Virus record (IMG/VR): IMGVR_UViG_3300025098_000053
Location: 1-55,938 of that record
Strand: one strand, 5' to 3'
Source: a virus
Length of the DNA: 55,938 bases
The notes under the pieces: generated by a model
Told to the model about the DNA's origin: nothing
The model's input: the letters and a program-made list of their open reading frames with translations, nothing else
Database searches by the model: none
Program-made: the position numbers and the translations under genes
Part shown: piece after piece, positions 1 to 55,938 of the stretch
How positions within the stretch are numbered: position 1 is the first letter of the stretch
How the letters are laid out: each line of letters opens with the position of its first letter

Positions 1-52
1 GTGGGCATGTGTGATTGTGTGTGTTTGTGAATTCCCATCGATTTACTCGCAT

Positions 53-79
53 AAAAAAACCCCAATCTTTCGACCAGGG
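53..79 (-). terminator. Intrinsic terminator, leftward
   Basis: Read on the minus strand this is an 8-bp stem (positions 79-72 with 67-60, including G-U pairs), a four-base loop and then a run of seven T (59-53). It lies about 200 bp beyond the end of the 277-717 gene and should end leftward transcription. A copy of a CAGAGAT motif (plus positions 87-93) lies just before the stem, as it also does before the terminator at 4024-4043. Confidence 0.7.
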
Positions 80-276
80 TGAAAACATCTCTGTTTTTGT
101 GGAAAGGAGTGACAAATTCCTTTGTAGCGAAGAATACTTAAACTGACCAAATCCTCAAAGATGCATGTAAAAGGAGAATCAAGCATATGATTCAATAACA
201 AAAAGCGACTTAAACATGTTTTTCAGGGAAAGTGGAAGTTCAGATAAATTAATTATATCATCAAAGTGCAAATTGT

Positions 277-717
277 TTAATTTTTTTTGCCATTAATTTG
301 CAATATTTTTTCATGAACCCACGGGAGTGGGAGGTGTGCAATCCAAGCCCATACATTTTCAGGCGTAATTAATTTCATATCGACGTATGAATGGCCTGTT
401 CCTGAGATCATTGTGTTGAGGATGCCAATAGGATCTTCTGTTTCATAGTAGAAATCATCGATGTTTGAAGTAAGGTAATACATCATTTCTTCTTTAAAGT
501 GATTGTGCGCGTAAATCTCGGCCCCTTCTTCATCATCTGGGCCATCTTCGTCCATGAAGCCTTCCCACATCCTATCGAAAGCGTATTTTGCCAGTTGCCC
601 GACCGGTGATTCGAATCCTGAAGTGGTTTTGATTGTGCCATCTTTTTCGATTTTGATGATATCCTCGACGAGTGCCTCAAAAAATCCTTGTAAATGCCCT
701 GTTGTGTAATAAGCCAT
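277..717 (-). CDS. Hypothetical acidic protein (146 aa)
   Basis: I do not recognise a family. The 146-residue protein is acidic, with a cluster DEDGPDDEEG near residue 57 and an aromatic, Trp-containing C-terminal third (VWAWIAHLPLPWVHEK). No signal peptide or membrane segment is visible. The start is supported by a good Shine-Dalgarno sequence (AGGAGAAC) just before the ATG. It is the last gene of the leftward group and has its own upstream -10 box (779-784 on the minus strand) and a terminator downstream (53-79), so it is probably transcribed alone. Confidence 0.7.
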   Translation of the reverse strand: MAYYTTGHLQGFFEALVEDIIKIEKDGTIKTTSGFESPVGQLAKYAFDRMWEGFMDEDGPDDEEGAEIYAHNHFKEEMMYYLTSNIDDFYYETEDPIGILNTMISGTGHSYVDMKLITPENVWAWIAHLPLPWVHEKILQINGKKN

Positions 718-778
718 GATGTTCTCCTTTAGGTGGCAGGTTTATTTGCCTTTTGTGTTTTTTGTTTTTCTAAATCTA

Positions 779-807
779 ATTATATCCAGTAAGTAGAAAA
801 ATTAAAA
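779..807 (-). promoter_or_regulatory. Sigma70-like promoter, leftward
   Basis: Minus-strand TATAAT (784-779) followed by TA, with a weak -35 TTTTAA (807-802) at 17-bp spacing. It lies about 60 bp upstream of the start of the 277-717 gene. The extended -10 TATAATTA recurs in many intergenic gaps of this window. Confidence 0.5.
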
Positions 808-826
808 ATATAATGCACTTTTTTTT

Positions 827-877
827 ATGGGCCCCACTTAAGTTTGCAAAACGGCTGTGACGTGCCCATCTTTTGCA
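827..877 (-). other. Interleaved inverted repeats (pseudoknot-like)
   Basis: Two inverted repeats are interlocked: ATGGGC (827-832) with GCCCAT (864-869), and TGCAAAA (845-851) with TTTTGCA (871-877). Read on the minus strand the order is stem 1 of 7 bp, a 1-base loop, stem 2 of 6 bp, then two 12-base loops, which is a feasible H-type pseudoknot. The stretch is richer in GC than its surroundings. It sits between the terminator at 883-909 and the promoter at 779-807, so whether it is transcribed is unclear. Confidence 0.35.
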
Positions 878-882
878 TAGCC

Positions 883-909
883 AAAAAAAATTTTCTCGGA
901 AATCCGAGA
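883..909 (-). terminator. Intrinsic terminator, leftward
   Basis: On the minus strand a 6-bp stem TCTCGG/CCGAGA with loop ATTT (909-894), then a short A-T stretch and a run of eight T (890-883). It lies directly after the stop codon of the 915-1136 gene and closes the three-gene leftward operon that begins at 1650. Confidence 0.75.
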
Positions 910-914
910 GCTTT

Positions 915-1136
915 TTACTTTGATATTTTATAGGCATCTTTGTTGAAAACCCATATGGGAACTGATTCTTCGCCGAGTGCTGATAGGATATGTATTTGGT
1001 GATCGCCATCTGGACGTTTATCAATGCGTAATATAACGCAGTGTTCGGGAATATCATTTCCACTGTGCCACCAGAATGGATTGACGATGTGCCATAATTC
1101 GCCGGGTTGTGGATCGTGGTGAAATATCTCTGGCAT
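915..1136 (-). CDS. Hypothetical small protein (73 aa)
   Basis: Unrecognised small protein, rich in His and Trp near the N-terminus (GELWHIVNPFWWHSG), with an alternating beta-like pattern after it. I chose the ATG at 1136 because it overlaps the stop of the upstream gene as TAATG, the arrangement used repeatedly in this window. An in-frame ATG at 1148 would add four residues, but its GGGGAG would directly abut the start. It is the last gene of the leftward 1650-915 operon and is followed at once by a strong terminator. Confidence 0.65.
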   Translation of the reverse strand: MPEIFHHDPQPGELWHIVNPFWWHSGNDIPEHCVILRIDKRPDGDHQIHILSALGEESVPIWVFNKDAYKISK

Positions 1137-1393
1137 TATATGGCGCATCTCCCCGGGCTCATGCCGCTTTGTGATGGTGTGATGTGTGAAGCGTTTAAAT
1201 GCCTCCCCATTTCAGTTAGGCCTTGGTTGTTTTCCATGCTGTTTATGAAGCACTGTTTTGTTTCTGCGACATCTTTGGGATAATCCTCATATATTTCCTT
1301 TGGTGAGAGATTATGTTTTGCTGTGAGCATCCTGATTATTCTTAGAGATTGTGCTGCGTTTAAGTTATGTAATTGAGATTCGAATGAAATCAT
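1136..1393 (-). CDS. Hypothetical small protein (85 aa)
   Basis: Unrecognised. The N-terminal half looks helical (LHNLNAAQSLRIIRMLTAKH) and could be a small HTH or coiled unit; the C-terminal half is polar. The open frame runs further upstream, but the ATG at 1393 overlaps the stop of the FmdB-like gene (AAATGA) and has AGGAAAGGA upstream, so the longer form is unlikely. It is translationally coupled at both ends, within the 1650-915 leftward operon. Confidence 0.6.
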   Translation of the reverse strand: MISFESQLHNLNAAQSLRIIRMLTAKHNLSPKEIYEDYPKDVAETKQCFINSMENNQGLTEMGRHLNASHITPSQSGMSPGRCAI

Positions 1394-1650
1394 TTGAATG
1401 GATCCTTTCCTGCTTTGCGTTGTTCTGCGGCCCAAGATGCACCACCGTTTGACGCGCCATTATATCCTGAAGAGTACCACCCTGCTCCTTTTAATCTAAA
1501 GTTTTTGCAAAAATCTGTTTTCAATCTTTCACACATTGTGCCACATTTCGGGCAAGGTGTTGGATCTTGATATTCGTCCATTGATTTCTTTGCTGTGAAT
1601 TCTCTGGCATCACATTCCTCGTTTGTGCAAGCGTATCTATAATCAGGCAT
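1390..1650 (-). CDS. FmdB-type zinc ribbon protein
   Basis: 86 residues. The N-terminus MPDYRYACTNEECDAREF, the second Cys pair CPKCG near residue 34 and the following LKGAGWYSSGY match the FmdB-like putative regulatory zinc ribbon family, in which four Cys bind one zinc. Here the first knuckle is C-x4-C and the second C-x2-C, with an extra Cys at MCERL. Small zinc ribbons of this type occur in many phages without an assigned role. First gene of a leftward operon; its promoter overlaps a rightward one at 1695-1704. Confidence 0.8.
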   Translation of the reverse strand: MPDYRYACTNEECDAREFTAKKSMDEYQDPTPCPKCGTMCERLKTDFCKNFRLKGAGWYSSGYNGASNGGASWAAEQRKAGKDPFK

Positions 1651-1671
1651 AATAAATTCCTTTCATTTATT

Positions 1672-1704
1672 TTTTATATTTTCGTTATAGTAGATATAAT
1701 TATA
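1672..1704. promoter_or_regulatory. Overlapping divergent -10 boxes
   Basis: TATAATTATA at 1695-1704 contains a TATAAT on both strands (plus 1695-1700, minus 1704-1699). It lies in the 92-bp gap between the leftward FmdB-like operon and the rightward NUMOD3-like/terL operon. The plus-strand -35 is weak (TTTTAT, 1672-1677, 17-bp spacing). Polymerase bound in one direction should exclude the other. Confidence 0.45.
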
Positions 1705-1742
1705 TATATAAAACAGATTTATTAAATAAAAGGATAAAAAAA

Positions 1743-2024
1743 ATGGAAGAAGAAAAGCAAATCGCCCCAGAGCCTATTGAAGAAGAAGTTGTTCATCCCA
1801 CATGCGACAATTGCCAATGTGAAGAAGGTGATCCGCCATGCCAGCCGCGAAAGAAGCGTAAGTATGTTCGAAAGGATCCTAATAAGAAGATAACACGAAA
1901 GAGATCTCCTGAACATAATGAAAAGATTGCTGCTGCGCTTCGTGGTCGAACATTGGATCCAGCGCATCGTGATGCAATTGCGCAATCGATGATTGGTAAT
2001 TCCAATAGAAACGGGGCAAAATAA
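1743..2024 (+). CDS. NUMOD3-like small DNA-binding protein
   Basis: 93 residues. The N-terminal half is acidic with CDNCQCEEGDPPC, a possible metal site, followed by a basic linker (KKRKYVRKDPNKK). Residues about 53-88 read RSPEHNEKIAAALRGR then LDPAHRDAIAQSMIGN, which matches the tandem pattern of NUMOD3 modules, the DNA-binding helices usually found attached to GIY-YIG or HNH homing endonucleases. No nuclease domain is present. The gene is coupled by TAATG to a 38-residue ORF and then to terL, so a role in DNA recognition for packaging is possible but inferred. The start has AAAGGAT upstream. Confidence 0.65.
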   Translation: MEEEKQIAPEPIEEEVVHPTCDNCQCEEGDPPCQPRKKRKYVRKDPNKKITRKRSPEHNEKIAAALRGRTLDPAHRDAIAQSMIGNSNRNGAK

Positions 2025-2140
2025 TGTGTGGCCAAGTTGTTGTCGATCACGTCCTGCAAATGTGTTATGTTATCCCTTGTGAATATCTGCACGTTTCTTA
2101 TAATTATTTTGAGCGCTTGGTCGAGTTAGGAATTGTGTAA
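2024..2140 (+). CDS. Short coupled ORF before terL (38 aa)
   Basis: A 38-codon ORF that begins MCGQVVVDHVLQMCYV and ends RLVELGIV. Its ATG overlaps the stop of the NUMOD3-like gene and its stop overlaps the terL ATG, both as TAATG, so it fills the gap exactly and is almost certainly translated. It also carries the likely terL ribosome-binding site (TTAGGA). Function unknown; three Cys and a hydrophobic helix are visible. Confidence 0.6.
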   Translation: MCGQVVVDHVLQMCYVIPCEYLHVSYNYFERLVELGIV

Positions 2141-3834
2141 TGAATAAAGATGCATTAAATAAATTAATTGGATCCGCAGAAGGCCGGAGAGCTTTGTCAG
2201 CAGCTTCCCCGATTTTCTTTGATAAATACTATTTAAAAATGACGCCAGCAAAACATAGATCAAACTGGTTAAACACAATTGATCGTTTGGAAAGTGAGGC
2301 AGCATCAAGTGGGCAAAAAAAGAAATTGCTCGTGCTAAGCCCCAGAAGCCATGGGAAATCGTTGCTAAGTGCATCATTTGCTCTGAGGAAGATATGTTTG
2401 AATAGAAATGTATCTATCCTATTTATCAGCGCATCTGCAGGGCAGGCAGAAAAGAGAGTTCGTTTGATAAAAACCTTTATGGATTCTCCAACTGTGCAAG
2501 AAGATTGGTGTGGTGAAGGGTGTATTCCGTTTGAAGGAGGATCCGCTAAATTTACAGCAACACAAATATATGTGCAGCGTGATGGTAAATCTGTTGATCC
2601 AACAATAGAAGCTGTTGGCGCTGGTGGATCTATAACTGGGGCGCACGTTGATATTGTTATTATTGACGACCTTGAAGATGAGCGTACATGTGCATCTGCA
2701 GGTGTTCGACAAAAAACAAGAGATTGGCTTGCAGCAACTGTAACACCTATATTAAATCAGGGTGGATTGATGTTGGTTATTGGAACGAGAAAAAGTGGGG
2801 ATGATATTTATCATCACATGATTAATGATCCAACGTTTGAAGTTATACAAGAGCCTGCAATAATAAAATGGCCCACAACATATGAATATATTGTTGAACG
2901 CATGGAAAGTGGTCGTGAAGTTTTAAAAGATGTTGTTACTTCAGGGGATGAAGAAGTTCTTTGGCCAGAGTTTCGTGATATAAAATATTTATTAATGGAA
3001 CGTCGTTCAATGGGTTCAACATTATTCGAAAGAGAAATGCAAAATAAAATTATTGCTGCTGAAGATAGTGTTATTAAATCTGATTGGATTGCAGAATGTA
3101 AAACAAGCACATACACGTTCGATATGTATCCACCGCAGTTAGATTTATCAAAATGTGTTGTTGCACAAGGATGGGATCTTGCAATCGAATCTGATGCAAA
3201 GAAAGCAGCTAAAAAGGATAGTGATTTCACAGTGGGATGGACGATTGCAAAGGATACAAAAACAGGAATATATTGGGTATTAGATGTTTTCAGGGATCGA
3301 GGTTTATCACAGCAAAAAATAATGGATGAAATTGTAAAGATGTATAATAAACATAAGGATTATGTAAGAAGAGTTGCTGTGGAAAAGAATTCATTTGGTG
3401 CGTTGCATGTTGATGCACTGATGAAACATACAGATTTACCTGTAAGAGGTGTAATAATGAGCAAGAAAAATTCTCTTAAAATAAAAATACACAGATTAGC
3501 TGTTTTATTTGAGAATAAACTTGTTCGTTTTCCCTATATGGATGAAAACTGTCGTCAAATAATGAATGCTTTTGAGGAAGAAGCTATTTCTTGGCCATTT
3601 GCAAAACATGATGATACTTTAACTTCCTTAAAATGGGCAATCGAAGAAGTGGATTCAAATTCAGGAAACTATTCTGTAAGTTTTGGCACACAAATGTATG
3701 GTGCAGATGGAGAGTTATCTGAAGGTAAAGGTGATCAAAAAACTATGGATGATTTCTGGATGCAGTTTAGAGCATCTGATGATTGGGAAGAACATGCAGA
3801 TCCAAATTACTTTGGAGATAAAGATAAAAAATAA
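2140..3834 (+). CDS. terL: Terminase large subunit
   Basis: 564 residues, the ATP-driven motor and nuclease that packages DNA into the prohead through the portal. The N-terminal ATPase has a Walker A-like SPRSHGKS at about 67-74 and a Walker B VIIDDLED at about 173-180. The C-terminal RNase H-like nuclease shows GWDLAIESD near 344, VEKNSFG near 414 and KHDDTLTS near 488, which supply the acidic metal ligands. Length and order fit the T4 gp17 type. No small terminase gene lies beside it in the usual form; candidates are the NUMOD3-like gene upstream and the HTH protein at 51998-52696. Confidence 0.93.
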   Translation: MNKDALNKLIGSAEGRRALSAASPIFFDKYYLKMTPAKHRSNWLNTIDRLESEAASSGQKKKLLVLSPRSHGKSLLSASFALRKICLNRNVSILFISASAGQAEKRVRLIKTFMDSPTVQEDWCGEGCIPFEGGSAKFTATQIYVQRDGKSVDPTIEAVGAGGSITGAHVDIVIIDDLEDERTCASAGVRQKTRDWLAATVTPILNQGGLMLVIGTRKSGDDIYHHMINDPTFEVIQEPAIIKWPTTYEYIVERMESGREVLKDVVTSGDEEVLWPEFRDIKYLLMERRSMGSTLFEREMQNKIIAAEDSVIKSDWIAECKTSTYTFDMYPPQLDLSKCVVAQGWDLAIESDAKKAAKKDSDFTVGWTIAKDTKTGIYWVLDVFRDRGLSQQKIMDEIVKMYNKHKDYVRRVAVEKNSFGALHVDALMKHTDLPVRGVIMSKKNSLKIKIHRLAVLFENKLVRFPYMDENCRQIMNAFEEEAISWPFAKHDDTLTSLKWAIEEVDSNSGNYSVSFGTQMYGADGELSEGKGDQKTMDDFWMQFRASDDWEEHADPNYFGDKDKK

Positions 3835-3853
3835 CTTAATTAATTAACTTGGA

Positions 3854-4002
3854 TTTAAGTTCTAAGTATATGATATGATTATATTTTATTTAAGTTAATT
3901 AAGTTAATGAATTAAGTTGTTTATTTAAGTTGATTTAAGTTAGTTGATTTAAGTTCGAATTAAGTTCAAGTTAAATAATAAAGTTATTAAGTTATTTAAG
4001 TT
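3854..4002. repeat. TTAAGTT repeat array 1
   Basis: About ten exact copies of TTAAGTT on the plus strand in 150 bp, many extended to TTTAAGTT, with irregular spacing. One copy reads TTAAGTTCTAAGTATAT and recurs in the array at 4621. No ORF is visible. The array directly follows terL. Direct repeats of one short motif in AT-rich non-coding DNA resemble iterons or a clustered protein-binding site. Confidence 0.7.
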
Positions 4003-4016
4003 CGATTTGCAAATAT

Positions 4017-4043
4017 AAAAAAACCTTAGCTTTTGGGCCAAGG
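4017..4043 (-). terminator. Intrinsic terminator, leftward
   Basis: On the minus strand a 7-bp stem GCCAAGG-type arm (4043-4037) pairs with 4030-4024, with one G-U pair, followed by seven T (4023-4017). It ends the short leftward transcript of the 4164-4382 gene before the terL end. Confidence 0.8.
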
Positions 4044-4069
4044 TTGAAATAATATTAGTAAGTATAGAA

Positions 4070-4165
4070 TTAATCTCTGTTTGTTTGTTTTTTATAATCC
4101 ATATGTTTTAATGTATTGTTGCAGAAAATTAAACAGAGATTAACGTCGTGTTTGTGGCGTATATT
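4070..4165. other. 13-bp inverted repeat with CAGAGATTAACGTCG element
   Basis: TTAATCTCTGTTT (4070-4082) and AAACAGAGATTAA (4131-4143) form a perfect 13-bp inverted repeat with a 48-base loop. The right arm runs on into CGTCGTG (4144-4150), and TATATT follows at 4160. The same CAGRGATYAACGTCG core occurs at 12419, 38931 and 45185. The element lies just downstream of the 4164-4382 leftward gene. Confidence 0.6.
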
Positions 4166-4382
4166 ATGAAGCCTTCGATTGAACCTCCTCTTGCTTAGGT
4201 GTTTGATCAACAGCTTCTGGAACAAATAATTTGATTGTTTCAAAAATTAAAGATGCATCCTGAAGGGAAAAGATCCCAGCTCTTTGAGATGCTTCTGCTG
4301 CATTAATCAAGATTTGAACACCTTGAATTTGCTGAAGGTTTAATGTTAGAGTTGGCTCAACTGTTTCTTTTTCATCACTCAT
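4164..4382 (-). CDS. Hypothetical small phage protein (72 aa)
   Basis: 72 residues with a charged N-terminus, a helical centre (QGVQILINAAEASQRAG then LQDASLIFETIKLF) and a polar tail. The centre recalls small helical proteins common next to structural genes in aquatic phages, but I cannot name a family. The start has GGAGAAAG upstream. It is the only leftward gene between terL and the KTSC gene, with its own terminator at 4017-4043 and a promoter-like CTATATATCAGTATT just upstream. Confidence 0.65.
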   Translation of the reverse strand: MSDEKETVEPTLTLNLQQIQGVQILINAAEASQRAGIFSLQDASLIFETIKLFVPEAVDQTPKQEEVQSKAS

Positions 4383-4407
4383 CAGATTCTTTCTCCTTTA
4401 TATTAAA

Positions 4408-4421
4408 AATACTGATATATA
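4408..4421 (-). promoter_or_regulatory. Promoter-like TATATCAGTATT element, leftward
   Basis: The minus strand reads CTATATATCAGTATT shortly before the 4164-4382 start. It is a variant of the TATATTTCAGTATATAA motif that stands upstream of two divergent genes at 45865-45881 (minus) and 46282-46298 (plus). Confidence 0.35.
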
Positions 4422-4468
4422 GTTAGTTTATTATATTATAGTTTCTATTTACTAATAGATAATAAAAA

Positions 4469-4555
4469 ACAGATCTATATCTAAAGTGTTCTGTAATTAT
4501 TATATTCTATTCTTAAGATAGCTGATATTAGTAAGTATTTAGTATATAGATCTGT
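4469..4555. repeat. 12-bp perfect inverted repeat
   Basis: ACAGATCTATAT (4469-4480) and ATATAGATCTGT (4544-4555) are perfect inverted copies 63 bp apart in the 587-bp gap between the leftward 4164-4382 gene and the rightward KTSC gene. No ORF is present. It could be a cruciform or a paired operator. Confidence 0.5.
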
Positions 4556-4620
4556 TATTATTAAGTATGTATTAACATATCAATTATCTGAAACTTTTAC
4601 AAATTAATTTTTTATTTTAT

Positions 4621-4708
4621 TTAAGTTAATTAAGTTATTTAAGTTCTAAGTATATAATATTATTTAAGTTTATCTTAAGTTGAGGTACGAAACTTAAATA
4701 AATCTTAA
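4621..4708. repeat. TTAAGTT repeat array 2 with 28-bp core
   Basis: Five direct TTAAGTT copies, then a palindromic unit TTAAGTTGAGGTACGAAACT (4675 onward) continuing to TTAAATAAATCTTAA. The first 28 bases of this unit (4675-4702) recur exactly at 46032-46059, 41 kb away. The gap 4383-4969 holds no gene. Confidence 0.75.
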
Positions 4709-4794
4709 ATTAAATATAAAATAATTTTATAAATTTAGATGTTAGAGTATATATAATACTATAGATAATTAGATAATATATAAATAGATAATAA

Positions 4795-4804
4795 GAACCG
4801 GTTC
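4795..4804. repeat. GAACCGGTTC palindrome
   Basis: A perfect 10-bp palindrome with a CCGG centre in very AT-rich non-coding DNA about 110 bp upstream of the KTSC promoter. A dimeric repressor site is one possibility. Confidence 0.4.
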
Positions 4805-4911
4805 AAATTATTAGTCGTTAGAATATTATACTATACTTAATTTTCAGTATGTAAAACTTTTTTTTCTAAAAAGGTACTTTAACATATAATTAACTATGTA
4901 TTAAAATTAAT

Positions 4912-4940
4912 TTTACAAAATTACTGTATCTTCATATAAT
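4912..4940 (+). promoter_or_regulatory. Sigma70-like promoter for the KTSC gene and fibres
   Basis: TTTACA (4912-4917), 17-bp spacer, TATAAT (4935-4940), about 30 bp before the ATG at 4970. The -35 and the following AAA match the promoter at 54455-54483. A second TATAAT at 4885-4890 lies upstream. Confidence 0.7.
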
Positions 4941-4969
4941 ACGTTATAGATAATTAGTGAGTATAGAAG

Positions 4970-5332
4970 ATGAAATTAACTAAAGATTTTCAATTAAAGA
5001 TAAAGAAACATTTAAACAAAAAGTTTGATGTTGTTCAATCATCTTTATTACAAGAAACATATTATGATCAAGAGGAAGAAATACTTTTAGTAAAGTTTGC
5101 AAATGCAGATGATATTTACTTGTATAATCTTCCTTTATCTGTGTATAAATCTTTTTGTATGAGTGAAAGTAAAGGAAGTTTCTTTTCCCGGAAAATAAAA
5201 AAGAACTATCCTTGGTGTAAAATTGAAAACGACATCGTTCAAAAAGCGCAGCCTTCTGATAATATTTCAGGAGATTCCTCGCTTGAGAGTTTTTTGGATC
5301 AAACCCAAAACCATGGTTTCACAAAAATTTAA
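4970..5332 (+). CDS. KTSC domain protein
   Basis: 120 residues. Residues about 20-85 match the KTSC domain: QSSLLQETYYDQEEEILLVK, then a beta strand, YLYNLPLSVYKSF, then the signature SKGSFFSRKIKKNYPW. This small domain is common in phage and bacterial proteins, alone or fused to nucleases or synthetases; its biochemical role is not established. The tail after about residue 88 is polar. First gene of the rightward block that leads into the fibre genes, with a strong promoter upstream. Confidence 0.75.
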   Translation: MKLTKDFQLKIKKHLNKKFDVVQSSLLQETYYDQEEEILLVKFANADDIYLYNLPLSVYKSFCMSESKGSFFSRKIKKNYPWCKIENDIVQKAQPSDNISGDSSLESFLDQTQNHGFTKI

Positions 5333-5349
5333 TTGATAAGGAGTTATAA

Positions 5350-6102
5350 ATGGCCATTACCTATAGAACAAGAAAATTTTCTATTCCTCTAAGAGTGAAT
5401 AAAGTACGCGAGGAAGTTGAGATTGAACTTGCCTCTCTCGACCTTGATGGAGAAACGATTGCATTGCGCGACGTTGCAGATAACGGCGTTGTTACGCTTG
5501 AATTTGAAGATTCATCTGATACATTTGATGGATCAACACTTGGCAATGGAAATATTGCTGTTGGTATCAAAAATGCAGGAACAGCTGCAGAAATGAATAG
5601 AAGAGTTTCTGTTGCATATGCAGGATCACAATCACCTGATACTTTAATTGTTGGGTATAAATCAGATAAGCTTTCAATCAAACAAACAATCCATGGTGAT
5701 GTTATTACTGCAGTCGTATCAGATGCTGCTAAATTGGTAATCACAGAAATTGCTGCTGGATCTGATGGTAATGCTAATCCAGATATTAATGCTGGTGCAG
5801 CAACTTTAAGTGTTGATTCAAGCAACTTAGGATTTAATCCTGCTCTTGATACACTTAAGCTTCAAGTAAATTGTAATGATTATAAAGGCGACGGCTCAGG
5901 AGAATTTGATGTTTCTGTACGTCCTGCTGGATCAGAAATATATGCTCTTGCTTCTGAAAATAATATTGCTGGTGCCGACGTGGTAATCATTGGTGGCCAA
6001 AGCAACTCTATCGTATTTGATGGTGTTAAGCTTGATCTTACAGGCGTAACTGCAGCAGATGCAGCAATTTACTTAACCTTTATTTCAGAGGAGGCCAAGT
6101 AA
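5350..6102 (+). CDS. Putative virion structural protein (250 aa)
   Basis: 250 residues, low in aromatic residues and rich in beta-prone Val/Ile/Asp/Gly stretches, without signal peptide or membrane helix. It starts after a good AAGGAG and ends 1 bp before the 1095-residue fibre gene, so the two are probably made together. The sequence gives no family I recognise. A role as fibre base, adaptor or decoration protein is inferred only from the neighbour. Confidence 0.6.
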   Translation: MAITYRTRKFSIPLRVNKVREEVEIELASLDLDGETIALRDVADNGVVTLEFEDSSDTFDGSTLGNGNIAVGIKNAGTAAEMNRRVSVAYAGSQSPDTLIVGYKSDKLSIKQTIHGDVITAVVSDAAKLVITEIAAGSDGNANPDINAGAATLSVDSSNLGFNPALDTLKLQVNCNDYKGDGSGEFDVSVRPAGSEIYALASENNIAGADVVIIGGQSNSIVFDGVKLDLTGVTAADAAIYLTFISEEAK

Positions 6103-6103
6103 T

Positions 6104-9100
6104 ATGTCGATTAAATACGCAAAAATATCACAAGGCACGAAGATCGAGCCTGGGTTGATACAAGTTGCGACAATTGCAGAAGCTTTAGCCGGAACAAATG
6201 AGTTCAAAGCTATCACACCTGCTTTGCTTGAATCAAAACTTGCACAACTCATTGATAGCGCACCGGGCGCTCTCGATACTTTAAACGAACTTGCTGCAGC
6301 AATTAATGATGATGCTAATTTTTCAACAACTATTGCAGCACAAATAACAAATTTACAAAATCAAATCAGCAGCCTAAGTGGTGGTGGAGCATCAAATCAG
6401 ATTGAGCTTGATAACACACAATCAGCTGCAGGTTTAGCAACAAACGGCGATTATATTCAAGATAGCACAACAAACTTTCTTGGATCAGCAACATCATTGG
6501 CAAATGCCGATTTTCGTTTAGATGCACAAATCAAAACCAATGCTGATGATATTGCATCATTAGGAAATGGAAGTTTTGCTGCACTTCAAGCAGAAGTTGA
6601 TGCTGTTGAAGGTGGAGTTGGATTATCAACTGCAGGCGCACATGTTGCAAGAAGTGGTACAAACTATTTAGATAGTGCAACCACGATTGCTGGAGAGATC
6701 ACTTTATTAGATACACAGGTTGATACCAATGAAAGTGCAATAAGTACAAACGCCAGCAATCTGAGCACCGAGATAACAAATAGAACATCTGGTGATACAG
6801 CGCTTCAAACTTTGGCAGATGCTCATGAATCAGCAATTGGTTTAAGCACTGCTGGCGCTTATGAAAGTCGTTCTGGCACAAACTTCCTCGATTCTGCTTC
6901 AAGCATTGTTGGTGAAATTACTGCACTCGATACTGCTGTTCAAGCAAATGTTTCTTCATTGGCAACAAAAGCAACTGCAACTGCATTATCAGCACTCGAT
7001 ACTCGCGTATCGGCTGCAGAATCAGATATTGATGCAGAAGAAGTTAAATCAGCAGATTTTGAATCACGTCTTACAACTCTTGAAGGTGGATCATCAACAG
7101 TTGCATTACAAAATGAGTTAGATGCAACACAAGCTGGTGCAGGATTAAATTCGAATGGTTCATATACTGCAATAAGTGGCGCAACATTTGCAACTGGAGC
7201 AACTTTAAAAGCTGCTGTAACACAATTAGATACACAGTTAAATACAACTCAAACTGATTTAGATACAGCAGAATCTTCCATATCAAGCCTTTCAAGTTCA
7301 TTAAGTGGAAAAGCCAATACATCTGTTGTAACAGCATTGGCAGCAACTGTTGATGCAGGAGAAGCGGCTGTTGGATTAGAAACAGATGGATCATTTAGTG
7401 CAAACTCAAGTGGAAACTTTATATCTTCAGCAACTACGGTTCGTGGAGAAATCAATGCATTAGATACACAACTTCAAACAACTGTTGGAGATCTTTCAAA
7501 CCTTTCATCAACAGTAACTACTCTCTCAAGTGCCGGATCTACTAACGCAACAGAGATCACAGCATTAGAGAATGAAGTTGATGCAACACAAGCTGGTGCC
7601 GGGTTGGGAACAACTGGTGCTTATGGTGCAAACAGTGGAAGTAATTACATTGGATCTGCAACTTCATTAAAAGATGCTGATGATAAACTTGATGCACAAA
7701 TTAAAACTAATGAAGATGATATTGCAACAAACACAGCAAGTATTGCAACTAATACATCAGCAATTGCAAGTAAAGCAGCAAGCTCTACAACTACAGCAAT
7801 TCAAACTGAAGTTGATGCTATTGAAACAGCTGTTGGATTAGATTCTAACGGTGGTATAACATATACATCAACTCCAAGCTTATTTAGTGCATCTGATTCA
7901 TTAAAAGTTGCTGTTGAAACATTAGATGGTGAAATTGCGACTAACGCTGGTGATATACTTGGTAATGCAAATCAAATTACTGCACAAATTGCTTTAAACA
8001 ATACACAGGAAACTGCGATAGGTTTATCATCAACAGGAACATATGTTTCTCGCTCTGGCACAAACTATCTTGATTCAGCTTCTTCAATTGTTGGAGAGAT
8101 AACCGCACTTGATACACAAGTTAAAGCTAACTTCGATTCATTAGCAACAAAGGCAACTGCAATTCAATTATCAGCTCTCGATCTTAGAGTTACTAATGCT
8201 GAAGGTGATATTGATGATTTAGAAACTTTATCAACTACTCATGAAACTAACATTGGTTTAGATTCTGATGGTGGATATACAGCAATTTCTGGTGCAAACT
8301 ATGCAACAAGTGGAACAAGTTTAAAAGCTGCTATTACTCAATTAGATACACAGCTTAAAACTACTCAAGATGAAGTTGATGCAGAAGAAACAGCAAGAGC
8401 TGCTGCAGATACTACATTAACTACTGCAATAAATCAAGTTGAAACATCTGTTGGATTAAATGCAAATGGTACGTTCCAAACATATAGTGGATCAAATTAT
8501 CTTGATTCTGCTGCAACAGTTCGCGCAGCAACATTAGCATTAGATACACAACTTGGAACAACTCAAGGTGATTTGGATACAGAAGAAGCTGCAAGAGCTG
8601 CTGCTGATGCAACATTAACTACTGCAGTTAATACCGTTGAAGCATCTGTTGGTTTAGAGGCAGATGGATCATTAAGTATAACAGGAACAAACTTTATCAA
8701 TGGCCAAGCAACTGTTGTTGCGGCTGTTAAGGTTTTAGATACAAACCAGAACTTGATAAATGATATTCAAGGAAATATCAGAACTTCAGTTGGTTTGCAA
8801 ACAGCAGGAACTAAGGCAAATTATGCAAACACAAACTTCATTGGAAATAGTGATAGTTTAAAAGCTGCCATTGAAGCTTTGGATGCACAAGTTAAAACTA
8901 ATGAAACAGATATTTCAAGCGTTAGTGGTGGAAGTATTTCTGCACTACAAACTGAAGTTGATGCAATTGAAACTGCAGCAGGTTTAAGTTCTTCTGGGGC
9001 ATATGTTGCACACAGTGGCACTAACTTTATGGATAGTGCTTCTACAATTCCAGCTGCTCGTGAAGCATTAGATACAAAACTTAAAACTGTTGCTGATGAT

Positions 9101-9391
9101 CTTGATACTGCGGAAGCAGCAATCGTAAGTAATGATACAGATATCGCTTCATTACAAGTTCGTGGTGGTGGTTTATTTGAACAAGATGATGATCATGTTA
9201 TCTTTAACGATGCACCAAAATTCAGAGGCCACTTTGGCCCATTCCAAGTTGATTTACTTGCAGCCTTAGCAACTTTCCCAACTACATTTGATTTTGAGTT
9301 TTACGGAGAAAAAGCTGAGCGTGAAGGAGATCGACACTTTCTTGTTAATGGCGACGGAGATATTACATTCACAGGCGTATCAACCAATTAA
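6104..9391 (+). CDS. Giant repeat fibre protein (1095 aa)
   Basis: Contains about 13 imperfect repeats of 70-90 residues. Each has a stretch like DAxExAxGL, then GxYxxxSGxNYLxSA, then AITALDTQLKTT and a coiled-coil segment. Repeats 3-5 and 8-10 resemble each other in order, a sign of block duplication. The C-terminal 80 residues (from about GGGLFEQDDD) are unique and aromatic, probably the tip or a trimerisation domain. Trimeric coiled-coil fibres of this kind form tail or head fibres. Long antisense and frame-shifted ORFs over it are by-products of the repeats. RBS AGGAGG precedes the ATG. Confidence 0.8.
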   Translation: MSIKYAKISQGTKIEPGLIQVATIAEALAGTNEFKAITPALLESKLAQLIDSAPGALDTLNELAAAINDDANFSTTIAAQITNLQNQISSLSGGGASNQIELDNTQSAAGLATNGDYIQDSTTNFLGSATSLANADFRLDAQIKTNADDIASLGNGSFAALQAEVDAVEGGVGLSTAGAHVARSGTNYLDSATTIAGEITLLDTQVDTNESAISTNASNLSTEITNRTSGDTALQTLADAHESAIGLSTAGAYESRSGTNFLDSASSIVGEITALDTAVQANVSSLATKATATALSALDTRVSAAESDIDAEEVKSADFESRLTTLEGGSSTVALQNELDATQAGAGLNSNGSYTAISGATFATGATLKAAVTQLDTQLNTTQTDLDTAESSISSLSSSLSGKANTSVVTALAATVDAGEAAVGLETDGSFSANSSGNFISSATTVRGEINALDTQLQTTVGDLSNLSSTVTTLSSAGSTNATEITALENEVDATQAGAGLGTTGAYGANSGSNYIGSATSLKDADDKLDAQIKTNEDDIATNTASIATNTSAIASKAASSTTTAIQTEVDAIETAVGLDSNGGITYTSTPSLFSASDSLKVAVETLDGEIATNAGDILGNANQITAQIALNNTQETAIGLSSTGTYVSRSGTNYLDSASSIVGEITALDTQVKANFDSLATKATAIQLSALDLRVTNAEGDIDDLETLSTTHETNIGLDSDGGYTAISGANYATSGTSLKAAITQLDTQLKTTQDEVDAEETARAAADTTLTTAINQVETSVGLNANGTFQTYSGSNYLDSAATVRAATLALDTQLGTTQGDLDTEEAARAAADATLTTAVNTVEASVGLEADGSLSITGTNFINGQATVVAAVKVLDTNQNLINDIQGNIRTSVGLQTAGTKANYANTNFIGNSDSLKAAIEALDAQVKTNETDISSVSGGSISALQTEVDAIETAAGLSSSGAYVAHSGTNFMDSASTIPAAREALDTKLKTVADDLDTAEAAIVSNDTDIASLQVRGGGLFEQDDDHVIFNDAPKFRGHFGPFQVDLLAALATFPTTFDFEFYGEKAEREGDRHFLVNGDGDITFTGVSTN

Positions 9392-9464
9392 TCCCGGTTT
9401 TTTGGAAGATACTTCCTTGATTGAATATATATAAAACAAATAAAGCAAAAACAGAGATCAAACC

Positions 9465-9737
9465 ATGAACCCTAATTTATCAAATGCAATGAAAACCTTT
9501 TGGGAAAATAAAACTTCTGAAGAAAAGATGGAAATCAATTCAAAAAGAGGTTCAACAATAAAGAATAATTGTATATACATGAAAAATGAGGGTCGATCTT
9601 ATCCGTGCAAGTTCGAATTCGTATTGGATCGCCTCGCACTCGGACATCTTATCGTTTCTACAAATTTAAATAGAGCGAAAGTTGCGAACTTCTTTGGGGA
9701 AATACCTGAGCTATTTTTTACAAAAAATAAAAAATAA
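9465..9737 (+). CDS. Hypothetical protein (90 aa)
   Basis: 90 residues, basic N-terminal half (SEEKMEINSKRGSTIKNN) and a C-terminal stretch LDRLALGHLIVSTNLNRAKV. I do not recognise it. No strong Shine-Dalgarno sequence precedes the ATG; instead a copy of the CAGAGATCAAAC element (9452-9463) sits directly before it. It is isolated between the two fibre genes, so a mobile or regulatory role is possible, but nothing shows which. Confidence 0.5.
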   Translation: MNPNLSNAMKTFWENKTSEEKMEINSKRGSTIKNNCIYMKNEGRSYPCKFEFVLDRLALGHLIVSTNLNRAKVANFFGEIPELFFTKNKK

Positions 9738-9738
9738 A

Positions 9739-9766
9739 TTTAAAGTTTGGCAACTAAACATATAAT
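9739..9766 (+). promoter_or_regulatory. Sigma70-like promoter
   Basis: TTTAAA (9739-9744), 16-bp spacer, TATAAT (9761-9766), about 100 bp before the 825-residue fibre gene. The leader between contains GCTGCAGAAAATTA, similar to GTTGCAGAAAATTA at 4119-4132. Confidence 0.45.
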
Positions 9767-9864
9767 TATAGATAGTTTATAAAATATTTTTTTTTGATTG
9801 ACAAATTGAAATATGGTTAGCTGCAGAAAATTACGCAAAACAAAAAATCTTATAGGAGTATAAC

Positions 9865-12342
9865 ATGAGCGCAATTAAACCTAATACAAACCTTGGGCAT
9901 GATCTCGGTACAACTTCCCTAAAATGGGGTGTTCTACACGCAGGTGATGTACAAACAGCAACATTAACCGCTTCAGGAAATGTTGAAATTTCTGGTAATC
10001 TCACCGTAACTGGAACTCAAACTTCATTGCAGGTAACTACTGTTGAAGCTGAAGATCCCTTGATCAAACTTGCACGTGGAAACAGTGCTGATTCGCTTGA
10101 TATTGGTTTTTATGGCCAATCAAATGATGGATCAGATAAATTCCACGGTATTGCACGTGATGCAGATGATGGAAAATTCTATGCATTTAAAGATCTTGCA
10201 TCTGAGCCAACAACTGTTATGGGCACTTTAAGCGGATCAAACAAAGCTTCAATCGTTGCTAACGTTGAAGGTGCGCTAACTGGTAATGCAACAACTGCAA
10301 CAACTCTTGCAACTGGAAGAAACTTCGGAATCACTTCAGGCCCTGTTCGTGCTGCTAATATAAGCTTCGACGGATCCGGAAACGTTGCCTTTACTTCAAC
10401 AATTGCTGATGATCAAATTACTGACGACATGCTTGCAGGATCTATTTCAAACGGAAACCTTGCAAACAGCTCAATTACAATAACTGCTGGCAATGGCCTT
10501 TCTGGTGGCGGATCAGTTGATCTTGGTGGAACTGTGGCACTCGCTGTTGGTGTTGATGATTCTTCAATTGAACTTGATAGTGATCAATTACGTGTTAAAG
10601 CAACAGGTATTACTAATGCAATGCTTGCTGGATCAATTGCTGATTCAAAACTTTCAACAATCTCTACTTCTGATAAAGTAAGTGGTTCTGCGGTTCAACT
10701 TGCAACAGCATCTGCTATTGAAGATAACAGTGGTTTGCGTCTTAAGGCAGCAACTGCTGGTGATGGCCTTGCATTAGGAGCAACACAAATACTTTCAGTA
10801 AATGTTGATGATAGTTCAATCGAAACAAACTCAGACGCATTGCGAGTTAAAGCAGGCGGTATTACTGATACAATGCTTGCAGGCGGTATTTCAAATGGCA
10901 AGCTAACAAACAGTGCAGTTTCATTTGGTGGCGTAAGCGTTTCACTTGGTGGAGCAAATGCACAACCTGCTTTTGATCTTACAAATGCTACTGATTATCC
11001 TACTTCAAGCTTAACTGGATCAATTACTAACGCACAACTTGCTGGATCAATTGCAAATGAGAAGTTAGCTAACTCTGGTATCGAACTTAAACTTGCTGGA
11101 TCTTCACAAGAAACAATCGCTCTTGGATCATTTATTGATATTGCAGGTACATCAAATGAAATCGACGTTACTTATGCAAGTGGCGATAACAAATATACCT
11201 TTAGCTTGCCTTCAACAATTTCAGCAGCACTTAATGGTAATGCTTCATCAGCAAATGCTCTTAACTCTGCTGTAAATGTTGGTATTACTGCTGGCCCAGT
11301 TCGCGCAGCAAACGTAAGTTTTGATGGTTCTGGAGCAATTGCTCTTACATCATCTATCGCTGATGATCAAATTACCAATGATATGCTTGCTAACCCAGGC
11401 CTTACTCTTAAACTTGGTGGAGTTTCTCAAGAAACTATCGAGTTAGGCAGTGATTTTAATATCGCTGGTACCTCAAATGAAGTTGATGTTGCATATGCTA
11501 CAGGAAGTAATACATATACCTTTAGCTTACCTTCAACCATTAATGCTGCAACTTCTGGAAATGCAGCAACTGCAACAGCTTTGGCATCTGCAGTAAATAT
11601 CGGTATTACTGCTGGCCCAGTTAGAGCTGCTAATATTAGTTTTGATGGTTCTGGCGCTGTTGCAATGACGAGTTCAATCGCTGATGAGCAAATCACAAAC
11701 GACATGCTTGTTAGTGATTCAATTACATTTGCTGGTGGAAGTGGTTCTCAAGCTCTTCAACTTGGTGATACATTTACTATTAATGGAACATCAAATGAGA
11801 TTGAAACAGCAGTATCTGGCGATGCAATTACAATTGGTTTGCCAAGTTCTGTAAATATCACATCAAATCTTGACGTTGGTGGTAACCTTACACTTTCCGG
11901 CGCGGCTGTTATTACTGGTAATATTACAGCTTCTGGCCAGTTAAGTGCTTCTGGTGCTAATATCTCATTCGCTGATACTTTGATCGAGTTTGGTGTTAAT
12001 AATACTGGTGCTAAAGATCACGGATTTTATTCACAACGTTCATCAGGCGCATTCTGCGGATTTGTTTTCGATGAATCAGATGATAAATTCAAGGTATTCA
12101 CAACTGATACAGAGCCTACATCAACAGTTGATACAAGCCAAGGTGGATTTAGCAAGGGTGATTTCGAGGCAAATACAATTGCTGCAGCTTCAACATTATC
12201 AGGTGCATTGAGAAGTACTGGATCTGCTCCAGCTTCTGTAAGCGCAACTGGTACAGCTGGTGATATTCGCTTTGATTCAAACAAGCTTTATGTTTGTATC
12301 TCAAGTAATTCTTGGAAGGCAGTTGATTTAAGCACATTCTAA
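9865..12342 (+). CDS. Fibre-like structural protein (825 aa)
   Basis: The N-terminal part has SGNLTVTGTQTSLQVTTVEA, then DPLIKLARGN and DIGFYGQ, a module common in fibre or appendage proteins of marine myoviruses. It is followed by repeated units with ITAGPVRAANISFDGSGA, SSIADDQITNDML and NEVDVAYATGSNTYTFSLPS. The N-terminal GFYGQ module recurs near the C-terminus (HGFYSQRSSGAFCGFVFDES), so the ends are duplicated. Composition is Ala/Ser/Thr/Gly, typical of extended beta fibres. RBS AGGAG upstream. Confidence 0.75.
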   Translation: MSAIKPNTNLGHDLGTTSLKWGVLHAGDVQTATLTASGNVEISGNLTVTGTQTSLQVTTVEAEDPLIKLARGNSADSLDIGFYGQSNDGSDKFHGIARDADDGKFYAFKDLASEPTTVMGTLSGSNKASIVANVEGALTGNATTATTLATGRNFGITSGPVRAANISFDGSGNVAFTSTIADDQITDDMLAGSISNGNLANSSITITAGNGLSGGGSVDLGGTVALAVGVDDSSIELDSDQLRVKATGITNAMLAGSIADSKLSTISTSDKVSGSAVQLATASAIEDNSGLRLKAATAGDGLALGATQILSVNVDDSSIETNSDALRVKAGGITDTMLAGGISNGKLTNSAVSFGGVSVSLGGANAQPAFDLTNATDYPTSSLTGSITNAQLAGSIANEKLANSGIELKLAGSSQETIALGSFIDIAGTSNEIDVTYASGDNKYTFSLPSTISAALNGNASSANALNSAVNVGITAGPVRAANVSFDGSGAIALTSSIADDQITNDMLANPGLTLKLGGVSQETIELGSDFNIAGTSNEVDVAYATGSNTYTFSLPSTINAATSGNAATATALASAVNIGITAGPVRAANISFDGSGAVAMTSSIADEQITNDMLVSDSITFAGGSGSQALQLGDTFTINGTSNEIETAVSGDAITIGLPSSVNITSNLDVGGNLTLSGAAVITGNITASGQLSASGANISFADTLIEFGVNNTGAKDHGFYSQRSSGAFCGFVFDESDDKFKVFTTDTEPTSTVDTSQGGFSKGDFEANTIAAASTLSGALRSTGSAPASVSATGTAGDIRFDSNKLYVCISSNSWKAVDLSTF

Positions 12343-12347
12343 TAGTA

Positions 12348-12439
12348 ACGAGATTTAACTCTGGTTAAACTTCTCGTTTATAGAATATGTTTTATCAATT
12401 AAGATAATCGCATTTCAACAGAGATAAACCTCGTGATTG
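12348..12439 (+). other. Mutually exclusive hairpins after fibre gene
   Basis: A short hairpin pairs ACGAGA-TTTAAC (12348-12359) with GTTAAA (12364-12369) and TCTCGT (12372-12377). The same left arm can instead pair with AACAGAGATAAACCTCGT (12417-12434), which carries the dispersed CAGAGAT element. TATAAT follows at 12446. The short form may terminate the fibre transcript; the pair could act as a switch. Confidence 0.5.
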
Positions 12440-12445
12440 ATTTGG

Positions 12446-12512
12446 TATAATGAAGATACCCTTTTTGTAAGAGGTGGGCCGAATGAGGCGTGCTCGGGCT
12501 GGTGGGGCCCGA
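12446..12512 (+). promoter_or_regulatory. -10 box and GC-rich structured leader
   Basis: TATAAT at 12446-12451 lies 6 bp after the dispersed element. From 12471 to 12512 the DNA is unusually GC-rich for this genome and can form TCGGGC (12494-12499) with GCCCGA (12507-12512), loop TGGTGGG. It ends about 30 bp before the ATG of the 84-residue gene. Candidate 5' leader RNA structure; I match it to no known riboswitch. Confidence 0.4.
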
Positions 12513-12541
12513 CAACTTTTCAATCACAGGATTATTTAAAT

Positions 12542-12796
12542 ATGGAAACACCGATTGCCTTAAGCCTTGGCTCGTTTCTCGGGCTCATAGGCTTATTTTA
12601 TACTTGGCACAAAGATTCAAAAGATACAGCAAAGCAAATTCAGAAGTTAGAAACTGAAGTTGAACAACTTAAAGATTACAAGAATGATATCAAAGAACTT
12701 AAATCTGAAATTTCTATAATGAAAGAAGATATGGGTGATTTGCAACAAACTCTCACAAGAGTGGATACGAACATACAACATTTAATGAATAATTAA
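12542..12796 (+). CDS. Small membrane protein with coiled coil (84 aa)
   Basis: Starts METPIALSLGSFLGLIG, a single membrane segment at about residues 5-22, followed by a charged heptad-patterned coiled coil (TAKQIQKLETEVEQLKDYK and on). The frame is open about 35 codons further upstream, but that part is the GC-rich leader and lacks a ribosome site; AGGAT before this ATG supports the shorter form. A membrane-anchored coiled coil next to the portal gene could be a holin, spanin-like or assembly protein; function unknown. Confidence 0.6.
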   Translation: METPIALSLGSFLGLIGLFYTWHKDSKDTAKQIQKLETEVEQLKDYKNDIKELKSEISIMKEDMGDLQQTLTRVDTNIQHLMNN

Positions 12797-12802
12797 ATTT
12801 TT

Positions 12803-12830
12803 TTTATAAAAAACAACTGGATGATATAAT
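12803..12830 (+). promoter_or_regulatory. Sigma70-like promoter for head genes
   Basis: TTTATA (12803-12808), 16-bp spacer, TATAAT (12825-12830), followed by TA. It lies 26 bp before the 50-residue ORF that precedes the portal gene. Confidence 0.5.
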
Positions 12831-12856
12831 TAATATTATACAAAGGAACAATTCCC

Positions 12857-13009
12857 ATGAAAAAAGATAATATTGCAGCAGAAAAACTTCAAATTGAGAT
12901 TTTAAAAAGCATCCAGAAAGATATACGTTCGTGCATGTGTCACTGTGATAAGATGATTAAGATCATTAGTGATTACCAATTAAAGATGAAAAACACAAAA
13001 GCTAAATAA
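12857..13009 (+). CDS. Short ORF before portal (50 aa)
   Basis: 50 residues, MKKDNIAAEKLQIEILKSIQ then RSCMCHCDKMIKIISD. Helical with a central C-x-C-x-C cluster that might bind metal. It is preceded by AAAGGAAC and a promoter and ends 19 bp before the portal ATG. Not recognised. Confidence 0.55.
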   Translation: MKKDNIAAEKLQIEILKSIQKDIRSCMCHCDKMIKIISDYQLKMKNTKAK

Positions 13010-13028
13010 AACGACTTCTGGAGAAAAA

Positions 13029-15665
13029 ATGAGTTTTATAAATAAAATATTTGGTATTAACCAAAAATCGTATGATGAAATGCTTGAAGAAGTTGCTAAT
13101 GAAGAAGCAATTACTAAAAGATTTTCAGAAAGCGACATTATTAATGATCTCCAGGACGACATCATTAAAGCAAATGCATTAAGTTATGATTTCAATCCAA
13201 GAGAAGCACAGCAAAGTTCTTCATTCGCTGGTGATGGCACCGGAAGAGGATACTTTTTTGCTGATTCAAACGTTGGAAAAAGAAAATTTAACTATGAAAC
13301 ACTGCGTTCTTTGGCCTCACATCCACTTATTGCAGCAATTATACAAACACGCGTTAATCAAATGGCAGAGTTTGCATCATTGGCTGACGAAGATGGATTA
13401 GGTTTTAGGATTTACCTTGCTGATCCTAACTCTTCTCCTAATGAAGAGGAAGTTAAAGAAATTAGAGAACTTGAAAAATTCATGCTCTCATGCGGAACAG
13501 AACAAAAGAACTTTGAAATGTCGTTTGAAAATTTCATGCGTCAAATTACAAGAGATTCTTTGGTTTATGATCAATGCAACTTTGAAATAGTAAGAAACAA
13601 AAAAGGTGAAATAGTTTCATTTACATCAGTTGATGCTGCAACAATTCGTCGTGCAGGTTATTCTGAGAGAGAAATGAGCACAGGGCAACGTGATCCTGAT
13701 GGTGTGCATTATGTACAAGTTTTGGATAATAAAATCGTTGCAGAATATAATCAAAAAGATTTATGTTTTGGTGTAAGGCGACCAAGATCAGATGTTGGAG
13801 TTATGGGATATGGTTTCCCAGAGCTTGAAGAGATTTATGAATCATTACAAAATATATTTAATGCAGAGGCATATAATACAGCAAACTTTACTAATGGCAT
13901 AAGCACATCTGGTATTATCGCAGTTAAATCAAAAATGAACCCCAAGTTATTTAGGGCATTCCGAAGAGAGTTTTACCAGATGCTTACTGGTGTTAATAAC
14001 GCCAAACGCACACCTCTCATTCAATTAGATCCTGATAATGATGAACAAATACAATCAGTGCAACTTGGCTCTTCTAATTCTGAAATGGAATATCAAGAAT
14101 GGCTGCACTATTTAATTAAAGTTATATGTGGTGTTTATCAATTAGATCCAGCAGAGATTGGATTTCAATTTACTGTTGAACGTATTAAAAATACTTTATT
14201 TACGCAAGATCCGTTTGCACGTGTTTTATTAGGACGCGAAAAAGGTTTGCGACCACTTGTAAGAAGTGTTGAAGTATGGATAAACAAATACTTAATGAAT
14301 CAAATCAATCCTAAATACATGTTCCAATTTACTGGAATGGATAGTATTTCAGCAATTGATAAGATTAAAATTGAGCATCACAAAATGAGTTATATGACGA
14401 TCAATGAAATACGTCATTATCATGATTTACCTCCTTTGGAAGATGGAGATATTATTGGTATTCATTATGCTTCACTTAAAGCAACTGCAATAAACAGAGA
14501 AGGTTTGGAAGTTGGTGAGCAATTCGGAAGTGGTGGGCAGGATATTACTGAGTTACCACAAGAAGATACTTCAACAAAACCACAGCTTTCTGATGAACAA
14601 ATTGCAATAGCAAGATTAAAACAAGATCCAAAAAAGAAGCCAAAACGTCAAGCAGCAAATTCAGCTCAAGCAGATGATAACGATAAGCCTGATAAACCCA
14701 CATCAATGGGCAACACAAATGATCCAAGTTATTTAGATAACGCAATAGGAAAAAACATTCATCACGAAATGGATGAATTCTTTGGTGAAATGAACGTTGA
14801 GCTATATAAAATATATGATGATGAAGAACTCGAGTATCTAAAAAAAAAGAAAGTTGATTACGACAAAGATGGAATAGAACATCCCGCTCAATATTTTGAA
14901 GGATTAGATCCAGAAACAGCACGTAAAAGAGAGAAAGAACTCGAAAGAAGAAAAAAATTAGATAAACCTGATTACTCACCCTTGCCTGGTGATGATATAG
15001 ATAAAGCAAAGAAACAAAACAAAGGCACTAAATCAAAGAAAGCTGCTGCTGTAAGAGAAGAGATAAAGAAGCCAGGGAAAAAAGAATTTATTAGAGCTGC
15101 AAGTAAAGTTTCTGGTGTTTCAAGAAGTATTATCGAAGAAGTTTATGATAAAGGATTAGCAGCATTTGCATCTTCAGGCCATCGTCCTGGGCAAACACCA
15201 CAATCCTGGGCAAGAGCTCGTACATACGCCTTCTTATTTGATTCAAAGAGTGGAGCAAGAAGAGCTGATAAAGAGTTATGGGCAAGGCACTTAAAGAAAA
15301 ATGAAGAAACAGAAGCCTTAGAGAAATCAACAGATTCATATAAACCACCACAACATGTTGCTGATGAAGCAAAAAGAGCTATAGACGCAAGAGAAAAACA
15401 TGGAGATAAAGTAAAAGGTGGAACCCAGATAGGTTGGACGAGAGCAAGGCAACTTGCAAATAGAGAAAATCTTTCTGAAGAAACAATCAGAAGAATGAAA
15501 GCTTTCTTCGATCGTCATGAAAAGAACAAAGAAGTTAAACCTGAAGATAAAGATTTCCCTTGGAACGATAATGGATATACTGCATGGATAATTTGGGGAG
15601 GAAATCCGGGAAGAGCTTGGGCAGAAATGATGGTTGAACGGTTTAATAAGGAGAGCAAAGAATGA
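13029..15665 (+). CDS. Portal protein with C-terminal extension
   Basis: 878 residues, much longer than a usual portal (about 450-550). Residues 1 to about 500 form the portal: a dodecameric ring at the capsid vertex through which DNA passes. Visible are an N-terminal region with SHPLIAAIIQTRVNQMAEF and a crown/stem region with LIKVICGVYQLDPAEIGFQF. After a polar linker, two further modules appear. One (about 675-760) reads AASKVSGVSRSIIEEVYDKG then PGQTPQSWARARTYAFLF, like DUF5824-type modules. The other (about 770-870) reads TQIGWTRARQLANRENLSEE then WIIWGGNPGRAWAE, a motif known from other phage head proteins. The function of the extensions is unknown. RBS TGGAG; stop overlaps the next start. 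Confidence 0.85.
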   Translation: MSFINKIFGINQKSYDEMLEEVANEEAITKRFSESDIINDLQDDIIKANALSYDFNPREAQQSSSFAGDGTGRGYFFADSNVGKRKFNYETLRSLASHPLIAAIIQTRVNQMAEFASLADEDGLGFRIYLADPNSSPNEEEVKEIRELEKFMLSCGTEQKNFEMSFENFMRQITRDSLVYDQCNFEIVRNKKGEIVSFTSVDAATIRRAGYSEREMSTGQRDPDGVHYVQVLDNKIVAEYNQKDLCFGVRRPRSDVGVMGYGFPELEEIYESLQNIFNAEAYNTANFTNGISTSGIIAVKSKMNPKLFRAFRREFYQMLTGVNNAKRTPLIQLDPDNDEQIQSVQLGSSNSEMEYQEWLHYLIKVICGVYQLDPAEIGFQFTVERIKNTLFTQDPFARVLLGREKGLRPLVRSVEVWINKYLMNQINPKYMFQFTGMDSISAIDKIKIEHHKMSYMTINEIRHYHDLPPLEDGDIIGIHYASLKATAINREGLEVGEQFGSGGQDITELPQEDTSTKPQLSDEQIAIARLKQDPKKKPKRQAANSAQADDNDKPDKPTSMGNTNDPSYLDNAIGKNIHHEMDEFFGEMNVELYKIYDDEELEYLKKKKVDYDKDGIEHPAQYFEGLDPETARKREKELERRKKLDKPDYSPLPGDDIDKAKKQNKGTKSKKAAAVREEIKKPGKKEFIRAASKVSGVSRSIIEEVYDKGLAAFASSGHRPGQTPQSWARARTYAFLFDSKSGARRADKELWARHLKKNEETEALEKSTDSYKPPQHVADEAKRAIDAREKHGDKVKGGTQIGWTRARQLANRENLSEETIRRMKAFFDRHEKNKEVKPEDKDFPWNDNGYTAWIIWGGNPGRAWAEMMVERFNKESKE

Positions 15666-16135
15666 GTTTTGCTGAATTATTAAAAAATGCCAGATCTCAA
15701 GCATCTGAAATATCAAAACTTCAGAAGAGTGCAGCAGCACTTGTTAAAAAAGAAGAAATTAAGCCAGAAGAACTCCCTGTTGAAAACAAGGTGGATATAC
15801 AAAAAAAAGCAGAAGATAAAACAGAGATTAAACAGGAGCCTAATACACATACAATTGGGCAAGCGATTATCTTATTTGCAAACAATGGTTTAAAAAATTC
15901 AAGAAAATTAAAAACAACAAATAAATGCAAAAGAATTGCAAAGAACTTTATTAAAGGAGAATGTACTTCCGAACATTTAGTTAAAGCACATACACACCTT
16001 CAGAAACTTAAATCATCTAATCATGGAGATTTTAACTTATGTGGAGGTTGGGCAACAGTGCAATTTTTCGAAATGTTAAAACAAAACATAGATCCAAATG
16101 TAATATTAAAATCAACTTTTAAAGGGCCTGAGTAA
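15662..16135 (+). CDS. Hypothetical head-region protein (157 aa)
   Basis: The ATGA overlap with the portal stop and the position directly before the protease suggest a head-assembly role. The N-terminal 65 residues are Lys/Glu-rich and helical (a scaffold-like segment). The C-terminal part (NTHTIGQAIILFANNGLKNS then NLCGGWATVQFFEMLKQNID) looks globular. I do not recognise the family. Confidence 0.6.
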   Translation: MSFAELLKNARSQASEISKLQKSAAALVKKEEIKPEELPVENKVDIQKKAEDKTEIKQEPNTHTIGQAIILFANNGLKNSRKLKTTNKCKRIAKNFIKGECTSEHLVKAHTHLQKLKSSNHGDFNLCGGWATVQFFEMLKQNIDPNVILKSTFKGPE

Positions 16136-16136
16136 T

Positions 16137-17579
16137 ATGAAAAAAAAATTAGATACATTTAATGCATGGATGCCTATTGATTTAGGCAAAGAAATAAATT
16201 ATACCCATACAGAATTCCAAGATGGATCTCCTCGTGATGAGCCTCAAAGAATTAAGATAATGGGAATAGCTTCCACAGAAGCTCCTGATGAAGTGGGCGA
16301 GATAATCGTACAGGATGGTATTGATTGGCATTACTTTTTGAAGCGTGGATTCTTAAATCTTGAGCACAAGCAAGGCCCTGAGTTTGTTATGGGGCAACCT
16401 GAAGCTGTAACCAAAACATCTTATAAAGGTTATGGTGCCACAATGCTTAAAGGTTATCTATATAAAGATAAATCATCTGTAAAAGCATTGATTGAAACAA
16501 TGGAAGCAATGAAAAAAGCTGGTGCAGATCGTTCAATAGGATTATCAGTTGAAGGCCAAGTTGTTGAACGTGATAAAATGAATCCAAAAATCATTAAACG
16601 ATCTAAAGTATTGAATGTTTCTATTACTTCAAATCCTTGTAATGCAGATGCAACAATGGAAATAATTAAAAATATGAACAAAATTGAAAAACACGAACGT
16701 GAATATCATGATAAGGATATGACGTATCGTCAAATCAAAATTCTTAAAGAGTATGCTGATGAAATGTGCGAATTACTTGATCAAATGCCAGAAAACGTTG
16801 ATCTTATGGAATGGGTACAAACAAAAGTGACGCGCGCTCTTGATTACATACAATCATCTTATCATTATATGAAGGTTAAAATGCCAGAAATGATGGAACA
16901 TGCTGAAATGATGGGCAAAGATATGTGTGATAAATGTAAAGATTGTGATGGTGATTGTTCAAAATGCCCTAAATGCACAGCAAGAATGGAAAGAGAAGAG
17001 AAATACGCAAAAGATTACAAGATGGAATTGATGCGCGTTAAAAAAGAAATGGAAGATGATGGAGATAAAGAAGCAAAAGTTATGGCAGAAATGCTTCTTG
17101 AAAGATTTCCTGAATTAAAAGATCCAAAAGTTATGGGTGCAATCCATGAAATGATGGATGATAAAGAAAAAGGTTATGGTAAAAATCCTGATAATATGAC
17201 GCCAAGTGAGTTTGATGCTCATATGGAAAATCAAATGGAAGATAAACCAGAACGACCTGCTCCTGATTTTGCAGAGATACAAAGTGCAAAGATTGATGCA
17301 CAAACACGCGAACCTAAGATGCCTAAGGAAGAAGAATTGGAAGCATCTGTTCCTTCGATGCAATCCCTCGCACCTATCGTTCCTCAATCATTAGAAGATG
17401 AAGTATCATATAGAGATTACGGAATGAGTTCAAAAGATGTTAAAACAATCCTTGAATATATTGTTCGCAAATATCCTCAGATGGAAAAAGGAGATCAAAC
17501 TGCGATGTTCATGGAAATGATGCAACAAATGAGAAGAGTATATCAAACACAGGACGTTGCACCTAAACATCCAAAATAA
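16137..17579 (+). CDS. Prohead protease with long C-terminal tail
   Basis: 480 residues. The first 190 form a serine protease of the prohead maturation type (T4 gp21/HK97 gp4-like). The likely catalytic His is in NLEHKQGPEFVMG (H77) and the Ser in DRSIGLSVEG (about 133-137), followed by the conserved LNVSITSNPCNADA. It cleaves scaffold and capsid proteins inside the prohead. The tail (about 190-480) is charged, helical, with a Cys cluster MCDKCKDCDGDCSKCPKC near 260, and may act as scaffold. Near residue 413 it has LAPIVPQSLEDEV, encoded by 20 bases identical to part of the capsid gene. Confidence 0.8.
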   Translation: MKKKLDTFNAWMPIDLGKEINYTHTEFQDGSPRDEPQRIKIMGIASTEAPDEVGEIIVQDGIDWHYFLKRGFLNLEHKQGPEFVMGQPEAVTKTSYKGYGATMLKGYLYKDKSSVKALIETMEAMKKAGADRSIGLSVEGQVVERDKMNPKIIKRSKVLNVSITSNPCNADATMEIIKNMNKIEKHEREYHDKDMTYRQIKILKEYADEMCELLDQMPENVDLMEWVQTKVTRALDYIQSSYHYMKVKMPEMMEHAEMMGKDMCDKCKDCDGDCSKCPKCTARMEREEKYAKDYKMELMRVKKEMEDDGDKEAKVMAEMLLERFPELKDPKVMGAIHEMMDDKEKGYGKNPDNMTPSEFDAHMENQMEDKPERPAPDFAEIQSAKIDAQTREPKMPKEEELEASVPSMQSLAPIVPQSLEDEVSYRDYGMSSKDVKTILEYIVRKYPQMEKGDQTAMFMEMMQQMRRVYQTQDVAPKHPK

Positions 17580-17591
17580 AATTCAAAATAA

Positions 17592-17620
17592 TTTTCAAAA
17601 AACACTTGTTGTTATATAAT
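17592..17620 (+). promoter_or_regulatory. Sigma70-like promoter for scaffold/capsid
   Basis: TTTTCA (17592-17597), 17-bp spacer, TATAAT (17615-17620). It stands about 210 bp upstream of the scaffold-like gene, so the capsid mRNA would carry a long leader. Confidence 0.6.
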
Positions 17621-17695
17621 TAAATAATGAGTAAAAAAAAATTATAATTAAAATAGTAAATAGATATATATAATATATGTAGAATAAACTATTCG

Positions 17696-17767
17696 ACCTC
17701 GGCTCACTCAATTGGGTAGCCAACAACCACATTGCAATTAAATTATTTTCACCAACGTGAGGTTTTT
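17696..17767 (+). other. Structured leader upstream of scaffold/capsid genes
   Basis: ACCTC (17696-17700) can pair with GAGGT (17759-17763), enclosing GGCT (17701-17704) with AGCC (17718-17721), and a T run starts at 17763. This part of the 251-bp gap is richer in GC than its flanks. It could be an attenuator or an mRNA-stabilising leader. A D-arm-like look (CAATTGGGTAGCC) is not backed by tRNA anticodon or T arms. Confidence 0.35.
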
Positions 17768-17830
17768 GCACATAGGGTTTGTTAAAAAGTATGTTATTTA
17801 AATTAAAATAAATGATAAGGAGTTAAAATC

Positions 17831-18394
17831 ATGGCCGATAATAACATTGAAGTTGCTCTCACTGAGATCAAAGAGCAATTAGATAATGAGAAAAAAGTGG
17901 CTGAAATTTTAGCAAACTCTGCGGATGAAATCGTTAAATCACAAACCGAGAAGTTTGAAGCATTTGCTAAGAACATTGATGGATTAAGTGAAAAGGTTGA
18001 TTCCCTTGTTGCTAAATTGGAAGCACTTAATATACCTTCAGTTGAAGATATCGAAAAAAGCATCAACGCAAAAGTTGAATCTGCTAAAGAAGAAATCGAT
18101 ACTAAGGTAGAGGAAATCAAGAAAAGCGTCGCTGATCAGGAAGAAAAAGTAGAAACAATTGAGAAATCAGTTGAAGCTAACTTAAATGAGCCTGTTCAAA
18201 AGAGCGTTAAAGTTCTTAATCCCGTAGAAGAAGTTAAAGAGGTTGCTGTTGAAGCACCTGTTTCAACTGACGATTTGATCAACAAAGCACTTGCAGAGTT
18301 AGCGACTGTTTCAACAGTTGAACGTGCAAGAGAACTTAACAAAGCAATTGTGCAACTTAATAGCGGAGTAAATCCCGCATCTATTAAACTTTAA
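17831..18394 (+). CDS. Putative scaffold / head core protein
   Basis: 187 residues, almost wholly Glu/Lys/Ala/Val helix with a heptad pattern over about residues 5-125 (ALTEIKEQLDNEKKVAEILA and similar), a proline-containing hinge near 140 and a short helical end. Low aromatic content, no membrane segment. Size, coiled-coil character and position between protease and major capsid protein fit an internal scaffold that is removed by the protease, but no family signature proves it. RBS AAGGAG. Confidence 0.65.
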   Translation: MADNNIEVALTEIKEQLDNEKKVAEILANSADEIVKSQTEKFEAFAKNIDGLSEKVDSLVAKLEALNIPSVEDIEKSINAKVESAKEEIDTKVEEIKKSVADQEEKVETIEKSVEANLNEPVQKSVKVLNPVEEVKEVAVEAPVSTDDLINKALAELATVSTVERARELNKAIVQLNSGVNPASIKL

Positions 18395-18412
18395 TAAAGG
18401 AAGAAAATAATT

Positions 18413-19927
18413 ATGTTACCTATGAACAATGAAACCTTGACAGTTAATGAATTAACTCGTCTTAACGACCACCTCCGTAAAAACGCGGATATGGTTAAAA
18501 ACAGCCAAGTTGGTTACCAAACTGCTGCAGCCACTTCCGGCGGCGCAAATGGTGCCCTTTCACCTATCGTTCCTCAATCAATTGAGAGCGTTCTTGCTTC
18601 TGCAACTTTTACAATGAACGACCTTGTTCTTTGGCAGAAATTACCTAAAGTACAAGTTACTAACACAATCCATGAATTCGCTGTAATCAACGAGCATGGC
18701 CAAGATCTCGACCCCTTCATTGAAGAGGGTGGCGGTGGATCTGCTGATTTTGGAAGCAGCCGTTCTTCTTATGAGAGAAAAGCTGTTAAAATCAAGTATA
18801 TGGCTGAGCGTCGTTCTGTAAGTGACGTTGCAAACCTTGTTGGTATTATTGGTGCTAATCCTAATGCAATCGCAGAGGAAACTGAGCGCGGAACAATGAG
18901 CCTTATGCGCAAAGTTGAAAGCCAGTTATTCTATGGTGATGAGAGTGCTTCTTCAAAGGGATTTGATGGTATTCTTAAGCAAATCGAAAGATTAGATCCT
19001 GCTCACACTCAAAGTGATCTTCGTTCAGGCGATCTTTCTGGCAACACTCACGATATGGGTGGCGCAATTGCAACAAACACTGCAGTTCCTGAGCTCTTTA
19101 ATGATGTTCTTGGTGAGTTACACAGTGCTCCACGTTTTGGTAAGCCAGACGTTGTATTTGTAGAACCTCGTATTTACAGCCAACTCGTTAAAGCTTCTAT
19201 CCAAGGTGGCCGTAATGATCAGCTTTTGATCAGCCAACAAAAAGATGGAATCCTTACTTATGGTGCAGGCCCACAGCTTCACATCATGGGCCCTATGGGT
19301 CCAGTTCCTGTAATGAGTGCTCCATTCCTTCATCGTCAGTTTAAGGCTCCAACTGCTGGTGCCGGTACTCTTCCAACTCTCGGTGCTGGTGCAGTTCTTG
19401 CGCAAGTTGCTGATGGTGTTGCTCTTGAAGGTGAATTTGCTGCTGGTAAATTCTATAAGTACAAAGTTGTAGGCGTTAGCTCAAAGGGATATAGCGCTCC
19501 TCTTACTCTTGATGCCGGTGGAGCTCTTGGCCTTGAAGTTGGTGCCGCTGGTATCCAAGTTGAAGTTGCTGCTGCTGCTGATATGGTTGGTGGTTATTAT
19601 CGCGTATATCGTTCAGAGAGTGCTGCTGCTAACAACGCTGTAGATTTAGATTCTTGCGTACTTCTTTATGAGGTTCCTGCAGAAGCTGATGGATCTTTGG
19701 TTTTTGTTGATCGTGGTATCGAGCGTCACTCTTGTGGTCGTGCTTTATTCATGCAAATGGATCAAAACGTTGTAGAATTTGCTCGTATGCTTGATTTCTT
19801 ACGTCGTCCATTGGCCGAAACTTCTGCTGCGAAGCAGTTCCTATTGATGCTCTTCGGATCACCAATTGTTAAGGTTCCAACCAAGTGCTTCACAGTACGC
19901 GGAATCCCATACAGCCAAGTATTTTAA
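18413..19927 (+). CDS. Major capsid protein
   Basis: 504 residues; forms the icosahedral shell. The N-terminal part has GALSPIVPQSIESVLASATF, then an E-loop/A-domain region with ETERGTMSLMRKVESQLFYG and FNDVLGELHSAPRFGKPDVV, features of HK97-fold capsids. Residues about 319-437 are an insertion with FYKYKVVGVSSKGYSAP and YYRVYRSESAA then FVDRG, which resembles a fibronectin/Ig-type beta domain and is likely surface-exposed. The C-terminus (DFLRRPLAETSAAKQFLLML) is again capsid-like. Codon use is richer in GC than the neighbours, as expected for a highly expressed gene. A terminator follows at 19995. Confidence 0.85.
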   Translation: MLPMNNETLTVNELTRLNDHLRKNADMVKNSQVGYQTAAATSGGANGALSPIVPQSIESVLASATFTMNDLVLWQKLPKVQVTNTIHEFAVINEHGQDLDPFIEEGGGGSADFGSSRSSYERKAVKIKYMAERRSVSDVANLVGIIGANPNAIAEETERGTMSLMRKVESQLFYGDESASSKGFDGILKQIERLDPAHTQSDLRSGDLSGNTHDMGGAIATNTAVPELFNDVLGELHSAPRFGKPDVVFVEPRIYSQLVKASIQGGRNDQLLISQQKDGILTYGAGPQLHIMGPMGPVPVMSAPFLHRQFKAPTAGAGTLPTLGAGAVLAQVADGVALEGEFAAGKFYKYKVVGVSSKGYSAPLTLDAGGALGLEVGAAGIQVEVAAAADMVGGYYRVYRSESAAANNAVDLDSCVLLYEVPAEADGSLVFVDRGIERHSCGRALFMQMDQNVVEFARMLDFLRRPLAETSAAKQFLLMLFGSPIVKVPTKCFTVRGIPYSQVF

Positions 19928-19994
19928 GGAATAGTTGGTAGGAGATAAATGTGCTTTGGCACAAATAGTTTAGTTCAATAAAACTAATGTTTTC

Positions 19995-20034
19995 CCTCAC
20001 AGCTTTTCTCTCTCCGAGCTGTTGAGGTTTTTTT
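19995..20034 (+). terminator. Intrinsic terminator after capsid gene
   Basis: CCTCACAGCT (19995-20004) pairs with AGCTGTTGAGG (20017-20027) with one bulged T, followed by seven T (20028-20034). Two further hairpins precede it: TGTGC/GCACA and TTAGTT/AAACTAA. It should separate the abundant capsid transcript from the neck genes. Confidence 0.9.
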
Positions 20035-20066
20035 CGACATCATATTAAATAAGGAAAGGATTGCGC

Positions 20067-21065
20067 ATGGCTGCTGATTTTAAATTCATCGATATTGTTA
20101 CTCCGCAATTTTTGAAGGATACATTCATCGCAGGTGTTGATTTAACATTGGACGATGGATCTGCATATCCGGATATAATGTTTGAACACAGTATTGCATC
20201 TGCTTTGCGCATGATTGAAAATGAATTAGGTATTATCGTTGATGATACTGTAATAACTGGTGAAAGGCATGATGCTATGAGTGATAGCAGAAGAGCTTGG
20301 TGGCCAATTAGCACAGATCATCGTCCCTTAAAAGAAGTTGATGATATAGCAATTACATACGGAAATTATCAACCAACAAGCATCCCATTGAGTTGGGTTA
20401 ATATAGCATCTGAAAATACAGGTGCTTTTCACTTAATACCATCAGCAGAAACATTAGGAACATTTAGTTTTTCCAATGCAATTCCTCTTCTTATTGATCC
20501 TATAACAAATTATTCCTATTATCGCCAAGTGCCTTCATATTTCAGATTGAAGTACAAAGCAGGATTTAATTTTATAAAGAAAACAATAACCATTCCTCAG
20601 GGCCAAACAAGTATCACAGTTGATCTTGGTGAGCTTTTAGTTGATAGGCCTAACTTTATATTTGATGTTACTCAAACTGGTTTAGCAGATGCAAACGCAG
20701 TTCATACAGTACGCGGATATGGTGGGCCAAGATCCAAGGAAGTTGAGATTAGATTAGCAACTGCACCAAACAATGCGGATTGTATTATTGAATTAAAAGT
20801 TCATACAGTTCCTGAAGTATTGATTAGGTGTGTTGGATTGCTTGCTGCAATATTACCATTAGATGTAGCTGGAGATCTGATAATTGGTGCTGGTATAGCA
20901 AGATTTAATATTGGTGTAGATAATTTACGCCAAGAAGTTGATACAACATCATCAGCAACAAACAGTGGATATGGTGCTCGTATTTTAAGTTATAAAAATA
21001 CATTGAAAGCATACGTAAAAGCATTGAAAGCTGATTATCAAACACCAAAATTTGGAGTAATATAA
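20067..21065 (+). CDS. Head-tail connector / neck protein
   Basis: 332 residues from the ATG at 20067, which has AAGGAAAGG upstream. The end DNLRQEVDTTSSATNSGYGA followed by RILSYKNTLKAYVKALKADY matches a conserved C-terminus seen in phage proteins placed between the capsid and the neck genes. The middle holds DRPNFIFDVTQT and a beta-rich region. It probably sits at the portal-tail junction. It overlaps no neighbour but is only 1 bp from the next gene. Confidence 0.65.
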   Translation: MAADFKFIDIVTPQFLKDTFIAGVDLTLDDGSAYPDIMFEHSIASALRMIENELGIIVDDTVITGERHDAMSDSRRAWWPISTDHRPLKEVDDIAITYGNYQPTSIPLSWVNIASENTGAFHLIPSAETLGTFSFSNAIPLLIDPITNYSYYRQVPSYFRLKYKAGFNFIKKTITIPQGQTSITVDLGELLVDRPNFIFDVTQTGLADANAVHTVRGYGGPRSKEVEIRLATAPNNADCIIELKVHTVPEVLIRCVGLLAAILPLDVAGDLIIGAGIARFNIGVDNLRQEVDTTSSATNSGYGARILSYKNTLKAYVKALKADYQTPKFGVI

Positions 21066-21066
21066 T

Positions 21067-21864
21067 ATGTTGTTTCCTGCAAGAGTTCCTCCAAAAGCAA
21101 AGAAAATAGGCAGAGTTGATTTTAACTTAGATCAATTCCGCATTCTTATGGAGCAAAAAGGATTACCGGTTGTATGGGAACAAACAGCAGTTTGCCCATG
21201 TTCTATACCAACATCCGATGCAGGAATGGATTTGTTTAGTGTTAATGATGTTTCAACGGGAATCGACAATGATCCTGCTTGCACAACATGCGGCGGCAAA
21301 GGTTTTATTAGGTATGATGAACAAGAGATCAACGTACTTTATCAGGCACATGCTGCAAGCAATGATACATTGGAATATGGAACATCACTTAATTCAACTG
21401 CACAATTAACTTTATTACCTGAACATTTACCAAGATTTGGTGATAGATTTCGTGTTAAGGATTCAGCAATTATAAGATCAGAAAAACTTACAAAAGGTGC
21501 CGGAAATACTGTAACATTAGGTTATACAGTAGTGACGAGGCAGCTTGATTTGGCTTCTGGATTAACTCCTGCAAATATCTTGGCAGTATTTATCAATGAT
21601 GCAACGGGATCAAACAGCTTCAAACTGGATCCTCTTAATTATTCATTTAATGAAGCAAACAACTCAATCACATTTCTTGCTGGCCTCCCTGGTGTAAATA
21701 AACCTGCAGATGATTCTGAATTTACAATAGTTTATTATACAAATCCTGAATTTGTTGTAGTATCACATCCATACATTGTGAGAGATACAGTAATATTAAA
21801 GAAAGGTGTTGAAAGTAAAAAAGCAATGCCTGTTCAATGTGAAGTACGATTGGAGAGTGAATAA
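21067..21864 (+). CDS. Putative neck protein with zinc-binding Cys pairs
   Basis: 265 residues. Near residue 43 there is CPCS and near 75 CTTCGGKG, spaced to make a zinc knuckle, as in some phage neck/closure proteins. The rest is beta-rich (TAQLTLLPEHLPRFGDRFRV). Position between connector and tail terminator-like gene and tight packing (1-bp gap, ATG-overlap downstream) place it in the neck. Exact role not shown by sequence. Confidence 0.55.
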   Translation: MLFPARVPPKAKKIGRVDFNLDQFRILMEQKGLPVVWEQTAVCPCSIPTSDAGMDLFSVNDVSTGIDNDPACTTCGGKGFIRYDEQEINVLYQAHAASNDTLEYGTSLNSTAQLTLLPEHLPRFGDRFRVKDSAIIRSEKLTKGAGNTVTLGYTVVTRQLDLASGLTPANILAVFINDATGSNSFKLDPLNYSFNEANNSITFLAGLPGVNKPADDSEFTIVYYTNPEFVVVSHPYIVRDTVILKKGVESKKAMPVQCEVRLESE

Positions 21865-22460
21865 TGTCAGTTGATTTACACATTCAGCATGTTATACATA
21901 ACGGCATTAAGTTATACAAGGATAATGCAAACGATATATTCAGAGATTTGTTTTATGATGTATCACCTGCTTTATCAACAAAGTGGTATAACAAGATGAA
22001 TGCTGCTGATATACATTTTGATAAAGCATTTTCACGTAAGAAAGAAAAATTTCCGCTTATTACAACAAGGCTTGTTGAAGCAGTTGATAATAGAAACAAG
22101 CTTCTTGGTAATCAAGGTGCTCAAGGAAATAAAACAATATTCATTTCAGCACAGTGCGACATCCATATTTTTGCAGATGATTTTGATTTTGTACGAATAA
22201 TCTCAAGAATATGCAAAGCTTCAATTCTGGGCTTTAAAAGTAATTTTTTAGAAAAAGGTTATTTAGATATAAATTTCATTGGTTCTCAAGATTTGGCTCC
22301 ACAATATGATTTAACATCTGAGGATGTGATTGTATATAATAGGGTTATCTCTTTTGTCGCGACACAGGAGCTTAACGTTCAACCTCAAATAAATCCAGAA
22401 CAATTTGGAGATATGCCATGGTCGTTGAACCCAACTATTGTGGGCAATAATGCAATTTAA
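21864..22460 (+). CDS. Putative tail terminator / neck protein
   Basis: 198 residues. The start overlaps the previous stop. The body has FISAQCDIHIFADDFDFVRI and VIVYNRVISFVATQELNVQP, an alpha/beta pattern seen in tail terminator or neck proteins just before the sheath gene. The function is inferred mainly from gene order (connector, neck, this gene, sheath, tube). Confidence 0.5.
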   Translation: MSVDLHIQHVIHNGIKLYKDNANDIFRDLFYDVSPALSTKWYNKMNAADIHFDKAFSRKKEKFPLITTRLVEAVDNRNKLLGNQGAQGNKTIFISAQCDIHIFADDFDFVRIISRICKASILGFKSNFLEKGYLDINFIGSQDLAPQYDLTSEDVIVYNRVISFVATQELNVQPQINPEQFGDMPWSLNPTIVGNNAI

Positions 22461-22511
22461 ATCACAGAAAAACAAAGAAGAAATATAATTATATTAAAAG
22501 GAGTTCGAACT

Positions 22512-24317
22512 ATGCCTTCATTTGTACAATTCAGAGGACGCAGAATTTATCAGCCAAGCGTTCTTGTAGATGTTAATAACAATTTAATCAGCCCAGATGC
22601 ATTAGGTGGCAAAAGCCTATGTGTTATTGGTGATTTTCCTCAAATGAAACCAAATGTTACTCACACGTTCAGTTCATCAACTGGATTAGAAGTATCAGAT
22701 GTGTTTCCTCATTTCCGAGATATCAGAGATGTTGATAAAATTTGGAAATCAAGCATTGCAGGAAGCGGTGCGGTTTCTGAGAAGATGACGCTGGTCAATG
22801 TAAATCAATCTGTTGCTGCTAAATTAGATGCAAACAGTGTTGATCTTGACGCAGGTGATAATCTTGCTAAATTCCCTGATAATGCTTATGCGCAACTTGA
22901 GTTTGAAAGCACATATTACGGCACATACGGAAACAGAATACAACTTAAACTTGATGATGATCAATCAAATGCAGCAGAGTTGGATGTTGATAGTGAGGAT
23001 GCATTTAGATTAACAATCAAAGAGCCTGGATTTGCAGATGTTGAAATCAATGTTGGTTATCCTGATCAGCTTCTTTTCAAAACAGCAGCAACACACTGCC
23101 TTGTAATCTATGAAGATTCAACTGATAACAAAGTTAAATGCCACCTTGCAACCCAAGCAGATCCTGATACTCCTGTAGGTGATATCATTATCCTTGAAGA
23201 TGTTGCAACAAACAAAGCTCTTATGGGATTATTGGAAGTTATTGCAGCAAGCAACACAATAGCTTTCAGCGCAGAATCATTTAACTTTGATACACATCCT
23301 AAGTTTTTAGATTTAGGTGTTTATGATGGAGCCGGTATATTGGCTAACGATGCGGCAGCAAGAGTTCATGCACACACAAAAGCTTTGGTCGATGCAGTTG
23401 TTGCTGATGATACATTACCTATTACAGTAAAATCAAAAACAAATGGGCATGCACCTTTAGCAAGCTTTGCAGTTGCTGCACTTGCAGGCGGTACTCAGGA
23501 AGCATCAGTAAATAACTCAAAAATAACAGAACTTTTACCTTCACTTGAAAACAAAGATTTTACTTCAATGTGCGTTCAATCATCAAATGCTGGTGTTCAT
23601 GATCAAGTTAAACTTCACCTTGAAGCAGCAGAGATTGCAGGCCGTGAAAGAAACGCATGGCTTCCAGCATCTGAAAATCAATCAATATCACAGATCAATG
23701 CATCTTATGTTAAACGATTATCTTCACCACTTGTTTCATATTTTGGCCAAGGTATTTCATATGAGGATTATCAAGGAAACGTAAGAACCGAAGCAGATCC
23801 TTTCTGGGGAGCTTTGGTAATGATGTGCATGCAAGGTGCTTTACCTGCAGCAGAGGCACTCACAAGAAAACGTCCAGGAATTTTGAATACAACAGAAAAC
23901 TGGGATCGTGAAAGAGATGTTAATGCAGCAATTAAAGCTGGCGTTGTTGTTGTTGGATTAGGTTCAAACAATCAGCTTCGTGTTGAAAGAAGCATCACTT
24001 CATATAGAGATGATAACCTATCATATAACTGCGAAGTTTCTGCACGTGAAAGCATTAATACATGCGTTCGTGAATTAAGAAGTTTCCTCGAAGGCCAACT
24101 TGGTTCTCGTATCACATCTGCAACAAAAGATAATCTTAAATCTTTGGCAGAAAGAAGATTGAAAACTATTGAGGATGCAGGAATTATATTCGGTGCAAAA
24201 AACATAGAAGTAAGAGTAGCAAACGATACAGCATTCATTGATTTTGACGTAGCACTTATTGAGCCACTCAACTTCATCCGTATCACAGCAAACCTTGTAC
24301 GAAATTCAGATTTTTAA
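22512..24317 (+). CDS. Tail sheath protein
   Basis: 601 residues; polymerises around the tail tube and contracts to drive DNA injection. The N-terminal RGRRIYQPSVLVDV and the C-terminal domain with SRITSATKDNLKSLAERRLK, IIFGAKNIEVRVAND and FIDFDVALIEPLNFIRITAN are diagnostic for contractile sheath proteins. Length is usual for large myoviruses. A TATAAT at about 22486 with an ATCACA -35 and an AAGGAG ribosome site precede it. Confidence 0.9.
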   Translation: MPSFVQFRGRRIYQPSVLVDVNNNLISPDALGGKSLCVIGDFPQMKPNVTHTFSSSTGLEVSDVFPHFRDIRDVDKIWKSSIAGSGAVSEKMTLVNVNQSVAAKLDANSVDLDAGDNLAKFPDNAYAQLEFESTYYGTYGNRIQLKLDDDQSNAAELDVDSEDAFRLTIKEPGFADVEINVGYPDQLLFKTAATHCLVIYEDSTDNKVKCHLATQADPDTPVGDIIILEDVATNKALMGLLEVIAASNTIAFSAESFNFDTHPKFLDLGVYDGAGILANDAAARVHAHTKALVDAVVADDTLPITVKSKTNGHAPLASFAVAALAGGTQEASVNNSKITELLPSLENKDFTSMCVQSSNAGVHDQVKLHLEAAEIAGRERNAWLPASENQSISQINASYVKRLSSPLVSYFGQGISYEDYQGNVRTEADPFWGALVMMCMQGALPAAEALTRKRPGILNTTENWDRERDVNAAIKAGVVVVGLGSNNQLRVERSITSYRDDNLSYNCEVSARESINTCVRELRSFLEGQLGSRITSATKDNLKSLAERRLKTIEDAGIIFGAKNIEVRVANDTAFIDFDVALIEPLNFIRITANLVRNSDF

Positions 24318-24340
24318 GATTAAATAGGAGATAAATTAAA

Positions 24341-24850
24341 ATGGCAAACGTAATAACAGGCGCTAAAGCGATAGTTAAAATTGGTGGCCAAGTTGCTGGA
24401 TATGCAACTGGGGTATCAGTAACAGAAAGTATTCTAAATGGACGTGTTGAATCACTCGGACGCATTGATACTCGTGAAATCACACCAATTGGTCGTGTCG
24501 TCACAGCAACATGCAACTTCATTAGAATATTTAAAACAAGTGACGAGAACGGTTTATCAGCTGACGAAGTTGATGAGTCGGGATTAACATACACAGTAGA
24601 TTCTGTACAAAGCAGCGATGATGAGCGCACAGTATCAGCACTTAATTTTGGTGTTGGCGATCAGAGAGTTGATTTACAGATTTTTGATAGTGCTCCACAA
24701 GGTGATTTAGATGGCGACGATGTATTGATTTATACAGTTGTTGATTGCAAACCATCATCACAAAATATTGTTGTGGATCGTGGATCAATGATGGGTGTTC
24801 AGGTAACAATGGACGCAAGATTCTTGGTACGCCACGATGGTGCATTATAA
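24341..24850 (+). CDS. Tail tube protein
   Basis: 169 residues, beta-rich, directly after the sheath gene as is usual. ITGAKAIVKIGGQVAGYATG, GRVVTATCNFIRIF and SMMGVQVTMDARFLVRHDG fit a gp19/XkdM-like tube that stacks as hexameric rings inside the sheath. RBS AGGAG. A strong terminator follows at 24966, so sheath and tube form one short operon. Confidence 0.85.
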   Translation: MANVITGAKAIVKIGGQVAGYATGVSVTESILNGRVESLGRIDTREITPIGRVVTATCNFIRIFKTSDENGLSADEVDESGLTYTVDSVQSSDDERTVSALNFGVGDQRVDLQIFDSAPQGDLDGDDVLIYTVVDCKPSSQNIVVDRGSMMGVQVTMDARFLVRHDGAL

Positions 24851-24862
24851 TATAGGCATATC

Positions 24863-24888
24863 ATTAACGAGGATGCCCTCTGTTTAAT
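24863..24888 (+). other. Hairpin after tube gene
   Basis: ATTAACGAGG (24863-24872) pairs with CCTCTGTTTAAT (24877-24888), loop ATGC. The right arm CTCTGTTTAAT resembles the left arm of the inverted repeat at 4070-4082. A second pairing CGCAG/CTGCG follows near 24920-24943. Confidence 0.4.
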
Positions 24889-24965
24889 CTTAAATTAATA
24901 TTCACTTAAACATATTTGCCGCAGAAACAAAGCTTACTGCGTTAAATCTGATTATTATTTATGAG

Positions 24966-24991
24966 GGCCAGCAATTTGTTGGCCTTTTTTT
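24966..24991 (+). terminator. Intrinsic terminator after tail tube gene
   Basis: GGCCAGC (24966-24972), loop AATTT, GTTGGCC (24978-24984) and seven T (24985-24991). Closes the sheath-tube unit. Confidence 0.92.
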
Positions 24992-25070
24992 ATATAAAAA
25001 GTAATTTAGGTGAATACTTATTAATATATACATTATAAAATAAATAAATTCGACATCAAGGAGAGTTGTT

Positions 25071-25562
25071 ATGGATTTAAAGAAGTTAAAAGAAGAAAGT
25101 ACGAAAGCACAAGAAACAAAACACAAGAGTGTTAAAGATCTGAAAAAGGTTGAAGATAAGAAACAACCAATGGAAGAGAAAAAACTTGAGTTTGCAGAAC
25201 GTGTTAAAACATATAATATTGAATATCAAGGTGATTCAAAGTTATATAAAGCAAACGTGAAATCAAAAGTAATGGATTCTGACGCAAGAATTTCATTTGA
25301 ACGCGTATTATCAAACCTTTCAGCTGGTATTAATTTTACAAATATGCCAATGGAAATAAAAAACAGGCATTACTCACTCGCAAGAATTGTTTGCCAACTG
25401 GTAGATCCACCAGAATGGCTATTACAAGCAGCTTCTGAAGATATGAGCTTTTGTTACCAGTTAGGAGGCCTTCTCGTAGATCATGAGAACCACTTTTTTT
25501 ACAACAGTGATTCCGAGGATCAAACATTACAGAACTCAACCAGGTTTCGGATTAGTGAGTGA
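25071..25562 (+). CDS. Tail assembly chaperone (upstream frame)
   Basis: 163 residues with a Lys/Glu-rich helical N-terminus and a compact C-terminal region (RIVCQLVDPPEWLLQAASED). Position between tail tube and tape measure and the overlapping second ORF match the gpG/gpGT chaperone pair that binds the tape measure protein during tail assembly. Seven T at 25494-25500 lie in the overlap, a likely slip site. The ORF would end at 25562 without slipping. Confidence 0.7.
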   Translation: MDLKKLKEESTKAQETKHKSVKDLKKVEDKKQPMEEKKLEFAERVKTYNIEYQGDSKLYKANVKSKVMDSDARISFERVLSNLSAGINFTNMPMEIKNRHYSLARIVCQLVDPPEWLLQAASEDMSFCYQLGGLLVDHENHFFYNSDSEDQTLQNSTRFRISE

Positions 25563-25875
25563 TTACTTACAAAACAATCCATTAAAGCTTCCTTCACAGG
25601 CAGCTGAAAATATTACAGATATAGAAAACATTGAAGCGGTACTTATAAACATGAACAAACAACATTTCGATTTACTTTACGATGATTGGGCATTTGATAA
25701 TCGTCCAAGAAACATCACAGAGAAGAAAGAAATTGTGAAGTTCCGTGCAAAAAGAAGTATTGATTCAATGGGAGATTCAAATCTCAAACACATCGAAGAT
25801 GCATTCTCATCACTTGGATCAGAAGAAGCTTTAGCAATGTTAAAAGCTTTTGATACAAACATACGAAAGGATTAA
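25483..25875 (+). CDS. Tail assembly chaperone, frameshift extension
   Basis: An ORF one base ahead (+1 or -2) of the 25071 frame, overlapping it by 80 bp. No ribosome-binding site precedes its first ATG (25483), so it is probably reached by slipping on the T7 run at 25494-25500, giving a fusion of the first protein with about 125 further residues. The extension (ENIEAVLINMNKQHFDLLYD then SFSSLGSEEALAML-like helical end) resembles the helical T part of chaperones. Its stop lies 3 bp before the tape measure ATG. Confidence 0.65.
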   Translation: MRTTFFTTVIPRIKHYRTQPGFGLVSDYLQNNPLKLPSQAAENITDIENIEAVLINMNKQHFDLLYDDWAFDNRPRNITEKKEIVKFRAKRSIDSMGDSNLKHIEDAFSSLGSEEALAMLKAFDTNIRKD

Positions 25876-25877
25876 TC

Positions 25878-28454
25878 ATGCCAAGTAAAGGTTATTCAAT
25901 GGGCGCAGGATCTGGCCAAACCGGATCAACGATATTTAAACCTCAAGCAGGAGTTGATTATACAAGAATTCCTGTAAATAATGGCCCGAGTTACTCAGAC
26001 GCAGATGGATTCTTTCCTTTTGGTGAAGGAGCTTATCGTGCAATGACGGGTAATTCAACTGAATTTCCTTCACATGGCATGAATCCTGGGCAAGGTAATC
26101 CTAACTCACATTTCTTAGGAAAAGGAGCAGGAGGCGGCGGTGGGATGCCAAACTTTGGTGGATCACCTAACTCAGGTGGCAGTGCAGGTGGAAGTGGATC
26201 TCATTTAACACAGGCAGGCACAAAGTTTTCAAAAGGCGCAGATAAATTTGATAGCGCTGTAAATAGATTAGTTAATGCACTTGGTGGAAGCGGAGGAGTT
26301 GCTGGTGTAGGTGGAGTAGGTGGCCAAGGAGGAGCCGGGATGGGAGCTGGAGCACCAAGAAATGCTGGCTTTGGTGGCGGTGATCCAGTTGGAATGTTGC
26401 AACAAGCAAACTTAATTAATGGCCCATCAGCTCCAGGTAGTTTAGGATTTGGTGGAAGCGGTGGAGGATATGCATCATCACCATTTCAATTAGCAGGAAT
26501 GGGTCGAGGTTTTGGTGCAAGAGGAGCAGGCGGATTTAATCCTCTCAGATCATTCCAATCTGGCGCAGCTTCAAATCCATTTGCATCTTTCCGAGCTGGC
26601 GCGGCTCAAGTATTTACAGATGCTTCAGCACAACTTGATGGTGATTTTGATCCTGTATTAGGCAATGATCCATTTACGCAGATGTATAATTACAGTGGAG
26701 GTTTAACAAACTTCACAGCTGATATGATGGCAGGTATCCCAGGTTTAAATCTTGCTGCTGGCCCATCACGTGCTTTAGGTAATATTGTTAGCGGAATTAG
26801 AGGCATAATCCCAGGCGTTCCTTCATCAAATGAAGTTGCTAAAACAATGGGATTAATGGGGCATATGGCATCAATGGGCGCAGCTTCTGATGTAACACAA
26901 TATATGCAAATGGTACCTCACACAGGCACGGTAAATGCTGCACAAGCAAGATCAGTATTACAAAGTGGTGGATCTGCCGCGGCATTTGAATTTGATGCAT
27001 TTAGAACAATGGGTATGATGGGAATGAATCACAGTGTTTTTGGATCAGATCCAACATCTCATGATCCGTTAAACCCACAAAATATCTCAGGCATAACAAA
27101 GATGCTCGCTCCACTTACAGCAATGCAGAAATACTTAGGATTATCTCCAACTTCTGCAACAGGCCAAATAGCAGATGCATTATCAGCACAAGGATTTAAA
27201 TCTTTCTTTATTGATGCAAATAAAGGTGGATCTATAGGAAGTGGTGGAGCATCGGTAGTACAAGATACACAACAACGAATGAATATTTATCCAAGCAGTG
27301 GCCATGCTCAAATGACGGGAACTCCTGGAAACGCAGTAGGTTTATCTGCTCAAGAGTTGATTATGGCACAATATGCAGGATTTACGCCAAGCCAAGTAGG
27401 TTCGGCATTTGCTGCACAAGCAGGATCATCAAACTTAGGTTTAATTGGTGCTTTTGGTGGTAGATCAATATTGCAACAAGCAAACTTCTTTGGTTTAACA
27501 GGATCCGGTGCTGATAGATATATAAATGCTGTAAGAGGAATGGGTTCTGGATATACACAATTAGGATATGAATTTGGACGTGGGCAAACAGAACAAGTAG
27601 GCTCATATACATTTACAGATCATGAAGGAACGAAATTTACAAACCCAACAGGATTTGCTGCAAAAAGAATAGAGAGTGAAATTGCAACATTACAAGAAAG
27701 TGGTTTTTCAAACTTTGCACAAGAAAATGCATTTGGTGCGTTTCAACGTATTGATATGAGAATGGGCAAAGGAACATCACGTTTTGGAGCAAGTTTATTC
27801 GCAGGAATAAAAGATAAAGTTATTTTCAGCCAATTAGTTGGAAAGCACGGCTTGCGAGGAGGAATGGAAAAAGCAGGCACATTAACTCCTGGGCAAGAAA
27901 GAAAAATGTTAGATAATTTATTGGGCCGTGATGTAGGTTATATGCTTACAAGAGGTGCAGGATTAACACATGAAGAAGCTGATGCAACAGGGCAAATGGC
28001 AAATCCTGCAGATTTATCTTTGCAACAAAGAGGTTTGCCAAGAATTGATGAAGATGGTAATATAGGCCAAGGCCAATTTAAAGCAAGATCTGCTGTATCA
28101 AAACAAAATCTTCAGAGAATGACGGATTTTTACTTTGGTAATACAACAGAAACAGATGCTGATGGAAATCCAAAGAAAGTTTTCCAAGCATTCCAAGTAC
28201 TTACAGAAACAAATACAGAAATTAAAGCACACTTAGATCGAGGCGTAAAAGTTGAAGGCGTTCCAGAGATGGTTCGTGGTATTCAAAACTTAAGCAGGCA
28301 TATGGAACATTTCTTAAAGCATATGACGAACAAGAATCTTGGGCCAGTAAATCAAATGAAGGTTGGTGCTCAAACAGGCCCGAATGCTGCAAACCCAACC
28401 GGAACAACTGCACCGGTAAGTGGCACACCATCAATGGTGCCATCACCTTTCTAA
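25878..28454 (+). CDS. Tape measure protein (Gly-rich)
   Basis: 858 residues. The first 240 are very rich in Gly (GGGGGMPNFGGSPNSGG and repeats), the middle has many Met/Ala/Gly helices (TMGLMGHMASMGAASDV), and the C-terminal part includes a long polar region. The large size and its place right after the chaperones and before the hub genes support a tape measure that sets tail length. It is unusual in being glycine-rich rather than a continuous coiled coil, so the call rests on gene order. Confidence 0.6.
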   Translation: MPSKGYSMGAGSGQTGSTIFKPQAGVDYTRIPVNNGPSYSDADGFFPFGEGAYRAMTGNSTEFPSHGMNPGQGNPNSHFLGKGAGGGGGMPNFGGSPNSGGSAGGSGSHLTQAGTKFSKGADKFDSAVNRLVNALGGSGGVAGVGGVGGQGGAGMGAGAPRNAGFGGGDPVGMLQQANLINGPSAPGSLGFGGSGGGYASSPFQLAGMGRGFGARGAGGFNPLRSFQSGAASNPFASFRAGAAQVFTDASAQLDGDFDPVLGNDPFTQMYNYSGGLTNFTADMMAGIPGLNLAAGPSRALGNIVSGIRGIIPGVPSSNEVAKTMGLMGHMASMGAASDVTQYMQMVPHTGTVNAAQARSVLQSGGSAAAFEFDAFRTMGMMGMNHSVFGSDPTSHDPLNPQNISGITKMLAPLTAMQKYLGLSPTSATGQIADALSAQGFKSFFIDANKGGSIGSGGASVVQDTQQRMNIYPSSGHAQMTGTPGNAVGLSAQELIMAQYAGFTPSQVGSAFAAQAGSSNLGLIGAFGGRSILQQANFFGLTGSGADRYINAVRGMGSGYTQLGYEFGRGQTEQVGSYTFTDHEGTKFTNPTGFAAKRIESEIATLQESGFSNFAQENAFGAFQRIDMRMGKGTSRFGASLFAGIKDKVIFSQLVGKHGLRGGMEKAGTLTPGQERKMLDNLLGRDVGYMLTRGAGLTHEEADATGQMANPADLSLQQRGLPRIDEDGNIGQGQFKARSAVSKQNLQRMTDFYFGNTTETDADGNPKKVFQAFQVLTETNTEIKAHLDRGVKVEGVPEMVRGIQNLSRHMEHFLKHMTNKNLGPVNQMKVGAQTGPNAANPTGTTAPVSGTPSMVPSPF

Positions 28455-28467
28455 GGAGAAAAAATAA

Positions 28468-30651
28468 ATGGCAGATACAGAACTTAAAACTCTCTTTGAT
28501 AAATTACGCGCTGATAGCGCAAAGCATGATAAAGGTTTATCTGTTGGAGAAGTTTCTTCACAAAGAGAATCCGCGACGATGCGCGACATCATTCTTTCGT
28601 ATGTAAAGAATATAAATAAAATGGTTAATACAGATGTGAAGTATTACATCAACATGTATTATCATGATCTTCCTATTCCTATTCCAATTACGCAGTTTGC
28701 GCAAAGTGTGAATATATCAAAATCAATGGTAGGTGGATATGAACAAGCACAATTAACTCTTAAACTTCCAGCTGATTTAGTTTATGCATTATTTATGGAT
28801 GAAGCAGGATTACCAACAACTGGGCAATATGTAGTTATAAAACGTCCTGCTGATACTGGTAGAGAGAGTTTGCCACGTTCTTTTTCAAATGAATTTATAA
28901 CAGAATTCTTTGGAATGGTTATTAGCGTTGGCCAACAATTATCAGTTGATCAAGGAAATGGTTTTGTAGGATTTGAAACAGTAGATATTCACTGTGGATG
29001 TTGGTTGAGTGCTGCACAGTTAGGCCAATACAGAACATCAGCATATAATATACCTAAAGCAACAATAAAACGTGTTCCGGGAATATCTGAGTTTATGATA
29101 GCTGGTAAAGATTGGCGTGATTTCATGCGATCTGAAGTTATTAGTGGTGTAAAAAGCACAAACGTTCAAAAAAGTATTTTGGGATTAGTTAAATCATTAA
29201 TGTATATGAGGCTTCCTGAATCACTTAAATCAGAACCTAATGATGTATCAGCTTTGATGTATAAATACATGAATGATGTAGGTTATGATAACAAATCGGT
29301 GCTTGCTGCATACTTAAAGAACAGTGGCTTTCCGCAATCCGAGATTGATGCTGTTATTAACGGAAACATAAGTGAAATAAATAAAATAGGCACGGTGGAT
29401 AGAGCAAAACAGGGATCATCTGATGAATCCACAATAACAGGAAATACAAGATTAGGATCTATAATTGGTGTTGCAACATGCAAAGAACATCTTCCTGATG
29501 ATAGTGTTTATAGGAATTATCTTCCATTTGAGAAAGATCAGCATCTTTTTGCTAATTTATCACGTTTAGAAACACCGTTTTTTAAAGGTGGATCAGTTTG
29601 GGATTTAATTAGGCATACATTTTCACCAGATCATGCAATTATTGAGATGTTTCCTGTGTTTATACCTGATATGAGAACAAAAGATTCATCATTTAAACCA
29701 CCAAACAGTGCAATGACGTCAAGTTTAGGAGGAACGCCAATGATTATGTGGCGTTTTAAGCCACTTCCACCTGAAGTTATTGTACAAAAAGAAGTTTTAA
29801 ACTCAATATCATCCAATACAGCAAAAATATTAGATGCAATAAGAGCTCCAAAAGAATTTTCATACACAACACAAGCAGAAAAGAATAGAAGATTTCAGTA
29901 TCCATCATCACCAATATCAAGTGCAACAGATTATGGCCACTTTATTAAGTTAGATAATGTTATATCATTACAAACACAGCTTAATGAAACAAGCAGAGTT
30001 AATGCAACATATGTTGAAAACCCAATATTAGATACAGAAGATTTAACATTTACAGGTGGCGTATTAAGCGAACCACAGATTGATGCGTTTGATGCTCTGC
30101 GACATGGTTTGAAGATGTATGATATGAATTATCCATTTAAAGATTTATTAAAAGGAGATTCAACTGCAGTTGCTGAATATTTATATTTATTAACGACACA
30201 ACAACAACGTTATTATGTTGGTGAAATAATGATTAAAGGAGATACTGAATTAATAAATGTTGGCACATGGCTTACAGTTGGTGATGAATTTGCACAACTT
30301 GAAGATTCTATTGGAAAAACACAAAAAGAATTCCAAGATAATAAGAGAGGACGTGCAGGTTTTGGTGATACAACAAAAGAAGAAAACAGAATGAAAGGAA
30401 TGGATGAACGTTCAAAAGTTATTTCTGATGATAGAGAACAAATGATTTTGAACAGCAATGCACATATAAATAGATTTTTAAGATTAGGTTCGTTTATATG
30501 TTATGTTGAAGAAGTAATGAAAGCTGTTCAAGTTGATCCAACAACCGGCCACATGACGCAAATGATGAATATCAGATTCACAAGAGGTTCATGGGGAGGA
30601 TTTTCACAAACTTTACCACCAAATAAAGTTGGAAAGATAGGTAGAATATAA
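28468..30651 (+). CDS. Putative baseplate hub protein
   Basis: 727 residues, start after AAGGAG, stop overlapping the next ATG. The N-terminal part has KYYINMYYHDLPIPIPITQF and the C-terminal part TQQQRYYVGEIMIKGDTELI followed by a beta strand WLTVGDEFAQL, a pattern found in hub (gp27/gpD-like) proteins. It lies between tape measure and spike as expected for the hub. No peptidase motif is clear. Confidence 0.55.
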   Translation: MADTELKTLFDKLRADSAKHDKGLSVGEVSSQRESATMRDIILSYVKNINKMVNTDVKYYINMYYHDLPIPIPITQFAQSVNISKSMVGGYEQAQLTLKLPADLVYALFMDEAGLPTTGQYVVIKRPADTGRESLPRSFSNEFITEFFGMVISVGQQLSVDQGNGFVGFETVDIHCGCWLSAAQLGQYRTSAYNIPKATIKRVPGISEFMIAGKDWRDFMRSEVISGVKSTNVQKSILGLVKSLMYMRLPESLKSEPNDVSALMYKYMNDVGYDNKSVLAAYLKNSGFPQSEIDAVINGNISEINKIGTVDRAKQGSSDESTITGNTRLGSIIGVATCKEHLPDDSVYRNYLPFEKDQHLFANLSRLETPFFKGGSVWDLIRHTFSPDHAIIEMFPVFIPDMRTKDSSFKPPNSAMTSSLGGTPMIMWRFKPLPPEVIVQKEVLNSISSNTAKILDAIRAPKEFSYTTQAEKNRRFQYPSSPISSATDYGHFIKLDNVISLQTQLNETSRVNATYVENPILDTEDLTFTGGVLSEPQIDAFDALRHGLKMYDMNYPFKDLLKGDSTAVAEYLYLLTTQQQRYYVGEIMIKGDTELINVGTWLTVGDEFAQLEDSIGKTQKEFQDNKRGRAGFGDTTKEENRMKGMDERSKVISDDREQMILNSNAHINRFLRLGSFICYVEEVMKAVQVDPTTGHMTQMMNIRFTRGSWGGFSQTLPPNKVGKIGRI

Positions 30652-31469
30652 TGAAGCCTGTACATTTATATGGAGATCAAATCCATAATACACCTCATAC
30701 ATATATCAGAAGAGCTTTAGTTCTGAAAGTGCGCATAGAAGAGAATTTATTATTTGCAGATATACAAGATAATTTCCTTGGAAATATATATACGGATGTA
30801 CAAGTAGCAAATTATTACAGCACTGATGGAAGTATTTCAAATTTCCCCCTTTCTGAGGATCAAGAAGTATTATATATATATTCAACAGATGGCAGAAAAC
30901 CAATAATAATTGGAAGTTTGCCTCACGCTAAATATAATGGATATGTAAATGAATTAACAATTGATCAAAATACTGATTATCCAACAGATCAAATAGCCAT
31001 ATCAGATCATCATACGCAAAACAAAAACAACTTTATGAATATATCTAAGGATAGCGGAATAACAGTTGATGCAGATACAATTAGATTACAAATAGATAAG
31101 GTTTTACGTATATCTTCAAATGGTGTTATTGATTCACCTCTTAATGGGCAAAACTTTATTGATATTATATTTCCATATTTACAAGGAATTGAAACAAAAT
31201 TATTGGCAATGCAAGCATTAAGTGTAGCAAACACTGCTGCATGTACGGCTGCAGCAGCAACAGCTGCTCTTATTGCAGCAAATACATCAACACTTATAAC
31301 TCCCATACAAGCGCAGGGACAAACCACAGCAGCCACAGCAAGCACAACAGCAGCAGCGGCAGCTGCAGGATTACAAGGAGCAGCAACTGCAGGTTTGCCA
31401 TCAACTGCTGCAGTTTCAAAAACAGGTGCAATTGCACAAATTAATCAAAAAGTAAAATTACCTCTTTAG
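30651..31469 (+). CDS. Baseplate spike / gpV-like OB-fold protein
   Basis: 272 residues. The N-terminal 110 have the OB-fold pattern of gp5/gpV spikes (RRALVLKVRIEENLLFADIQ, then QEVLYIYSTDGRKPIIIGS). Residues 120-165 are a short beta region (NISKDSGITVDADTIRLQI) like the start of a spike helix. The last 90 are almost pure Ala/Thr (AAAATAALIAANTST), an unusual low-complexity tail. ATG overlaps the hub stop. Confidence 0.6.
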   Translation: MKPVHLYGDQIHNTPHTYIRRALVLKVRIEENLLFADIQDNFLGNIYTDVQVANYYSTDGSISNFPLSEDQEVLYIYSTDGRKPIIIGSLPHAKYNGYVNELTIDQNTDYPTDQIAISDHHTQNKNNFMNISKDSGITVDADTIRLQIDKVLRISSNGVIDSPLNGQNFIDIIFPYLQGIETKLLAMQALSVANTAACTAAAATAALIAANTSTLITPIQAQGQTTAATASTTAAAAAAGLQGAATAGLPSTAAVSKTGAIAQINQKVKLPL

Positions 31470-31482
31470 AAAGGAACTCATC

Positions 31483-33360
31483 ATGGCCGGTGTAGGAGAT
31501 TGGTTATCAGAAAATATCTTGGGAAACGACAAACGTTATCCCGGCGCCAGAACAAAAGCAGGTAATTCTGTTGTTGAAGAAGGGATTAATGCACTTGATG
31601 GTGCTATAAATTCTGCAATAGGGATTTCACCAGAAAACAATTTCTTAACTGGGCCTTATGGTTTTACCAAACAACCAAGAAAATATTACCTTGAAATAAG
31701 AAAAGGTGAGAAGATAATAACTGTTACGGGATTTCCATATGATCCACAATCAATGATCGTATCAAGGCCTAATCCTATTACAGTAACACATACATTTGGT
31801 GGCACAGTTCGTGAAGCATCATCAATAAGAATGCATAGAGTTCAATTTGATGGAAGAAGCGGCACCGCGATTCGAAATGGTTTTAATAGAGATGGATATG
31901 CTATTTTCAGAACTGGCCAAACAATCTTCAAAGAGTTTGATGATTTCCTGAAAAGATATATAGAAATGTGCAATTCGGATTTTGGCACAAAAGCAATGAT
32001 GACGACAAATTATCCGGATATGAAACTTCGTGATGATAAACGTGCCAAAAAACTGGAAGATAGAGAAGAAGTTCAATTAATCCTCAGATGTTTGGATGAT
32101 GATTTACATTTAAAAGTTGAGCCAATAAACTTTGATTACAGAAGAAATGCTCGTGATAACAGGCATGATTATGGTTATACATTAACTTTAGATGCGTATG
32201 AATATGCATATGATACAAAACCTTTTAATCCTGTTGCTTCATTAGATAATATAGTTCAAAATGCAGTTGGCCAAATAACTGGTGCAGTTGCAATATTTGA
32301 TAATGCAGTTCAAACAACAACCCAATATACACAAACTTTAAAAGGAACAATGCGTTCCTTGCAAAACCCAGCAATTGCAGTAGGTGCAGCTGGTCGAAGT
32401 ATTGATCAATTAAAATATTCAATAGCAGGATTTTCAAAAGAATCAGAAGCACTTCATAAGGCATATCATACAACAGAATCACCGATGAGAAAATCGATGA
32501 TAATCATTGATGCAACAACTCCTCAGGCAGCAATTGATCAGCAAGAAATGAGTTCAGTTGAGCCACCAGCTCCAGCATCAATAGAACAAGCAATCATTGA
32601 TGCATATAATCAAGCACTTCAAATAGAAATATTAGATGCTATTGCAATTGGACGTGGTGGTGTTGCTGCTGAGTATATGAGAAACTTAAGATTAAGATCT
32701 GATGATTTAATCCCAGGTGAATTCCTAACAAACGAAGGTAATCTTGGTGGATTAGGAGGATCAACAGTTGATGTTGCACCTGATAATGGCATTCCTGATA
32801 ATTCAATAGGTTATAGATGCCAACGAAATGAAGATCTCAAGAAAATAGCAAAGAAGTTTTTAGGAAGCCACGATCGTTGGCCTTTGTTAGCTGAATTAAA
32901 TGGTATGCCAGATTCAAGAAGAAAAGCTGATGGTGGTATATTAGATACAGGTGATATAGTTTTTATACCTTACGATGGTATATTAGGAATCAATTCATTC
33001 AATAAAAAAGGTGATATATATTCTGCTGATATTTCAATGCCTTATGATGATATTGTTTTAATCTCTCAGGATGTAAATGATTTTGATTTGGTTGAAGGAA
33101 TTGAATGTTTGAAACAAGCAGTAAAAAATAAACTCTTAACATTTAAAGGTGAGATGCCTAATTACGAAAACATGGGATTACCCAGATTAACTTTCATAAA
33201 TGATGTTGATTATACAGCAGCACAAATCAGAGAAGTTCTTATCAAAGATCCACGCGTTGCTGACGTGAATAACATTATTGCTCAAGTTGAGGGAGATGTT
33301 GTTCGTATTGGAGTTAATGTTGTTGCCTTAACAGGCGAAAGCTTCAATGTTAAAGTTTAA
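31483..33360 (+). CDS. Baseplate protein: LysM plus gp25-like fusion
   Basis: 625 residues with three parts. Residues 60-240 form a beta-rich tail-associated domain (VTGFPYDPQSMIVSRPNPIT). At about 446-505 there is a LysM-like module, YRCQRNEDLKKIAKKFLGSH then WPLLAELNGMPD, as in T4 gp53-type wedge proteins. At about 510-625 there is a gp25/W-like domain, FDLVEGIECLKQAVKNKLLT then RVADVNNIIAQVEGDVVRIG. In many phages these are separate wedge proteins; here they are one chain. RBS AAAGGAAC. Confidence 0.7.
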   Translation: MAGVGDWLSENILGNDKRYPGARTKAGNSVVEEGINALDGAINSAIGISPENNFLTGPYGFTKQPRKYYLEIRKGEKIITVTGFPYDPQSMIVSRPNPITVTHTFGGTVREASSIRMHRVQFDGRSGTAIRNGFNRDGYAIFRTGQTIFKEFDDFLKRYIEMCNSDFGTKAMMTTNYPDMKLRDDKRAKKLEDREEVQLILRCLDDDLHLKVEPINFDYRRNARDNRHDYGYTLTLDAYEYAYDTKPFNPVASLDNIVQNAVGQITGAVAIFDNAVQTTTQYTQTLKGTMRSLQNPAIAVGAAGRSIDQLKYSIAGFSKESEALHKAYHTTESPMRKSMIIIDATTPQAAIDQQEMSSVEPPAPASIEQAIIDAYNQALQIEILDAIAIGRGGVAAEYMRNLRLRSDDLIPGEFLTNEGNLGGLGGSTVDVAPDNGIPDNSIGYRCQRNEDLKKIAKKFLGSHDRWPLLAELNGMPDSRRKADGGILDTGDIVFIPYDGILGINSFNKKGDIYSADISMPYDDIVLISQDVNDFDLVEGIECLKQAVKNKLLTFKGEMPNYENMGLPRLTFINDVDYTAAQIREVLIKDPRVADVNNIIAQVEGDVVRIGVNVVALTGESFNVKV

Positions 33361-33421
33361 CAAAAAAAAATTAAAAAAACGAATTGTAATATATAATTAA
33401 ATATAATAAGGAGTAATACGA

Positions 33422-34816
33422 ATGGCTTTTACACCAAGATTACCAACGCAAGTAGAGCGCGACATCTTAGCAAAAATATTAGGGCGTACAAACCTTAATG
33501 ATGTTAATGTTGGATCAACGCTTCAAACGCTTGTTAATGCATTCGCAACAGAACTTTCTTCAATGGAAGCTCGGATGTTTAATATGCGGAGAAGTTTTGC
33601 GATCCAAAACTCATTTGGTTCAGATTTGGACGCACGTGTTAAGGAACTTCCACCTAATGGTATTTCAAGGATAACCTCAACAAATGCATCTGGCGCTGTT
33701 TTAAAGATCACCAGATTAGTGTTTGTTGATCCACTAACAATTACGGCACCTGCTATCGTACAAAATCCCACAACAGGAATAAATTACGAAACAACTGAGG
33801 ATATAATATTCGCTGCAGGTGAGCAAATAAAAGAAAATGTTTTTGTAGTATCAACTTCAGCAGGTGAAGATGGCAATTGTGATAGTGGTAAAATAATAAC
33901 AGTAATTGATTTTGATATTGCTGAAGATGTAACTGTTACAAACACAAAGCCATTAACAAATGGTGTTGAAGAAGAAACAGATCAATCACTTCAGGCAAGA
34001 GCATTAAGATTTATTAAATCATTAAATAGAACCACACCGGATGCTGTTGAGTTTTTAGGAACATCTTTTGTTTCAACAACAAATACAGTTTTTCCTTTTG
34101 CAAGTTTATATGAAGATAACGCTCGCCCAGGATATGCTGAATTGGTTGTTGATGATGGAACAGGTTTGCAGGGGCAAGATGTTTTAGGAATGCACATAAC
34201 AGGTGTAGCACCAAGTGCTGGTTTAAATTACATATCACATGATTTTCCTGCAACAGAAGAATTAACTGTTGATAATATAACAATAAGAACAGATGGTGGT
34301 GTGGTTGTTGATATAACAGAAGATGATTTTATATCCATCCCAGAAAGAGGCGTAATTTACTTTAACAATGGAATTATCCTCCAAGATTACACTTATGAGA
34401 TTACAAATTATAAAGTTTTCAGAGGTGCAATGGCAGAACTTCAAAAAGAAATTGAAGGTAATCCATCATTTGGAAACATATTAACTGGATTCAGATCAGC
34501 AGGATGTCGAGTAAGAGTAGTTTATCCTATAGTACAAAATATTGTGTTTGAAGCACGCGTTATAATTGATAACAATTTCAATATAGATGAAACATTGGCA
34601 GAAGTTCAAGAGGCAATTCTTGCTTTTGTAAATTCAAGAGATGTTGGGCAAGAACTTCGAGTTGCTGATATGACGAGAGAAATAATGACGACACAAAACA
34701 TTCTTTCGATTGCTTTCTTCGATGGGCCAGAACCATTGGAAGATACATTCACAGCAAGTGGTAAAGAAGTTATTCGCATTCGCGAAGCAGATATCGAAGT
34801 AACAAGCGTATTTTAA
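33422..34816 (+). CDS. Baseplate J-like protein
   Basis: 464 residues, the wedge protein of contractile tails (gpJ, T4 gp6 family). Seen are VERDILAKILGRTNLNDVNV, then EETDQSLQARALRFIKSLNR followed by TTPDAVEFL, the conserved core of J proteins, and VRVVYPIVQNIVFEARVIID with LRVADMTREIMTTQNIL near the C-terminus. It has a promoter-like TATAAT at 33392-33397 and AAGGAG. Directly followed by another tail gene. Confidence 0.85.
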   Translation: MAFTPRLPTQVERDILAKILGRTNLNDVNVGSTLQTLVNAFATELSSMEARMFNMRRSFAIQNSFGSDLDARVKELPPNGISRITSTNASGAVLKITRLVFVDPLTITAPAIVQNPTTGINYETTEDIIFAAGEQIKENVFVVSTSAGEDGNCDSGKIITVIDFDIAEDVTVTNTKPLTNGVEEETDQSLQARALRFIKSLNRTTPDAVEFLGTSFVSTTNTVFPFASLYEDNARPGYAELVVDDGTGLQGQDVLGMHITGVAPSAGLNYISHDFPATEELTVDNITIRTDGGVVVDITEDDFISIPERGVIYFNNGIILQDYTYEITNYKVFRGAMAELQKEIEGNPSFGNILTGFRSAGCRVRVVYPIVQNIVFEARVIIDNNFNIDETLAEVQEAILAFVNSRDVGQELRVADMTREIMTTQNILSIAFFDGPEPLEDTFTASGKEVIRIREADIEVTSVF

Positions 34817-34827
34817 GGAGATAATTA

Positions 34828-36876
34828 ATGACGACGTTTAGCGGTAAAGCAACAGTACAAAAAGTAAAATTCCACGAAAACCAGCAATTTGTTCTTGAAG
34901 ACGCAGCAGCACTTCAGGATCTGTTAGTTAATGGTTATCTGGAAAACTTCACAAAAGCAGTATTTGGTGATTATGTTGGTGTATTAACTGGCAACATTGG
35001 TATTCAATCAACTGCTGATAATATTTCAAATGGTGTAATTTCAGTATTACCATCAAAGGATATGATTATAAGAGCCAAAACATCACGTTGGGGCCAAGTA
35101 GTTACATCTCCTAATGCAACATTTCCTGAGGGTGATGGCATATTTAACTTAGGTTGGAATCAAGGTGATCCTCTGATATTAGTTGCAGCTGATGCATATT
35201 ACACAGCATTAGAAGCAATGACGACAAATGCATTAGCAGCGTATAATACAGCGAATGGAACATCACTTTCAAAATTCCAATACCTTACAACAGCAGCTGC
35301 TGATGATATAACAAACTTCCAAACAACATATTTATTTGGTAAAATTGTACAGGTTGATACAGATGTAGAATCTCGTCAGATATATGATGATTTAAATCAA
35401 GCAGCATCTGCACAAAACGTTGCAACAAGAACAGAATATCAAATCGATTTAACGTTTGAACTCAGAGATGGTGATGTTAATCATAACATAGATAACACAC
35501 AAGAAGAAGGAAAGTTCATGATCGGGCATTCTCGATCATTTAGAACACAAACAGTTGATGGTGTTGAAAGAGTTCATCCATTCACAATGAACGTTTCTGA
35601 TTATGCAAAAGTACGTGCAGCAAATACAAGAATATATGTTGGTACATCTTCACCCCAAATTGGTGAAAGCATTCAAGGCCAAATACGTCAGTTAGCTGAT
35701 TATATGGCAGCGATGAATAATGCAGGTTCTTCAGAAACAATAATCCTATCAAATGCAGAAAGAAACAGATCTGTTATTGAAAATGCTTTGCCAGTAAATT
35801 CATTGGCAGGTTTAAGAAAACGTATAGGTGAGGTTGAAGCACTCAACGAAGTTACAACAACAATTGATGAACAAACAGATGAAAATTCAACAGATGCAGG
35901 TAATGTACCATTTACAAAAAATGAACAATTAATTGCAAGAGCATCTGTAGCATTTAAAGATGGCGCATCACAAGGGCTTCCAAATCGTCAAAGTGGCGGA
36001 TCAAATATGATTGTTGATACAGGAGAAATTGCGTTATATCCACCAAGAAGATATAATTCAGCTGATACAACAACATACACAGGAATAGGTTATCCTATTA
36101 ATTCAGGTGAGGTTGATGATGATTCATATTCATTTGGATTTGGCGTGCCTATTGAGAAAGATATTACAATTGGCGGTGTTCCAACTGGTGAAACTTTCTT
36201 TGATCGCTTTAATTACATATTCACACCTCAGTTTAACAAAGATGGATATTTTGTTTTGATGCTAAGGCCTGGATTTACTGATGATTATACTGTTACAAAT
36301 GTAAAAATCAGAACTCAATTAGAAGGCACAGGTTATTCAAACAAAACAGTGCAAACTGTAGATTATAGTGATATGTTTATTGTAATGCCCGGTGGATTAC
36401 CTAACCAAAGATATGTTTCATCAACAAACCTTTTGGAATTTGGTGATTCACTTTCAAATGATTTCTATAATGGATTTACTCCTGCATTATTTGATGCGCC
36501 AGTTTCTGGATTTCAAGGTATTTACGGGATAAATGGCACACCTTCTAAAGATACATTAGGTATAGGAAATCCAAATACATTATTTGATGCTGATCACACA
36601 ACTGATGGCACAGCACAACAAATTTGGAATGCAGCAAGAGTAGGAATAAAAATCGCAACTCCTCTTTTGACCCCAGCATTACAAACAAGCAGAGTTAATG
36701 CTAAGTTTAATATAAATGTAACGGAATACGAAGATATGGTGAATGCACTGCAAGATCAAAATCTGGCATCTGTATTTACTCAACCACCTGCGTTATTCAA
36801 CGACAATCTTACTGTAACTGGAGTTACGCCGGCTCCCTTCACGCTTATCGTTGAAGTTTATGGAACAAAGAAATAA
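34828..36876 (+). CDS. Putative baseplate/tail protein (682 aa)
   Basis: 682 residues, beta-rich, start MTTFSGKATVQKVKFHENQQ after AAGGAG. Contains TEYQIDLTFELRDGDVNHNI and an Asp/Thr/Asn-rich body without membrane segment. It lies between gpJ and a fibre gene, where wedge and fibre-attachment proteins are placed, but I do not recognise a specific family. Confidence 0.55.
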   Translation: MTTFSGKATVQKVKFHENQQFVLEDAAALQDLLVNGYLENFTKAVFGDYVGVLTGNIGIQSTADNISNGVISVLPSKDMIIRAKTSRWGQVVTSPNATFPEGDGIFNLGWNQGDPLILVAADAYYTALEAMTTNALAAYNTANGTSLSKFQYLTTAAADDITNFQTTYLFGKIVQVDTDVESRQIYDDLNQAASAQNVATRTEYQIDLTFELRDGDVNHNIDNTQEEGKFMIGHSRSFRTQTVDGVERVHPFTMNVSDYAKVRAANTRIYVGTSSPQIGESIQGQIRQLADYMAAMNNAGSSETIILSNAERNRSVIENALPVNSLAGLRKRIGEVEALNEVTTTIDEQTDENSTDAGNVPFTKNEQLIARASVAFKDGASQGLPNRQSGGSNMIVDTGEIALYPPRRYNSADTTTYTGIGYPINSGEVDDDSYSFGFGVPIEKDITIGGVPTGETFFDRFNYIFTPQFNKDGYFVLMLRPGFTDDYTVTNVKIRTQLEGTGYSNKTVQTVDYSDMFIVMPGGLPNQRYVSSTNLLEFGDSLSNDFYNGFTPALFDAPVSGFQGIYGINGTPSKDTLGIGNPNTLFDADHTTDGTAQQIWNAARVGIKIATPLLTPALQTSRVNAKFNINVTEYEDMVNALQDQNLASVFTQPPALFNDNLTVTGVTPAPFTLIVEVYGTKK

Positions 36877-36892
36877 ATAAAGGAATCATCAC

Positions 36893-38926
36893 ATGGCAAT
36901 TAATATAACGTCGATCACATCTGATCAATCGAACAATCAAATAGCACAGGCAGATTTACCTGAAGTTGTTACACTTACATGTGCTGCAACAGATACAAGT
37001 AATCCAAGTGCATCTTTAACAAAACATTGGTTTATAATTAATAAACCTGCAACAAGCACAGCAACATTATCAGCTAAAACAGGCAACTCAGTGACGTTTT
37101 CTGCTGATGTATGGGGTACATATAGGGTTTTCCTTGTTGTTAAAAATGTAGCAACTGGTGAGCAAAGCACTTCTGATGTATTTAGAGCTCCCGGTGCAAA
37201 CTTTATTGATATAAGTGTTGTTTCAACAGCACGACAATTAGAGAAGCCTGCTGTATCAGAAAGAGATTGGTACAATAAGCTTTGGAAACTATATGAAGTT
37301 GTTGATGGATTGAGCGTTATAAATAATAATGCTTCTGAAACAGTAAAAGGTATTGTTGAGTTAGCAAACATTGGTGAAATGGGCACAGCTGCTGCAACAG
37401 GATTAACTGGTGCTTCTCTTTCTATTACACCTTCACAATTAAAATCAACACTTGATTTAAGAAACTCAACACAAACTGCAATGGAAACATCATTTACAAG
37501 TAGATGGGTTCATGATGCAGGATTAAGTGATCTAAGTGATATAGGAAACGTTGCAACAACAACTCCAACAAGCGGCCAAGCTCTTGTTTATAACACATCA
37601 ACTAATGTTTGGGAACCCGGCACAATTTCTGGTGGAAGTGCTTCTTCTGCAGGAAACCAATTTCAGATTCAAATTGCAGATGCATCAAACGGATTTGCTG
37701 CTGCTGCTCTTTCTATTGACGCAAGTGGCCATTTAATCCCAGCAACAACAGAAACACATGATATTGGATCAACTTCTTCAAGATTTAGAACTGGATATTT
37801 TCAAGCAACTGGTGGATTATTCTTAGGAACATCATCATTAGGCGTTGATTCAAATCAATTAAAGCTTAATGGCACATTTACCATACCTCATTACAGCGGA
37901 TCACCAACAACAAATCAAATCCTTAAATGGGATGGAAGTGGTTGGGCATTAGATTCTGATGATAGCACAGCAATTCCTGGTTTAACTTCTAATGGAAGCA
38001 ATCAATTACTTATTGATTCTGCATACGATTTAGATCCTGCATCAACCAGCGTTCATTTAGGTAGTTCTTCAGCAAGGTTTGGAAACGTTTATGCACTTGA
38101 TGGAAACTTTTCTGATGATGTATCTGTTGGCGATGATTTAACTGTTGTAGGTGAGATTATTATACAGGATTTCGCAACTATAAATGATGGTGGATCTGCT
38201 GGTAAAATAAAAATGCTTGCAGGTGATAACTCAAATTCATTGGTTGGTGAGATTAAATTAAATACAGATGAGGTTGTTTGTGAAGCAACAACAGCTTCAA
38301 CAGCTGCTAAGTTAAGTATTACTGATTCAAGTGGAGATAAATTAACTTTATCAACACAAACAAAACAAAGCTCTGATCATACAATCCTTCTTCCTGCTTC
38401 TCCTGCATCTGATAATGATGTTATGATAGCAACAGCTGGATCCTCAAATACAACATCACTTGATTTTGCAAGAGCAACACAAAGAGTTGTTTATTCAACA
38501 GGTGGATTAACAAGAACAAATGTTGCAAGTGGATTTAGTGCATCTGCATTAACACATTCAGTTGATTCTCAAGCAGCATTATATTGGTTTAGAAACTGCA
38601 CAGGAAATTCAATAGAACTTAAGCAAACTCACGTTCATGTTGGATCAATGATGAATGCAACTTTAACATTCTGCCTTGTTACCTGTGATAATGATACTCA
38701 AGCTTTAGCAAACACATGGACGAAAGTTGGATCAGAATTTGTATTAACAAACTCAAGTGGCTCAGGCGGAACTTTAGGCCAAGCTGAACATCATGTTAGT
38801 ACAACTTCAACAGTAGCAAATGGTGAATATATAGGTTTGGTATTAACAAACATTGCAAATACATCACATGCTGATTCAATGATATCTATTCATTTCGAAT
38901 GTGAAGCAAACTGCCAATTCGTATAA
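36893..38926 (+). CDS. Tail fibre protein with Ig/PKD-like N-terminus
   Basis: 677 residues. The first 110 look like a PKD/Ig-type beta sandwich (VTLTCAATDTSNPSASLTKH then VTFSADVWGTYRVFLVVKN). Around 150 there is SETVKGIVELANIGEM, the motif of phage tail-fibre repeats. The rest is Ser/Thr/Gly-rich with SSSRFRTGYFQATGGLFLG and ends in a compact beta domain (FEC). It is probably a receptor-contacting fibre. Its ATG follows AAAGGAATC. Confidence 0.7.
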   Translation: MAINITSITSDQSNNQIAQADLPEVVTLTCAATDTSNPSASLTKHWFIINKPATSTATLSAKTGNSVTFSADVWGTYRVFLVVKNVATGEQSTSDVFRAPGANFIDISVVSTARQLEKPAVSERDWYNKLWKLYEVVDGLSVINNNASETVKGIVELANIGEMGTAAATGLTGASLSITPSQLKSTLDLRNSTQTAMETSFTSRWVHDAGLSDLSDIGNVATTTPTSGQALVYNTSTNVWEPGTISGGSASSAGNQFQIQIADASNGFAAAALSIDASGHLIPATTETHDIGSTSSRFRTGYFQATGGLFLGTSSLGVDSNQLKLNGTFTIPHYSGSPTTNQILKWDGSGWALDSDDSTAIPGLTSNGSNQLLIDSAYDLDPASTSVHLGSSSARFGNVYALDGNFSDDVSVGDDLTVVGEIIIQDFATINDGGSAGKIKMLAGDNSNSLVGEIKLNTDEVVCEATTASTAAKLSITDSSGDKLTLSTQTKQSSDHTILLPASPASDNDVMIATAGSSNTTSLDFARATQRVVYSTGGLTRTNVASGFSASALTHSVDSQAALYWFRNCTGNSIELKQTHVHVGSMMNATLTFCLVTCDNDTQALANTWTKVGSEFVLTNSSGSGGTLGQAEHHVSTTSTVANGEYIGLVLTNIANTSHADSMISIHFECEANCQFV

Positions 38927-38930
38927 TATA

Positions 38931-38952
38931 GATTACGACGTTAATCCCAGTT
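38931..38952 (-). promoter_or_regulatory. Dispersed palindromic element (copy)
   Basis: Plus strand GATTACGACGTTAATC (38931-38946) is an inverted repeat GATTA/TAATC around CGACGT, followed by CCAGTT. On the minus strand it reads ACTGGGATTAACGTCGTAAT, matching copies at 4131, 12417 and 45208-45185. Operator-like; it lies in the 55-bp gap between the fibre and the 703-residue gene. Confidence 0.5.
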
Positions 38953-38981
38953 GCAATAAAATAAAAAAGGAGTAAAATTCT

Positions 38982-41093
38982 ATGCCATCAAATTTTAATA
39001 ATTACTATTCGATAACAGATGCAACGTATGCTATTGAAATACCCAGTACAATATCAGCATTGGGGTTTGATCCTAATTTCCCATCAGCTGTGGAAGAAAC
39101 TGGATCCATCTTTACGGATGAATTTTTAGGATTTGGAAGTGTTGTGCCTCAAAACCTTCCAGAATTAGACGCAACAGAAGCAATAAGAACTGCACAAGAT
39201 GTAGCAGCACAAAACCTTGGATTTGTAAGAGGCATTCCTGATATTGGTTTTGGTGGTGTAAGTTTTGAAGGTGCAGAATCAGATTTAAATTTTGATGTTG
39301 ATCCAAACTTCCAAAACATATTAGATGACGTTGATTGGGATGCATTTCCTCGAGGATGGGGAGAACCTGATCCACCCAAAGGCCACACAAGCAGCACAGT
39401 TTTTGGTGAATTTAACAAAGGCCAAAAAGATATTTCTGATAATGGTGGCGATGTAGTTGTTATAAACGCTGATTTTAAAAGAGTTTTTAATCAACCTAAC
39501 TTCCAAGGGCCAATGGGGCCATTCGTTGTAACGCTTGAAAGTGAAACAACAGGAATTAGATATCCTTCATTTAGTGGTATTCCCACACAGAGTTTGCTTT
39601 TATATACAACCATAAATCAAGATAAGTTATATTTCTGCACACATCCAATGCCAAAAGGACGTTATCAAGTTAATGTTCAGTTTAGAAATGGCAATGGTTT
39701 TTGGGATAGAATATATTTAAACAATGCATTATTGGTTGTGCAAAGAAATAGAAATGATGCAACAATGGGTGTGAGAGCAGCATTACCAAGCTTCTGGAAT
39801 GCAGGAGAAAGATCTGATAACTTTACTCCACCCGTTCCATATGTAAAAGGAAGTGAAAGTAATAATGCCATATTAACTTCAGCCATTGCAGAAACAACAA
39901 ACTATATGATCGATTCTGATTATACAGTTACGACAACAGAATTATTTCCGGTTGATATCCCAAACCCAGGCAATTATATAATACAGGTTGAAAGCACAAA
40001 AGGTTTTCCACCGTTTGGCCAAGTTAATATTGGTGGTGATGTTTATGATTTTGAAGTTAAAACAGAAACTGCATTGGTTCTTAATGAATATACAACAGGC
40101 CAAATAAAGAAAAGGTTGCCAAAAGGCACCAAAGTTAATATAAATCACATGGAATATTCTGAAATAGAGAATATTTATAAGCGACAAAACTTTAATATTC
40201 GCAAACCAGGGTTTGAAATGACCGATACAAATTGGCTTGCAGCATTTAGAAGAGTTTATCAAGGTGCATTTAATACACAAGCAACGTTATTCAATTACTT
40301 CTTTCATCTTTTCAGAGGAGTTAATGTAAGATTTTGTGCAACTGTTGCAAATGGTAGATTAATGAATGTAATAAATCCTTCATTATATCAGGGAATTTAT
40401 GATGCATTGCCTTTTGATATACAAGAAAACTTAAAAGTTAATTTAAATACACCTTTAAATACAGCACATGAACGTCGTCCAATGATCGTTTCAAGAGAAC
40501 CTATATTTGATTTGAATAGAGATGAATTATATTACACAAATGGTATTATAAAATCTGAAGGATTTGGATTTATATTGGAGCCAAATGATAGTGCATACTG
40601 GAGAGGCGCATATGGTTATTTAAACCTTAATGAAGATGGACGTCCAGTTGATGAAAACGGTGTTGTTTTGGAAGATATTGATGCTTCTCAAGCAAATGTT
40701 ACAAATCCAAACTTACGTGAAGTAAGAATTCCACCTGTTGATGAAAATGGTGAGCAGATTATATACTTCTGTGAAATATTACCATGGTTCTGGACGCAAG
40801 ATAGTGGTGGAAGATTTGAATTAGAATTAGATGATAGTGTATTAAACGTTATATCGAGCATGATTGATATTAACTTCATTGATTTTGATATATTCCTTGA
40901 TTCAATTGCAAGAAACGAATCAAACGTTGTAAGTGATCTTGGTTTAAATGATTTATTATCCAGTGGTGTTATAGGTAGAATTACAAAAAGAAGCAGAGGT
41001 GGGGAATTTGGAACACACGTTGAACCTAATGCTAATCCTGCCTTGGTTGATATAGACGTTTCAAATAACTTTATATTAGATCCAACGGAGTAA
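38982..41093 (+). CDS. Putative baseplate/tail structural protein (703 aa)
   Basis: 703 residues, start after AAGGAG, stop overlapping the holin-like start. It has an acidic N-terminal 150, a beta-rich middle (TLESETTGIRYPSFSGI) and an aromatic C-terminal half (SYFFHLFRGVNVRFCA-like, then FCEILPWFWTQDSGGRF). Large proteins of this kind at the end of a tail operon often attach fibres or close the baseplate, but no family is recognised here. Confidence 0.5.
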   Translation: MPSNFNNYYSITDATYAIEIPSTISALGFDPNFPSAVEETGSIFTDEFLGFGSVVPQNLPELDATEAIRTAQDVAAQNLGFVRGIPDIGFGGVSFEGAESDLNFDVDPNFQNILDDVDWDAFPRGWGEPDPPKGHTSSTVFGEFNKGQKDISDNGGDVVVINADFKRVFNQPNFQGPMGPFVVTLESETTGIRYPSFSGIPTQSLLLYTTINQDKLYFCTHPMPKGRYQVNVQFRNGNGFWDRIYLNNALLVVQRNRNDATMGVRAALPSFWNAGERSDNFTPPVPYVKGSESNNAILTSAIAETTNYMIDSDYTVTTTELFPVDIPNPGNYIIQVESTKGFPPFGQVNIGGDVYDFEVKTETALVLNEYTTGQIKKRLPKGTKVNINHMEYSEIENIYKRQNFNIRKPGFEMTDTNWLAAFRRVYQGAFNTQATLFNYFFHLFRGVNVRFCATVANGRLMNVINPSLYQGIYDALPFDIQENLKVNLNTPLNTAHERRPMIVSREPIFDLNRDELYYTNGIIKSEGFGFILEPNDSAYWRGAYGYLNLNEDGRPVDENGVVLEDIDASQANVTNPNLREVRIPPVDENGEQIIYFCEILPWFWTQDSGGRFELELDDSVLNVISSMIDINFIDFDIFLDSIARNESNVVSDLGLNDLLSSGVIGRITKRSRGGEFGTHVEPNANPALVDIDVSNNFILDPTE

Positions 41094-41374
41094 TGATGAA
41101 TAAGGAAAAAAAAGTGCTTTCGCCAATGCAAAGCAAAAAGTTTTTGGCTTATCTTTTCGCTGATATAGGCTGGAAAGCTATTATTTTATATCAGTTAATG
41201 CACCTTAAAGGAAAATTGGAGTTAAATGAACTCACATTCCTTATAACAACTGTTATTACAGCAGGTGTAATACAAATCGGGTATATTTTAGGGCAAAACA
41301 GCCTTGATAAATACCTAAGTTCAGCTGTGGAGATATTTGATAGGGACGAAAAGCCTCCTAAAAAAGAGGATTAA
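41093..41374 (+). CDS. Holin-like membrane protein (93 aa)
   Basis: 93 residues with two membrane segments: about 15-34 (FLAYLFADIGWKAIILYQLM) and 45-66 (LTFLITTVITAGVIQIGYIL), a short loop between and charged tails (KPPKKED). Size and topology fit a class II holin, the protein that times lysis by opening the inner membrane. The endolysin is 5 kb away (46323), so the pairing is not by adjacency. Its ATG overlaps the stop of the tail gene (TAATG). Confidence 0.55.
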   Translation: MMNKEKKVLSPMQSKKFLAYLFADIGWKAIILYQLMHLKGKLELNELTFLITTVITAGVIQIGYILGQNSLDKYLSSAVEIFDRDEKPPKKED

Positions 41375-41375
41375 A

Positions 41376-41567
41376 ATGATTTTTGATGAAACAACGGTTT
41401 GTGGATTATGCAAAGAAGCTCAATGCATTTGTACTATTTATAAATGCCCTTGTGGAAAGCTTGAAACAAATTGTAAATGGCCGCTTGATGATAAATGCCC
41501 CTGTAGAATATGTGATGAATTAGCAATAAACTGTTCTTGCCATAAACCTTTGGAGGAGGAACAATGA
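41376..41567 (+). CDS. Cys-rich mini-protein (63 aa)
   Basis: 63 residues with twelve Cys in pairs: CGLC, CIC, CPCG, CPCRIC, CSC. The spacing suggests binding of two or three metal ions (zinc-ribbon-like). The chosen ATG lies one base after the holin-like stop, with GAGG six bases upstream; an in-frame ATG-like start at 41337 inside the holin gene is unlikely. Not recognised. The stop overlaps the next start. Confidence 0.6.
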   Translation: MIFDETTVCGLCKEAQCICTIYKCPCGKLETNCKWPLDDKCPCRICDELAINCSCHKPLEEEQ

Positions 41568-42238
41568 AAAAGTTTTTATTATGGTTATCTATCGTTGTGA
41601 TATATAGCTATATCAATTTAATACAAATATTCCCTTCATGGGCGCAAAGTTATGAATGTGATAACAATTTTGAAGATTGTGGCACACCAGAACAAAGCGG
41701 TGGCGGTGGAGGAGGAGGATCTGTTTTAATAGCAAACACCGATTTAGGTGATAGTTATCAACATGCAGATGATTATGATGATGATGGCGTTGAAGATCCA
41801 TCTGATAATTGTATGAGGTATCCCAATCCACAGCAATTAGATCGTGATGGTGATGGGATAGGTGATGCATGCGATAATTGTATGGATTTACATAACATAT
41901 ATCAGGACGATGCAGATGGAGATGGATGGGGTGATTTCTGTGATGACGACATTGATGGTGATCAGATTGAAAACGTCGTTGATGAATGCCCATATATGTA
42001 TGGTAATTCGTTTTGCTTCGAAGAAATAAACAGAGAGCATCCTCGTGATTCTGATCAATACATTCAACCAGTTTGGAAGAGTGATAAATTAGAAAACCAT
42101 ACAAATGATCTTGATGAATCCGGAGATGGTTGTAATCAAGCATATAATAAGAAAAAAGGCTCATGGATTTGGTGGGCGTTTTTTGGATGGGTTTGTTATT
42201 TATTTTCAAGATGGGAAAACATACATAAAAAGGATTAA
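41564..42238 (+). CDS. Secreted thrombospondin type-3 repeat protein with C-terminal anchor
   Basis: 224 residues. An N-terminal signal peptide (LLWLSIVVIYSYINLIQIF, cut likely after SWA) is followed by a Gly run and, at about 69-143, thrombospondin type-3 repeats: DDDGVEDPSDNC, DRDGDGIGDACDNC, DADGDGWGDFCDDDIDGD. The Asp-rich loops bind calcium and Cys pairs stabilise them. Near the C-terminus come DGC, then a Trp-rich hydrophobic helix (SWIWWAFFGWVCYLFSRW) and a basic end, the tripartite order of MYXO-CTERM-like surface-sorting tails. Such repeats are common in outer-surface proteins of bacteria but unusual in phages. Confidence 0.7.
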   Translation: MKKFLLWLSIVVIYSYINLIQIFPSWAQSYECDNNFEDCGTPEQSGGGGGGGSVLIANTDLGDSYQHADDYDDDGVEDPSDNCMRYPNPQQLDRDGDGIGDACDNCMDLHNIYQDDADGDGWGDFCDDDIDGDQIENVVDECPYMYGNSFCFEEINREHPRDSDQYIQPVWKSDKLENHTNDLDESGDGCNQAYNKKKGSWIWWAFFGWVCYLFSRWENIHKKD

Positions 42239-42241
42239 AAA

Positions 42242-43093
42242 ATGAATTTGCCAGATGATAATATTGTAGAAGCTGATATAGCTATTGTTTTGACCGATAT
42301 TATTGGAAGCACAGCATTTGTGCAAAGAAATGGCAAACATGCTGCAGCAAAATGGTTTTCTGCACATGATAAACTTGTAATGAGTTTAATAACAAAACAC
42401 GGTGGGCAGTGGTTGGATAATTCAGATGGAACTTTAATGTATTTTGGTAATGTGCCAGATGCTATTGCTTTTGGATTTGCATATAAAAAGTTTTTAAGAA
42501 AGAAAAAGTTTCCATTTAGGAGTAGGATTGGCATTCACTGGGATAGTATGCTCATTGTAAAAACAGAACAGAGTTTAGTTTCCGGTGGAGCAAAGAGATT
42601 AGCCATCGAAGGTATTGGAAAAAATATTGCTGCAAGAACAATGAGCCTTTGTGGCCCTGAACAAATATTACTTTCACATACAGCATATACAATATTTAAA
42701 CAATACGGGCATCGAAATCCATTTATACCTAAAAAAGCATTATCAGCACTTGTAGGTTTATATAAATTTAAAGGTGTTGCAGAACCTGAGCGTATTTATG
42801 CTATAGGTTTAATAACAGAACAAATGCAACCGCCTAAAGATAGTGAAAAAGCAAAGCGAATTGGTGGCGCAAAGAAAATAAAAACAAGAATGAAACATAA
42901 ACGATGGAGTGAGATCTTCTTTTATTTTTATTGGAGGATTGGATTCATTGCTTTTTGTTATTGGATCTGGGTTTTCTGGCCATTATTAACATCTTCACAG
43001 ATGAAAAGCAGTTGGAATATTGATTATTGGTTTTTACGTCCGTTTGAGGCGATAGATTATTTAATATGTTTTATCAAGGATAACATAAAATGA
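42242..43093 (+). CDS. Class III nucleotidyl cyclase with C-terminal membrane anchor
   Basis: 283 residues. Residues 10-185 match the class III adenylate/guanylate cyclase catalytic domain: LTDIIGSTAFVQ (metal Asp at D19), HGGQWLDNSDGTLMYF (second metal Asp D62), RIGIH, and KNIAARTMSLCGPEQILLS with Asn128 and Arg132 of the transition-state site. All key catalytic residues appear present, so it should make cAMP, cGMP or another cyclic nucleotide; the base-specifying residues do not decide which. A hydrophobic helix at about 222-245 (FFYFYWRIGFIAFCYWIWVF) anchors it in the inner membrane, the reverse of the usual N-terminal sensor layout. Lies 3 bp after the TSP3 gene. Confidence 0.8.
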   Translation: MNLPDDNIVEADIAIVLTDIIGSTAFVQRNGKHAAAKWFSAHDKLVMSLITKHGGQWLDNSDGTLMYFGNVPDAIAFGFAYKKFLRKKKFPFRSRIGIHWDSMLIVKTEQSLVSGGAKRLAIEGIGKNIAARTMSLCGPEQILLSHTAYTIFKQYGHRNPFIPKKALSALVGLYKFKGVAEPERIYAIGLITEQMQPPKDSEKAKRIGGAKKIKTRMKHKRWSEIFFYFYWRIGFIAFCYWIWVFWPLLTSSQMKSSWNIDYWFLRPFEAIDYLICFIKDNIK

Positions 43094-43218
43094 AAAACAG
43101 CAGCATTCTGGAAATCTTCTGGATAACGTTTTTATTAGGAGTTATATTAACACAACTTTATTTTACACATAAAGAGTTAGGAGATCCAAGTGGTATCGAA
43201 AAAGCCAGAAGAATGTAA
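43090..43218 (+). CDS. Small membrane protein (42 aa)
   Basis: Starts on the last bases of the cyclase stop (ATGA) and encodes one hydrophobic helix (ILEIFWITFLLGVILTQLYF) followed by a charged tail. Its 3' end overlaps the next gene in another frame by 29 bp. Probably real because of the coupling; could be a cyclase partner, a holin-like or regulatory peptide. Not recognised. Confidence 0.5.
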   Translation: MKNSSILEIFWITFLLGVILTQLYFTHKELGDPSGIEKARRM

Positions 43219-43657
43219 AAAAGAAGTAGCGCAAGAAAAAAGAGAAACACGTGGTTGGATATTTGCTGTTGTGTTTCTCTTTATTATTATAATGTTGATT
43301 ATATTTCTTGCTTACGTAGATTTTAAGGAAAGCAATAGGGACGTTCTTGTTGGTTTGTTTGGTGTATTATTTGGTAATATTCCTCACATGATAACGATAG
43401 CAAGTGGTAGGAGCCCTGAAGAATTGGATGATTTAAAAGATAAACTTGGATCGGCAAATGCAGATCGTCAAGCACTTATCTCAAGATTACGTGATTCACA
43501 AATACAACTTCAGCTTGCAAGGCAACAAATATTTGAGTTGCAAAATGCTGTAATTGAAGAACTTTCTATGTTTAGAGGAAAGAAACCAATTAAAAGTTTG
43601 CATGAGAATGATGTAATATTGCCTGATTTGGTTGATGAGTGGTCGCCAAAAAAATAA
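43190..43657 (+). CDS. Membrane protein with coiled coil (155 aa, GTG start)
   Basis: 155 residues; GTG start with TTAGGAG eight bases upstream. Two membrane segments at about 23-42 (IFAVVFLFIIIMLIIFLAYV) and 52-70 (VLVGLFGVLFGNIPHMITI), then a coiled coil (DDLKDKLGSANADRQALISR and on to about 125). Domain order fits a holin with cytoplasmic coil or a membrane effector. It shares the envelope cluster with the cyclase and TSP3 protein. No known family recognised. Confidence 0.55.
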   Translation: MVSKKPEECKKEVAQEKRETRGWIFAVVFLFIIIMLIIFLAYVDFKESNRDVLVGLFGVLFGNIPHMITIASGRSPEELDDLKDKLGSANADRQALISRLRDSQIQLQLARQQIFELQNAVIEELSMFRGKKPIKSLHENDVILPDLVDEWSPKK

Positions 43658-43720
43658 ATAAACAAAAGATGTTTATAATATATAATAAATGAATCAATAA
43701 ATCGTTGAAAGGATTTAAAA

Positions 43721-44053
43721 ATGAAAAAACTATTACTCGTACTATTTATGCTCTTCCCATTTACAGCATGTGAGAAGGAAGAGAAAGAACAAAAAGAGCC
43801 TGTCGTCCGTGAGGAAATGGATGCACAGCCTTGTGTAGAAGAAGAGGAAGGTGATATGGGCCTGGAGGGTGGCATGGAAATGGAAGAAGGCGGAGAACAA
43901 GCTGGTGTAGAAGAAGAAGATATGGCTGGCGACCAAGATGTATCTGGTGGTGAAGAGGATGAGCCTGAGTTACCAGTTGCTGGTGAAATGATGCCTGAAG
44001 AAATGCCTGAGGAAGGTGGTCAAATGGATGAGGAGGAAGATCCGGGCGAATAA
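43721..44053 (+). CDS. Highly acidic lipoprotein (110 aa)
   Basis: The first 17 residues, MKKLLLVLFMLFPFTAC, form a lipoprotein signal with Cys17 as lipidation site (a slightly atypical lipobox, FTAC). The mature chain is almost entirely Glu, Asp, Gly, Met and Pro (EEEEGDMGLEGGMEMEEGG), so it is disordered and strongly negative. Such a protein on the membrane surface may block receptors or superinfection, or serve as a decoy, but this is inference. Promoter-like TATAAT in the gap upstream; RBS AAGGAT. Confidence 0.6.
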   Translation: MKKLLLVLFMLFPFTACEKEEKEQKEPVVREEMDAQPCVEEEEGDMGLEGGMEMEEGGEQAGVEEEDMAGDQDVSGGEEDEPELPVAGEMMPEEMPEEGGQMDEEEDPGE

Positions 44054-44069
44054 ACTTTTCCATAAAAAA

Positions 44070-44108
44070 ACGTCCTCTGTTATATAGTTATTAATATAAG
44101 GAGGACGT
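44070..44108 (+). promoter_or_regulatory. Inverted repeat that masks a ribosome site
   Basis: ACGTCCTC (44070-44077) and GAGGACGT (44101-44108) are a perfect 8-bp inverted repeat around TATATAGTTATT. The right arm contains the AAGGAGG of the 49-residue ORF at 44110. If transcription starts upstream, the stem hides the ribosome site; if it starts inside the loop, the repeat would be an operator around the -10. Confidence 0.5.
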
Positions 44109-44109
44109 T

Positions 44110-44259
44110 ATGAATAAAAACTTATTTATCTTACCTAATGGCGACAAAGCCAAAATATATAGGAAAATCAGTAATATAAGAACCGCACAGGGTTCAGTAA
44201 AAACGTTATACGTTCTCTTTCTTTTGAAAGATAATTCTTGCGTTATACATCTGGATTAG
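44110..44259 (+). CDS. Small ORF (49 aa) with masked ribosome site
   Basis: 49 residues (MNKNLFILPNGDKAKIYRKI and on, ending SCVIHLD), beta-like, with AAGGAGG five bases before the ATG inside a perfect inverted repeat. It converges on the leftward gene at 44243 and overlaps it by 17 bp. Not recognised. Confidence 0.5.
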   Translation: MNKNLFILPNGDKAKIYRKISNIRTAQGSVKTLYVLFLLKDNSCVIHLD

Positions 44260-44503
44260 CTGCGGTTTTTTTATGCGCAAGTTTTGCATTATAAACTTCA
44301 ACAGTAATATCTTTTTTATATTCCACAAGATCATCAATCATCAGTTGAAGATTCATTGTATTTTCCAATGTTTTCTCTTCCGTTGCAATAATCTGTGATA
44401 AAACATGCTGTTGAAATTGGCTGCTTTGTCGTAAAAAATAAATTGTTAGAAACAAAGAAACGAGTGATAGCAACGAAAGTGCTGATAGTATAATTGTAAT
44501 CAT
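44243..44503 (-). CDS. Small membrane protein with coiled coil (86 aa)
   Basis: N-terminal membrane helix at about 2-25 (TIILSALSLLSLVSLFLTIY) followed by a coiled coil (SQFQQHVLSQIIATEEKTLE and on) and a polar end. RBS TTAGGAG overlaps the stop of the upstream gene. Last gene of the leftward group that begins at 45825. Resembles a small bitopic membrane or i-spanin-like protein; function unknown. Confidence 0.6.
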   Translation of the reverse strand: MITIILSALSLLSLVSLFLTIYFLRQSSQFQQHVLSQIIATEEKTLENTMNLQLMIDDLVEYKKDITVEVYNAKLAHKKTAANPDV

Positions 44504-44514
44504 TTGAAGATCTC

Positions 44515-44928
44515 CTAATGGTAAGTTATCTTATCTTTTTCATTAAGCCAACGGTGAGCAAAATCTTTATCACGAGATGTTGGAGATGTTTCGTCAGCAA
44601 ACTTAAATTTATCGCTATGGAAATCATCAATAAACTGCCAAACTTCCTTGTGGTTTAAAACAGCAGTTGTTTTTTCAAGGTTCTTTTGAACTTGAGCAGT
44701 AAGTATATCATTTTCATCCAATGATTTTTTCAATTGTTCTGCACAGTTAAATAGATTTATACAATCTTGATTGTTTGCAGCAAAGATAATGAAATCCATC
44801 ATTGTTTTAGGTTTTGCAAATTCTTCACCATGCAATTCAGTATCCTGAGGAATATCCACAATCAAATTACCATCTTCAGTAAGATGTATAGAACCCCAAA
44901 TAGGTTTCTCATTTATTTTATCACTCAT
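44515..44928 (-). CDS. Hypothetical protein (137 aa)
   Basis: 137 residues, mixed alpha/beta, with NLIVDIPQDTELHGEEFAKP and a helical middle. The ATG at 44928 overlaps the stop of the gene at 44928-45122 as TAATG and is preferred to a GTG two codons upstream. The same three-gene leftward group. Not recognised. Confidence 0.6.
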   Translation of the reverse strand: MSDKINEKPIWGSIHLTEDGNLIVDIPQDTELHGEEFAKPKTMMDFIIFAANNQDCINLFNCAEQLKKSLDENDILTAQVQKNLEKTTAVLNHKEVWQFIDDFHSDKFKFADETSPTSRDKDFAHRWLNEKDKITYH

Positions 44929-45122
44929 TACCACTTACCAATCCATGAAAAATCTGATTCACCAACTGATCCTTTAACGAAATGAACAACATTTACAAAA
45001 TCTGATGGAAATGAAACATCTTGTAGTTTCTTTTTCTTTGCATCATACTTCTCAATTGCACCAACAATTTCTTCAAGTTTTTCCATGTAATATTTACGTT
45101 CTGCATCACTTGCAATCTTCAT
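44928..45122 (-). CDS. Hypothetical small protein (64 aa)
   Basis: 64 residues: helical Lys-rich N-terminal half (YMEKLEEIVGAIEKYDAKKK) and a short beta-like end (FVNVVHFVKGSVGESDFSW). AAGGAG before the ATG. It follows the palindromic element at 45175-45208, which carries a minus-strand -10, so it is likely the first gene of this transcript. Not recognised. Confidence 0.55.
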   Translation of the reverse strand: MKIASDAERKYYMEKLEEIVGAIEKYDAKKKKLQDVSFPSDFVNVVHFVKGSVGESDFSWIGKW

Positions 45123-45174
45123 AATCTCTCCTTAGTGTTATTAATTATTATATGTTTTATTTTTTGTTTGTTTA

Positions 45175-45276
45175 ATTATATTTTGGATCACGACGTTGAT
45201 CCCTGTTTGATGTTTTTCATTTACTTGATAGTTTATATAAACAATGCACACCATGTTTGTAGAGTTAAATCCTCGT
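45175..45276 (-). promoter_or_regulatory. Palindromic element with -10 box, leftward
   Basis: GGATCACGACGTTGATCC (45185-45202) is a perfect palindrome arm pair around CGACGT; on the minus strand it is preceded by AAACAG and followed 4 bp later by TATAAT (45180-45175). About 55 bp further upstream ACGAGGATTTAACTCT (45276-45261, minus) repeats the left arm of the hairpin at 12348. Best-conserved copy of the dispersed element. Confidence 0.6.
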
Positions 45277-45294
45277 ATCTGTAATAATCATAAA

Positions 45295-45825
45295 TCATAT
45301 CATTCTCTCCAATTTCTGTAATAGATCTTCGTGTGTTTCAAAACAAGGTGAAGCACGTTCTTTGTTGTAAAATTTAAAAGCTTTATCTTTGTTGATAAAT
45401 CCACAAACTTCATATGTATTTCTATTAAGTTTCTTTACCAAACAATAAATATCAGAAGCATATTTTTTTCTATGCCTTGGGATTAATAAATGTGCATGAA
45501 ACAATGTTTTAGTTGTTTTAACTTCAAGAGAATGTTTATTTCCATTCTTATCCTCAAAAACAAAATCCCATTTATCATCTTTTGATTTTCTGCTTTGAAC
45601 ATCTCTTGTTGAATCATCAAGAATTTTATAATTATATTTTTCTAAAAACTTCTTGATTACCCACTCACCTGATAAACCTAAAACATCACGTTTGTGTGTT
45701 TTTGGTGCAGGTTTATTTCCCCAAGAGTATTGCCTTGAGTTCTTCTTTGCATTTTCAAATCTTTGTTTTGCTAAAGAATCAATTTCTTTAAGCTCTGATG
45801 TCGTAAGATTTATTAGTAATCTCAT
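45295..45825 (-). CDS. PD-(D/E)xK-like nuclease
   Basis: 176 residues. SGEWVIKKFLEKYNYKILDD (helix with Glu), then KWDFVFEDKNGNKHSLEVKT with the Asp...Glu-x-Lys pattern, is the core of restriction-endonuclease-fold enzymes. The C-terminal part (YEVCGFINKDKAFKFYNKE) is beta-rich. It may act as a phage recombination, packaging or host-DNA nuclease; substrate is not shown. It has no clear Shine-Dalgarno sequence but a promoter-like TATATTTCAGTATATAA 40-56 bp upstream. First gene of the leftward group. Confidence 0.6.
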   Translation of the reverse strand: MRLLINLTTSELKEIDSLAKQRFENAKKNSRQYSWGNKPAPKTHKRDVLGLSGEWVIKKFLEKYNYKILDDSTRDVQSRKSKDDKWDFVFEDKNGNKHSLEVKTTKTLFHAHLLIPRHRKKYASDIYCLVKKLNRNTYEVCGFINKDKAFKFYNKERASPCFETHEDLLQKLERMI

Positions 45826-45864
45826 ATTCTTAAATAACTTTCTGATACTGTAGAAATTAGTATC

Positions 45865-45881
45865 TTATATACTGAAATATA
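45865..45881 (-). promoter_or_regulatory. Promoter-like motif, leftward copy
   Basis: Minus-strand TATATTTCAGTATATAA (45881-45865), identical over 17 bases to the rightward copy at 46282-46298. The two face away from each other and lead the divergent genes at 45825 and 46323. Confidence 0.5.
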
Positions 45882-45972
45882 ATAACTATTGTTATTTCTT
45901 AATATTAAGTATGTAGTTACTTTAGTTTTTATATAAATTAATTTAAATTATTTTATTTAATCTGAAAATGTA

Positions 45973-46101
45973 TTTAAGTTATTTAAGTTAAACTTTAAGT
46001 TATTTAAGTTAATTGTTTATATTAAGTTGTTTTAAGTTGAGGTACGAAACTTAAATAAAATCTTAATTAGTATTAATAACTTCTGATGATGAATTTAAGT
46101 T
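45973..46101. repeat. TTAAGTT repeat array 3 with 28-bp core
   Basis: Seven direct TTAAGTT copies plus one inverted copy in 130 bp, including the 28-bp core 46032-46059, identical to 4675-4702. A diverged half-copy (TTTAAGTTGAGTGTAACGAA) follows at 46094. No gene lies in 45826-46322. Confidence 0.75.
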
Positions 46102-46169
46102 GAGTGTAACGAAATCTTAAATGAAGAAGAAGAAGGGATATAGGGTAGTAGAAGAAGTAGGTGGCCGGG

Positions 46170-46179
46170 CGCGTACGCG
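46170..46179. repeat. GC-rich palindrome CGCGTACGCG
   Basis: A perfect 10-bp palindrome within GTGGCCGGGCGCGTACGCGT (46161-46180), a short GC-rich island in otherwise very AT-rich DNA, 70 bp after repeat array 3. Possible origin, nicking or regulator site. Confidence 0.5.
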
Positions 46180-46281
46180 TAGGGAAGCAACTTTTCAATC
46201 TCTCTTCAAAACCCTTATGTTTTATATAATAACAAATTTACAATGCAATTTACAAAATAAAAAAATAAATAGTTAAAATAC

Positions 46282-46299
46282 TATATTTCAGTATATAAT
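46282..46299 (+). promoter_or_regulatory. Promoter for endolysin, rightward
   Basis: TATATTTCAGTATATAA with TATAAT at 46294-46299, 23 bp before the endolysin ATG. Identical 17-bp motif on the other strand at 45865-45881; a variant TTTTCAGTATGTAA lies at 4841-4854. Confidence 0.55.
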
Positions 46300-46322
46300 T
46301 ACTTGATGAAAGGAATTGAAAT

Positions 46323-47087
46323 ATGTTTGAGTTAGTAAATAAAAACAAAGAGTATGTTAAACAACTTCAGGAAGAAATTGGAGTGCATGCTGACGGAATA
46401 TTTGGCAAGGGATCTTTGAAAGCTGCGGAGGAATATTATGGTGGCCCAGTAATTGCACATATGGGTAAAATTGTACCAATCCCAGGAGCATCATATGTTG
46501 TTGATCACAAACATTCATTATGGCAGCTGCCAGATGGCACCAGAAATCATCGAATGCGTAAAGGTGATGCTTCATCCATATGCGTTCATTGGGGTGGCTT
46601 AAACGTAAAACATTGTTATATGGTGTTTTTTGGTGCAAAGGATCGTCATGTATCTTCACACTTTGGAATTGGATGGGATCCAGTTGAAGAAAGATATGAA
46701 ATTGATCAATGGCTTGATACTGGTGTAGTTGCATATCATGCAGGAAAGTTTAATGGTTATTCAATAGGGATTGATATTACACAACATCCATCACCTAAAT
46801 ACCTCAAACATACACAAAAGTTTTATCCTGATGCACAAGTAATACCCAATCCTTCAGGGAGAGGCCCAAGTGAATGTGTTGATTTAGATCCAGAAATTGC
46901 AAGAATCGCATCTGAGTTTATTGAGGATTTAAGAAAGATTGCAGAATTGGATCATAAACCTAAATGTTTGGATGAAGAAGTATATTCTGTAAAAGATGCA
47001 TCAAAGTTTTCCGTTGTTGGGCATCACAATTTAAGTAAAAATAAATGGGATTGTGCTCCTTGGATGGAAGAATTATATGGAAATTAA
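46323..47087 (+). CDS. Endolysin: N-acetylmuramoyl-L-alanine amidase
   Basis: 254 residues. Residues about 10-40 (VKQLQEEIGVHADGIFGKGS) are a peptidoglycan-binding helix bundle. Residues 80-250 form an amidase_2 domain: CVHW with zinc ligand H89, SSHFGIGWD, VVAYHAGKFNGYSIGID, and a C-terminal GHHNLSKNKWDCAPW with a second His and a Cys ligand. The enzyme cuts the bond between muramic acid and the peptide, releasing virions. No signal peptide, so export needs a holin. First rightward gene after the divergent control region. Confidence 0.85.
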   Translation: MFELVNKNKEYVKQLQEEIGVHADGIFGKGSLKAAEEYYGGPVIAHMGKIVPIPGASYVVDHKHSLWQLPDGTRNHRMRKGDASSICVHWGGLNVKHCYMVFFGAKDRHVSSHFGIGWDPVEERYEIDQWLDTGVVAYHAGKFNGYSIGIDITQHPSPKYLKHTQKFYPDAQVIPNPSGRGPSECVDLDPEIARIASEFIEDLRKIAELDHKPKCLDEEVYSVKDASKFSVVGHHNLSKNKWDCAPWMEELYGN

Positions 47088-47214
47088 CACTTGAGCCAGC
47101 ACCATCAAAAAAAAGTTAAAAATAAATAGTCAATGAAAATCAACACTTAACAAAAAAATATAAAATAATTGTAAAAAAATTTAACAGTTTGCTCCACTCC
47201 CTTATAGTTAGTAG

Positions 47215-47241
47215 TGTTAGGCAAAAAAACAAAACCTAACA
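47215..47241 (+). promoter_or_regulatory. Hairpin leader before HNH gene
   Basis: TGTTAGG (47215-47221) and CCTAACA (47235-47241) form a perfect 7-bp stem with an A-rich loop, just after a -10-like TTATAGTTA. It could be an operator or an mRNA 5' hairpin. The gap 47088-47293 otherwise holds nothing recognisable. Confidence 0.4.
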
Positions 47242-47293
47242 ACAGCCTCAAAAACACACAAAAACAAACTAAGCTTAAAAGGAGCAATAAATT

Positions 47294-48025
47294 ATGTGTA
47301 ACAATACTTTCGTTAAAACAGAAAAACAATTCCAAGATGTAGTTGAACTAATGGGCGACCTCAATCCTGATCATACACCAGAAGAAGTGCTTGTGATGGC
47401 AACCAATTATACAGTTTATTTCAACAGTGATAGATCAAACCGTGTATCACATACAGATGTTACAACACCTTGCCAATTTCATTTAAAAGAAGATGGAACT
47501 CCATTTTCAATTGGCGCACAAAAAGCACAAGCCAGAAGAAATCTTGAGGCACATGTTGGAATGGCAAAACCTTTTGGAGCAAGATGGCATGTTGCACATC
47601 TTTGTGAAAACTGCAGCAGTGCAAAACAAATCTGTGTTAATCCAGAACATCTTTATTTCGCAACTCCAAAAGAGAATCACCATGATGTTGATCGTTTAGG
47701 TAATCCAACAGGTGCTTTAAAATCTGCTGTAACTAATAAGGCAAATAAAACTGGATGTTTTCATAATCCAAAAGTTCGTCATAAAGCACAAAAGCTTGGT
47801 GGTATTGCTGGATCAAGATCTCAAATGAAATCTGGGAATCACAATACAATGAAGAAAGATAAAACATGCAAATACTGTTTCTCACAACATTCAGCATTCC
47901 ACATCAATCAACATGAAGCAAGATGTGCAAAGAAAAGAGGATTAGTATCTCATATGCCAAGAGCAACAAGAACAAATCCTAATCCGGAAATGATTTACTT
48001 TCCAGAAAATTTGTTAGCTTCATAA
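47294..48025 (+). CDS. HNH endonuclease
   Basis: 243 residues. The HNH core is WHVAHLCENCSSAKQICVNP followed by EHLYFATPKENHHDVDRLGN: His, a zinc Cys cluster, Asn-Pro-x-His and a distal His/Asn. The basic C-terminal part has a second Cys/His pattern (CKYCFSQHSAFHINQHEARC), a zinc finger likely for DNA binding. Free-standing HNH genes in phages are usually homing endonucleases that spread by cutting alleles without the gene. AAGGAG start; isolated transcription unit. Confidence 0.8.
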   Translation: MCNNTFVKTEKQFQDVVELMGDLNPDHTPEEVLVMATNYTVYFNSDRSNRVSHTDVTTPCQFHLKEDGTPFSIGAQKAQARRNLEAHVGMAKPFGARWHVAHLCENCSSAKQICVNPEHLYFATPKENHHDVDRLGNPTGALKSAVTNKANKTGCFHNPKVRHKAQKLGGIAGSRSQMKSGNHNTMKKDKTCKYCFSQHSAFHINQHEARCAKKRGLVSHMPRATRTNPNPEMIYFPENLLAS

Positions 48026-48178
48026 TTCAATGATAATAACTCTCTTGGGTTCTGGAGTTAAATCTTCAGCAACTCTATCCTCATAATGAGGCACAGGAAG
48101 TTCAAGGAAAGGTCGTTCAAATTCCTTCTCTTGTTCTTCCTTTTTTTTTATATATTCAATAACAAGTTCATCGTACAT
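48020..48178 (-). CDS. Small acidic phage protein (52 aa), leftward
   Basis: 52 residues: MYDELVIEYIKKKEEQEKEF, then proline-rich PFLELPVPHYEDR and an end KRVIIIEL. AAGGAGG seven bases before the ATG. It converges with the HNH gene and overlaps its stop by 6 bp. Small proteins with a similar ending (VIIID/VIIIE) are common in phages, without known role. Confidence 0.6.
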   Translation of the reverse strand: MYDELVIEYIKKKEEQEKEFERPFLELPVPHYEDRVAEDLTPEPKRVIIIEL

Positions 48179-48233
48179 AACAAACCTCCTTATATATACC
48201 TATAAGCAGAAAAAGAAAAAAGGGAAAATAATT

Positions 48234-48755
48234 ATGATTTTAGCATTAGATATTTCAACAACAACAATTGGTGTTGCTCTGATAAATAACGGCAAAGTAA
48301 GTTCAATAAACTATATCAGTTTGAAGAAAACAAAAGATTTGATTGATAAAATTCAGGAAACAAGTGATTGGTTTGATAATGATCCAACATTTCAAAAAGT
48401 AAAATATAAAATTAAAGAAGTTCGTATCGAACAGTTTTTACAATCATTTAGAAAAGGCATGAGTTCTGCTGCAACAATTACAAAGTTGGCAGGATTTAAT
48501 ACAGCAGTTCAATACTTGATGTACGTTAAACTTTCTTTGCGTCCCAATATGATTGCCAGTAATGTTGCAAGGAAATCAATAGGGATTAAACTGGATAAAC
48601 AGAAAGATACAAAAGAACAAATCTGTGAATTCGTTCATCAGCATTATTATCCACTCCCAAGAAAGATTCTTAAAGGTGGCCCAAGGAAAGGGCAAGAAAC
48701 ATGGGCAGATCATGCAAATGATATTGCAGATGCCATTGTTATAGGTTTAAGTTAA
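48234..48755 (+). CDS. RuvC-like Holliday junction resolvase
   Basis: 173 residues, the usual size. RNase H-fold acidic residues: D6 in ILALDISTTTIGVAL, E66 in EVRIEQFLQSFRKG, and D159/D163/D166 in WADHANDIADAIVIG. It resolves branched DNA made during replication and recombination so that concatemers can be packaged. Together with the gp32-like gene at 49351 it marks the start of the DNA-metabolism region. The stop lies in a TTTAAGTT repeat. Confidence 0.8.
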   Translation: MILALDISTTTIGVALINNGKVSSINYISLKKTKDLIDKIQETSDWFDNDPTFQKVKYKIKEVRIEQFLQSFRKGMSSAATITKLAGFNTAVQYLMYVKLSLRPNMIASNVARKSIGIKLDKQKDTKEQICEFVHQHYYPLPRKILKGGPRKGQETWADHANDIADAIVIGLS

Positions 48756-48794
48756 ATCCAAGTTAAATCAACTTAAATAACTTAAATAACTTAA
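48746..48794. repeat. TTAAGTT repeat array 4 (mostly inverted)
   Basis: One direct TTTAAGTT (48746-48753) inside the end of the RuvC gene, one AAGTTAAA, and three inverted AACTTAA copies at 48770, 48779 and 48788. It lies exactly between the RuvC gene and the leftward gene at 48791 and spans both stops. Confidence 0.6.
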
Positions 48795-49219
48795 TTCAAA
48801 ACCCTCCCATCCAATCCAAAGATTTTAGTTTTAATAGCTTCTTGATCCATCATTACAACTTCTTCCTCTTCTCTGGGAATTGCAAGCATAACCAAAAGTT
48901 CAGCTTGTTTAGTATTAACACACCATCTTGAATCTGATAACTCACCTTTCTCATCTCTATTTTCCCAGAATATATCATTTAAGTGGTGTGCAATATCAGG
49001 AACATGTCGCAACATCTTTGTAATTGCTTCCTGATGATCTTCATTTAGTTCATCCCAACGTTTTGCAAAAAAAGTATGTATTTTTTTTAAGTATAAAAGA
49101 TAACCTTCACCCAAAGCAATTTTACCGTTTTGAGTGATCTTCTTTATCTCTTTATTAATCTCTTTCTCCGCCTCGCGTCTTTTTAATCGATTTATCTTCT
49201 TAGCAAAGTTATTACTCAT
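48791..49219 (-). CDS. Hypothetical protein (142 aa)
   Basis: 142 residues, Lys/Glu-rich helical N-terminus (KRREAEKEINKEIKKI), then IHTFFAKRWDELNEDHQEAI, and a C-terminal IKTKIFGLDGRVLN. AGGAG upstream. It is the only leftward gene in the 46.3-55.6 kb block and is transcribed against the resolvase. Not recognised. Confidence 0.55.
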   Translation of the reverse strand: MSNNFAKKINRLKRREAEKEINKEIKKITQNGKIALGEGYLLYLKKIHTFFAKRWDELNEDHQEAITKMLRHVPDIAHHLNDIFWENRDEKGELSDSRWCVNTKQAELLVMLAIPREEEEVVMMDQEAIKTKIFGLDGRVLN

Positions 49220-49350
49220 TTCACTTTTTCTCCTATTTAAATCATAATGTGAAAAATATTTTATTTTTATTTTATAAAATATAAAACTTCTTTAATATAT
49301 ATAATCATAATAAGCAAATTTATTATATTTTTTATCGAAAGGAAAAATAA

Positions 49351-50115
49351 ATGCTCAACATACAATATCTTAAAAATAGAATGAATGATATCCAACAACC
49401 CAAAGAAGTTGAAAAGGAAATTAAATATGTTAATTTTGAAGAAGGCAAAACATATAAGGTAAGATTTTTACCAATGGAAAACGGAAGTTTCTGTAATGAG
49501 TATTGGTTGTATTACGGAATCGCAAAGCAGTTTTTTAAATGCACACATAAATTAAATAAGCCAGATCCAATTCATGAAGAGTTTTTAAAGATACAACAAG
49601 ATCCCGGATTAAGTAATAACTGGAATTATTGTAAGCCATTCAAACCAAAGCTTCGTTGTGCTGCACCTGTAATTGTAAGAGGTGAAGAACATAAAGGAGT
49701 GCAAGTATTTACATTCAATGAAAAGATTTATGGAGATTTAATCTCAATCTTTATCCATGAAAAGTATCAAAATGCTGTTGATCCTGTAAATGGATTTGAT
49801 ATTGTTGTTAAAGCATATAAGAAAGATAAGTGGCTTCGTTTTGATATAAAGGGTGATGAATGGAGCACACAACTTAATATGGATATTTCAGCATTAACAG
49901 ATGATTTCCCTGATTTGGATAAGATCTATACTGAATATGATTATGACAGAATGAATGAATATTTAAGGGCATACAATAACCTTAATAAGCCACAACAGTT
50001 CAAAACAGAGCAATCTGGTGATCAAACTCCACCATGGAAATCATCTTGGAATCAAAATCAACCAGCATGGCAGCCAAATCAGTATAATGAGCAAGAAAAA
50101 GTAAAACCTTTTTAA
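49351..50115 (+). CDS. Single-stranded DNA-binding protein, gp32-like
   Basis: 254 residues. KYVNFEEGKTYKVRFLPMEN and a zinc-like segment FFKCTHKLNKPDP...NWNYCKPFKPKLRC, then FDIVVKAYKKDKWLRFDIKG, match the OB-fold of T4 gp32-type SSBs, which coat single-stranded DNA at forks and recruit recombination proteins. Two Cys pairs could replace the zinc site. The C-terminal end (QPNQYNEQEKVKPF) is polar rather than strongly acidic, unlike most SSBs. RBS AAAGGAAA. Confidence 0.7.
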   Translation: MLNIQYLKNRMNDIQQPKEVEKEIKYVNFEEGKTYKVRFLPMENGSFCNEYWLYYGIAKQFFKCTHKLNKPDPIHEEFLKIQQDPGLSNNWNYCKPFKPKLRCAAPVIVRGEEHKGVQVFTFNEKIYGDLISIFIHEKYQNAVDPVNGFDIVVKAYKKDKWLRFDIKGDEWSTQLNMDISALTDDFPDLDKIYTEYDYDRMNEYLRAYNNLNKPQQFKTEQSGDQTPPWKSSWNQNQPAWQPNQYNEQEKVKPF

Positions 50116-50174
50116 GTTTTTTGTAATAAAAGTAAAAAAATAATATATTAAAATAAAATAGGAGATAACAAATT

Positions 50175-50780
50175 ATGCAAAATGCAACAGAAATGTGGAG
50201 AAAAATTGGATTATCTAATAAGTTTTCACCAGGCAACTTTGTAAGAAGAAAAGAAGTTAAATCAATATTAGGAGAAGAGGATTGGAAGAAAGAAGATTCT
50301 GAGTTTTATTTCTCTGATATGGCCTATAATCTATATTTGGATTGGGCAGCTCAAGAAGATGAAAAGAAAGAGCCAAAAGAAGAGATCGTTAAATCTGAAG
50401 TTAATGATTTATTTCTTATGATGTGTGATAAAATCGGTGAAACAAATGCAATTGAATATGCAAACAAATTGCTGAAGTGGTTTATTGTTGATAAGAGTTA
50501 TCATACATTATCTATTGAATTCAAAACAAAACACCCATTAAAATATGCAACAGGAAACCTTGAGAAATGCATTAAGATATATTTTCAGGTAATAATGGCG
50601 CATGTTGATTTGAGTGGCCAGCTTCATAGAAATGAAATAAGAAACCTTTGCCAAGATCTTCACAAAACATTTAACTCTTTATGGGTATCAAACTTTCATG
50701 ATAATAAATGTTTTAAGATTGGAAATGAATTATATGTTGCTGGAAACACAAATCGTTTGAAGAAAGTTATAGTGGGGTAA
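50175..50780 (+). CDS. Hypothetical protein (201 aa)
   Basis: 201 residues, mostly helical, with FVRRKEVKSILGEEDWKKED near the N-terminus and FQVIMAHVDLSGQLHRNEIR in the C-terminal half. AGGAG upstream. It follows the SSB gene and precedes a small coiled protein, so it might act in replication (for example loading), but no motif shows this. Confidence 0.55.
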   Translation: MQNATEMWRKIGLSNKFSPGNFVRRKEVKSILGEEDWKKEDSEFYFSDMAYNLYLDWAAQEDEKKEPKEEIVKSEVNDLFLMMCDKIGETNAIEYANKLLKWFIVDKSYHTLSIEFKTKHPLKYATGNLEKCIKIYFQVIMAHVDLSGQLHRNEIRNLCQDLHKTFNSLWVSNFHDNKCFKIGNELYVAGNTNRLKKVIVG

Positions 50781-50784
50781 AATA

Positions 50785-51063
50785 ATGATCAGTTTTGATG
50801 ATGAAAAAAATGAGGTGCAAAAATACGTATCTCAAATAGAAGAGATCGTTGTGCTAATGAAATCTTTGGAACGTTTATATTCAAAGGGAACTTCAAGATT
50901 ATTGAGATCCAGAATTAGAAAGCTTAAGCAATCAATTGTTGATGTTCAAAAATCTTGCCTGCAAAAAGATAAAGAATATATAGAATCATTACCGCCAGAA
51001 GAGAGATTTAAAAAAGGTCGTAAGAAAGGCCAAAAAAACGGATTTGCAAATCCAAAGGAGTAA
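50785..51063 (+). CDS. Hypothetical small coiled protein (92 aa)
   Basis: 92 residues, helical (VQKYVSQIEEIVVLMKSLER) with a very basic end (KKGRKKGQKNGFANPKE). Begins 4 bp after the previous stop with GGGGT as weak ribosome site. Not recognised. Confidence 0.5.
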   Translation: MISFDDEKNEVQKYVSQIEEIVVLMKSLERLYSKGTSRLLRSRIRKLKQSIVDVQKSCLQKDKEYIESLPPEERFKKGRKKGQKNGFANPKE

Positions 51064-51069
51064 ATAATT

Positions 51070-51432
51070 ATGGACCCGTATTCAAATCTTGCATTAAGCT
51101 TTTTAAAAGATGCAAAAAATCAAAGAATGATAATCCTCGTTTTAAGTGGATTAATCGCATTTGCCTTAGGTTATAACGCCAAACATTGCCCACCAAAGAA
51201 TGAAGTATGTTTTCAGGAAATGAAAGCAAGAGATAAATACTTTGCAAACTGGAATAAATGTAAGGAAGATAAAACAAAAGAATTAAATGCTCAAAGAGAT
51301 AAATCTGATAAAGAATGCAAAGTAAAGATCCAAAAAGAAATAGATAAACATGAAGCAGAATCTCAAATTGTGGATTGTGAAAAAGCCAGTGCATTATATA
51401 AACAATGCAAGAGAAGGAAGTTAATAAGATGA
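51070..51432 (+). CDS. Possible i-spanin: membrane anchor plus coiled coil
   Basis: 120 residues: membrane helix at about 20-35 (MIILVLSGLIAFALGY), then a Cys-containing coiled coil (CFQEMKARDKYFANWNKCKE and on). This matches the inner-membrane half of a spanin pair, which fuses inner and outer membranes at the end of lysis. Its stop overlaps the start of the next, exported gene, as in spanin gene pairs. The call is from architecture only. Confidence 0.5.
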   Translation: MDPYSNLALSFLKDAKNQRMIILVLSGLIAFALGYNAKHCPPKNEVCFQEMKARDKYFANWNKCKEDKTKELNAQRDKSDKECKVKIQKEIDKHEAESQIVDCEKASALYKQCKRRKLIR

Positions 51433-51998
51433 ACCACATAATAGCTCTGTTGTTATCAACAGTAATGTTCTGTAATATTGCATTAGCAAAACCTTGGAAA
51501 TTAACAGAGAAGCATTTAAAGCCTATTAATCCTATAATGATTGCACAATTAGGTAAAACAGTGCCATATACAGGAGATTCACAATCACCATCTGTATTTA
51601 AATGGGAACCTGAACTTATGCCTGAGGTTGATCTTGGTGAGATTAAATTACAAGTATGGTTTTTAAACGATCATGTTCCTGCACCAATTGCTGGCTATTT
51701 ACTTACAGAAAATGATTGGAAAAGTGTTCGCAGAATTATTAAATCTGTTGATGGTGAATTACAAGCAGCAAAAGATAAAGAAAGAAAGATTTGCGCTGAT
51801 GCTGCTGCAATTGCTGCTCAACAATGTAAGGATTTAAATGAGCAGTTAATACAACAATTGGAAGATGCTAAAACATTAAAGGCATCAAATGAAAAGTTAA
51901 TTGATTCAAAAGATGATCAGTTGTTTTGGCTCAAAATTGGTTTAGGTGTTTCTGTTGGTATCACAACTGGAACCTTTATTTATCATGGGGTAAAATAA
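51429..51998 (+). CDS. Exported protein with C-terminal membrane segment
   Basis: 189 residues from the ATG that overlaps the previous stop (ATGA); an earlier in-frame start at 51405 lacks support. Signal peptide MNHIIALLLSTVMFCNIALA, then a folded region (FKWEPELMPEVDLGEIKLQV), a coiled coil (AAAIAAQQCKDLNEQLIQQL) and a C-terminal helix (LGVSVGITTGTFIYHG). It could be the partner of the 51070 gene, but it is not a lipoprotein, so it is an unusual o-spanin if that is its role. Confidence 0.5.
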   Translation: MNHIIALLLSTVMFCNIALAKPWKLTEKHLKPINPIMIAQLGKTVPYTGDSQSPSVFKWEPELMPEVDLGEIKLQVWFLNDHVPAPIAGYLLTENDWKSVRRIIKSVDGELQAAKDKERKICADAAAIAAQQCKDLNEQLIQQLEDAKTLKASNEKLIDSKDDQLFWLKIGLGVSVGITTGTFIYHGVK

Positions 51999-52696
51999 TG
52001 GCCAAAAAAAAAGTAAAAGTTGAAGCAACTGGATTAAAACATTTTTCTAATAATGATGTAAAACATAAGTTAAGCAAAATTACTGATGAAGATGTTGAGT
52101 TAATAACTAATCCTGAGGAAGATTTGTTTGAAAGTGGTCGTCAAACCCATCAAAGTTTTTCTCTGGTTTCTGATCTTGATCTTCCTGTTCAAACCAAAGG
52201 CCCTTTTTCTCCAATTGATAGGAGTAGATGGATTATTGTTGTTGAGAATTGTTTGATAAGAGGTGTTAAATCTGCACAGAAAATAGCTAAACTAACATCA
52301 CTTTCAGTTCCAACAACATCAACATTCATTAAAGAAATAAAAGCTAAATGGGAATCAGATCTTACAATCCCAGAAGTTAATATAAGAAGAGAAAAACTGT
52401 ATAATGAAAATGAAGCTATCTCACAATTTTGTTGGAGTAAAATACAACAAGATCCAGATGGAAAAAATGTTATACCCTTTTTAAAGTTAATAGGAGAAAG
52501 TTCAACAAGAAGAGCAAGATTGGTTGGCGCTGAAGTGGTGAGTTTAAATGTTGAAAAAGCAAATTCAATGAGATTAACTCAAGATGAGATGCAGGAACAT
52601 GCTGCAAAATTATTAGAGGTTAAACCCTCAGATCTTAAACAATTAGGTGATGCATTAGCATTAGAATTATCAGGAGGAGATTCAACTGATGAGTGA
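51998..52696 (+). CDS. HTH protein, possible small terminase
   Basis: 232 residues from the TAATG-coupled ATG at 51998 (the longer frame from 51926 lies inside the previous gene). Residues about 65-110 (WIIVVENCLIRGVKSAQKIA then LSVPTTSTFIKEIKAKWE) look like an HTH, and the following helical part (IGESSTRRARLVGAEVVSL) resembles small terminase-type proteins that precede PhoH-like genes in some phages. If so it is far from terL. The C-terminal end is acidic. Overlaps PhoH by 8 bp. Confidence 0.5.
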   Translation: MAKKKVKVEATGLKHFSNNDVKHKLSKITDEDVELITNPEEDLFESGRQTHQSFSLVSDLDLPVQTKGPFSPIDRSRWIIVVENCLIRGVKSAQKIAKLTSLSVPTTSTFIKEIKAKWESDLTIPEVNIRREKLYNENEAISQFCWSKIQQDPDGKNVIPFLKLIGESSTRRARLVGAEVVSLNVEKANSMRLTQDEMQEHAAKLLEVKPSDLKQLGDALALELSGGDSTDE

Positions 52697-53978
52697 TAAA
52701 GAAAAGATAATAGTATTAGATACTTCCGTTATTCTCTATGATAGAAACGCAATCCATAATTTAGGCAACAATAACATATACTTGCCTTTGGTTGTATTAG
52801 AGGAGTTGGATAGGAAGAAAACAGCCGAAGGTGTATTAGGAGAAAACGCCAGATACATTAACAGATTATTGGATGGTTGTCGCAGTGAAGGTAATTTAGC
52901 AGAAGGCGTTCCTTTTGGTGAAGCATCATTAACAATCATTAAAGATTTTTGCAAAGATACAATGATAACTCTTGAAGAAAGAACAAATGATCATAAAATT
53001 CTTGCAACTTGTGCTTGGTTAAAACAATCAAAGCCACAAGCAAGAGTTCGTTTGGTATCAAAGGATATAAACCTTCGAGTTAAATCTGATGCATTAGGAA
53101 TTGAAGCAGGAGATTATTATACAGATTATGAAGATGTTGATGCAGAATTAACTGGTTGGAAGGAGATAAAGGTTTCCAAACAAACCATTGATAAACTATA
53201 TAAAGATCAAGAAATGGATCTGAATAAAAAATGGGGATTATCTGAGAACCAATTTGCTGTATTAAAATGTGGCCAAGCATCTGCATTGGTATGGTTATTT
53301 GCTGATAAGGTAAGATTGCTGTTTTCTCCAGAAGAAATAAAAAAAGAAACTGGATCAACACCTAAAAACAAAGAACAACTCTTTGCATTATCAGCAATGA
53401 TTACAGAAGCTATTCCTTTGGTATCATTATCAGGTATCCCAGGAAGTGGTAAAACATATTTGGCATTAATGGCTGCATTATCTGAGTTAAACAATGGCAA
53501 TTATGAGAGGATTATATATACAAGGCCTATCGCAACTGTAGATAAAGGAATTGGTTTTCTTCCTGGAACTTTGGAAGAGAAGTTTGATCCATTCTTGGCA
53601 CCATTATCTGATAACTTTCAGAATGCTTTTGGAAACTTAGATTATTTTCACCTTTTGAGAGAGAAAAAGAAAATAGATATTGCACCCATTTCATTTATCA
53701 GAGGTAGATCTTTAAAGGATTGCTTTATAATTGTTGATGAAGCACAAAATGCAACAAAACATGAACTTAAAACAATCATTACAAGAGTTGCAGAAGGCAG
53801 TAAAATAGTTTTAATTGGTGATACCAAACAAATAGATACTCAATATCTTGATGAAAGATCAAATGGTTTAACAATCATTGCAGATAAATTCAAAGGAAGT
53901 AAATTGGCAGCTCATGTTCATTTTACAAAGGGATATCGTTCTCCTCTTGCAACAGAAGCAGATTCATTAATCGAGTAG
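52689..53978 (+). CDS. phoH: PIN-PhoH family protein
   Basis: 429 residues. The N-terminal 130 are a PIN domain (metal-dependent RNase): IIVLDTSVILYDRN with D11, VLEELDRKK, and NDHKILATC. The C-terminal part is a PhoH ATPase: LSGIPGSGKTYLAL (Walker A, about 246-258) and CFIIVDEAQNATKHELKTII (Walker B), then KIVLIGDTKQID. Such fusions (PhoH2 type) are thought to unwind and cut RNA; phage PhoH genes are frequent but their role is unproven. GGAGGAG upstream, overlaps the HTH gene. Confidence 0.85.
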   Translation: MSDKEKIIVLDTSVILYDRNAIHNLGNNNIYLPLVVLEELDRKKTAEGVLGENARYINRLLDGCRSEGNLAEGVPFGEASLTIIKDFCKDTMITLEERTNDHKILATCAWLKQSKPQARVRLVSKDINLRVKSDALGIEAGDYYTDYEDVDAELTGWKEIKVSKQTIDKLYKDQEMDLNKKWGLSENQFAVLKCGQASALVWLFADKVRLLFSPEEIKKETGSTPKNKEQLFALSAMITEAIPLVSLSGIPGSGKTYLALMAALSELNNGNYERIIYTRPIATVDKGIGFLPGTLEEKFDPFLAPLSDNFQNAFGNLDYFHLLREKKKIDIAPISFIRGRSLKDCFIIVDEAQNATKHELKTIITRVAEGSKIVLIGDTKQIDTQYLDERSNGLTIIADKFKGSKLAAHVHFTKGYRSPLATEADSLIE

Positions 53979-53979
53979 A

Positions 53980-54351
53980 ATGAAATATTTATTGCTGATA
54001 TATATAAGTTATATATTTTTATTGCTTTCTTGTGGAGAAGATACTCATCAAAGAGATATTGTTGATATAAGGATTTCAAAAGATAAACTTGATTTAAGTG
54101 CATATACAGAATGTATTTATCCAGTAACAGCAATTGAACACAACCTAAACTATCAGATCAGAAGAGTTATATGCCAATATAATACTGAGGCATTAACAAC
54201 ATTGGAAACAGTTTATACAGATTCTGAACCACAAAATGAAATTAAGCATAAAAAAATATTTAAATGGTTTCGCAATCAATTGATTATTGATTATTATGAT
54301 TATAAAGATGGAGTTGAAATGAAAACAACATCAATAATATTAAATTTTTAA
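53980..54351 (+). CDS. Putative lipoprotein (123 aa)
   Basis: Signal MKYLLLIYISYIFLLLSC with a good lipobox (LLSC, Cys18), mature part of about 105 residues, beta-like (YPVTAIEHNLNYQIRRVICQ). It lies 1 bp after PhoH, and the ribosome site is weak. Could be a host-surface modifying or superinfection-exclusion lipoprotein; no family recognised. Confidence 0.55.
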   Translation: MKYLLLIYISYIFLLLSCGEDTHQRDIVDIRISKDKLDLSAYTECIYPVTAIEHNLNYQIRRVICQYNTEALTTLETVYTDSEPQNEIKHKKIFKWFRNQLIIDYYDYKDGVEMKTTSIILNF

Positions 54352-54362
54352 GGAGTATTGTA

Positions 54363-54440
54363 ATGAAAACTGCGGATATTGTGGTATCTTGTATATCATT
54401 TTTTTATTTTGCATGCTTTTGCACACACTTTTTTTATTAA
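54363..54440 (+). CDS. Hydrophobic micro-ORF (25 aa)
   Basis: Encodes MKTADIVVSCISFFYFACFC then THFFY, one hydrophobic stretch with three Cys. AAGGAG precedes the ATG by 8 bases, and the ORF follows the lipoprotein gene by 11 bp. Could be a membrane micropeptide; weak evidence. Confidence 0.4.
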   Translation: MKTADIVVSCISFFYFACFCTHFFY

Positions 54441-54454
54441 AAAAGCAAAATAAT

Positions 54455-54483
54455 TTTACAAAATAGGCAAGTAAGCATATAAT
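54455..54483 (+). promoter_or_regulatory. Strong sigma70-like promoter
   Basis: TTTACA (54455-54460), 17-bp spacer, TATAAT (54478-54483) followed by TA. Best-matching promoter in the window. No protein gene follows for 270 bp; a terminator lies at 54607-54628. Confidence 0.7.
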
Positions 54484-54489
54484 TAAAGA

Positions 54490-54628
54490 TGTAAGAACTA
54501 TAAGTTGTTTGATGAGTTGTTTTCTCATTAGTTTTCCTTTTTGGAATGTGTTTTTCTTTCGTGTTGTTTAGTGTTATGTTGCCAACTATAGTTTTTATAC
54601 TAAAAGATCTCTTCGGAGATTTTTTTTT
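54490..54628 (+). ncRNA. Candidate short non-coding RNA
   Basis: Starts about 7 bp after a strong promoter and ends in a terminator with stem ATCTC/GAGAT (54607-54611 with 54616-54620), loop TTCG and eight T (54621-54628). An internal hairpin ATGAG/CTCAT lies at 54512-54528. The only ORF inside is 19 codons, without a ribosome site. The layout of promoter, about 140 nt, terminator suggests a regulatory RNA; it is not matched to a known family. Confidence 0.5.
54607..54628 (+). terminator. Intrinsic terminator with TTCG loop
   Basis: ATCTC (54607-54611), TTCG, GAGAT (54616-54620), then T run 54621-54628; flanking AAAA/TTTT can extend the stem. Ends the candidate RNA or the PhoH-lipoprotein transcript. 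Confidence 0.8.
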
Positions 54629-54691
54629 GGAAGCAAATCGTTGGATTTACCATTACTTCAAACAAATAAAACAAAATAAATGAAAAAAAGT

Positions 54692-54719
54692 TTTATATTT
54701 ACTCAAGTTCTGTTATAAT
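54692..54719 (+). promoter_or_regulatory. Sigma70-like promoter
   Basis: TTTATA (54692-54697), 16-bp spacer, TATAAT (54714-54719) followed by TA. Leads the gene at 54767. Confidence 0.5.
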
Positions 54720-54766
54720 TAAGAGTAGAACATGCAAAAGAACTCAATTAAATTAAGGAGAAGATG

Positions 54767-55627
54767 ATGAGTAAATTAAGTTTTGAAGATTTAGAAGAAA
54801 CAATTGCTGTAGATAAGAAATCAATGGAAGAAGAATTGTTTGCAGAAACAGATGATAGTATTCCATTACTCAGTGATACAGTTGTTGTATTAAACAAAAC
54901 ATTTACTCAACCTCAAGATGAATTAGCTTGGGATATTTGGGATTCAATCCCTAATGAGTTTCTTTGGAACGGATCAATGAAAAGCAGAAATGGCCTGAAA
55001 TATATACTTGAACAAAAAGGTATCTCCTTAAATGATCCTCAGGTTGCACAAGAATGCAAAGATAAAATATTGGAAGAAGCAGGAAAGGCAGCATTAACAG
55101 TTGATGATGCTATTTTTGATGATTTACTATCAATGAAATCTGATAATGAGGTTGCTGCTGTTTCACAAGAAGAATTCACACAACATGTTTCATCAAAACC
55201 TCCCCAAGAAGATAACACACTTCAATTGATGCAGCAACAGATGGATAAAATGCAAAACATCATTACACAACTATCAGAACGTGTTGTTATATTGGAAGAA
55301 GAAAACAAACTCTTAAACCAAATCAAAGAAGCACTCAATGAATCAGCTGCTAAATCTGAATCTTTAATTAAATCAACCCCAGAACAACAAACAAAAACAG
55401 CAGATCTCTCTCCAATAGAAATCATCAACACTTATACAACACCAAAGGAAGATACTCCACCAAAGAAAAGGAAACGTGGTCGCCCTGCAGGTTATAAAAC
55501 ATCCAATGCAACAAAAGAAAAACAACGCAAAGCAAGATTACTAAAATTAGAAAAACAAAAACGCAACCCCATCAATGAAACAGAACATAAACACAGAGAT
55601 ATGCAGTTTAACGTCTGTTTGAATTAA
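54767..55627 (+). CDS. Coiled-coil protein with AT-hook-like end
   Basis: 286 residues from the second ATG of ATGATG (AAGGAG six bases upstream; the first ATG would be only three bases away). N-terminal acidic globular part (ELAWDIWDSIPNEFLWNGSM), a coiled coil at about 155-195 (QLMQQQMDKMQNIITQLSER) and a basic end KKRKRGRPAGYKTSNATKEK, where RGRP is the core of an AT-hook that binds the minor groove of AT-rich DNA. Possible DNA-organising or transcription role. Not recognised. Last gene of the window. Confidence 0.55.
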   Translation: MSKLSFEDLEETIAVDKKSMEEELFAETDDSIPLLSDTVVVLNKTFTQPQDELAWDIWDSIPNEFLWNGSMKSRNGLKYILEQKGISLNDPQVAQECKDKILEEAGKAALTVDDAIFDDLLSMKSDNEVAAVSQEEFTQHVSSKPPQEDNTLQLMQQQMDKMQNIITQLSERVVILEEENKLLNQIKEALNESAAKSESLIKSTPEQQTKTADLSPIEIINTYTTPKEDTPPKKRKRGRPAGYKTSNATKEKQRKARLLKLEKQKRNPINETEHKHRDMQFNVCLN

Positions 55628-55938
55628 ACACAAAACACCATAAAACATATTCACTCAACAAGAAAGTAAAACAGAAGTATATCCTCATAACTCTTTTAAA
55701 ACTATGCATGCAGAAACATATAAAATTCAAATTTACAAATGAACTTCACCGCAAAAGAAAAAAGCGGTTAAAAATAGAAACAACAAAAAACGCACACATA
55801 TACATTTCAGCTATACCTGAAAGGAAAGCGCATATATCCACTCATTAAACAATTCATATGCTCACATACATTCATATTCTTATTAAACATACAGAGAAAC
55901 AAACACAAAAAAAGCCAACACAAAAAGAGATAAATCTC
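55628..55938. other. Terminal A/C-rich gap, no gene seen
   Basis: 311 bp, very rich in A and C and poor in G on the plus strand, with two hairpins: ACCGC/GCGGT (55748-55752 with 55764-55768) and TTTCAG/CTGAAA (55805-55810 with 55817-55822). Neither is followed by a T run. An open frame from an ATG near 55859 has no ribosome site and runs to the window edge. Confidence 0.4.

Follow-up and report, generated by a model that had tools for sequence, protein, structure and literature searches.

The heptamer TTAAGTT is packed into four short stretches of a phage genome, two of which share a long exact core although they lie 41 kb apart, and this locus raises the question of what these arrays are for and what, if anything, binds to them. 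The window analyzed here is the entire IMG/VR virus record IMGVR_UViG_3300025098_000053 (55,938 bases), which is classed as linear and is thus probably a fragment of a larger genome. The record covers late-region genes of a contractile-tailed phage, namely those for TerL, portal, protease, major head protein, tail sheath and baseplate, for PhoH, for a RuvC-like resolvase and for an amidase-like endolysin. Isolate phages are only distantly related, with TerL and MCP matches of at most about 30% identity, and the comparison presented below relies on two IMG/VR relatives: IMGVR_UViG_3300025674_009487 (G001; 50.9 kb, TerL 86% identical) and IMGVR_UViG_3300035145_002778 (G002; 18.4 kb, TerL 83% identical). 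All three contigs are linear fragments. Two further records with near-identical MCPs (L033 and L035) end short of the array positions, phage records yielded 0 DNA matches to the 4.4-5.0 kb region, GTDB genomes searched with TerL and the core revealed neither host nor prophage, and Rfam and tRNA scans returned nothing. Between TerL and portal, two long proteins (6104-9391 and 9865-12342) contain degenerate internal repeats, the number of which, to judge from multiple cross-matches with the relatives, seems to differ among these phages.

All four of the TTAAGTT-packed sites described in the earlier note are present, with small corrections to their edges and to their description as intergenic. 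Array 1 (3833..4002, +) comprises 11 units, 10 direct and one inverted, at the convergent junction between the stop codon of TerL (2140..3834, +; phrog_38, E 1.6e-80) and the 3' end of a leftward gene encoding a 72-aa protein with no family match (4164..4382, -), which lies between arrays 1 and 2 and has counterparts at the same place in the relatives (46% and 38% identical). This array starts 21 bp to the left of the edge first assigned to it (3854), with the inverted unit at the TerL stop. Array 2 (4621..4697, +; 5 direct units and 1 inverted) occupies the gap from which the 72-aa gene and a gene for a KTSC-domain protein (4970..5332, +; PF13619, E 8.2e-12) diverge, the latter opening the rightward structural block. 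Array 3 (45974..46101, +; 7 direct units and 1 inverted) lies in the divergent gap between a leftward gene (45295-45825) and the amidase-like endolysin gene, the first gene past this array (46323..47087, +; phrog_1493, E 1.6e-4; Amidase_2 under the curated cut-off). Array 4 (48747..48794, -), with three units on the minus strand and one on the plus strand, marks the convergent junction between the RuvC-like resolvase gene (48234..48755, +; phrog_159, E 1.5e-4) and a 142-aa gene. The sites are hence mostly intergenic, as had been proposed, except that array 1 begins at the TerL stop codon and array 4 overlaps the terminal codons of both converging genes, the last codons of the RuvC-like gene, TTA AGT TAA (Leu-Ser-stop), falling within it. 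The gaps holding the arrays are 77-83% AT; a short GC-rich stretch containing GGCCGGGCGCGTACGCG (46159-46184) stands out in the otherwise AT-rich sequence between array 3 and the endolysin gene, and an HNH endonuclease-like gene (47294-48025; phrog_6254, E 7e-5) lies between the endolysin and RuvC-like genes.

The heptamer is strongly over-represented in the window, where it occurs 57 times against 17.0 +/- 4.2 expected from dinucleotide shuffles, none of 100 shuffles reaching 57. Its intergenic density (27 copies in 5.5 kb, or 4.9/kb) exceeds its coding density (30 copies in 50.4 kb, or 0.6/kb, with about 21 expected) eight-fold, which disposes of the possibility, raised in the earlier note, that the word might be equally frequent in coding DNA. 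It is also the top over-represented intergenic 7-mer under an order-2 model (29 observed, 6.4 expected) and ranks first of all 7-mers in local clustering over 200 bp in the window, G001 and G002, each counted separately. The core shared by arrays 2 and 3 was found in 0 of 84,980 GTDB bacterial and archaeal species genomes; the other objection anticipated in that note, occurrence of the core in unrelated host DNA, was thus not borne out. A literature search on the word TTAAGTT found nothing, and a loose triple-heptamer scan of IMG/VR returned 75 stretches; those inspected were in open frames (many showing the 15-bp period of pentapeptide-type repeats) or were tandem repeats of short period, and none was an irregularly spaced array comparable to these.

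Constraint on the heptamer was assessed on 46 exact units from seven arrays in the three genomes. Spacing between units is irregular and mostly 9-14 bp, with a minimum pitch of 9 bp. Units with one mismatch number 25, of which 13 are TTAACTT, a word that can come from overlap with a neighboring unit read on the opposite strand; the remaining 12 are fewer than the roughly 18 obtained in array shuffles. Moving the word by one base lowers the count (to 28 and 21, from 46 for TTAAGTT), and there is a weak preference for AT preceding the unit. Because one-mismatch units are not in excess and shifted words are much rarer, TTAAGTT itself looks like the unit under constraint, and exact 7-mers with drifting spacers point to a sequence that is bound, not to a microsatellite in decay. 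A pitch of 9 bp is more frequent than any other (13 of 33 same-strand neighbors), as a degenerate mini-satellite arising neutrally through replication slippage might show, yet such an origin is barely credible and ranks last among the explanations considered, since decayed units are not in excess; the irregular spacing, the conservation of place in three genomes and the presence of a composite core at two loci also speak against it.

The two core copies (4675..4702 and 46032..46059, both +; TTAAGTTGAGGTACGAAACTTAAATAAA) are identical over 28 bp, exactly as the earlier note had reported, and this is the longest string common to arrays 2 and 3. Each contains inverted 7-mers flanking GAGGTACGA. 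The description of the core as a palindrome holds for the arms, which form a 7-bp inverted repeat (TTAAGTT...AACTTAA; 8 bp at 46 kb), and fails for the 9-nt center GAGGTACGA, which is not itself palindromic. The second copy is embedded in an extended element (46021-46068) and is followed by a third, decayed copy (46094..46121, +; TTTAAGTTGAGtGTAaCGAAAtCTTAAA) carrying three single-base insertions relative to the core. Since the two divergent gaps are also related outside the core (4555-4708 and 45899-46066, 73% identity over 171 columns, partly of low complexity), a whole control module may have been duplicated between them. The distance from the end of the core to the next ATG is 268 bp for the KTSC gene and 264 bp for the endolysin gene, and about 280 bp in G001.

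An array directly 3' of the TerL stop codon is kept in all three genomes, with 11 units in the window and 7 in each of the relatives. The numbers and positions of the units differ among these arrays, which have strings such as ATTTAAGTTCGAATTAAGTT in common, as expected of binding-site turnover in a retained array. As this is the only array seen in all three genomes and it adjoins the terminase gene in each, in the manner of a pac or cos site, it could be the packaging site of a small terminase, with the other arrays secondary. The usual place of TerS, immediately 5' of TerL, is occupied by a small basic protein of 93 aa (1743..2024, +; 70% identical in G001), which might then be that terminase; it has no TerS family match, however, and shows a weak likeness to homing endonucleases (phrog_314, E 0.017). 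A packaging function would explain array 1 alone; a total of four arrays spread across 45 kb, with cores duplicated at divergent promoters, is not what such a site would lead one to expect, and the contigs, being linear fragments, offer no genome ends to read. We consider this explanation decidedly unlikely.

The gap between the 72-aa and KTSC genes holds a single, exact core copy in G001, at the same place as the 4.6-kb copy of the window. The two gaps are collinear at 70% identity, and it is only in the opposite orientation that the core stretch matches strongly (89% over 62 bp), so that the G001 core is inverted relative to its flanking genes. Furthermore, the 48-bp element of G001 (41258-41305) is closer to the extended element at 46 kb in the window (46/48 identical) than to the window copy in the corresponding gap (38/48, ungapped). 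Given this inversion and this closer match to the 46-kb copy, the element may have been flipped, exchanged or gained separately between genomes, or the G001 assembly may be in error at the palindrome. Presence of the core at the same gap in inverted form also makes it likely that its function is independent of orientation, as is the case for operators. The direct units of array 2 at 4621-4645 are missing from the corresponding G001 position, and G002 has neither a core nor a TTAAGTT array in its KTSC gap, which counts against the explanation preferred below. In G002, AACTTAA words (2536-2690) extend into the start of the KTSC coding sequence, giving the impression of an array shifted into the gene. 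IMG/VR searches with the endolysin and RuvC-like genes found no relatives, and the comparison across genomes consequently covers the arrays of the TerL-KTSC region and not arrays 3 and 4.

These comparisons bear on two further explanations. The first is that the arrays are recombination seams, that is, short homologies used for the insertion or exchange of antisense cassettes (the 72-aa gene, the genes at 44.2-45.8 kb and the 142-aa gene), with arrays and core copying between loci. Leftward genes do adjoin arrays, the G001 core is flipped and more like the 46-kb copy than the one in its own gap as described, and long exact strings are common to arrays at different loci, including a 27-mer of array 4 (AATTAAGTTATTTAAGTTATTTAAGTT) that recurs identically in the TerL array of G001. 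Recombination of this kind would nonetheless leave exact heptamers amid drifting spacers unexplained, three gene-direction switch points have no array, and no sister genome lacking a cassette was found; we regard it as unlikely. The second is an element acting in RNA, in which UUAAGUU repeats in transcripts would be recognized at mRNA ends by a protein or a small RNA, and with which the sense orientation of the TerL-end arrays in all three genomes, save for one unit in the window, agrees. RNA folding is weak (z -1.7 to -1.9 for the core hairpin), favoring a site in DNA, and together with the inverted orientation of the G001 core relative to its genes this places an RNA-hairpin interpretation of the core low; arrays 2 and 3 are, moreover, probably upstream of promoters. 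An RNA-level role thus appears highly improbable.

Taken together, the arrays are conserved in a small phage lineage, and searches of the collections covered here did not find them elsewhere. The general proposal of the earlier note, that they are conserved, clustered protein-binding sites, gains support at the sequence level from conservation in the relatives, from exact heptamers separated by variable spacers, from non-coding enrichment and from the absence of the core from GTDB genomes.

Two features had gone unremarked in that note: the inversion of the core in a relative and the location of all arrays at switches of gene direction. The 55 called genes of the window define 54 junctions, 7 of which are direction switches and 47 co-directional, and arrays are present at 4 of the 7 switches and at 0 of the 47 co-directional junctions (hypergeometric p 1e-4, for a pattern noticed first and tested afterwards on mechanical gene calls that may have put one or two small genes in the wrong place). 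Gaps at switches are on the whole longer, making controls by gap length fairer; these are weaker and give p 0.007 when only co-directional gaps of at least 90 bp are considered and p 0.02 with weighting by intergenic length. Arrays 2 and 3, which contain the core, are at divergent gaps, and arrays 1 and 4, which lack it, are at convergent ones. The three switch points without an array count against a general operator or boundary function.

Sequences resembling transcription signals accompany some of these junctions. A hairpin and T run similar to an intrinsic terminator (4022..4045, -) separates the leftward 72-aa transcript from array 1, and similar sequences occur at the counterpart positions of G001 and G002. 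Upstream of the KTSC gene lies a sigma-70-like promoter (4912..4940, +; TTTACA-17-TATAAT, 11/12), a consensus match in a region where the total of such sites is at chance level. Across these AT-rich gaps, predicted promoters are no more numerous than chance would give, leaving no proven promoter against which to position the arrays, and this too weighs against the explanation preferred below. The leader of the 72-aa gene contains a long stem-loop followed by a T run (4460-4562, -; z -3.8), possibly an attenuator, with a comparable stem of changed sequence in G001 (z -2.8) and no significant folding of the G002 stretch tried (z 0.0). A recurrent intergenic motif, approximately ACAGAnnnnAACGTCGTGATnn with a near-constant center AACGTCGTG and not related to TTAAGTT, is present at 4142 (+), 12427 (+), 38942 (-) and 45197 (-) in the window, at 1086, 5015, 41766 and 44306 in G001 and at 1813 in G002; several of its copies can fold as hairpins, with differing stems (e.g., GGATCAacgtcgTGATCC and CAGAATttaacgtcgtgATTCTG).

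The specific suggestions of the earlier note, iterons or centromere-like sites, fared less well. Replication origins in which TTAAGTT serves as iterons for a phage initiator, in easily opened AT-rich DNA, would account for short direct repeats in gaps of 77-83% AT, as in plasmid and phage iteron origins, and two origins 41 kb apart would not be unprecedented, since large phages with multiple origins are known. Nevertheless, DnaA-like boxes are at chance level in the window (95 against 100 expected) and absent from the arrays, although such boxes need not accompany an origin that uses its own initiator. GC skew, which the earlier note had proposed as a check, does change along the window, and all of its shifts are explained by gene strand. 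The spacing is irregular and mostly short (9-14 bp, against a regular pitch of about 21 bp, close to two turns of the helix, for iterons), the sites number four, two of them at gene ends, and no initiator or Rep gene was recognized among the window proteins searched. An origin function is therefore doubtful.

Centromere-like sites for partition or condensation have a closer formal parallel in the heptad arrays of plasmids bound by small RHH proteins. The parS sites of pSM19035, bound by the RHH ParB protein omega, consist of 7-10 strictly consecutive WATCACW heptads, and at least four contiguous heptads without gaps are needed (PMC9499535). Like these, the phage arrays are made of short non-palindromic 7-bp units (4-11 per array), direct and inverted, clustered in several arrays of which two are in promoter regions (PMC9499535). 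Unlike them, the phage units are not contiguous, with a pitch of 9-14 bp rather than 7 bp, occur also at convergent gene ends and include a composite core. No ParA-like, ParB or other RHH partner was recognized among the window proteins tested, on a contig that is probably a fragment, and there is no sign of a plasmid-like state, making a centromere role very improbable.

The explanation we tentatively prefer, at somewhat less than even confidence, is that the arrays are lineage-specific platforms, serving as operators and boundaries, for one putative sequence-specific DNA-binding protein, probably phage-encoded. We infer from the sequence patterns that each heptamer would be a site or half-site of this protein and that clustering at 9-14 bp would allow cooperative occupancy, with consequences for transcription. 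The 48-60-bp core, with its two inverted heptamers around GAGGTACGA and outer arms, would then be a composite site of high affinity within divergent promoter regions. Once occupied, arrays would mark the ends of transcription units: those in divergent gaps as operators or upstream control regions of the structural and lysis blocks, and those in convergent gaps as boundaries or roadblocks separating colliding transcripts. Operator function alone leaves arrays 1 and 4, at 3' ends, unexplained, and the boundary idea is needed to accommodate them. No HTH or RHH regulator was recognized among the window proteins tested, which counts against this proposal; the 93-aa basic protein is a weak candidate for the DNA binder and the sole one in the window, and the binder would probably be encoded in the unsequenced remainder of the phage genome. 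A bolder extension, which we offer as a long shot, is a boundary code in which a phage protein coats the switch-point arrays and insulates the blocks of a lytic genome, with the composite core as an orientation-free element copying itself between boundaries.

Among known phage systems, a close comparison is with the operators and stoperators of Cluster A mycobacteriophages (L5 repressor). The L5 sites are more than 20 13-mers spread across the genome, with an orientation tied to transcription, and sites of the L5 type lose function when reversed (PMC9283540). In both systems asymmetric sites occur at promoters and in short spaces between genes (PMC9283540), but TTAAGTT forms dense local arrays, and the orientation of its core is not kept, the G001 copy being inverted; the TerL-end arrays are nearly all in the sense orientation. 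No repressor family match was found among the window proteins searched. The core also recalls another class of repeat. REP and REPIN-type elements are discrete intergenic imperfect palindromes of 50-60 bp found in varied places and orientations, and the core is alike in these respects; unlike them, it exists in only two or three copies tied to heptamer arrays, and no RAYT transposase was recognized in the window.

What is unusual among clustered phage binding sites is the placement of these arrays at switch points and the inverted core. With the three genomes, a natural set for comparison is at hand, as is an exact bait sequence with which to look for the putative binding protein. The usual view is that promoters, terminators and a few regulators set the order of gene expression in lytic tailed phages. 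If the preferred explanation is true, heptamer arrays restricted to switch points, together with a composite core that occurs in either orientation, would suggest an extra boundary or operator layer in the organization of these genomes.

Follow-up and report, generated by a model that had tools for sequence, protein, structure and literature searches.

Judging from its sequence, we lean toward the view that the 497-bp gap at 45826..46322 of a 55,938-base virus record (hereafter the window, which means this whole stretch of DNA) is a bidirectional promoter/operator control region of a contractile-tailed phage, and that it belongs to a duplicated, movable module. The same layout of sites occurs twice in the window, in this gap (module B) and at 4383..4969 (module A), and a 28-bp core common to both is conserved in a related phage (G001), where it is inverted. 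Such a region would entail promoter activity, protein binding, coordination of two gene pairs, and mobility, each of which is taken up below.

The window carries terminase, portal, capsid, sheath, and baseplate genes and, judged by its sequence, is a contractile-tailed phage; amidase, RuvC-like, and PhoH genes are also encoded. A distant relative of 62,095 bases (G011) appears to represent almost an entire genome, circularly permuted, because its terminase gene is divided between the two ends of the record (residues 1-193 on one, 195-519 on the other). From this, and from the position of PhoH directly 5' of the terminase in two other relatives (G003 and G004), we take it that the window, too, probably lacks little of its genome. 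No match to the Pfam families DNA polymerase A, DNA polymerase B, or DnaB was found in the three records scanned (window 1-55938, G011 1-62095, and G001 1-50919), despite the resemblance of G011 to a full genome. A viral scan gave no relatives of the amidase, the nuclease, or the RuvC-like protein, the amidase was present in one of nine related records searched individually, and no terminase relatives were seen among genome contigs, so that these gave no hint of the host. The product of 42242-43093 weakly matches a guanylate-cyclase domain (E 0.019, below cut-off) and has counterparts in G001 and G011 that are 60-65% identical.

The gap is bounded by a nuclease-like gene on the minus strand (45295..45825), which has G-E...D...E-x-K residues in common with its G011 homolog and which we tentatively take to be of the PD-(D/E)XK type, and by an N-acetylmuramoyl-L-alanine amidase-like endolysin gene on the plus strand (46323..47087), identified by weak family matches that are below the Pfam cut-off. 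A RuvC-like gene (48234) and an SSB-like gene (49351) are located no more than 4 kb away, and the product of the latter (49351-50115) is related to phage single-strand DNA-binding proteins (seven phage records). A mostly helical protein (50175-50780) is encoded 3' of the SSB-like gene; its fold model was set aside as too poor for use (mean pLDDT 55.8). Another product, a 287-amino-acid protein encoded at 54764-55627, has a weak AT-hook match (E 0.11, below the Pfam cut-off) and is possibly a binder of AT-rich DNA. The matches of the AT-hook and SSB-like proteins are weak or indirect, and the roles proposed for them here are presumed ones.

Module B is delimited by its flanking open reading frames and its site content. 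Near its left end lies the outward-facing motif TATTATATTTCAGTATATAA (45865..45884, minus strand), which precedes the start codon of the leftward gene (ATG at 45825) by ~40 bp, and near its right end lies TACTATATTTCAGTATATAA (46279..46298, plus strand), 24 bp before the ATG at 46323. These 20-mers are alike except at one base and contain an identical 17-mer, TATATTTCAGTATATAA, at 45865-45881 (minus) and 46282-46298 (plus); the window has three occurrences of the 20-mer pattern with no more than three mismatches, where chance would give a mean of 0.08. Within the gap, TTAAGTT occurs eight times, both strands counted, compared with a mean of 0.65 and a maximum of 5 in 2000 Markov-resampled controls, which were first-order and not exact dinucleotide shuffles. 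Six of these sites form an array on the plus strand (45973..46038; starts at 45974, 45983, 45995, 46004, 46022, and 46032) with steps of 9, 12, 9, 18, and 10 bp. The last site opens the 28-bp core TTAAGTTGAGGTACGAAACTTAAATAAA (46032..46059, plus), which consists of TTAAGTT, GAGGTACGA, and the inverted AACTTAA, and which has one further exact copy in the window, at 4675. A purine-rich, locally GC-rich tract (46118..46186, plus; 77% purine) contains the palindrome CGCGTACGCG (46170..46179), which is unique in the window (chance mean 0.00) and lies in a gap of 22.5% GC.

The longest open reading frame wholly within the gap (46121-46276, 51 amino acids) contains the palindrome. It was rejected as a gene because of its codon use (z 0.62, compared with 3.0 to 6.3 in eight short reading frames taken as genes), and it has no PHROGs match and a best phage-collection match of only E = 5; on these grounds the gap is probably non-coding. 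An RNA hairpin in the core was likewise rejected, as its fold was no better than that of shuffles (z -0.8 and -1.4), and no Rfam match was found within the window. A search of the gap against the phage collection gave 11 records, with weak AT-rich matches only (best E 0.04).

The initial annotation, which had described a non-coding, divergently flanked gap holding a repeat array, the core, and a GC-rich palindrome in AT-rich DNA, was accurate in its coordinates (the flanking reading frames start at 45825 and 46323), and its account of the repeats, core, and palindrome agrees with ours. Its outward-facing pair of identical 17-mers is confirmed as well; calling them promoter-like calls for some reserve. 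There is a TATAAT at 46294-46299 by the right motif, no consensus -35 was seen to accompany it, and a sigma-70 scan of 45000-47200 gave seven sites against 13.2 in shuffles; one of the seven, a weak one (9/12), overlaps the left motif, and the right motif has no site. A promoter at the outward motifs may possibly be of a type other than sigma-70.

Module A (4383..4969), which the initial annotation overlooked, occupies the one other long divergent gap of the window, from which a small gene runs leftward and a KTSC-domain gene rightward. It contains the outward motifs TATCAGTAT (4409..4417, minus) and TTTCAGTAT (4842..4850, plus), the second exact core (4675..4702, plus), and its own GC-rich palindrome, GAACCGGTTC (4795..4804). 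In both modules the parts come in the same order, that is, outward motif, TTAAGTT sites, core, GC-rich palindrome, and outward motif. Of 17 perfect palindromes in the window of at least 10 bp with at least six G/C, only those of the two modules are outside reading frames. Of the 12 WTCAGTAT motifs found in the window, four are in modules A and B, all facing outward (resampled mean 0.16, maximum 2 in 2000), and none is in the other 15 of the 17 gaps longer than 100 bp, a list built on hand-chosen reading frames. All 24 copies of TTAAGTT within the 17 gaps are in just three, namely module A (six), module B (eight), and the gap after the terminase (ten). Both this word and WTCAGTAT are absent from a third divergent gap (49220-49350). 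The recurrence of outward motifs and arrays in the only other long divergent gap fits the initial suggestion of a control region or regulator binding sites; the word "master" was too strong, there being two such regions.

An array of 7-10 TTAAGTT copies lies directly after the terminase stop at 3835-4163 in the window, 2740-2820 in L003, and 1574-1657 in L033; its position and orientation are kept in the three phages, and a conserved terminator-like hairpin follows it. A small array with both orientations (48747-48796) overlaps the RuvC-like stop at a convergent junction. Between the module A core and the small gene there is a long inverted repeat (window 4465-4559; L003 2223-2331; L033 ~2180-2276), found at the same place in three phages with a different stem sequence. 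Its stem has one clear both-side change between the window and G001, and a different 12-bp stem is found in G002; the RNA fold is weaker in G002 (z -1.4 and -1.8) than in the window (z -3.5 and -3.1), and 9% of resampled window regions contain arms as long as these.

Among the 13 records searched, the core was found in two, the window and G001, and the array word (17-mer, no more than two mismatches) in three, the window, G001, and G002. The core search used an 18-mer with no more than three mismatches for G000 to G004, and a 12-mer with no more than one mismatch for G001 and G005 to G012. Most of the relatives are fragments, for which absence is weak evidence except at the terminase-to-fiber locus of G002 and in G011. 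A relaxed core search of viral contigs returned G001 alone again, and there were no exact 21-mer matches to the core in bacterial genomes. G001 has a single core, located in its equivalent of module A, where the whole region is 70% identical to that of the window over 570 bp and the core is reversed in place, its orientation turned round relative to the flanking genes. The long alignment of the two phages, from the terminase to the fiber-side genes, is ~72% identical, and the 61-bp stretch at 46009-46069, core included, is 95% identical to G001; the G001 core region matches copy A at 89% over 62 bp. All three core copies have one geometry: the core's own TTAAGTT is preceded at 10 or 11 bp by another copy of the word and followed at 16 bp by an inverted one. 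In G002, whose terminase is 83% identical, the module A locus is whole, with a seven-site array after the terminase, one exact TCAGTAT, and no core. The distant, near-complete G011 has neither core nor array, and its amidase, nuclease, and small gene follow one another in a single direction without a gap. The window has module B between its divergent amidase and nuclease genes, and its small gene adjoins module A. Because G011 keeps the three genes as one block, the modules mark sites of changed gene order, which is compatible with a moving cassette and also with promoters that arose where operons were split.

We suppose that the outward WTCAGTAT/TATAA elements would drive transcription of the nuclease-like gene on the left and of the endolysin gene on the right, with the TATAAT at 46294-46299 as a putative promoter giving a short leader to the amidase start. 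A DNA-binding protein would bind cooperatively to the TTAAGTT array and to the core, in which GAGGTACGA is surrounded by two direct copies of TTAAGTT and an inverted one; most array sites are 9-12 bp apart, about one helical turn, and the protein could sit on one face of the DNA. Once bound, it would set both promoters together, and the module of matching layout at 4383-4969 would govern the divergent pair there, so that both gene pairs would be set together. The core is predicted to work in either orientation, since its sequence is kept between relatives and its orientation is not, and the module may travel or be duplicated as a cassette where gene order changes. In favor of such control are the divergent reading frames with repeated outward-facing 17-mers and, clustered between them, repeated sites of the protein-binding type. 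Several observations stand against promoters and operators here: WTCAGTAT lies at no fixed distance from the start codon (about 25 to 120 bp), in module A the left motif nearly touches a ribosome-binding site, no -35 was seen, TTAAGTT arrays also follow the terminase and RuvC-like stops, where no promoter is needed, the core is confined to two of the 13 records searched and is missing from the G002 locus, and no candidate binding protein was found among the reading frames scanned.

The inversion and the changed gene order could instead mean that the region is first of all a mobile or recombining element, in which the core and its inverted TTAAGTT arms form an invertible or transposable unit or the repeats are points of cassette recombination, with regulation secondary. 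The core of G001 is inverted in place relative to module A and is nearer to copy B than to copy A though it lies at the locus of A, and the modules are located where the order departs from that of G011. Against this, neither a recombinase nor a transposase was found among the families searched, comparison with G002 showed neither a target-site duplication nor a clean empty site, and only three core copies are known. The two orientations are seen in different phages only. We consider this explanation unlikely.

As to replication, the initial annotation had offered an origin on the strength of iterons, AT-rich DNA, and a palindrome. An initiator would then bind the iteron-like array, melt the AT-rich DNA, and load host replication proteins, and module A would be a second or spare origin. 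Direct repeats beside AT-rich DNA are indeed present, the SSB-like and RuvC-like genes are close by, and the lack of polymerase A/B and DnaB matches suggests that the phage probably needs an origin recognized for the host enzymes. However, the gap contains no DnaA box (eight in the window against 13 expected) and no IHF-type match, the layout is present twice, the core and array are absent from G011 and the core from the complete G002 locus, and no initiator family was found in the reading frames scanned, many of which have no family at all. GC skew, which had been proposed as a check, is positive on both sides of the gap and dips only at minus-strand genes, largely contrary to an origin, though the lack of a turn at 46 kb is a weak test, since an origin working in one direction, or strongly biased transcription, would leave no turn. 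Skew tracks gene direction, because on the plus strand minus-strand genes have -0.078 and plus-strand blocks +0.111 (net for the window, +0.099). A literature search on iteron origins in divergent phage gaps, or divergent promoters with direct repeats, gave no match when all terms were required jointly, a negative of little weight. Nothing points to this gap as the origin site more than to other gaps; an origin here is not supported, and we regard it as unlikely.

It is doubtful, and quite improbable in our opinion, that the two ideas combine, in a movable cassette (the core with inverted site arms and two outward promoters) copied and flipped among phages lacking a polymerase, at which a phage protein would switch transcription and direct the start of host replication. 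It is very improbable that one protein acts at all four arrays as at a partition, centromere-like, or phage-wide silencing site: a 7-bp word arrayed in promoter regions recalls parS of pSM19035 (PMC9499535), and arrays lie at gene ends too, but at least four contiguous heptads are required according to that paper, against steps of 9-14 bp or more here, and the reading frames scanned include neither ParA/ParB nor a repressor gene. A functionless AT-rich spacer is hardly credible, as site counts exceed those of resampled controls and the core is conserved beyond coding DNA in another phage, which already disfavors chance, even though AT-rich DNA yields many short repeats and many repeats of the window are of low complexity.

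The proposed two-way control module provides a testable control element for an uncultured group of contractile-tailed phages, and its TTAAGTT word, core, and outward motif are searchable in other genomes and could be tied to a regulator. If the core truly moves and flips, phages may reuse a ready-made two-way control cassette. The case also reminds us that an impression of AT-rich iterons with a palindrome is insufficient for calling an origin.

Among known systems, immunity regions of the lambda type have operator sites placed between a pair of outward promoters. Module B is similar in that outward promoters, putative here, flank operator-type sites, and it differs in having arrays of an asymmetric 7-bp site instead of paired palindromic operators, a second locus, and no repressor gene identified. 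Iteron-type origins of plasmids and phages have direct repeats beside AT-rich DNA, as does module B; unlike them, the gap has no DnaA box, no initiator gene was found, and the layout occurs in two copies that are not kept in relatives. According to PMC9499535, parS of pSM19035 consists of 7-10 consecutive heptads overlapping promoters, and it resembles our arrays in using a non-palindromic 7-bp word, direct and inverted; its heptads are contiguous, whereas ours are 9-14 bp apart (smallest step 9 bp), with another word and no ParA/ParB seen. The stoperators of mycobacteriophages, described in PMC9283540 as numerous repressor binding sites spread across the genome, are alike in placing the sites of one protein over a phage genome, whereas the sites here, known from sequence, are clustered at four places, with no repressor gene identified. 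By analogy, the divergent operator regions of phages appear to be the closest known kind.
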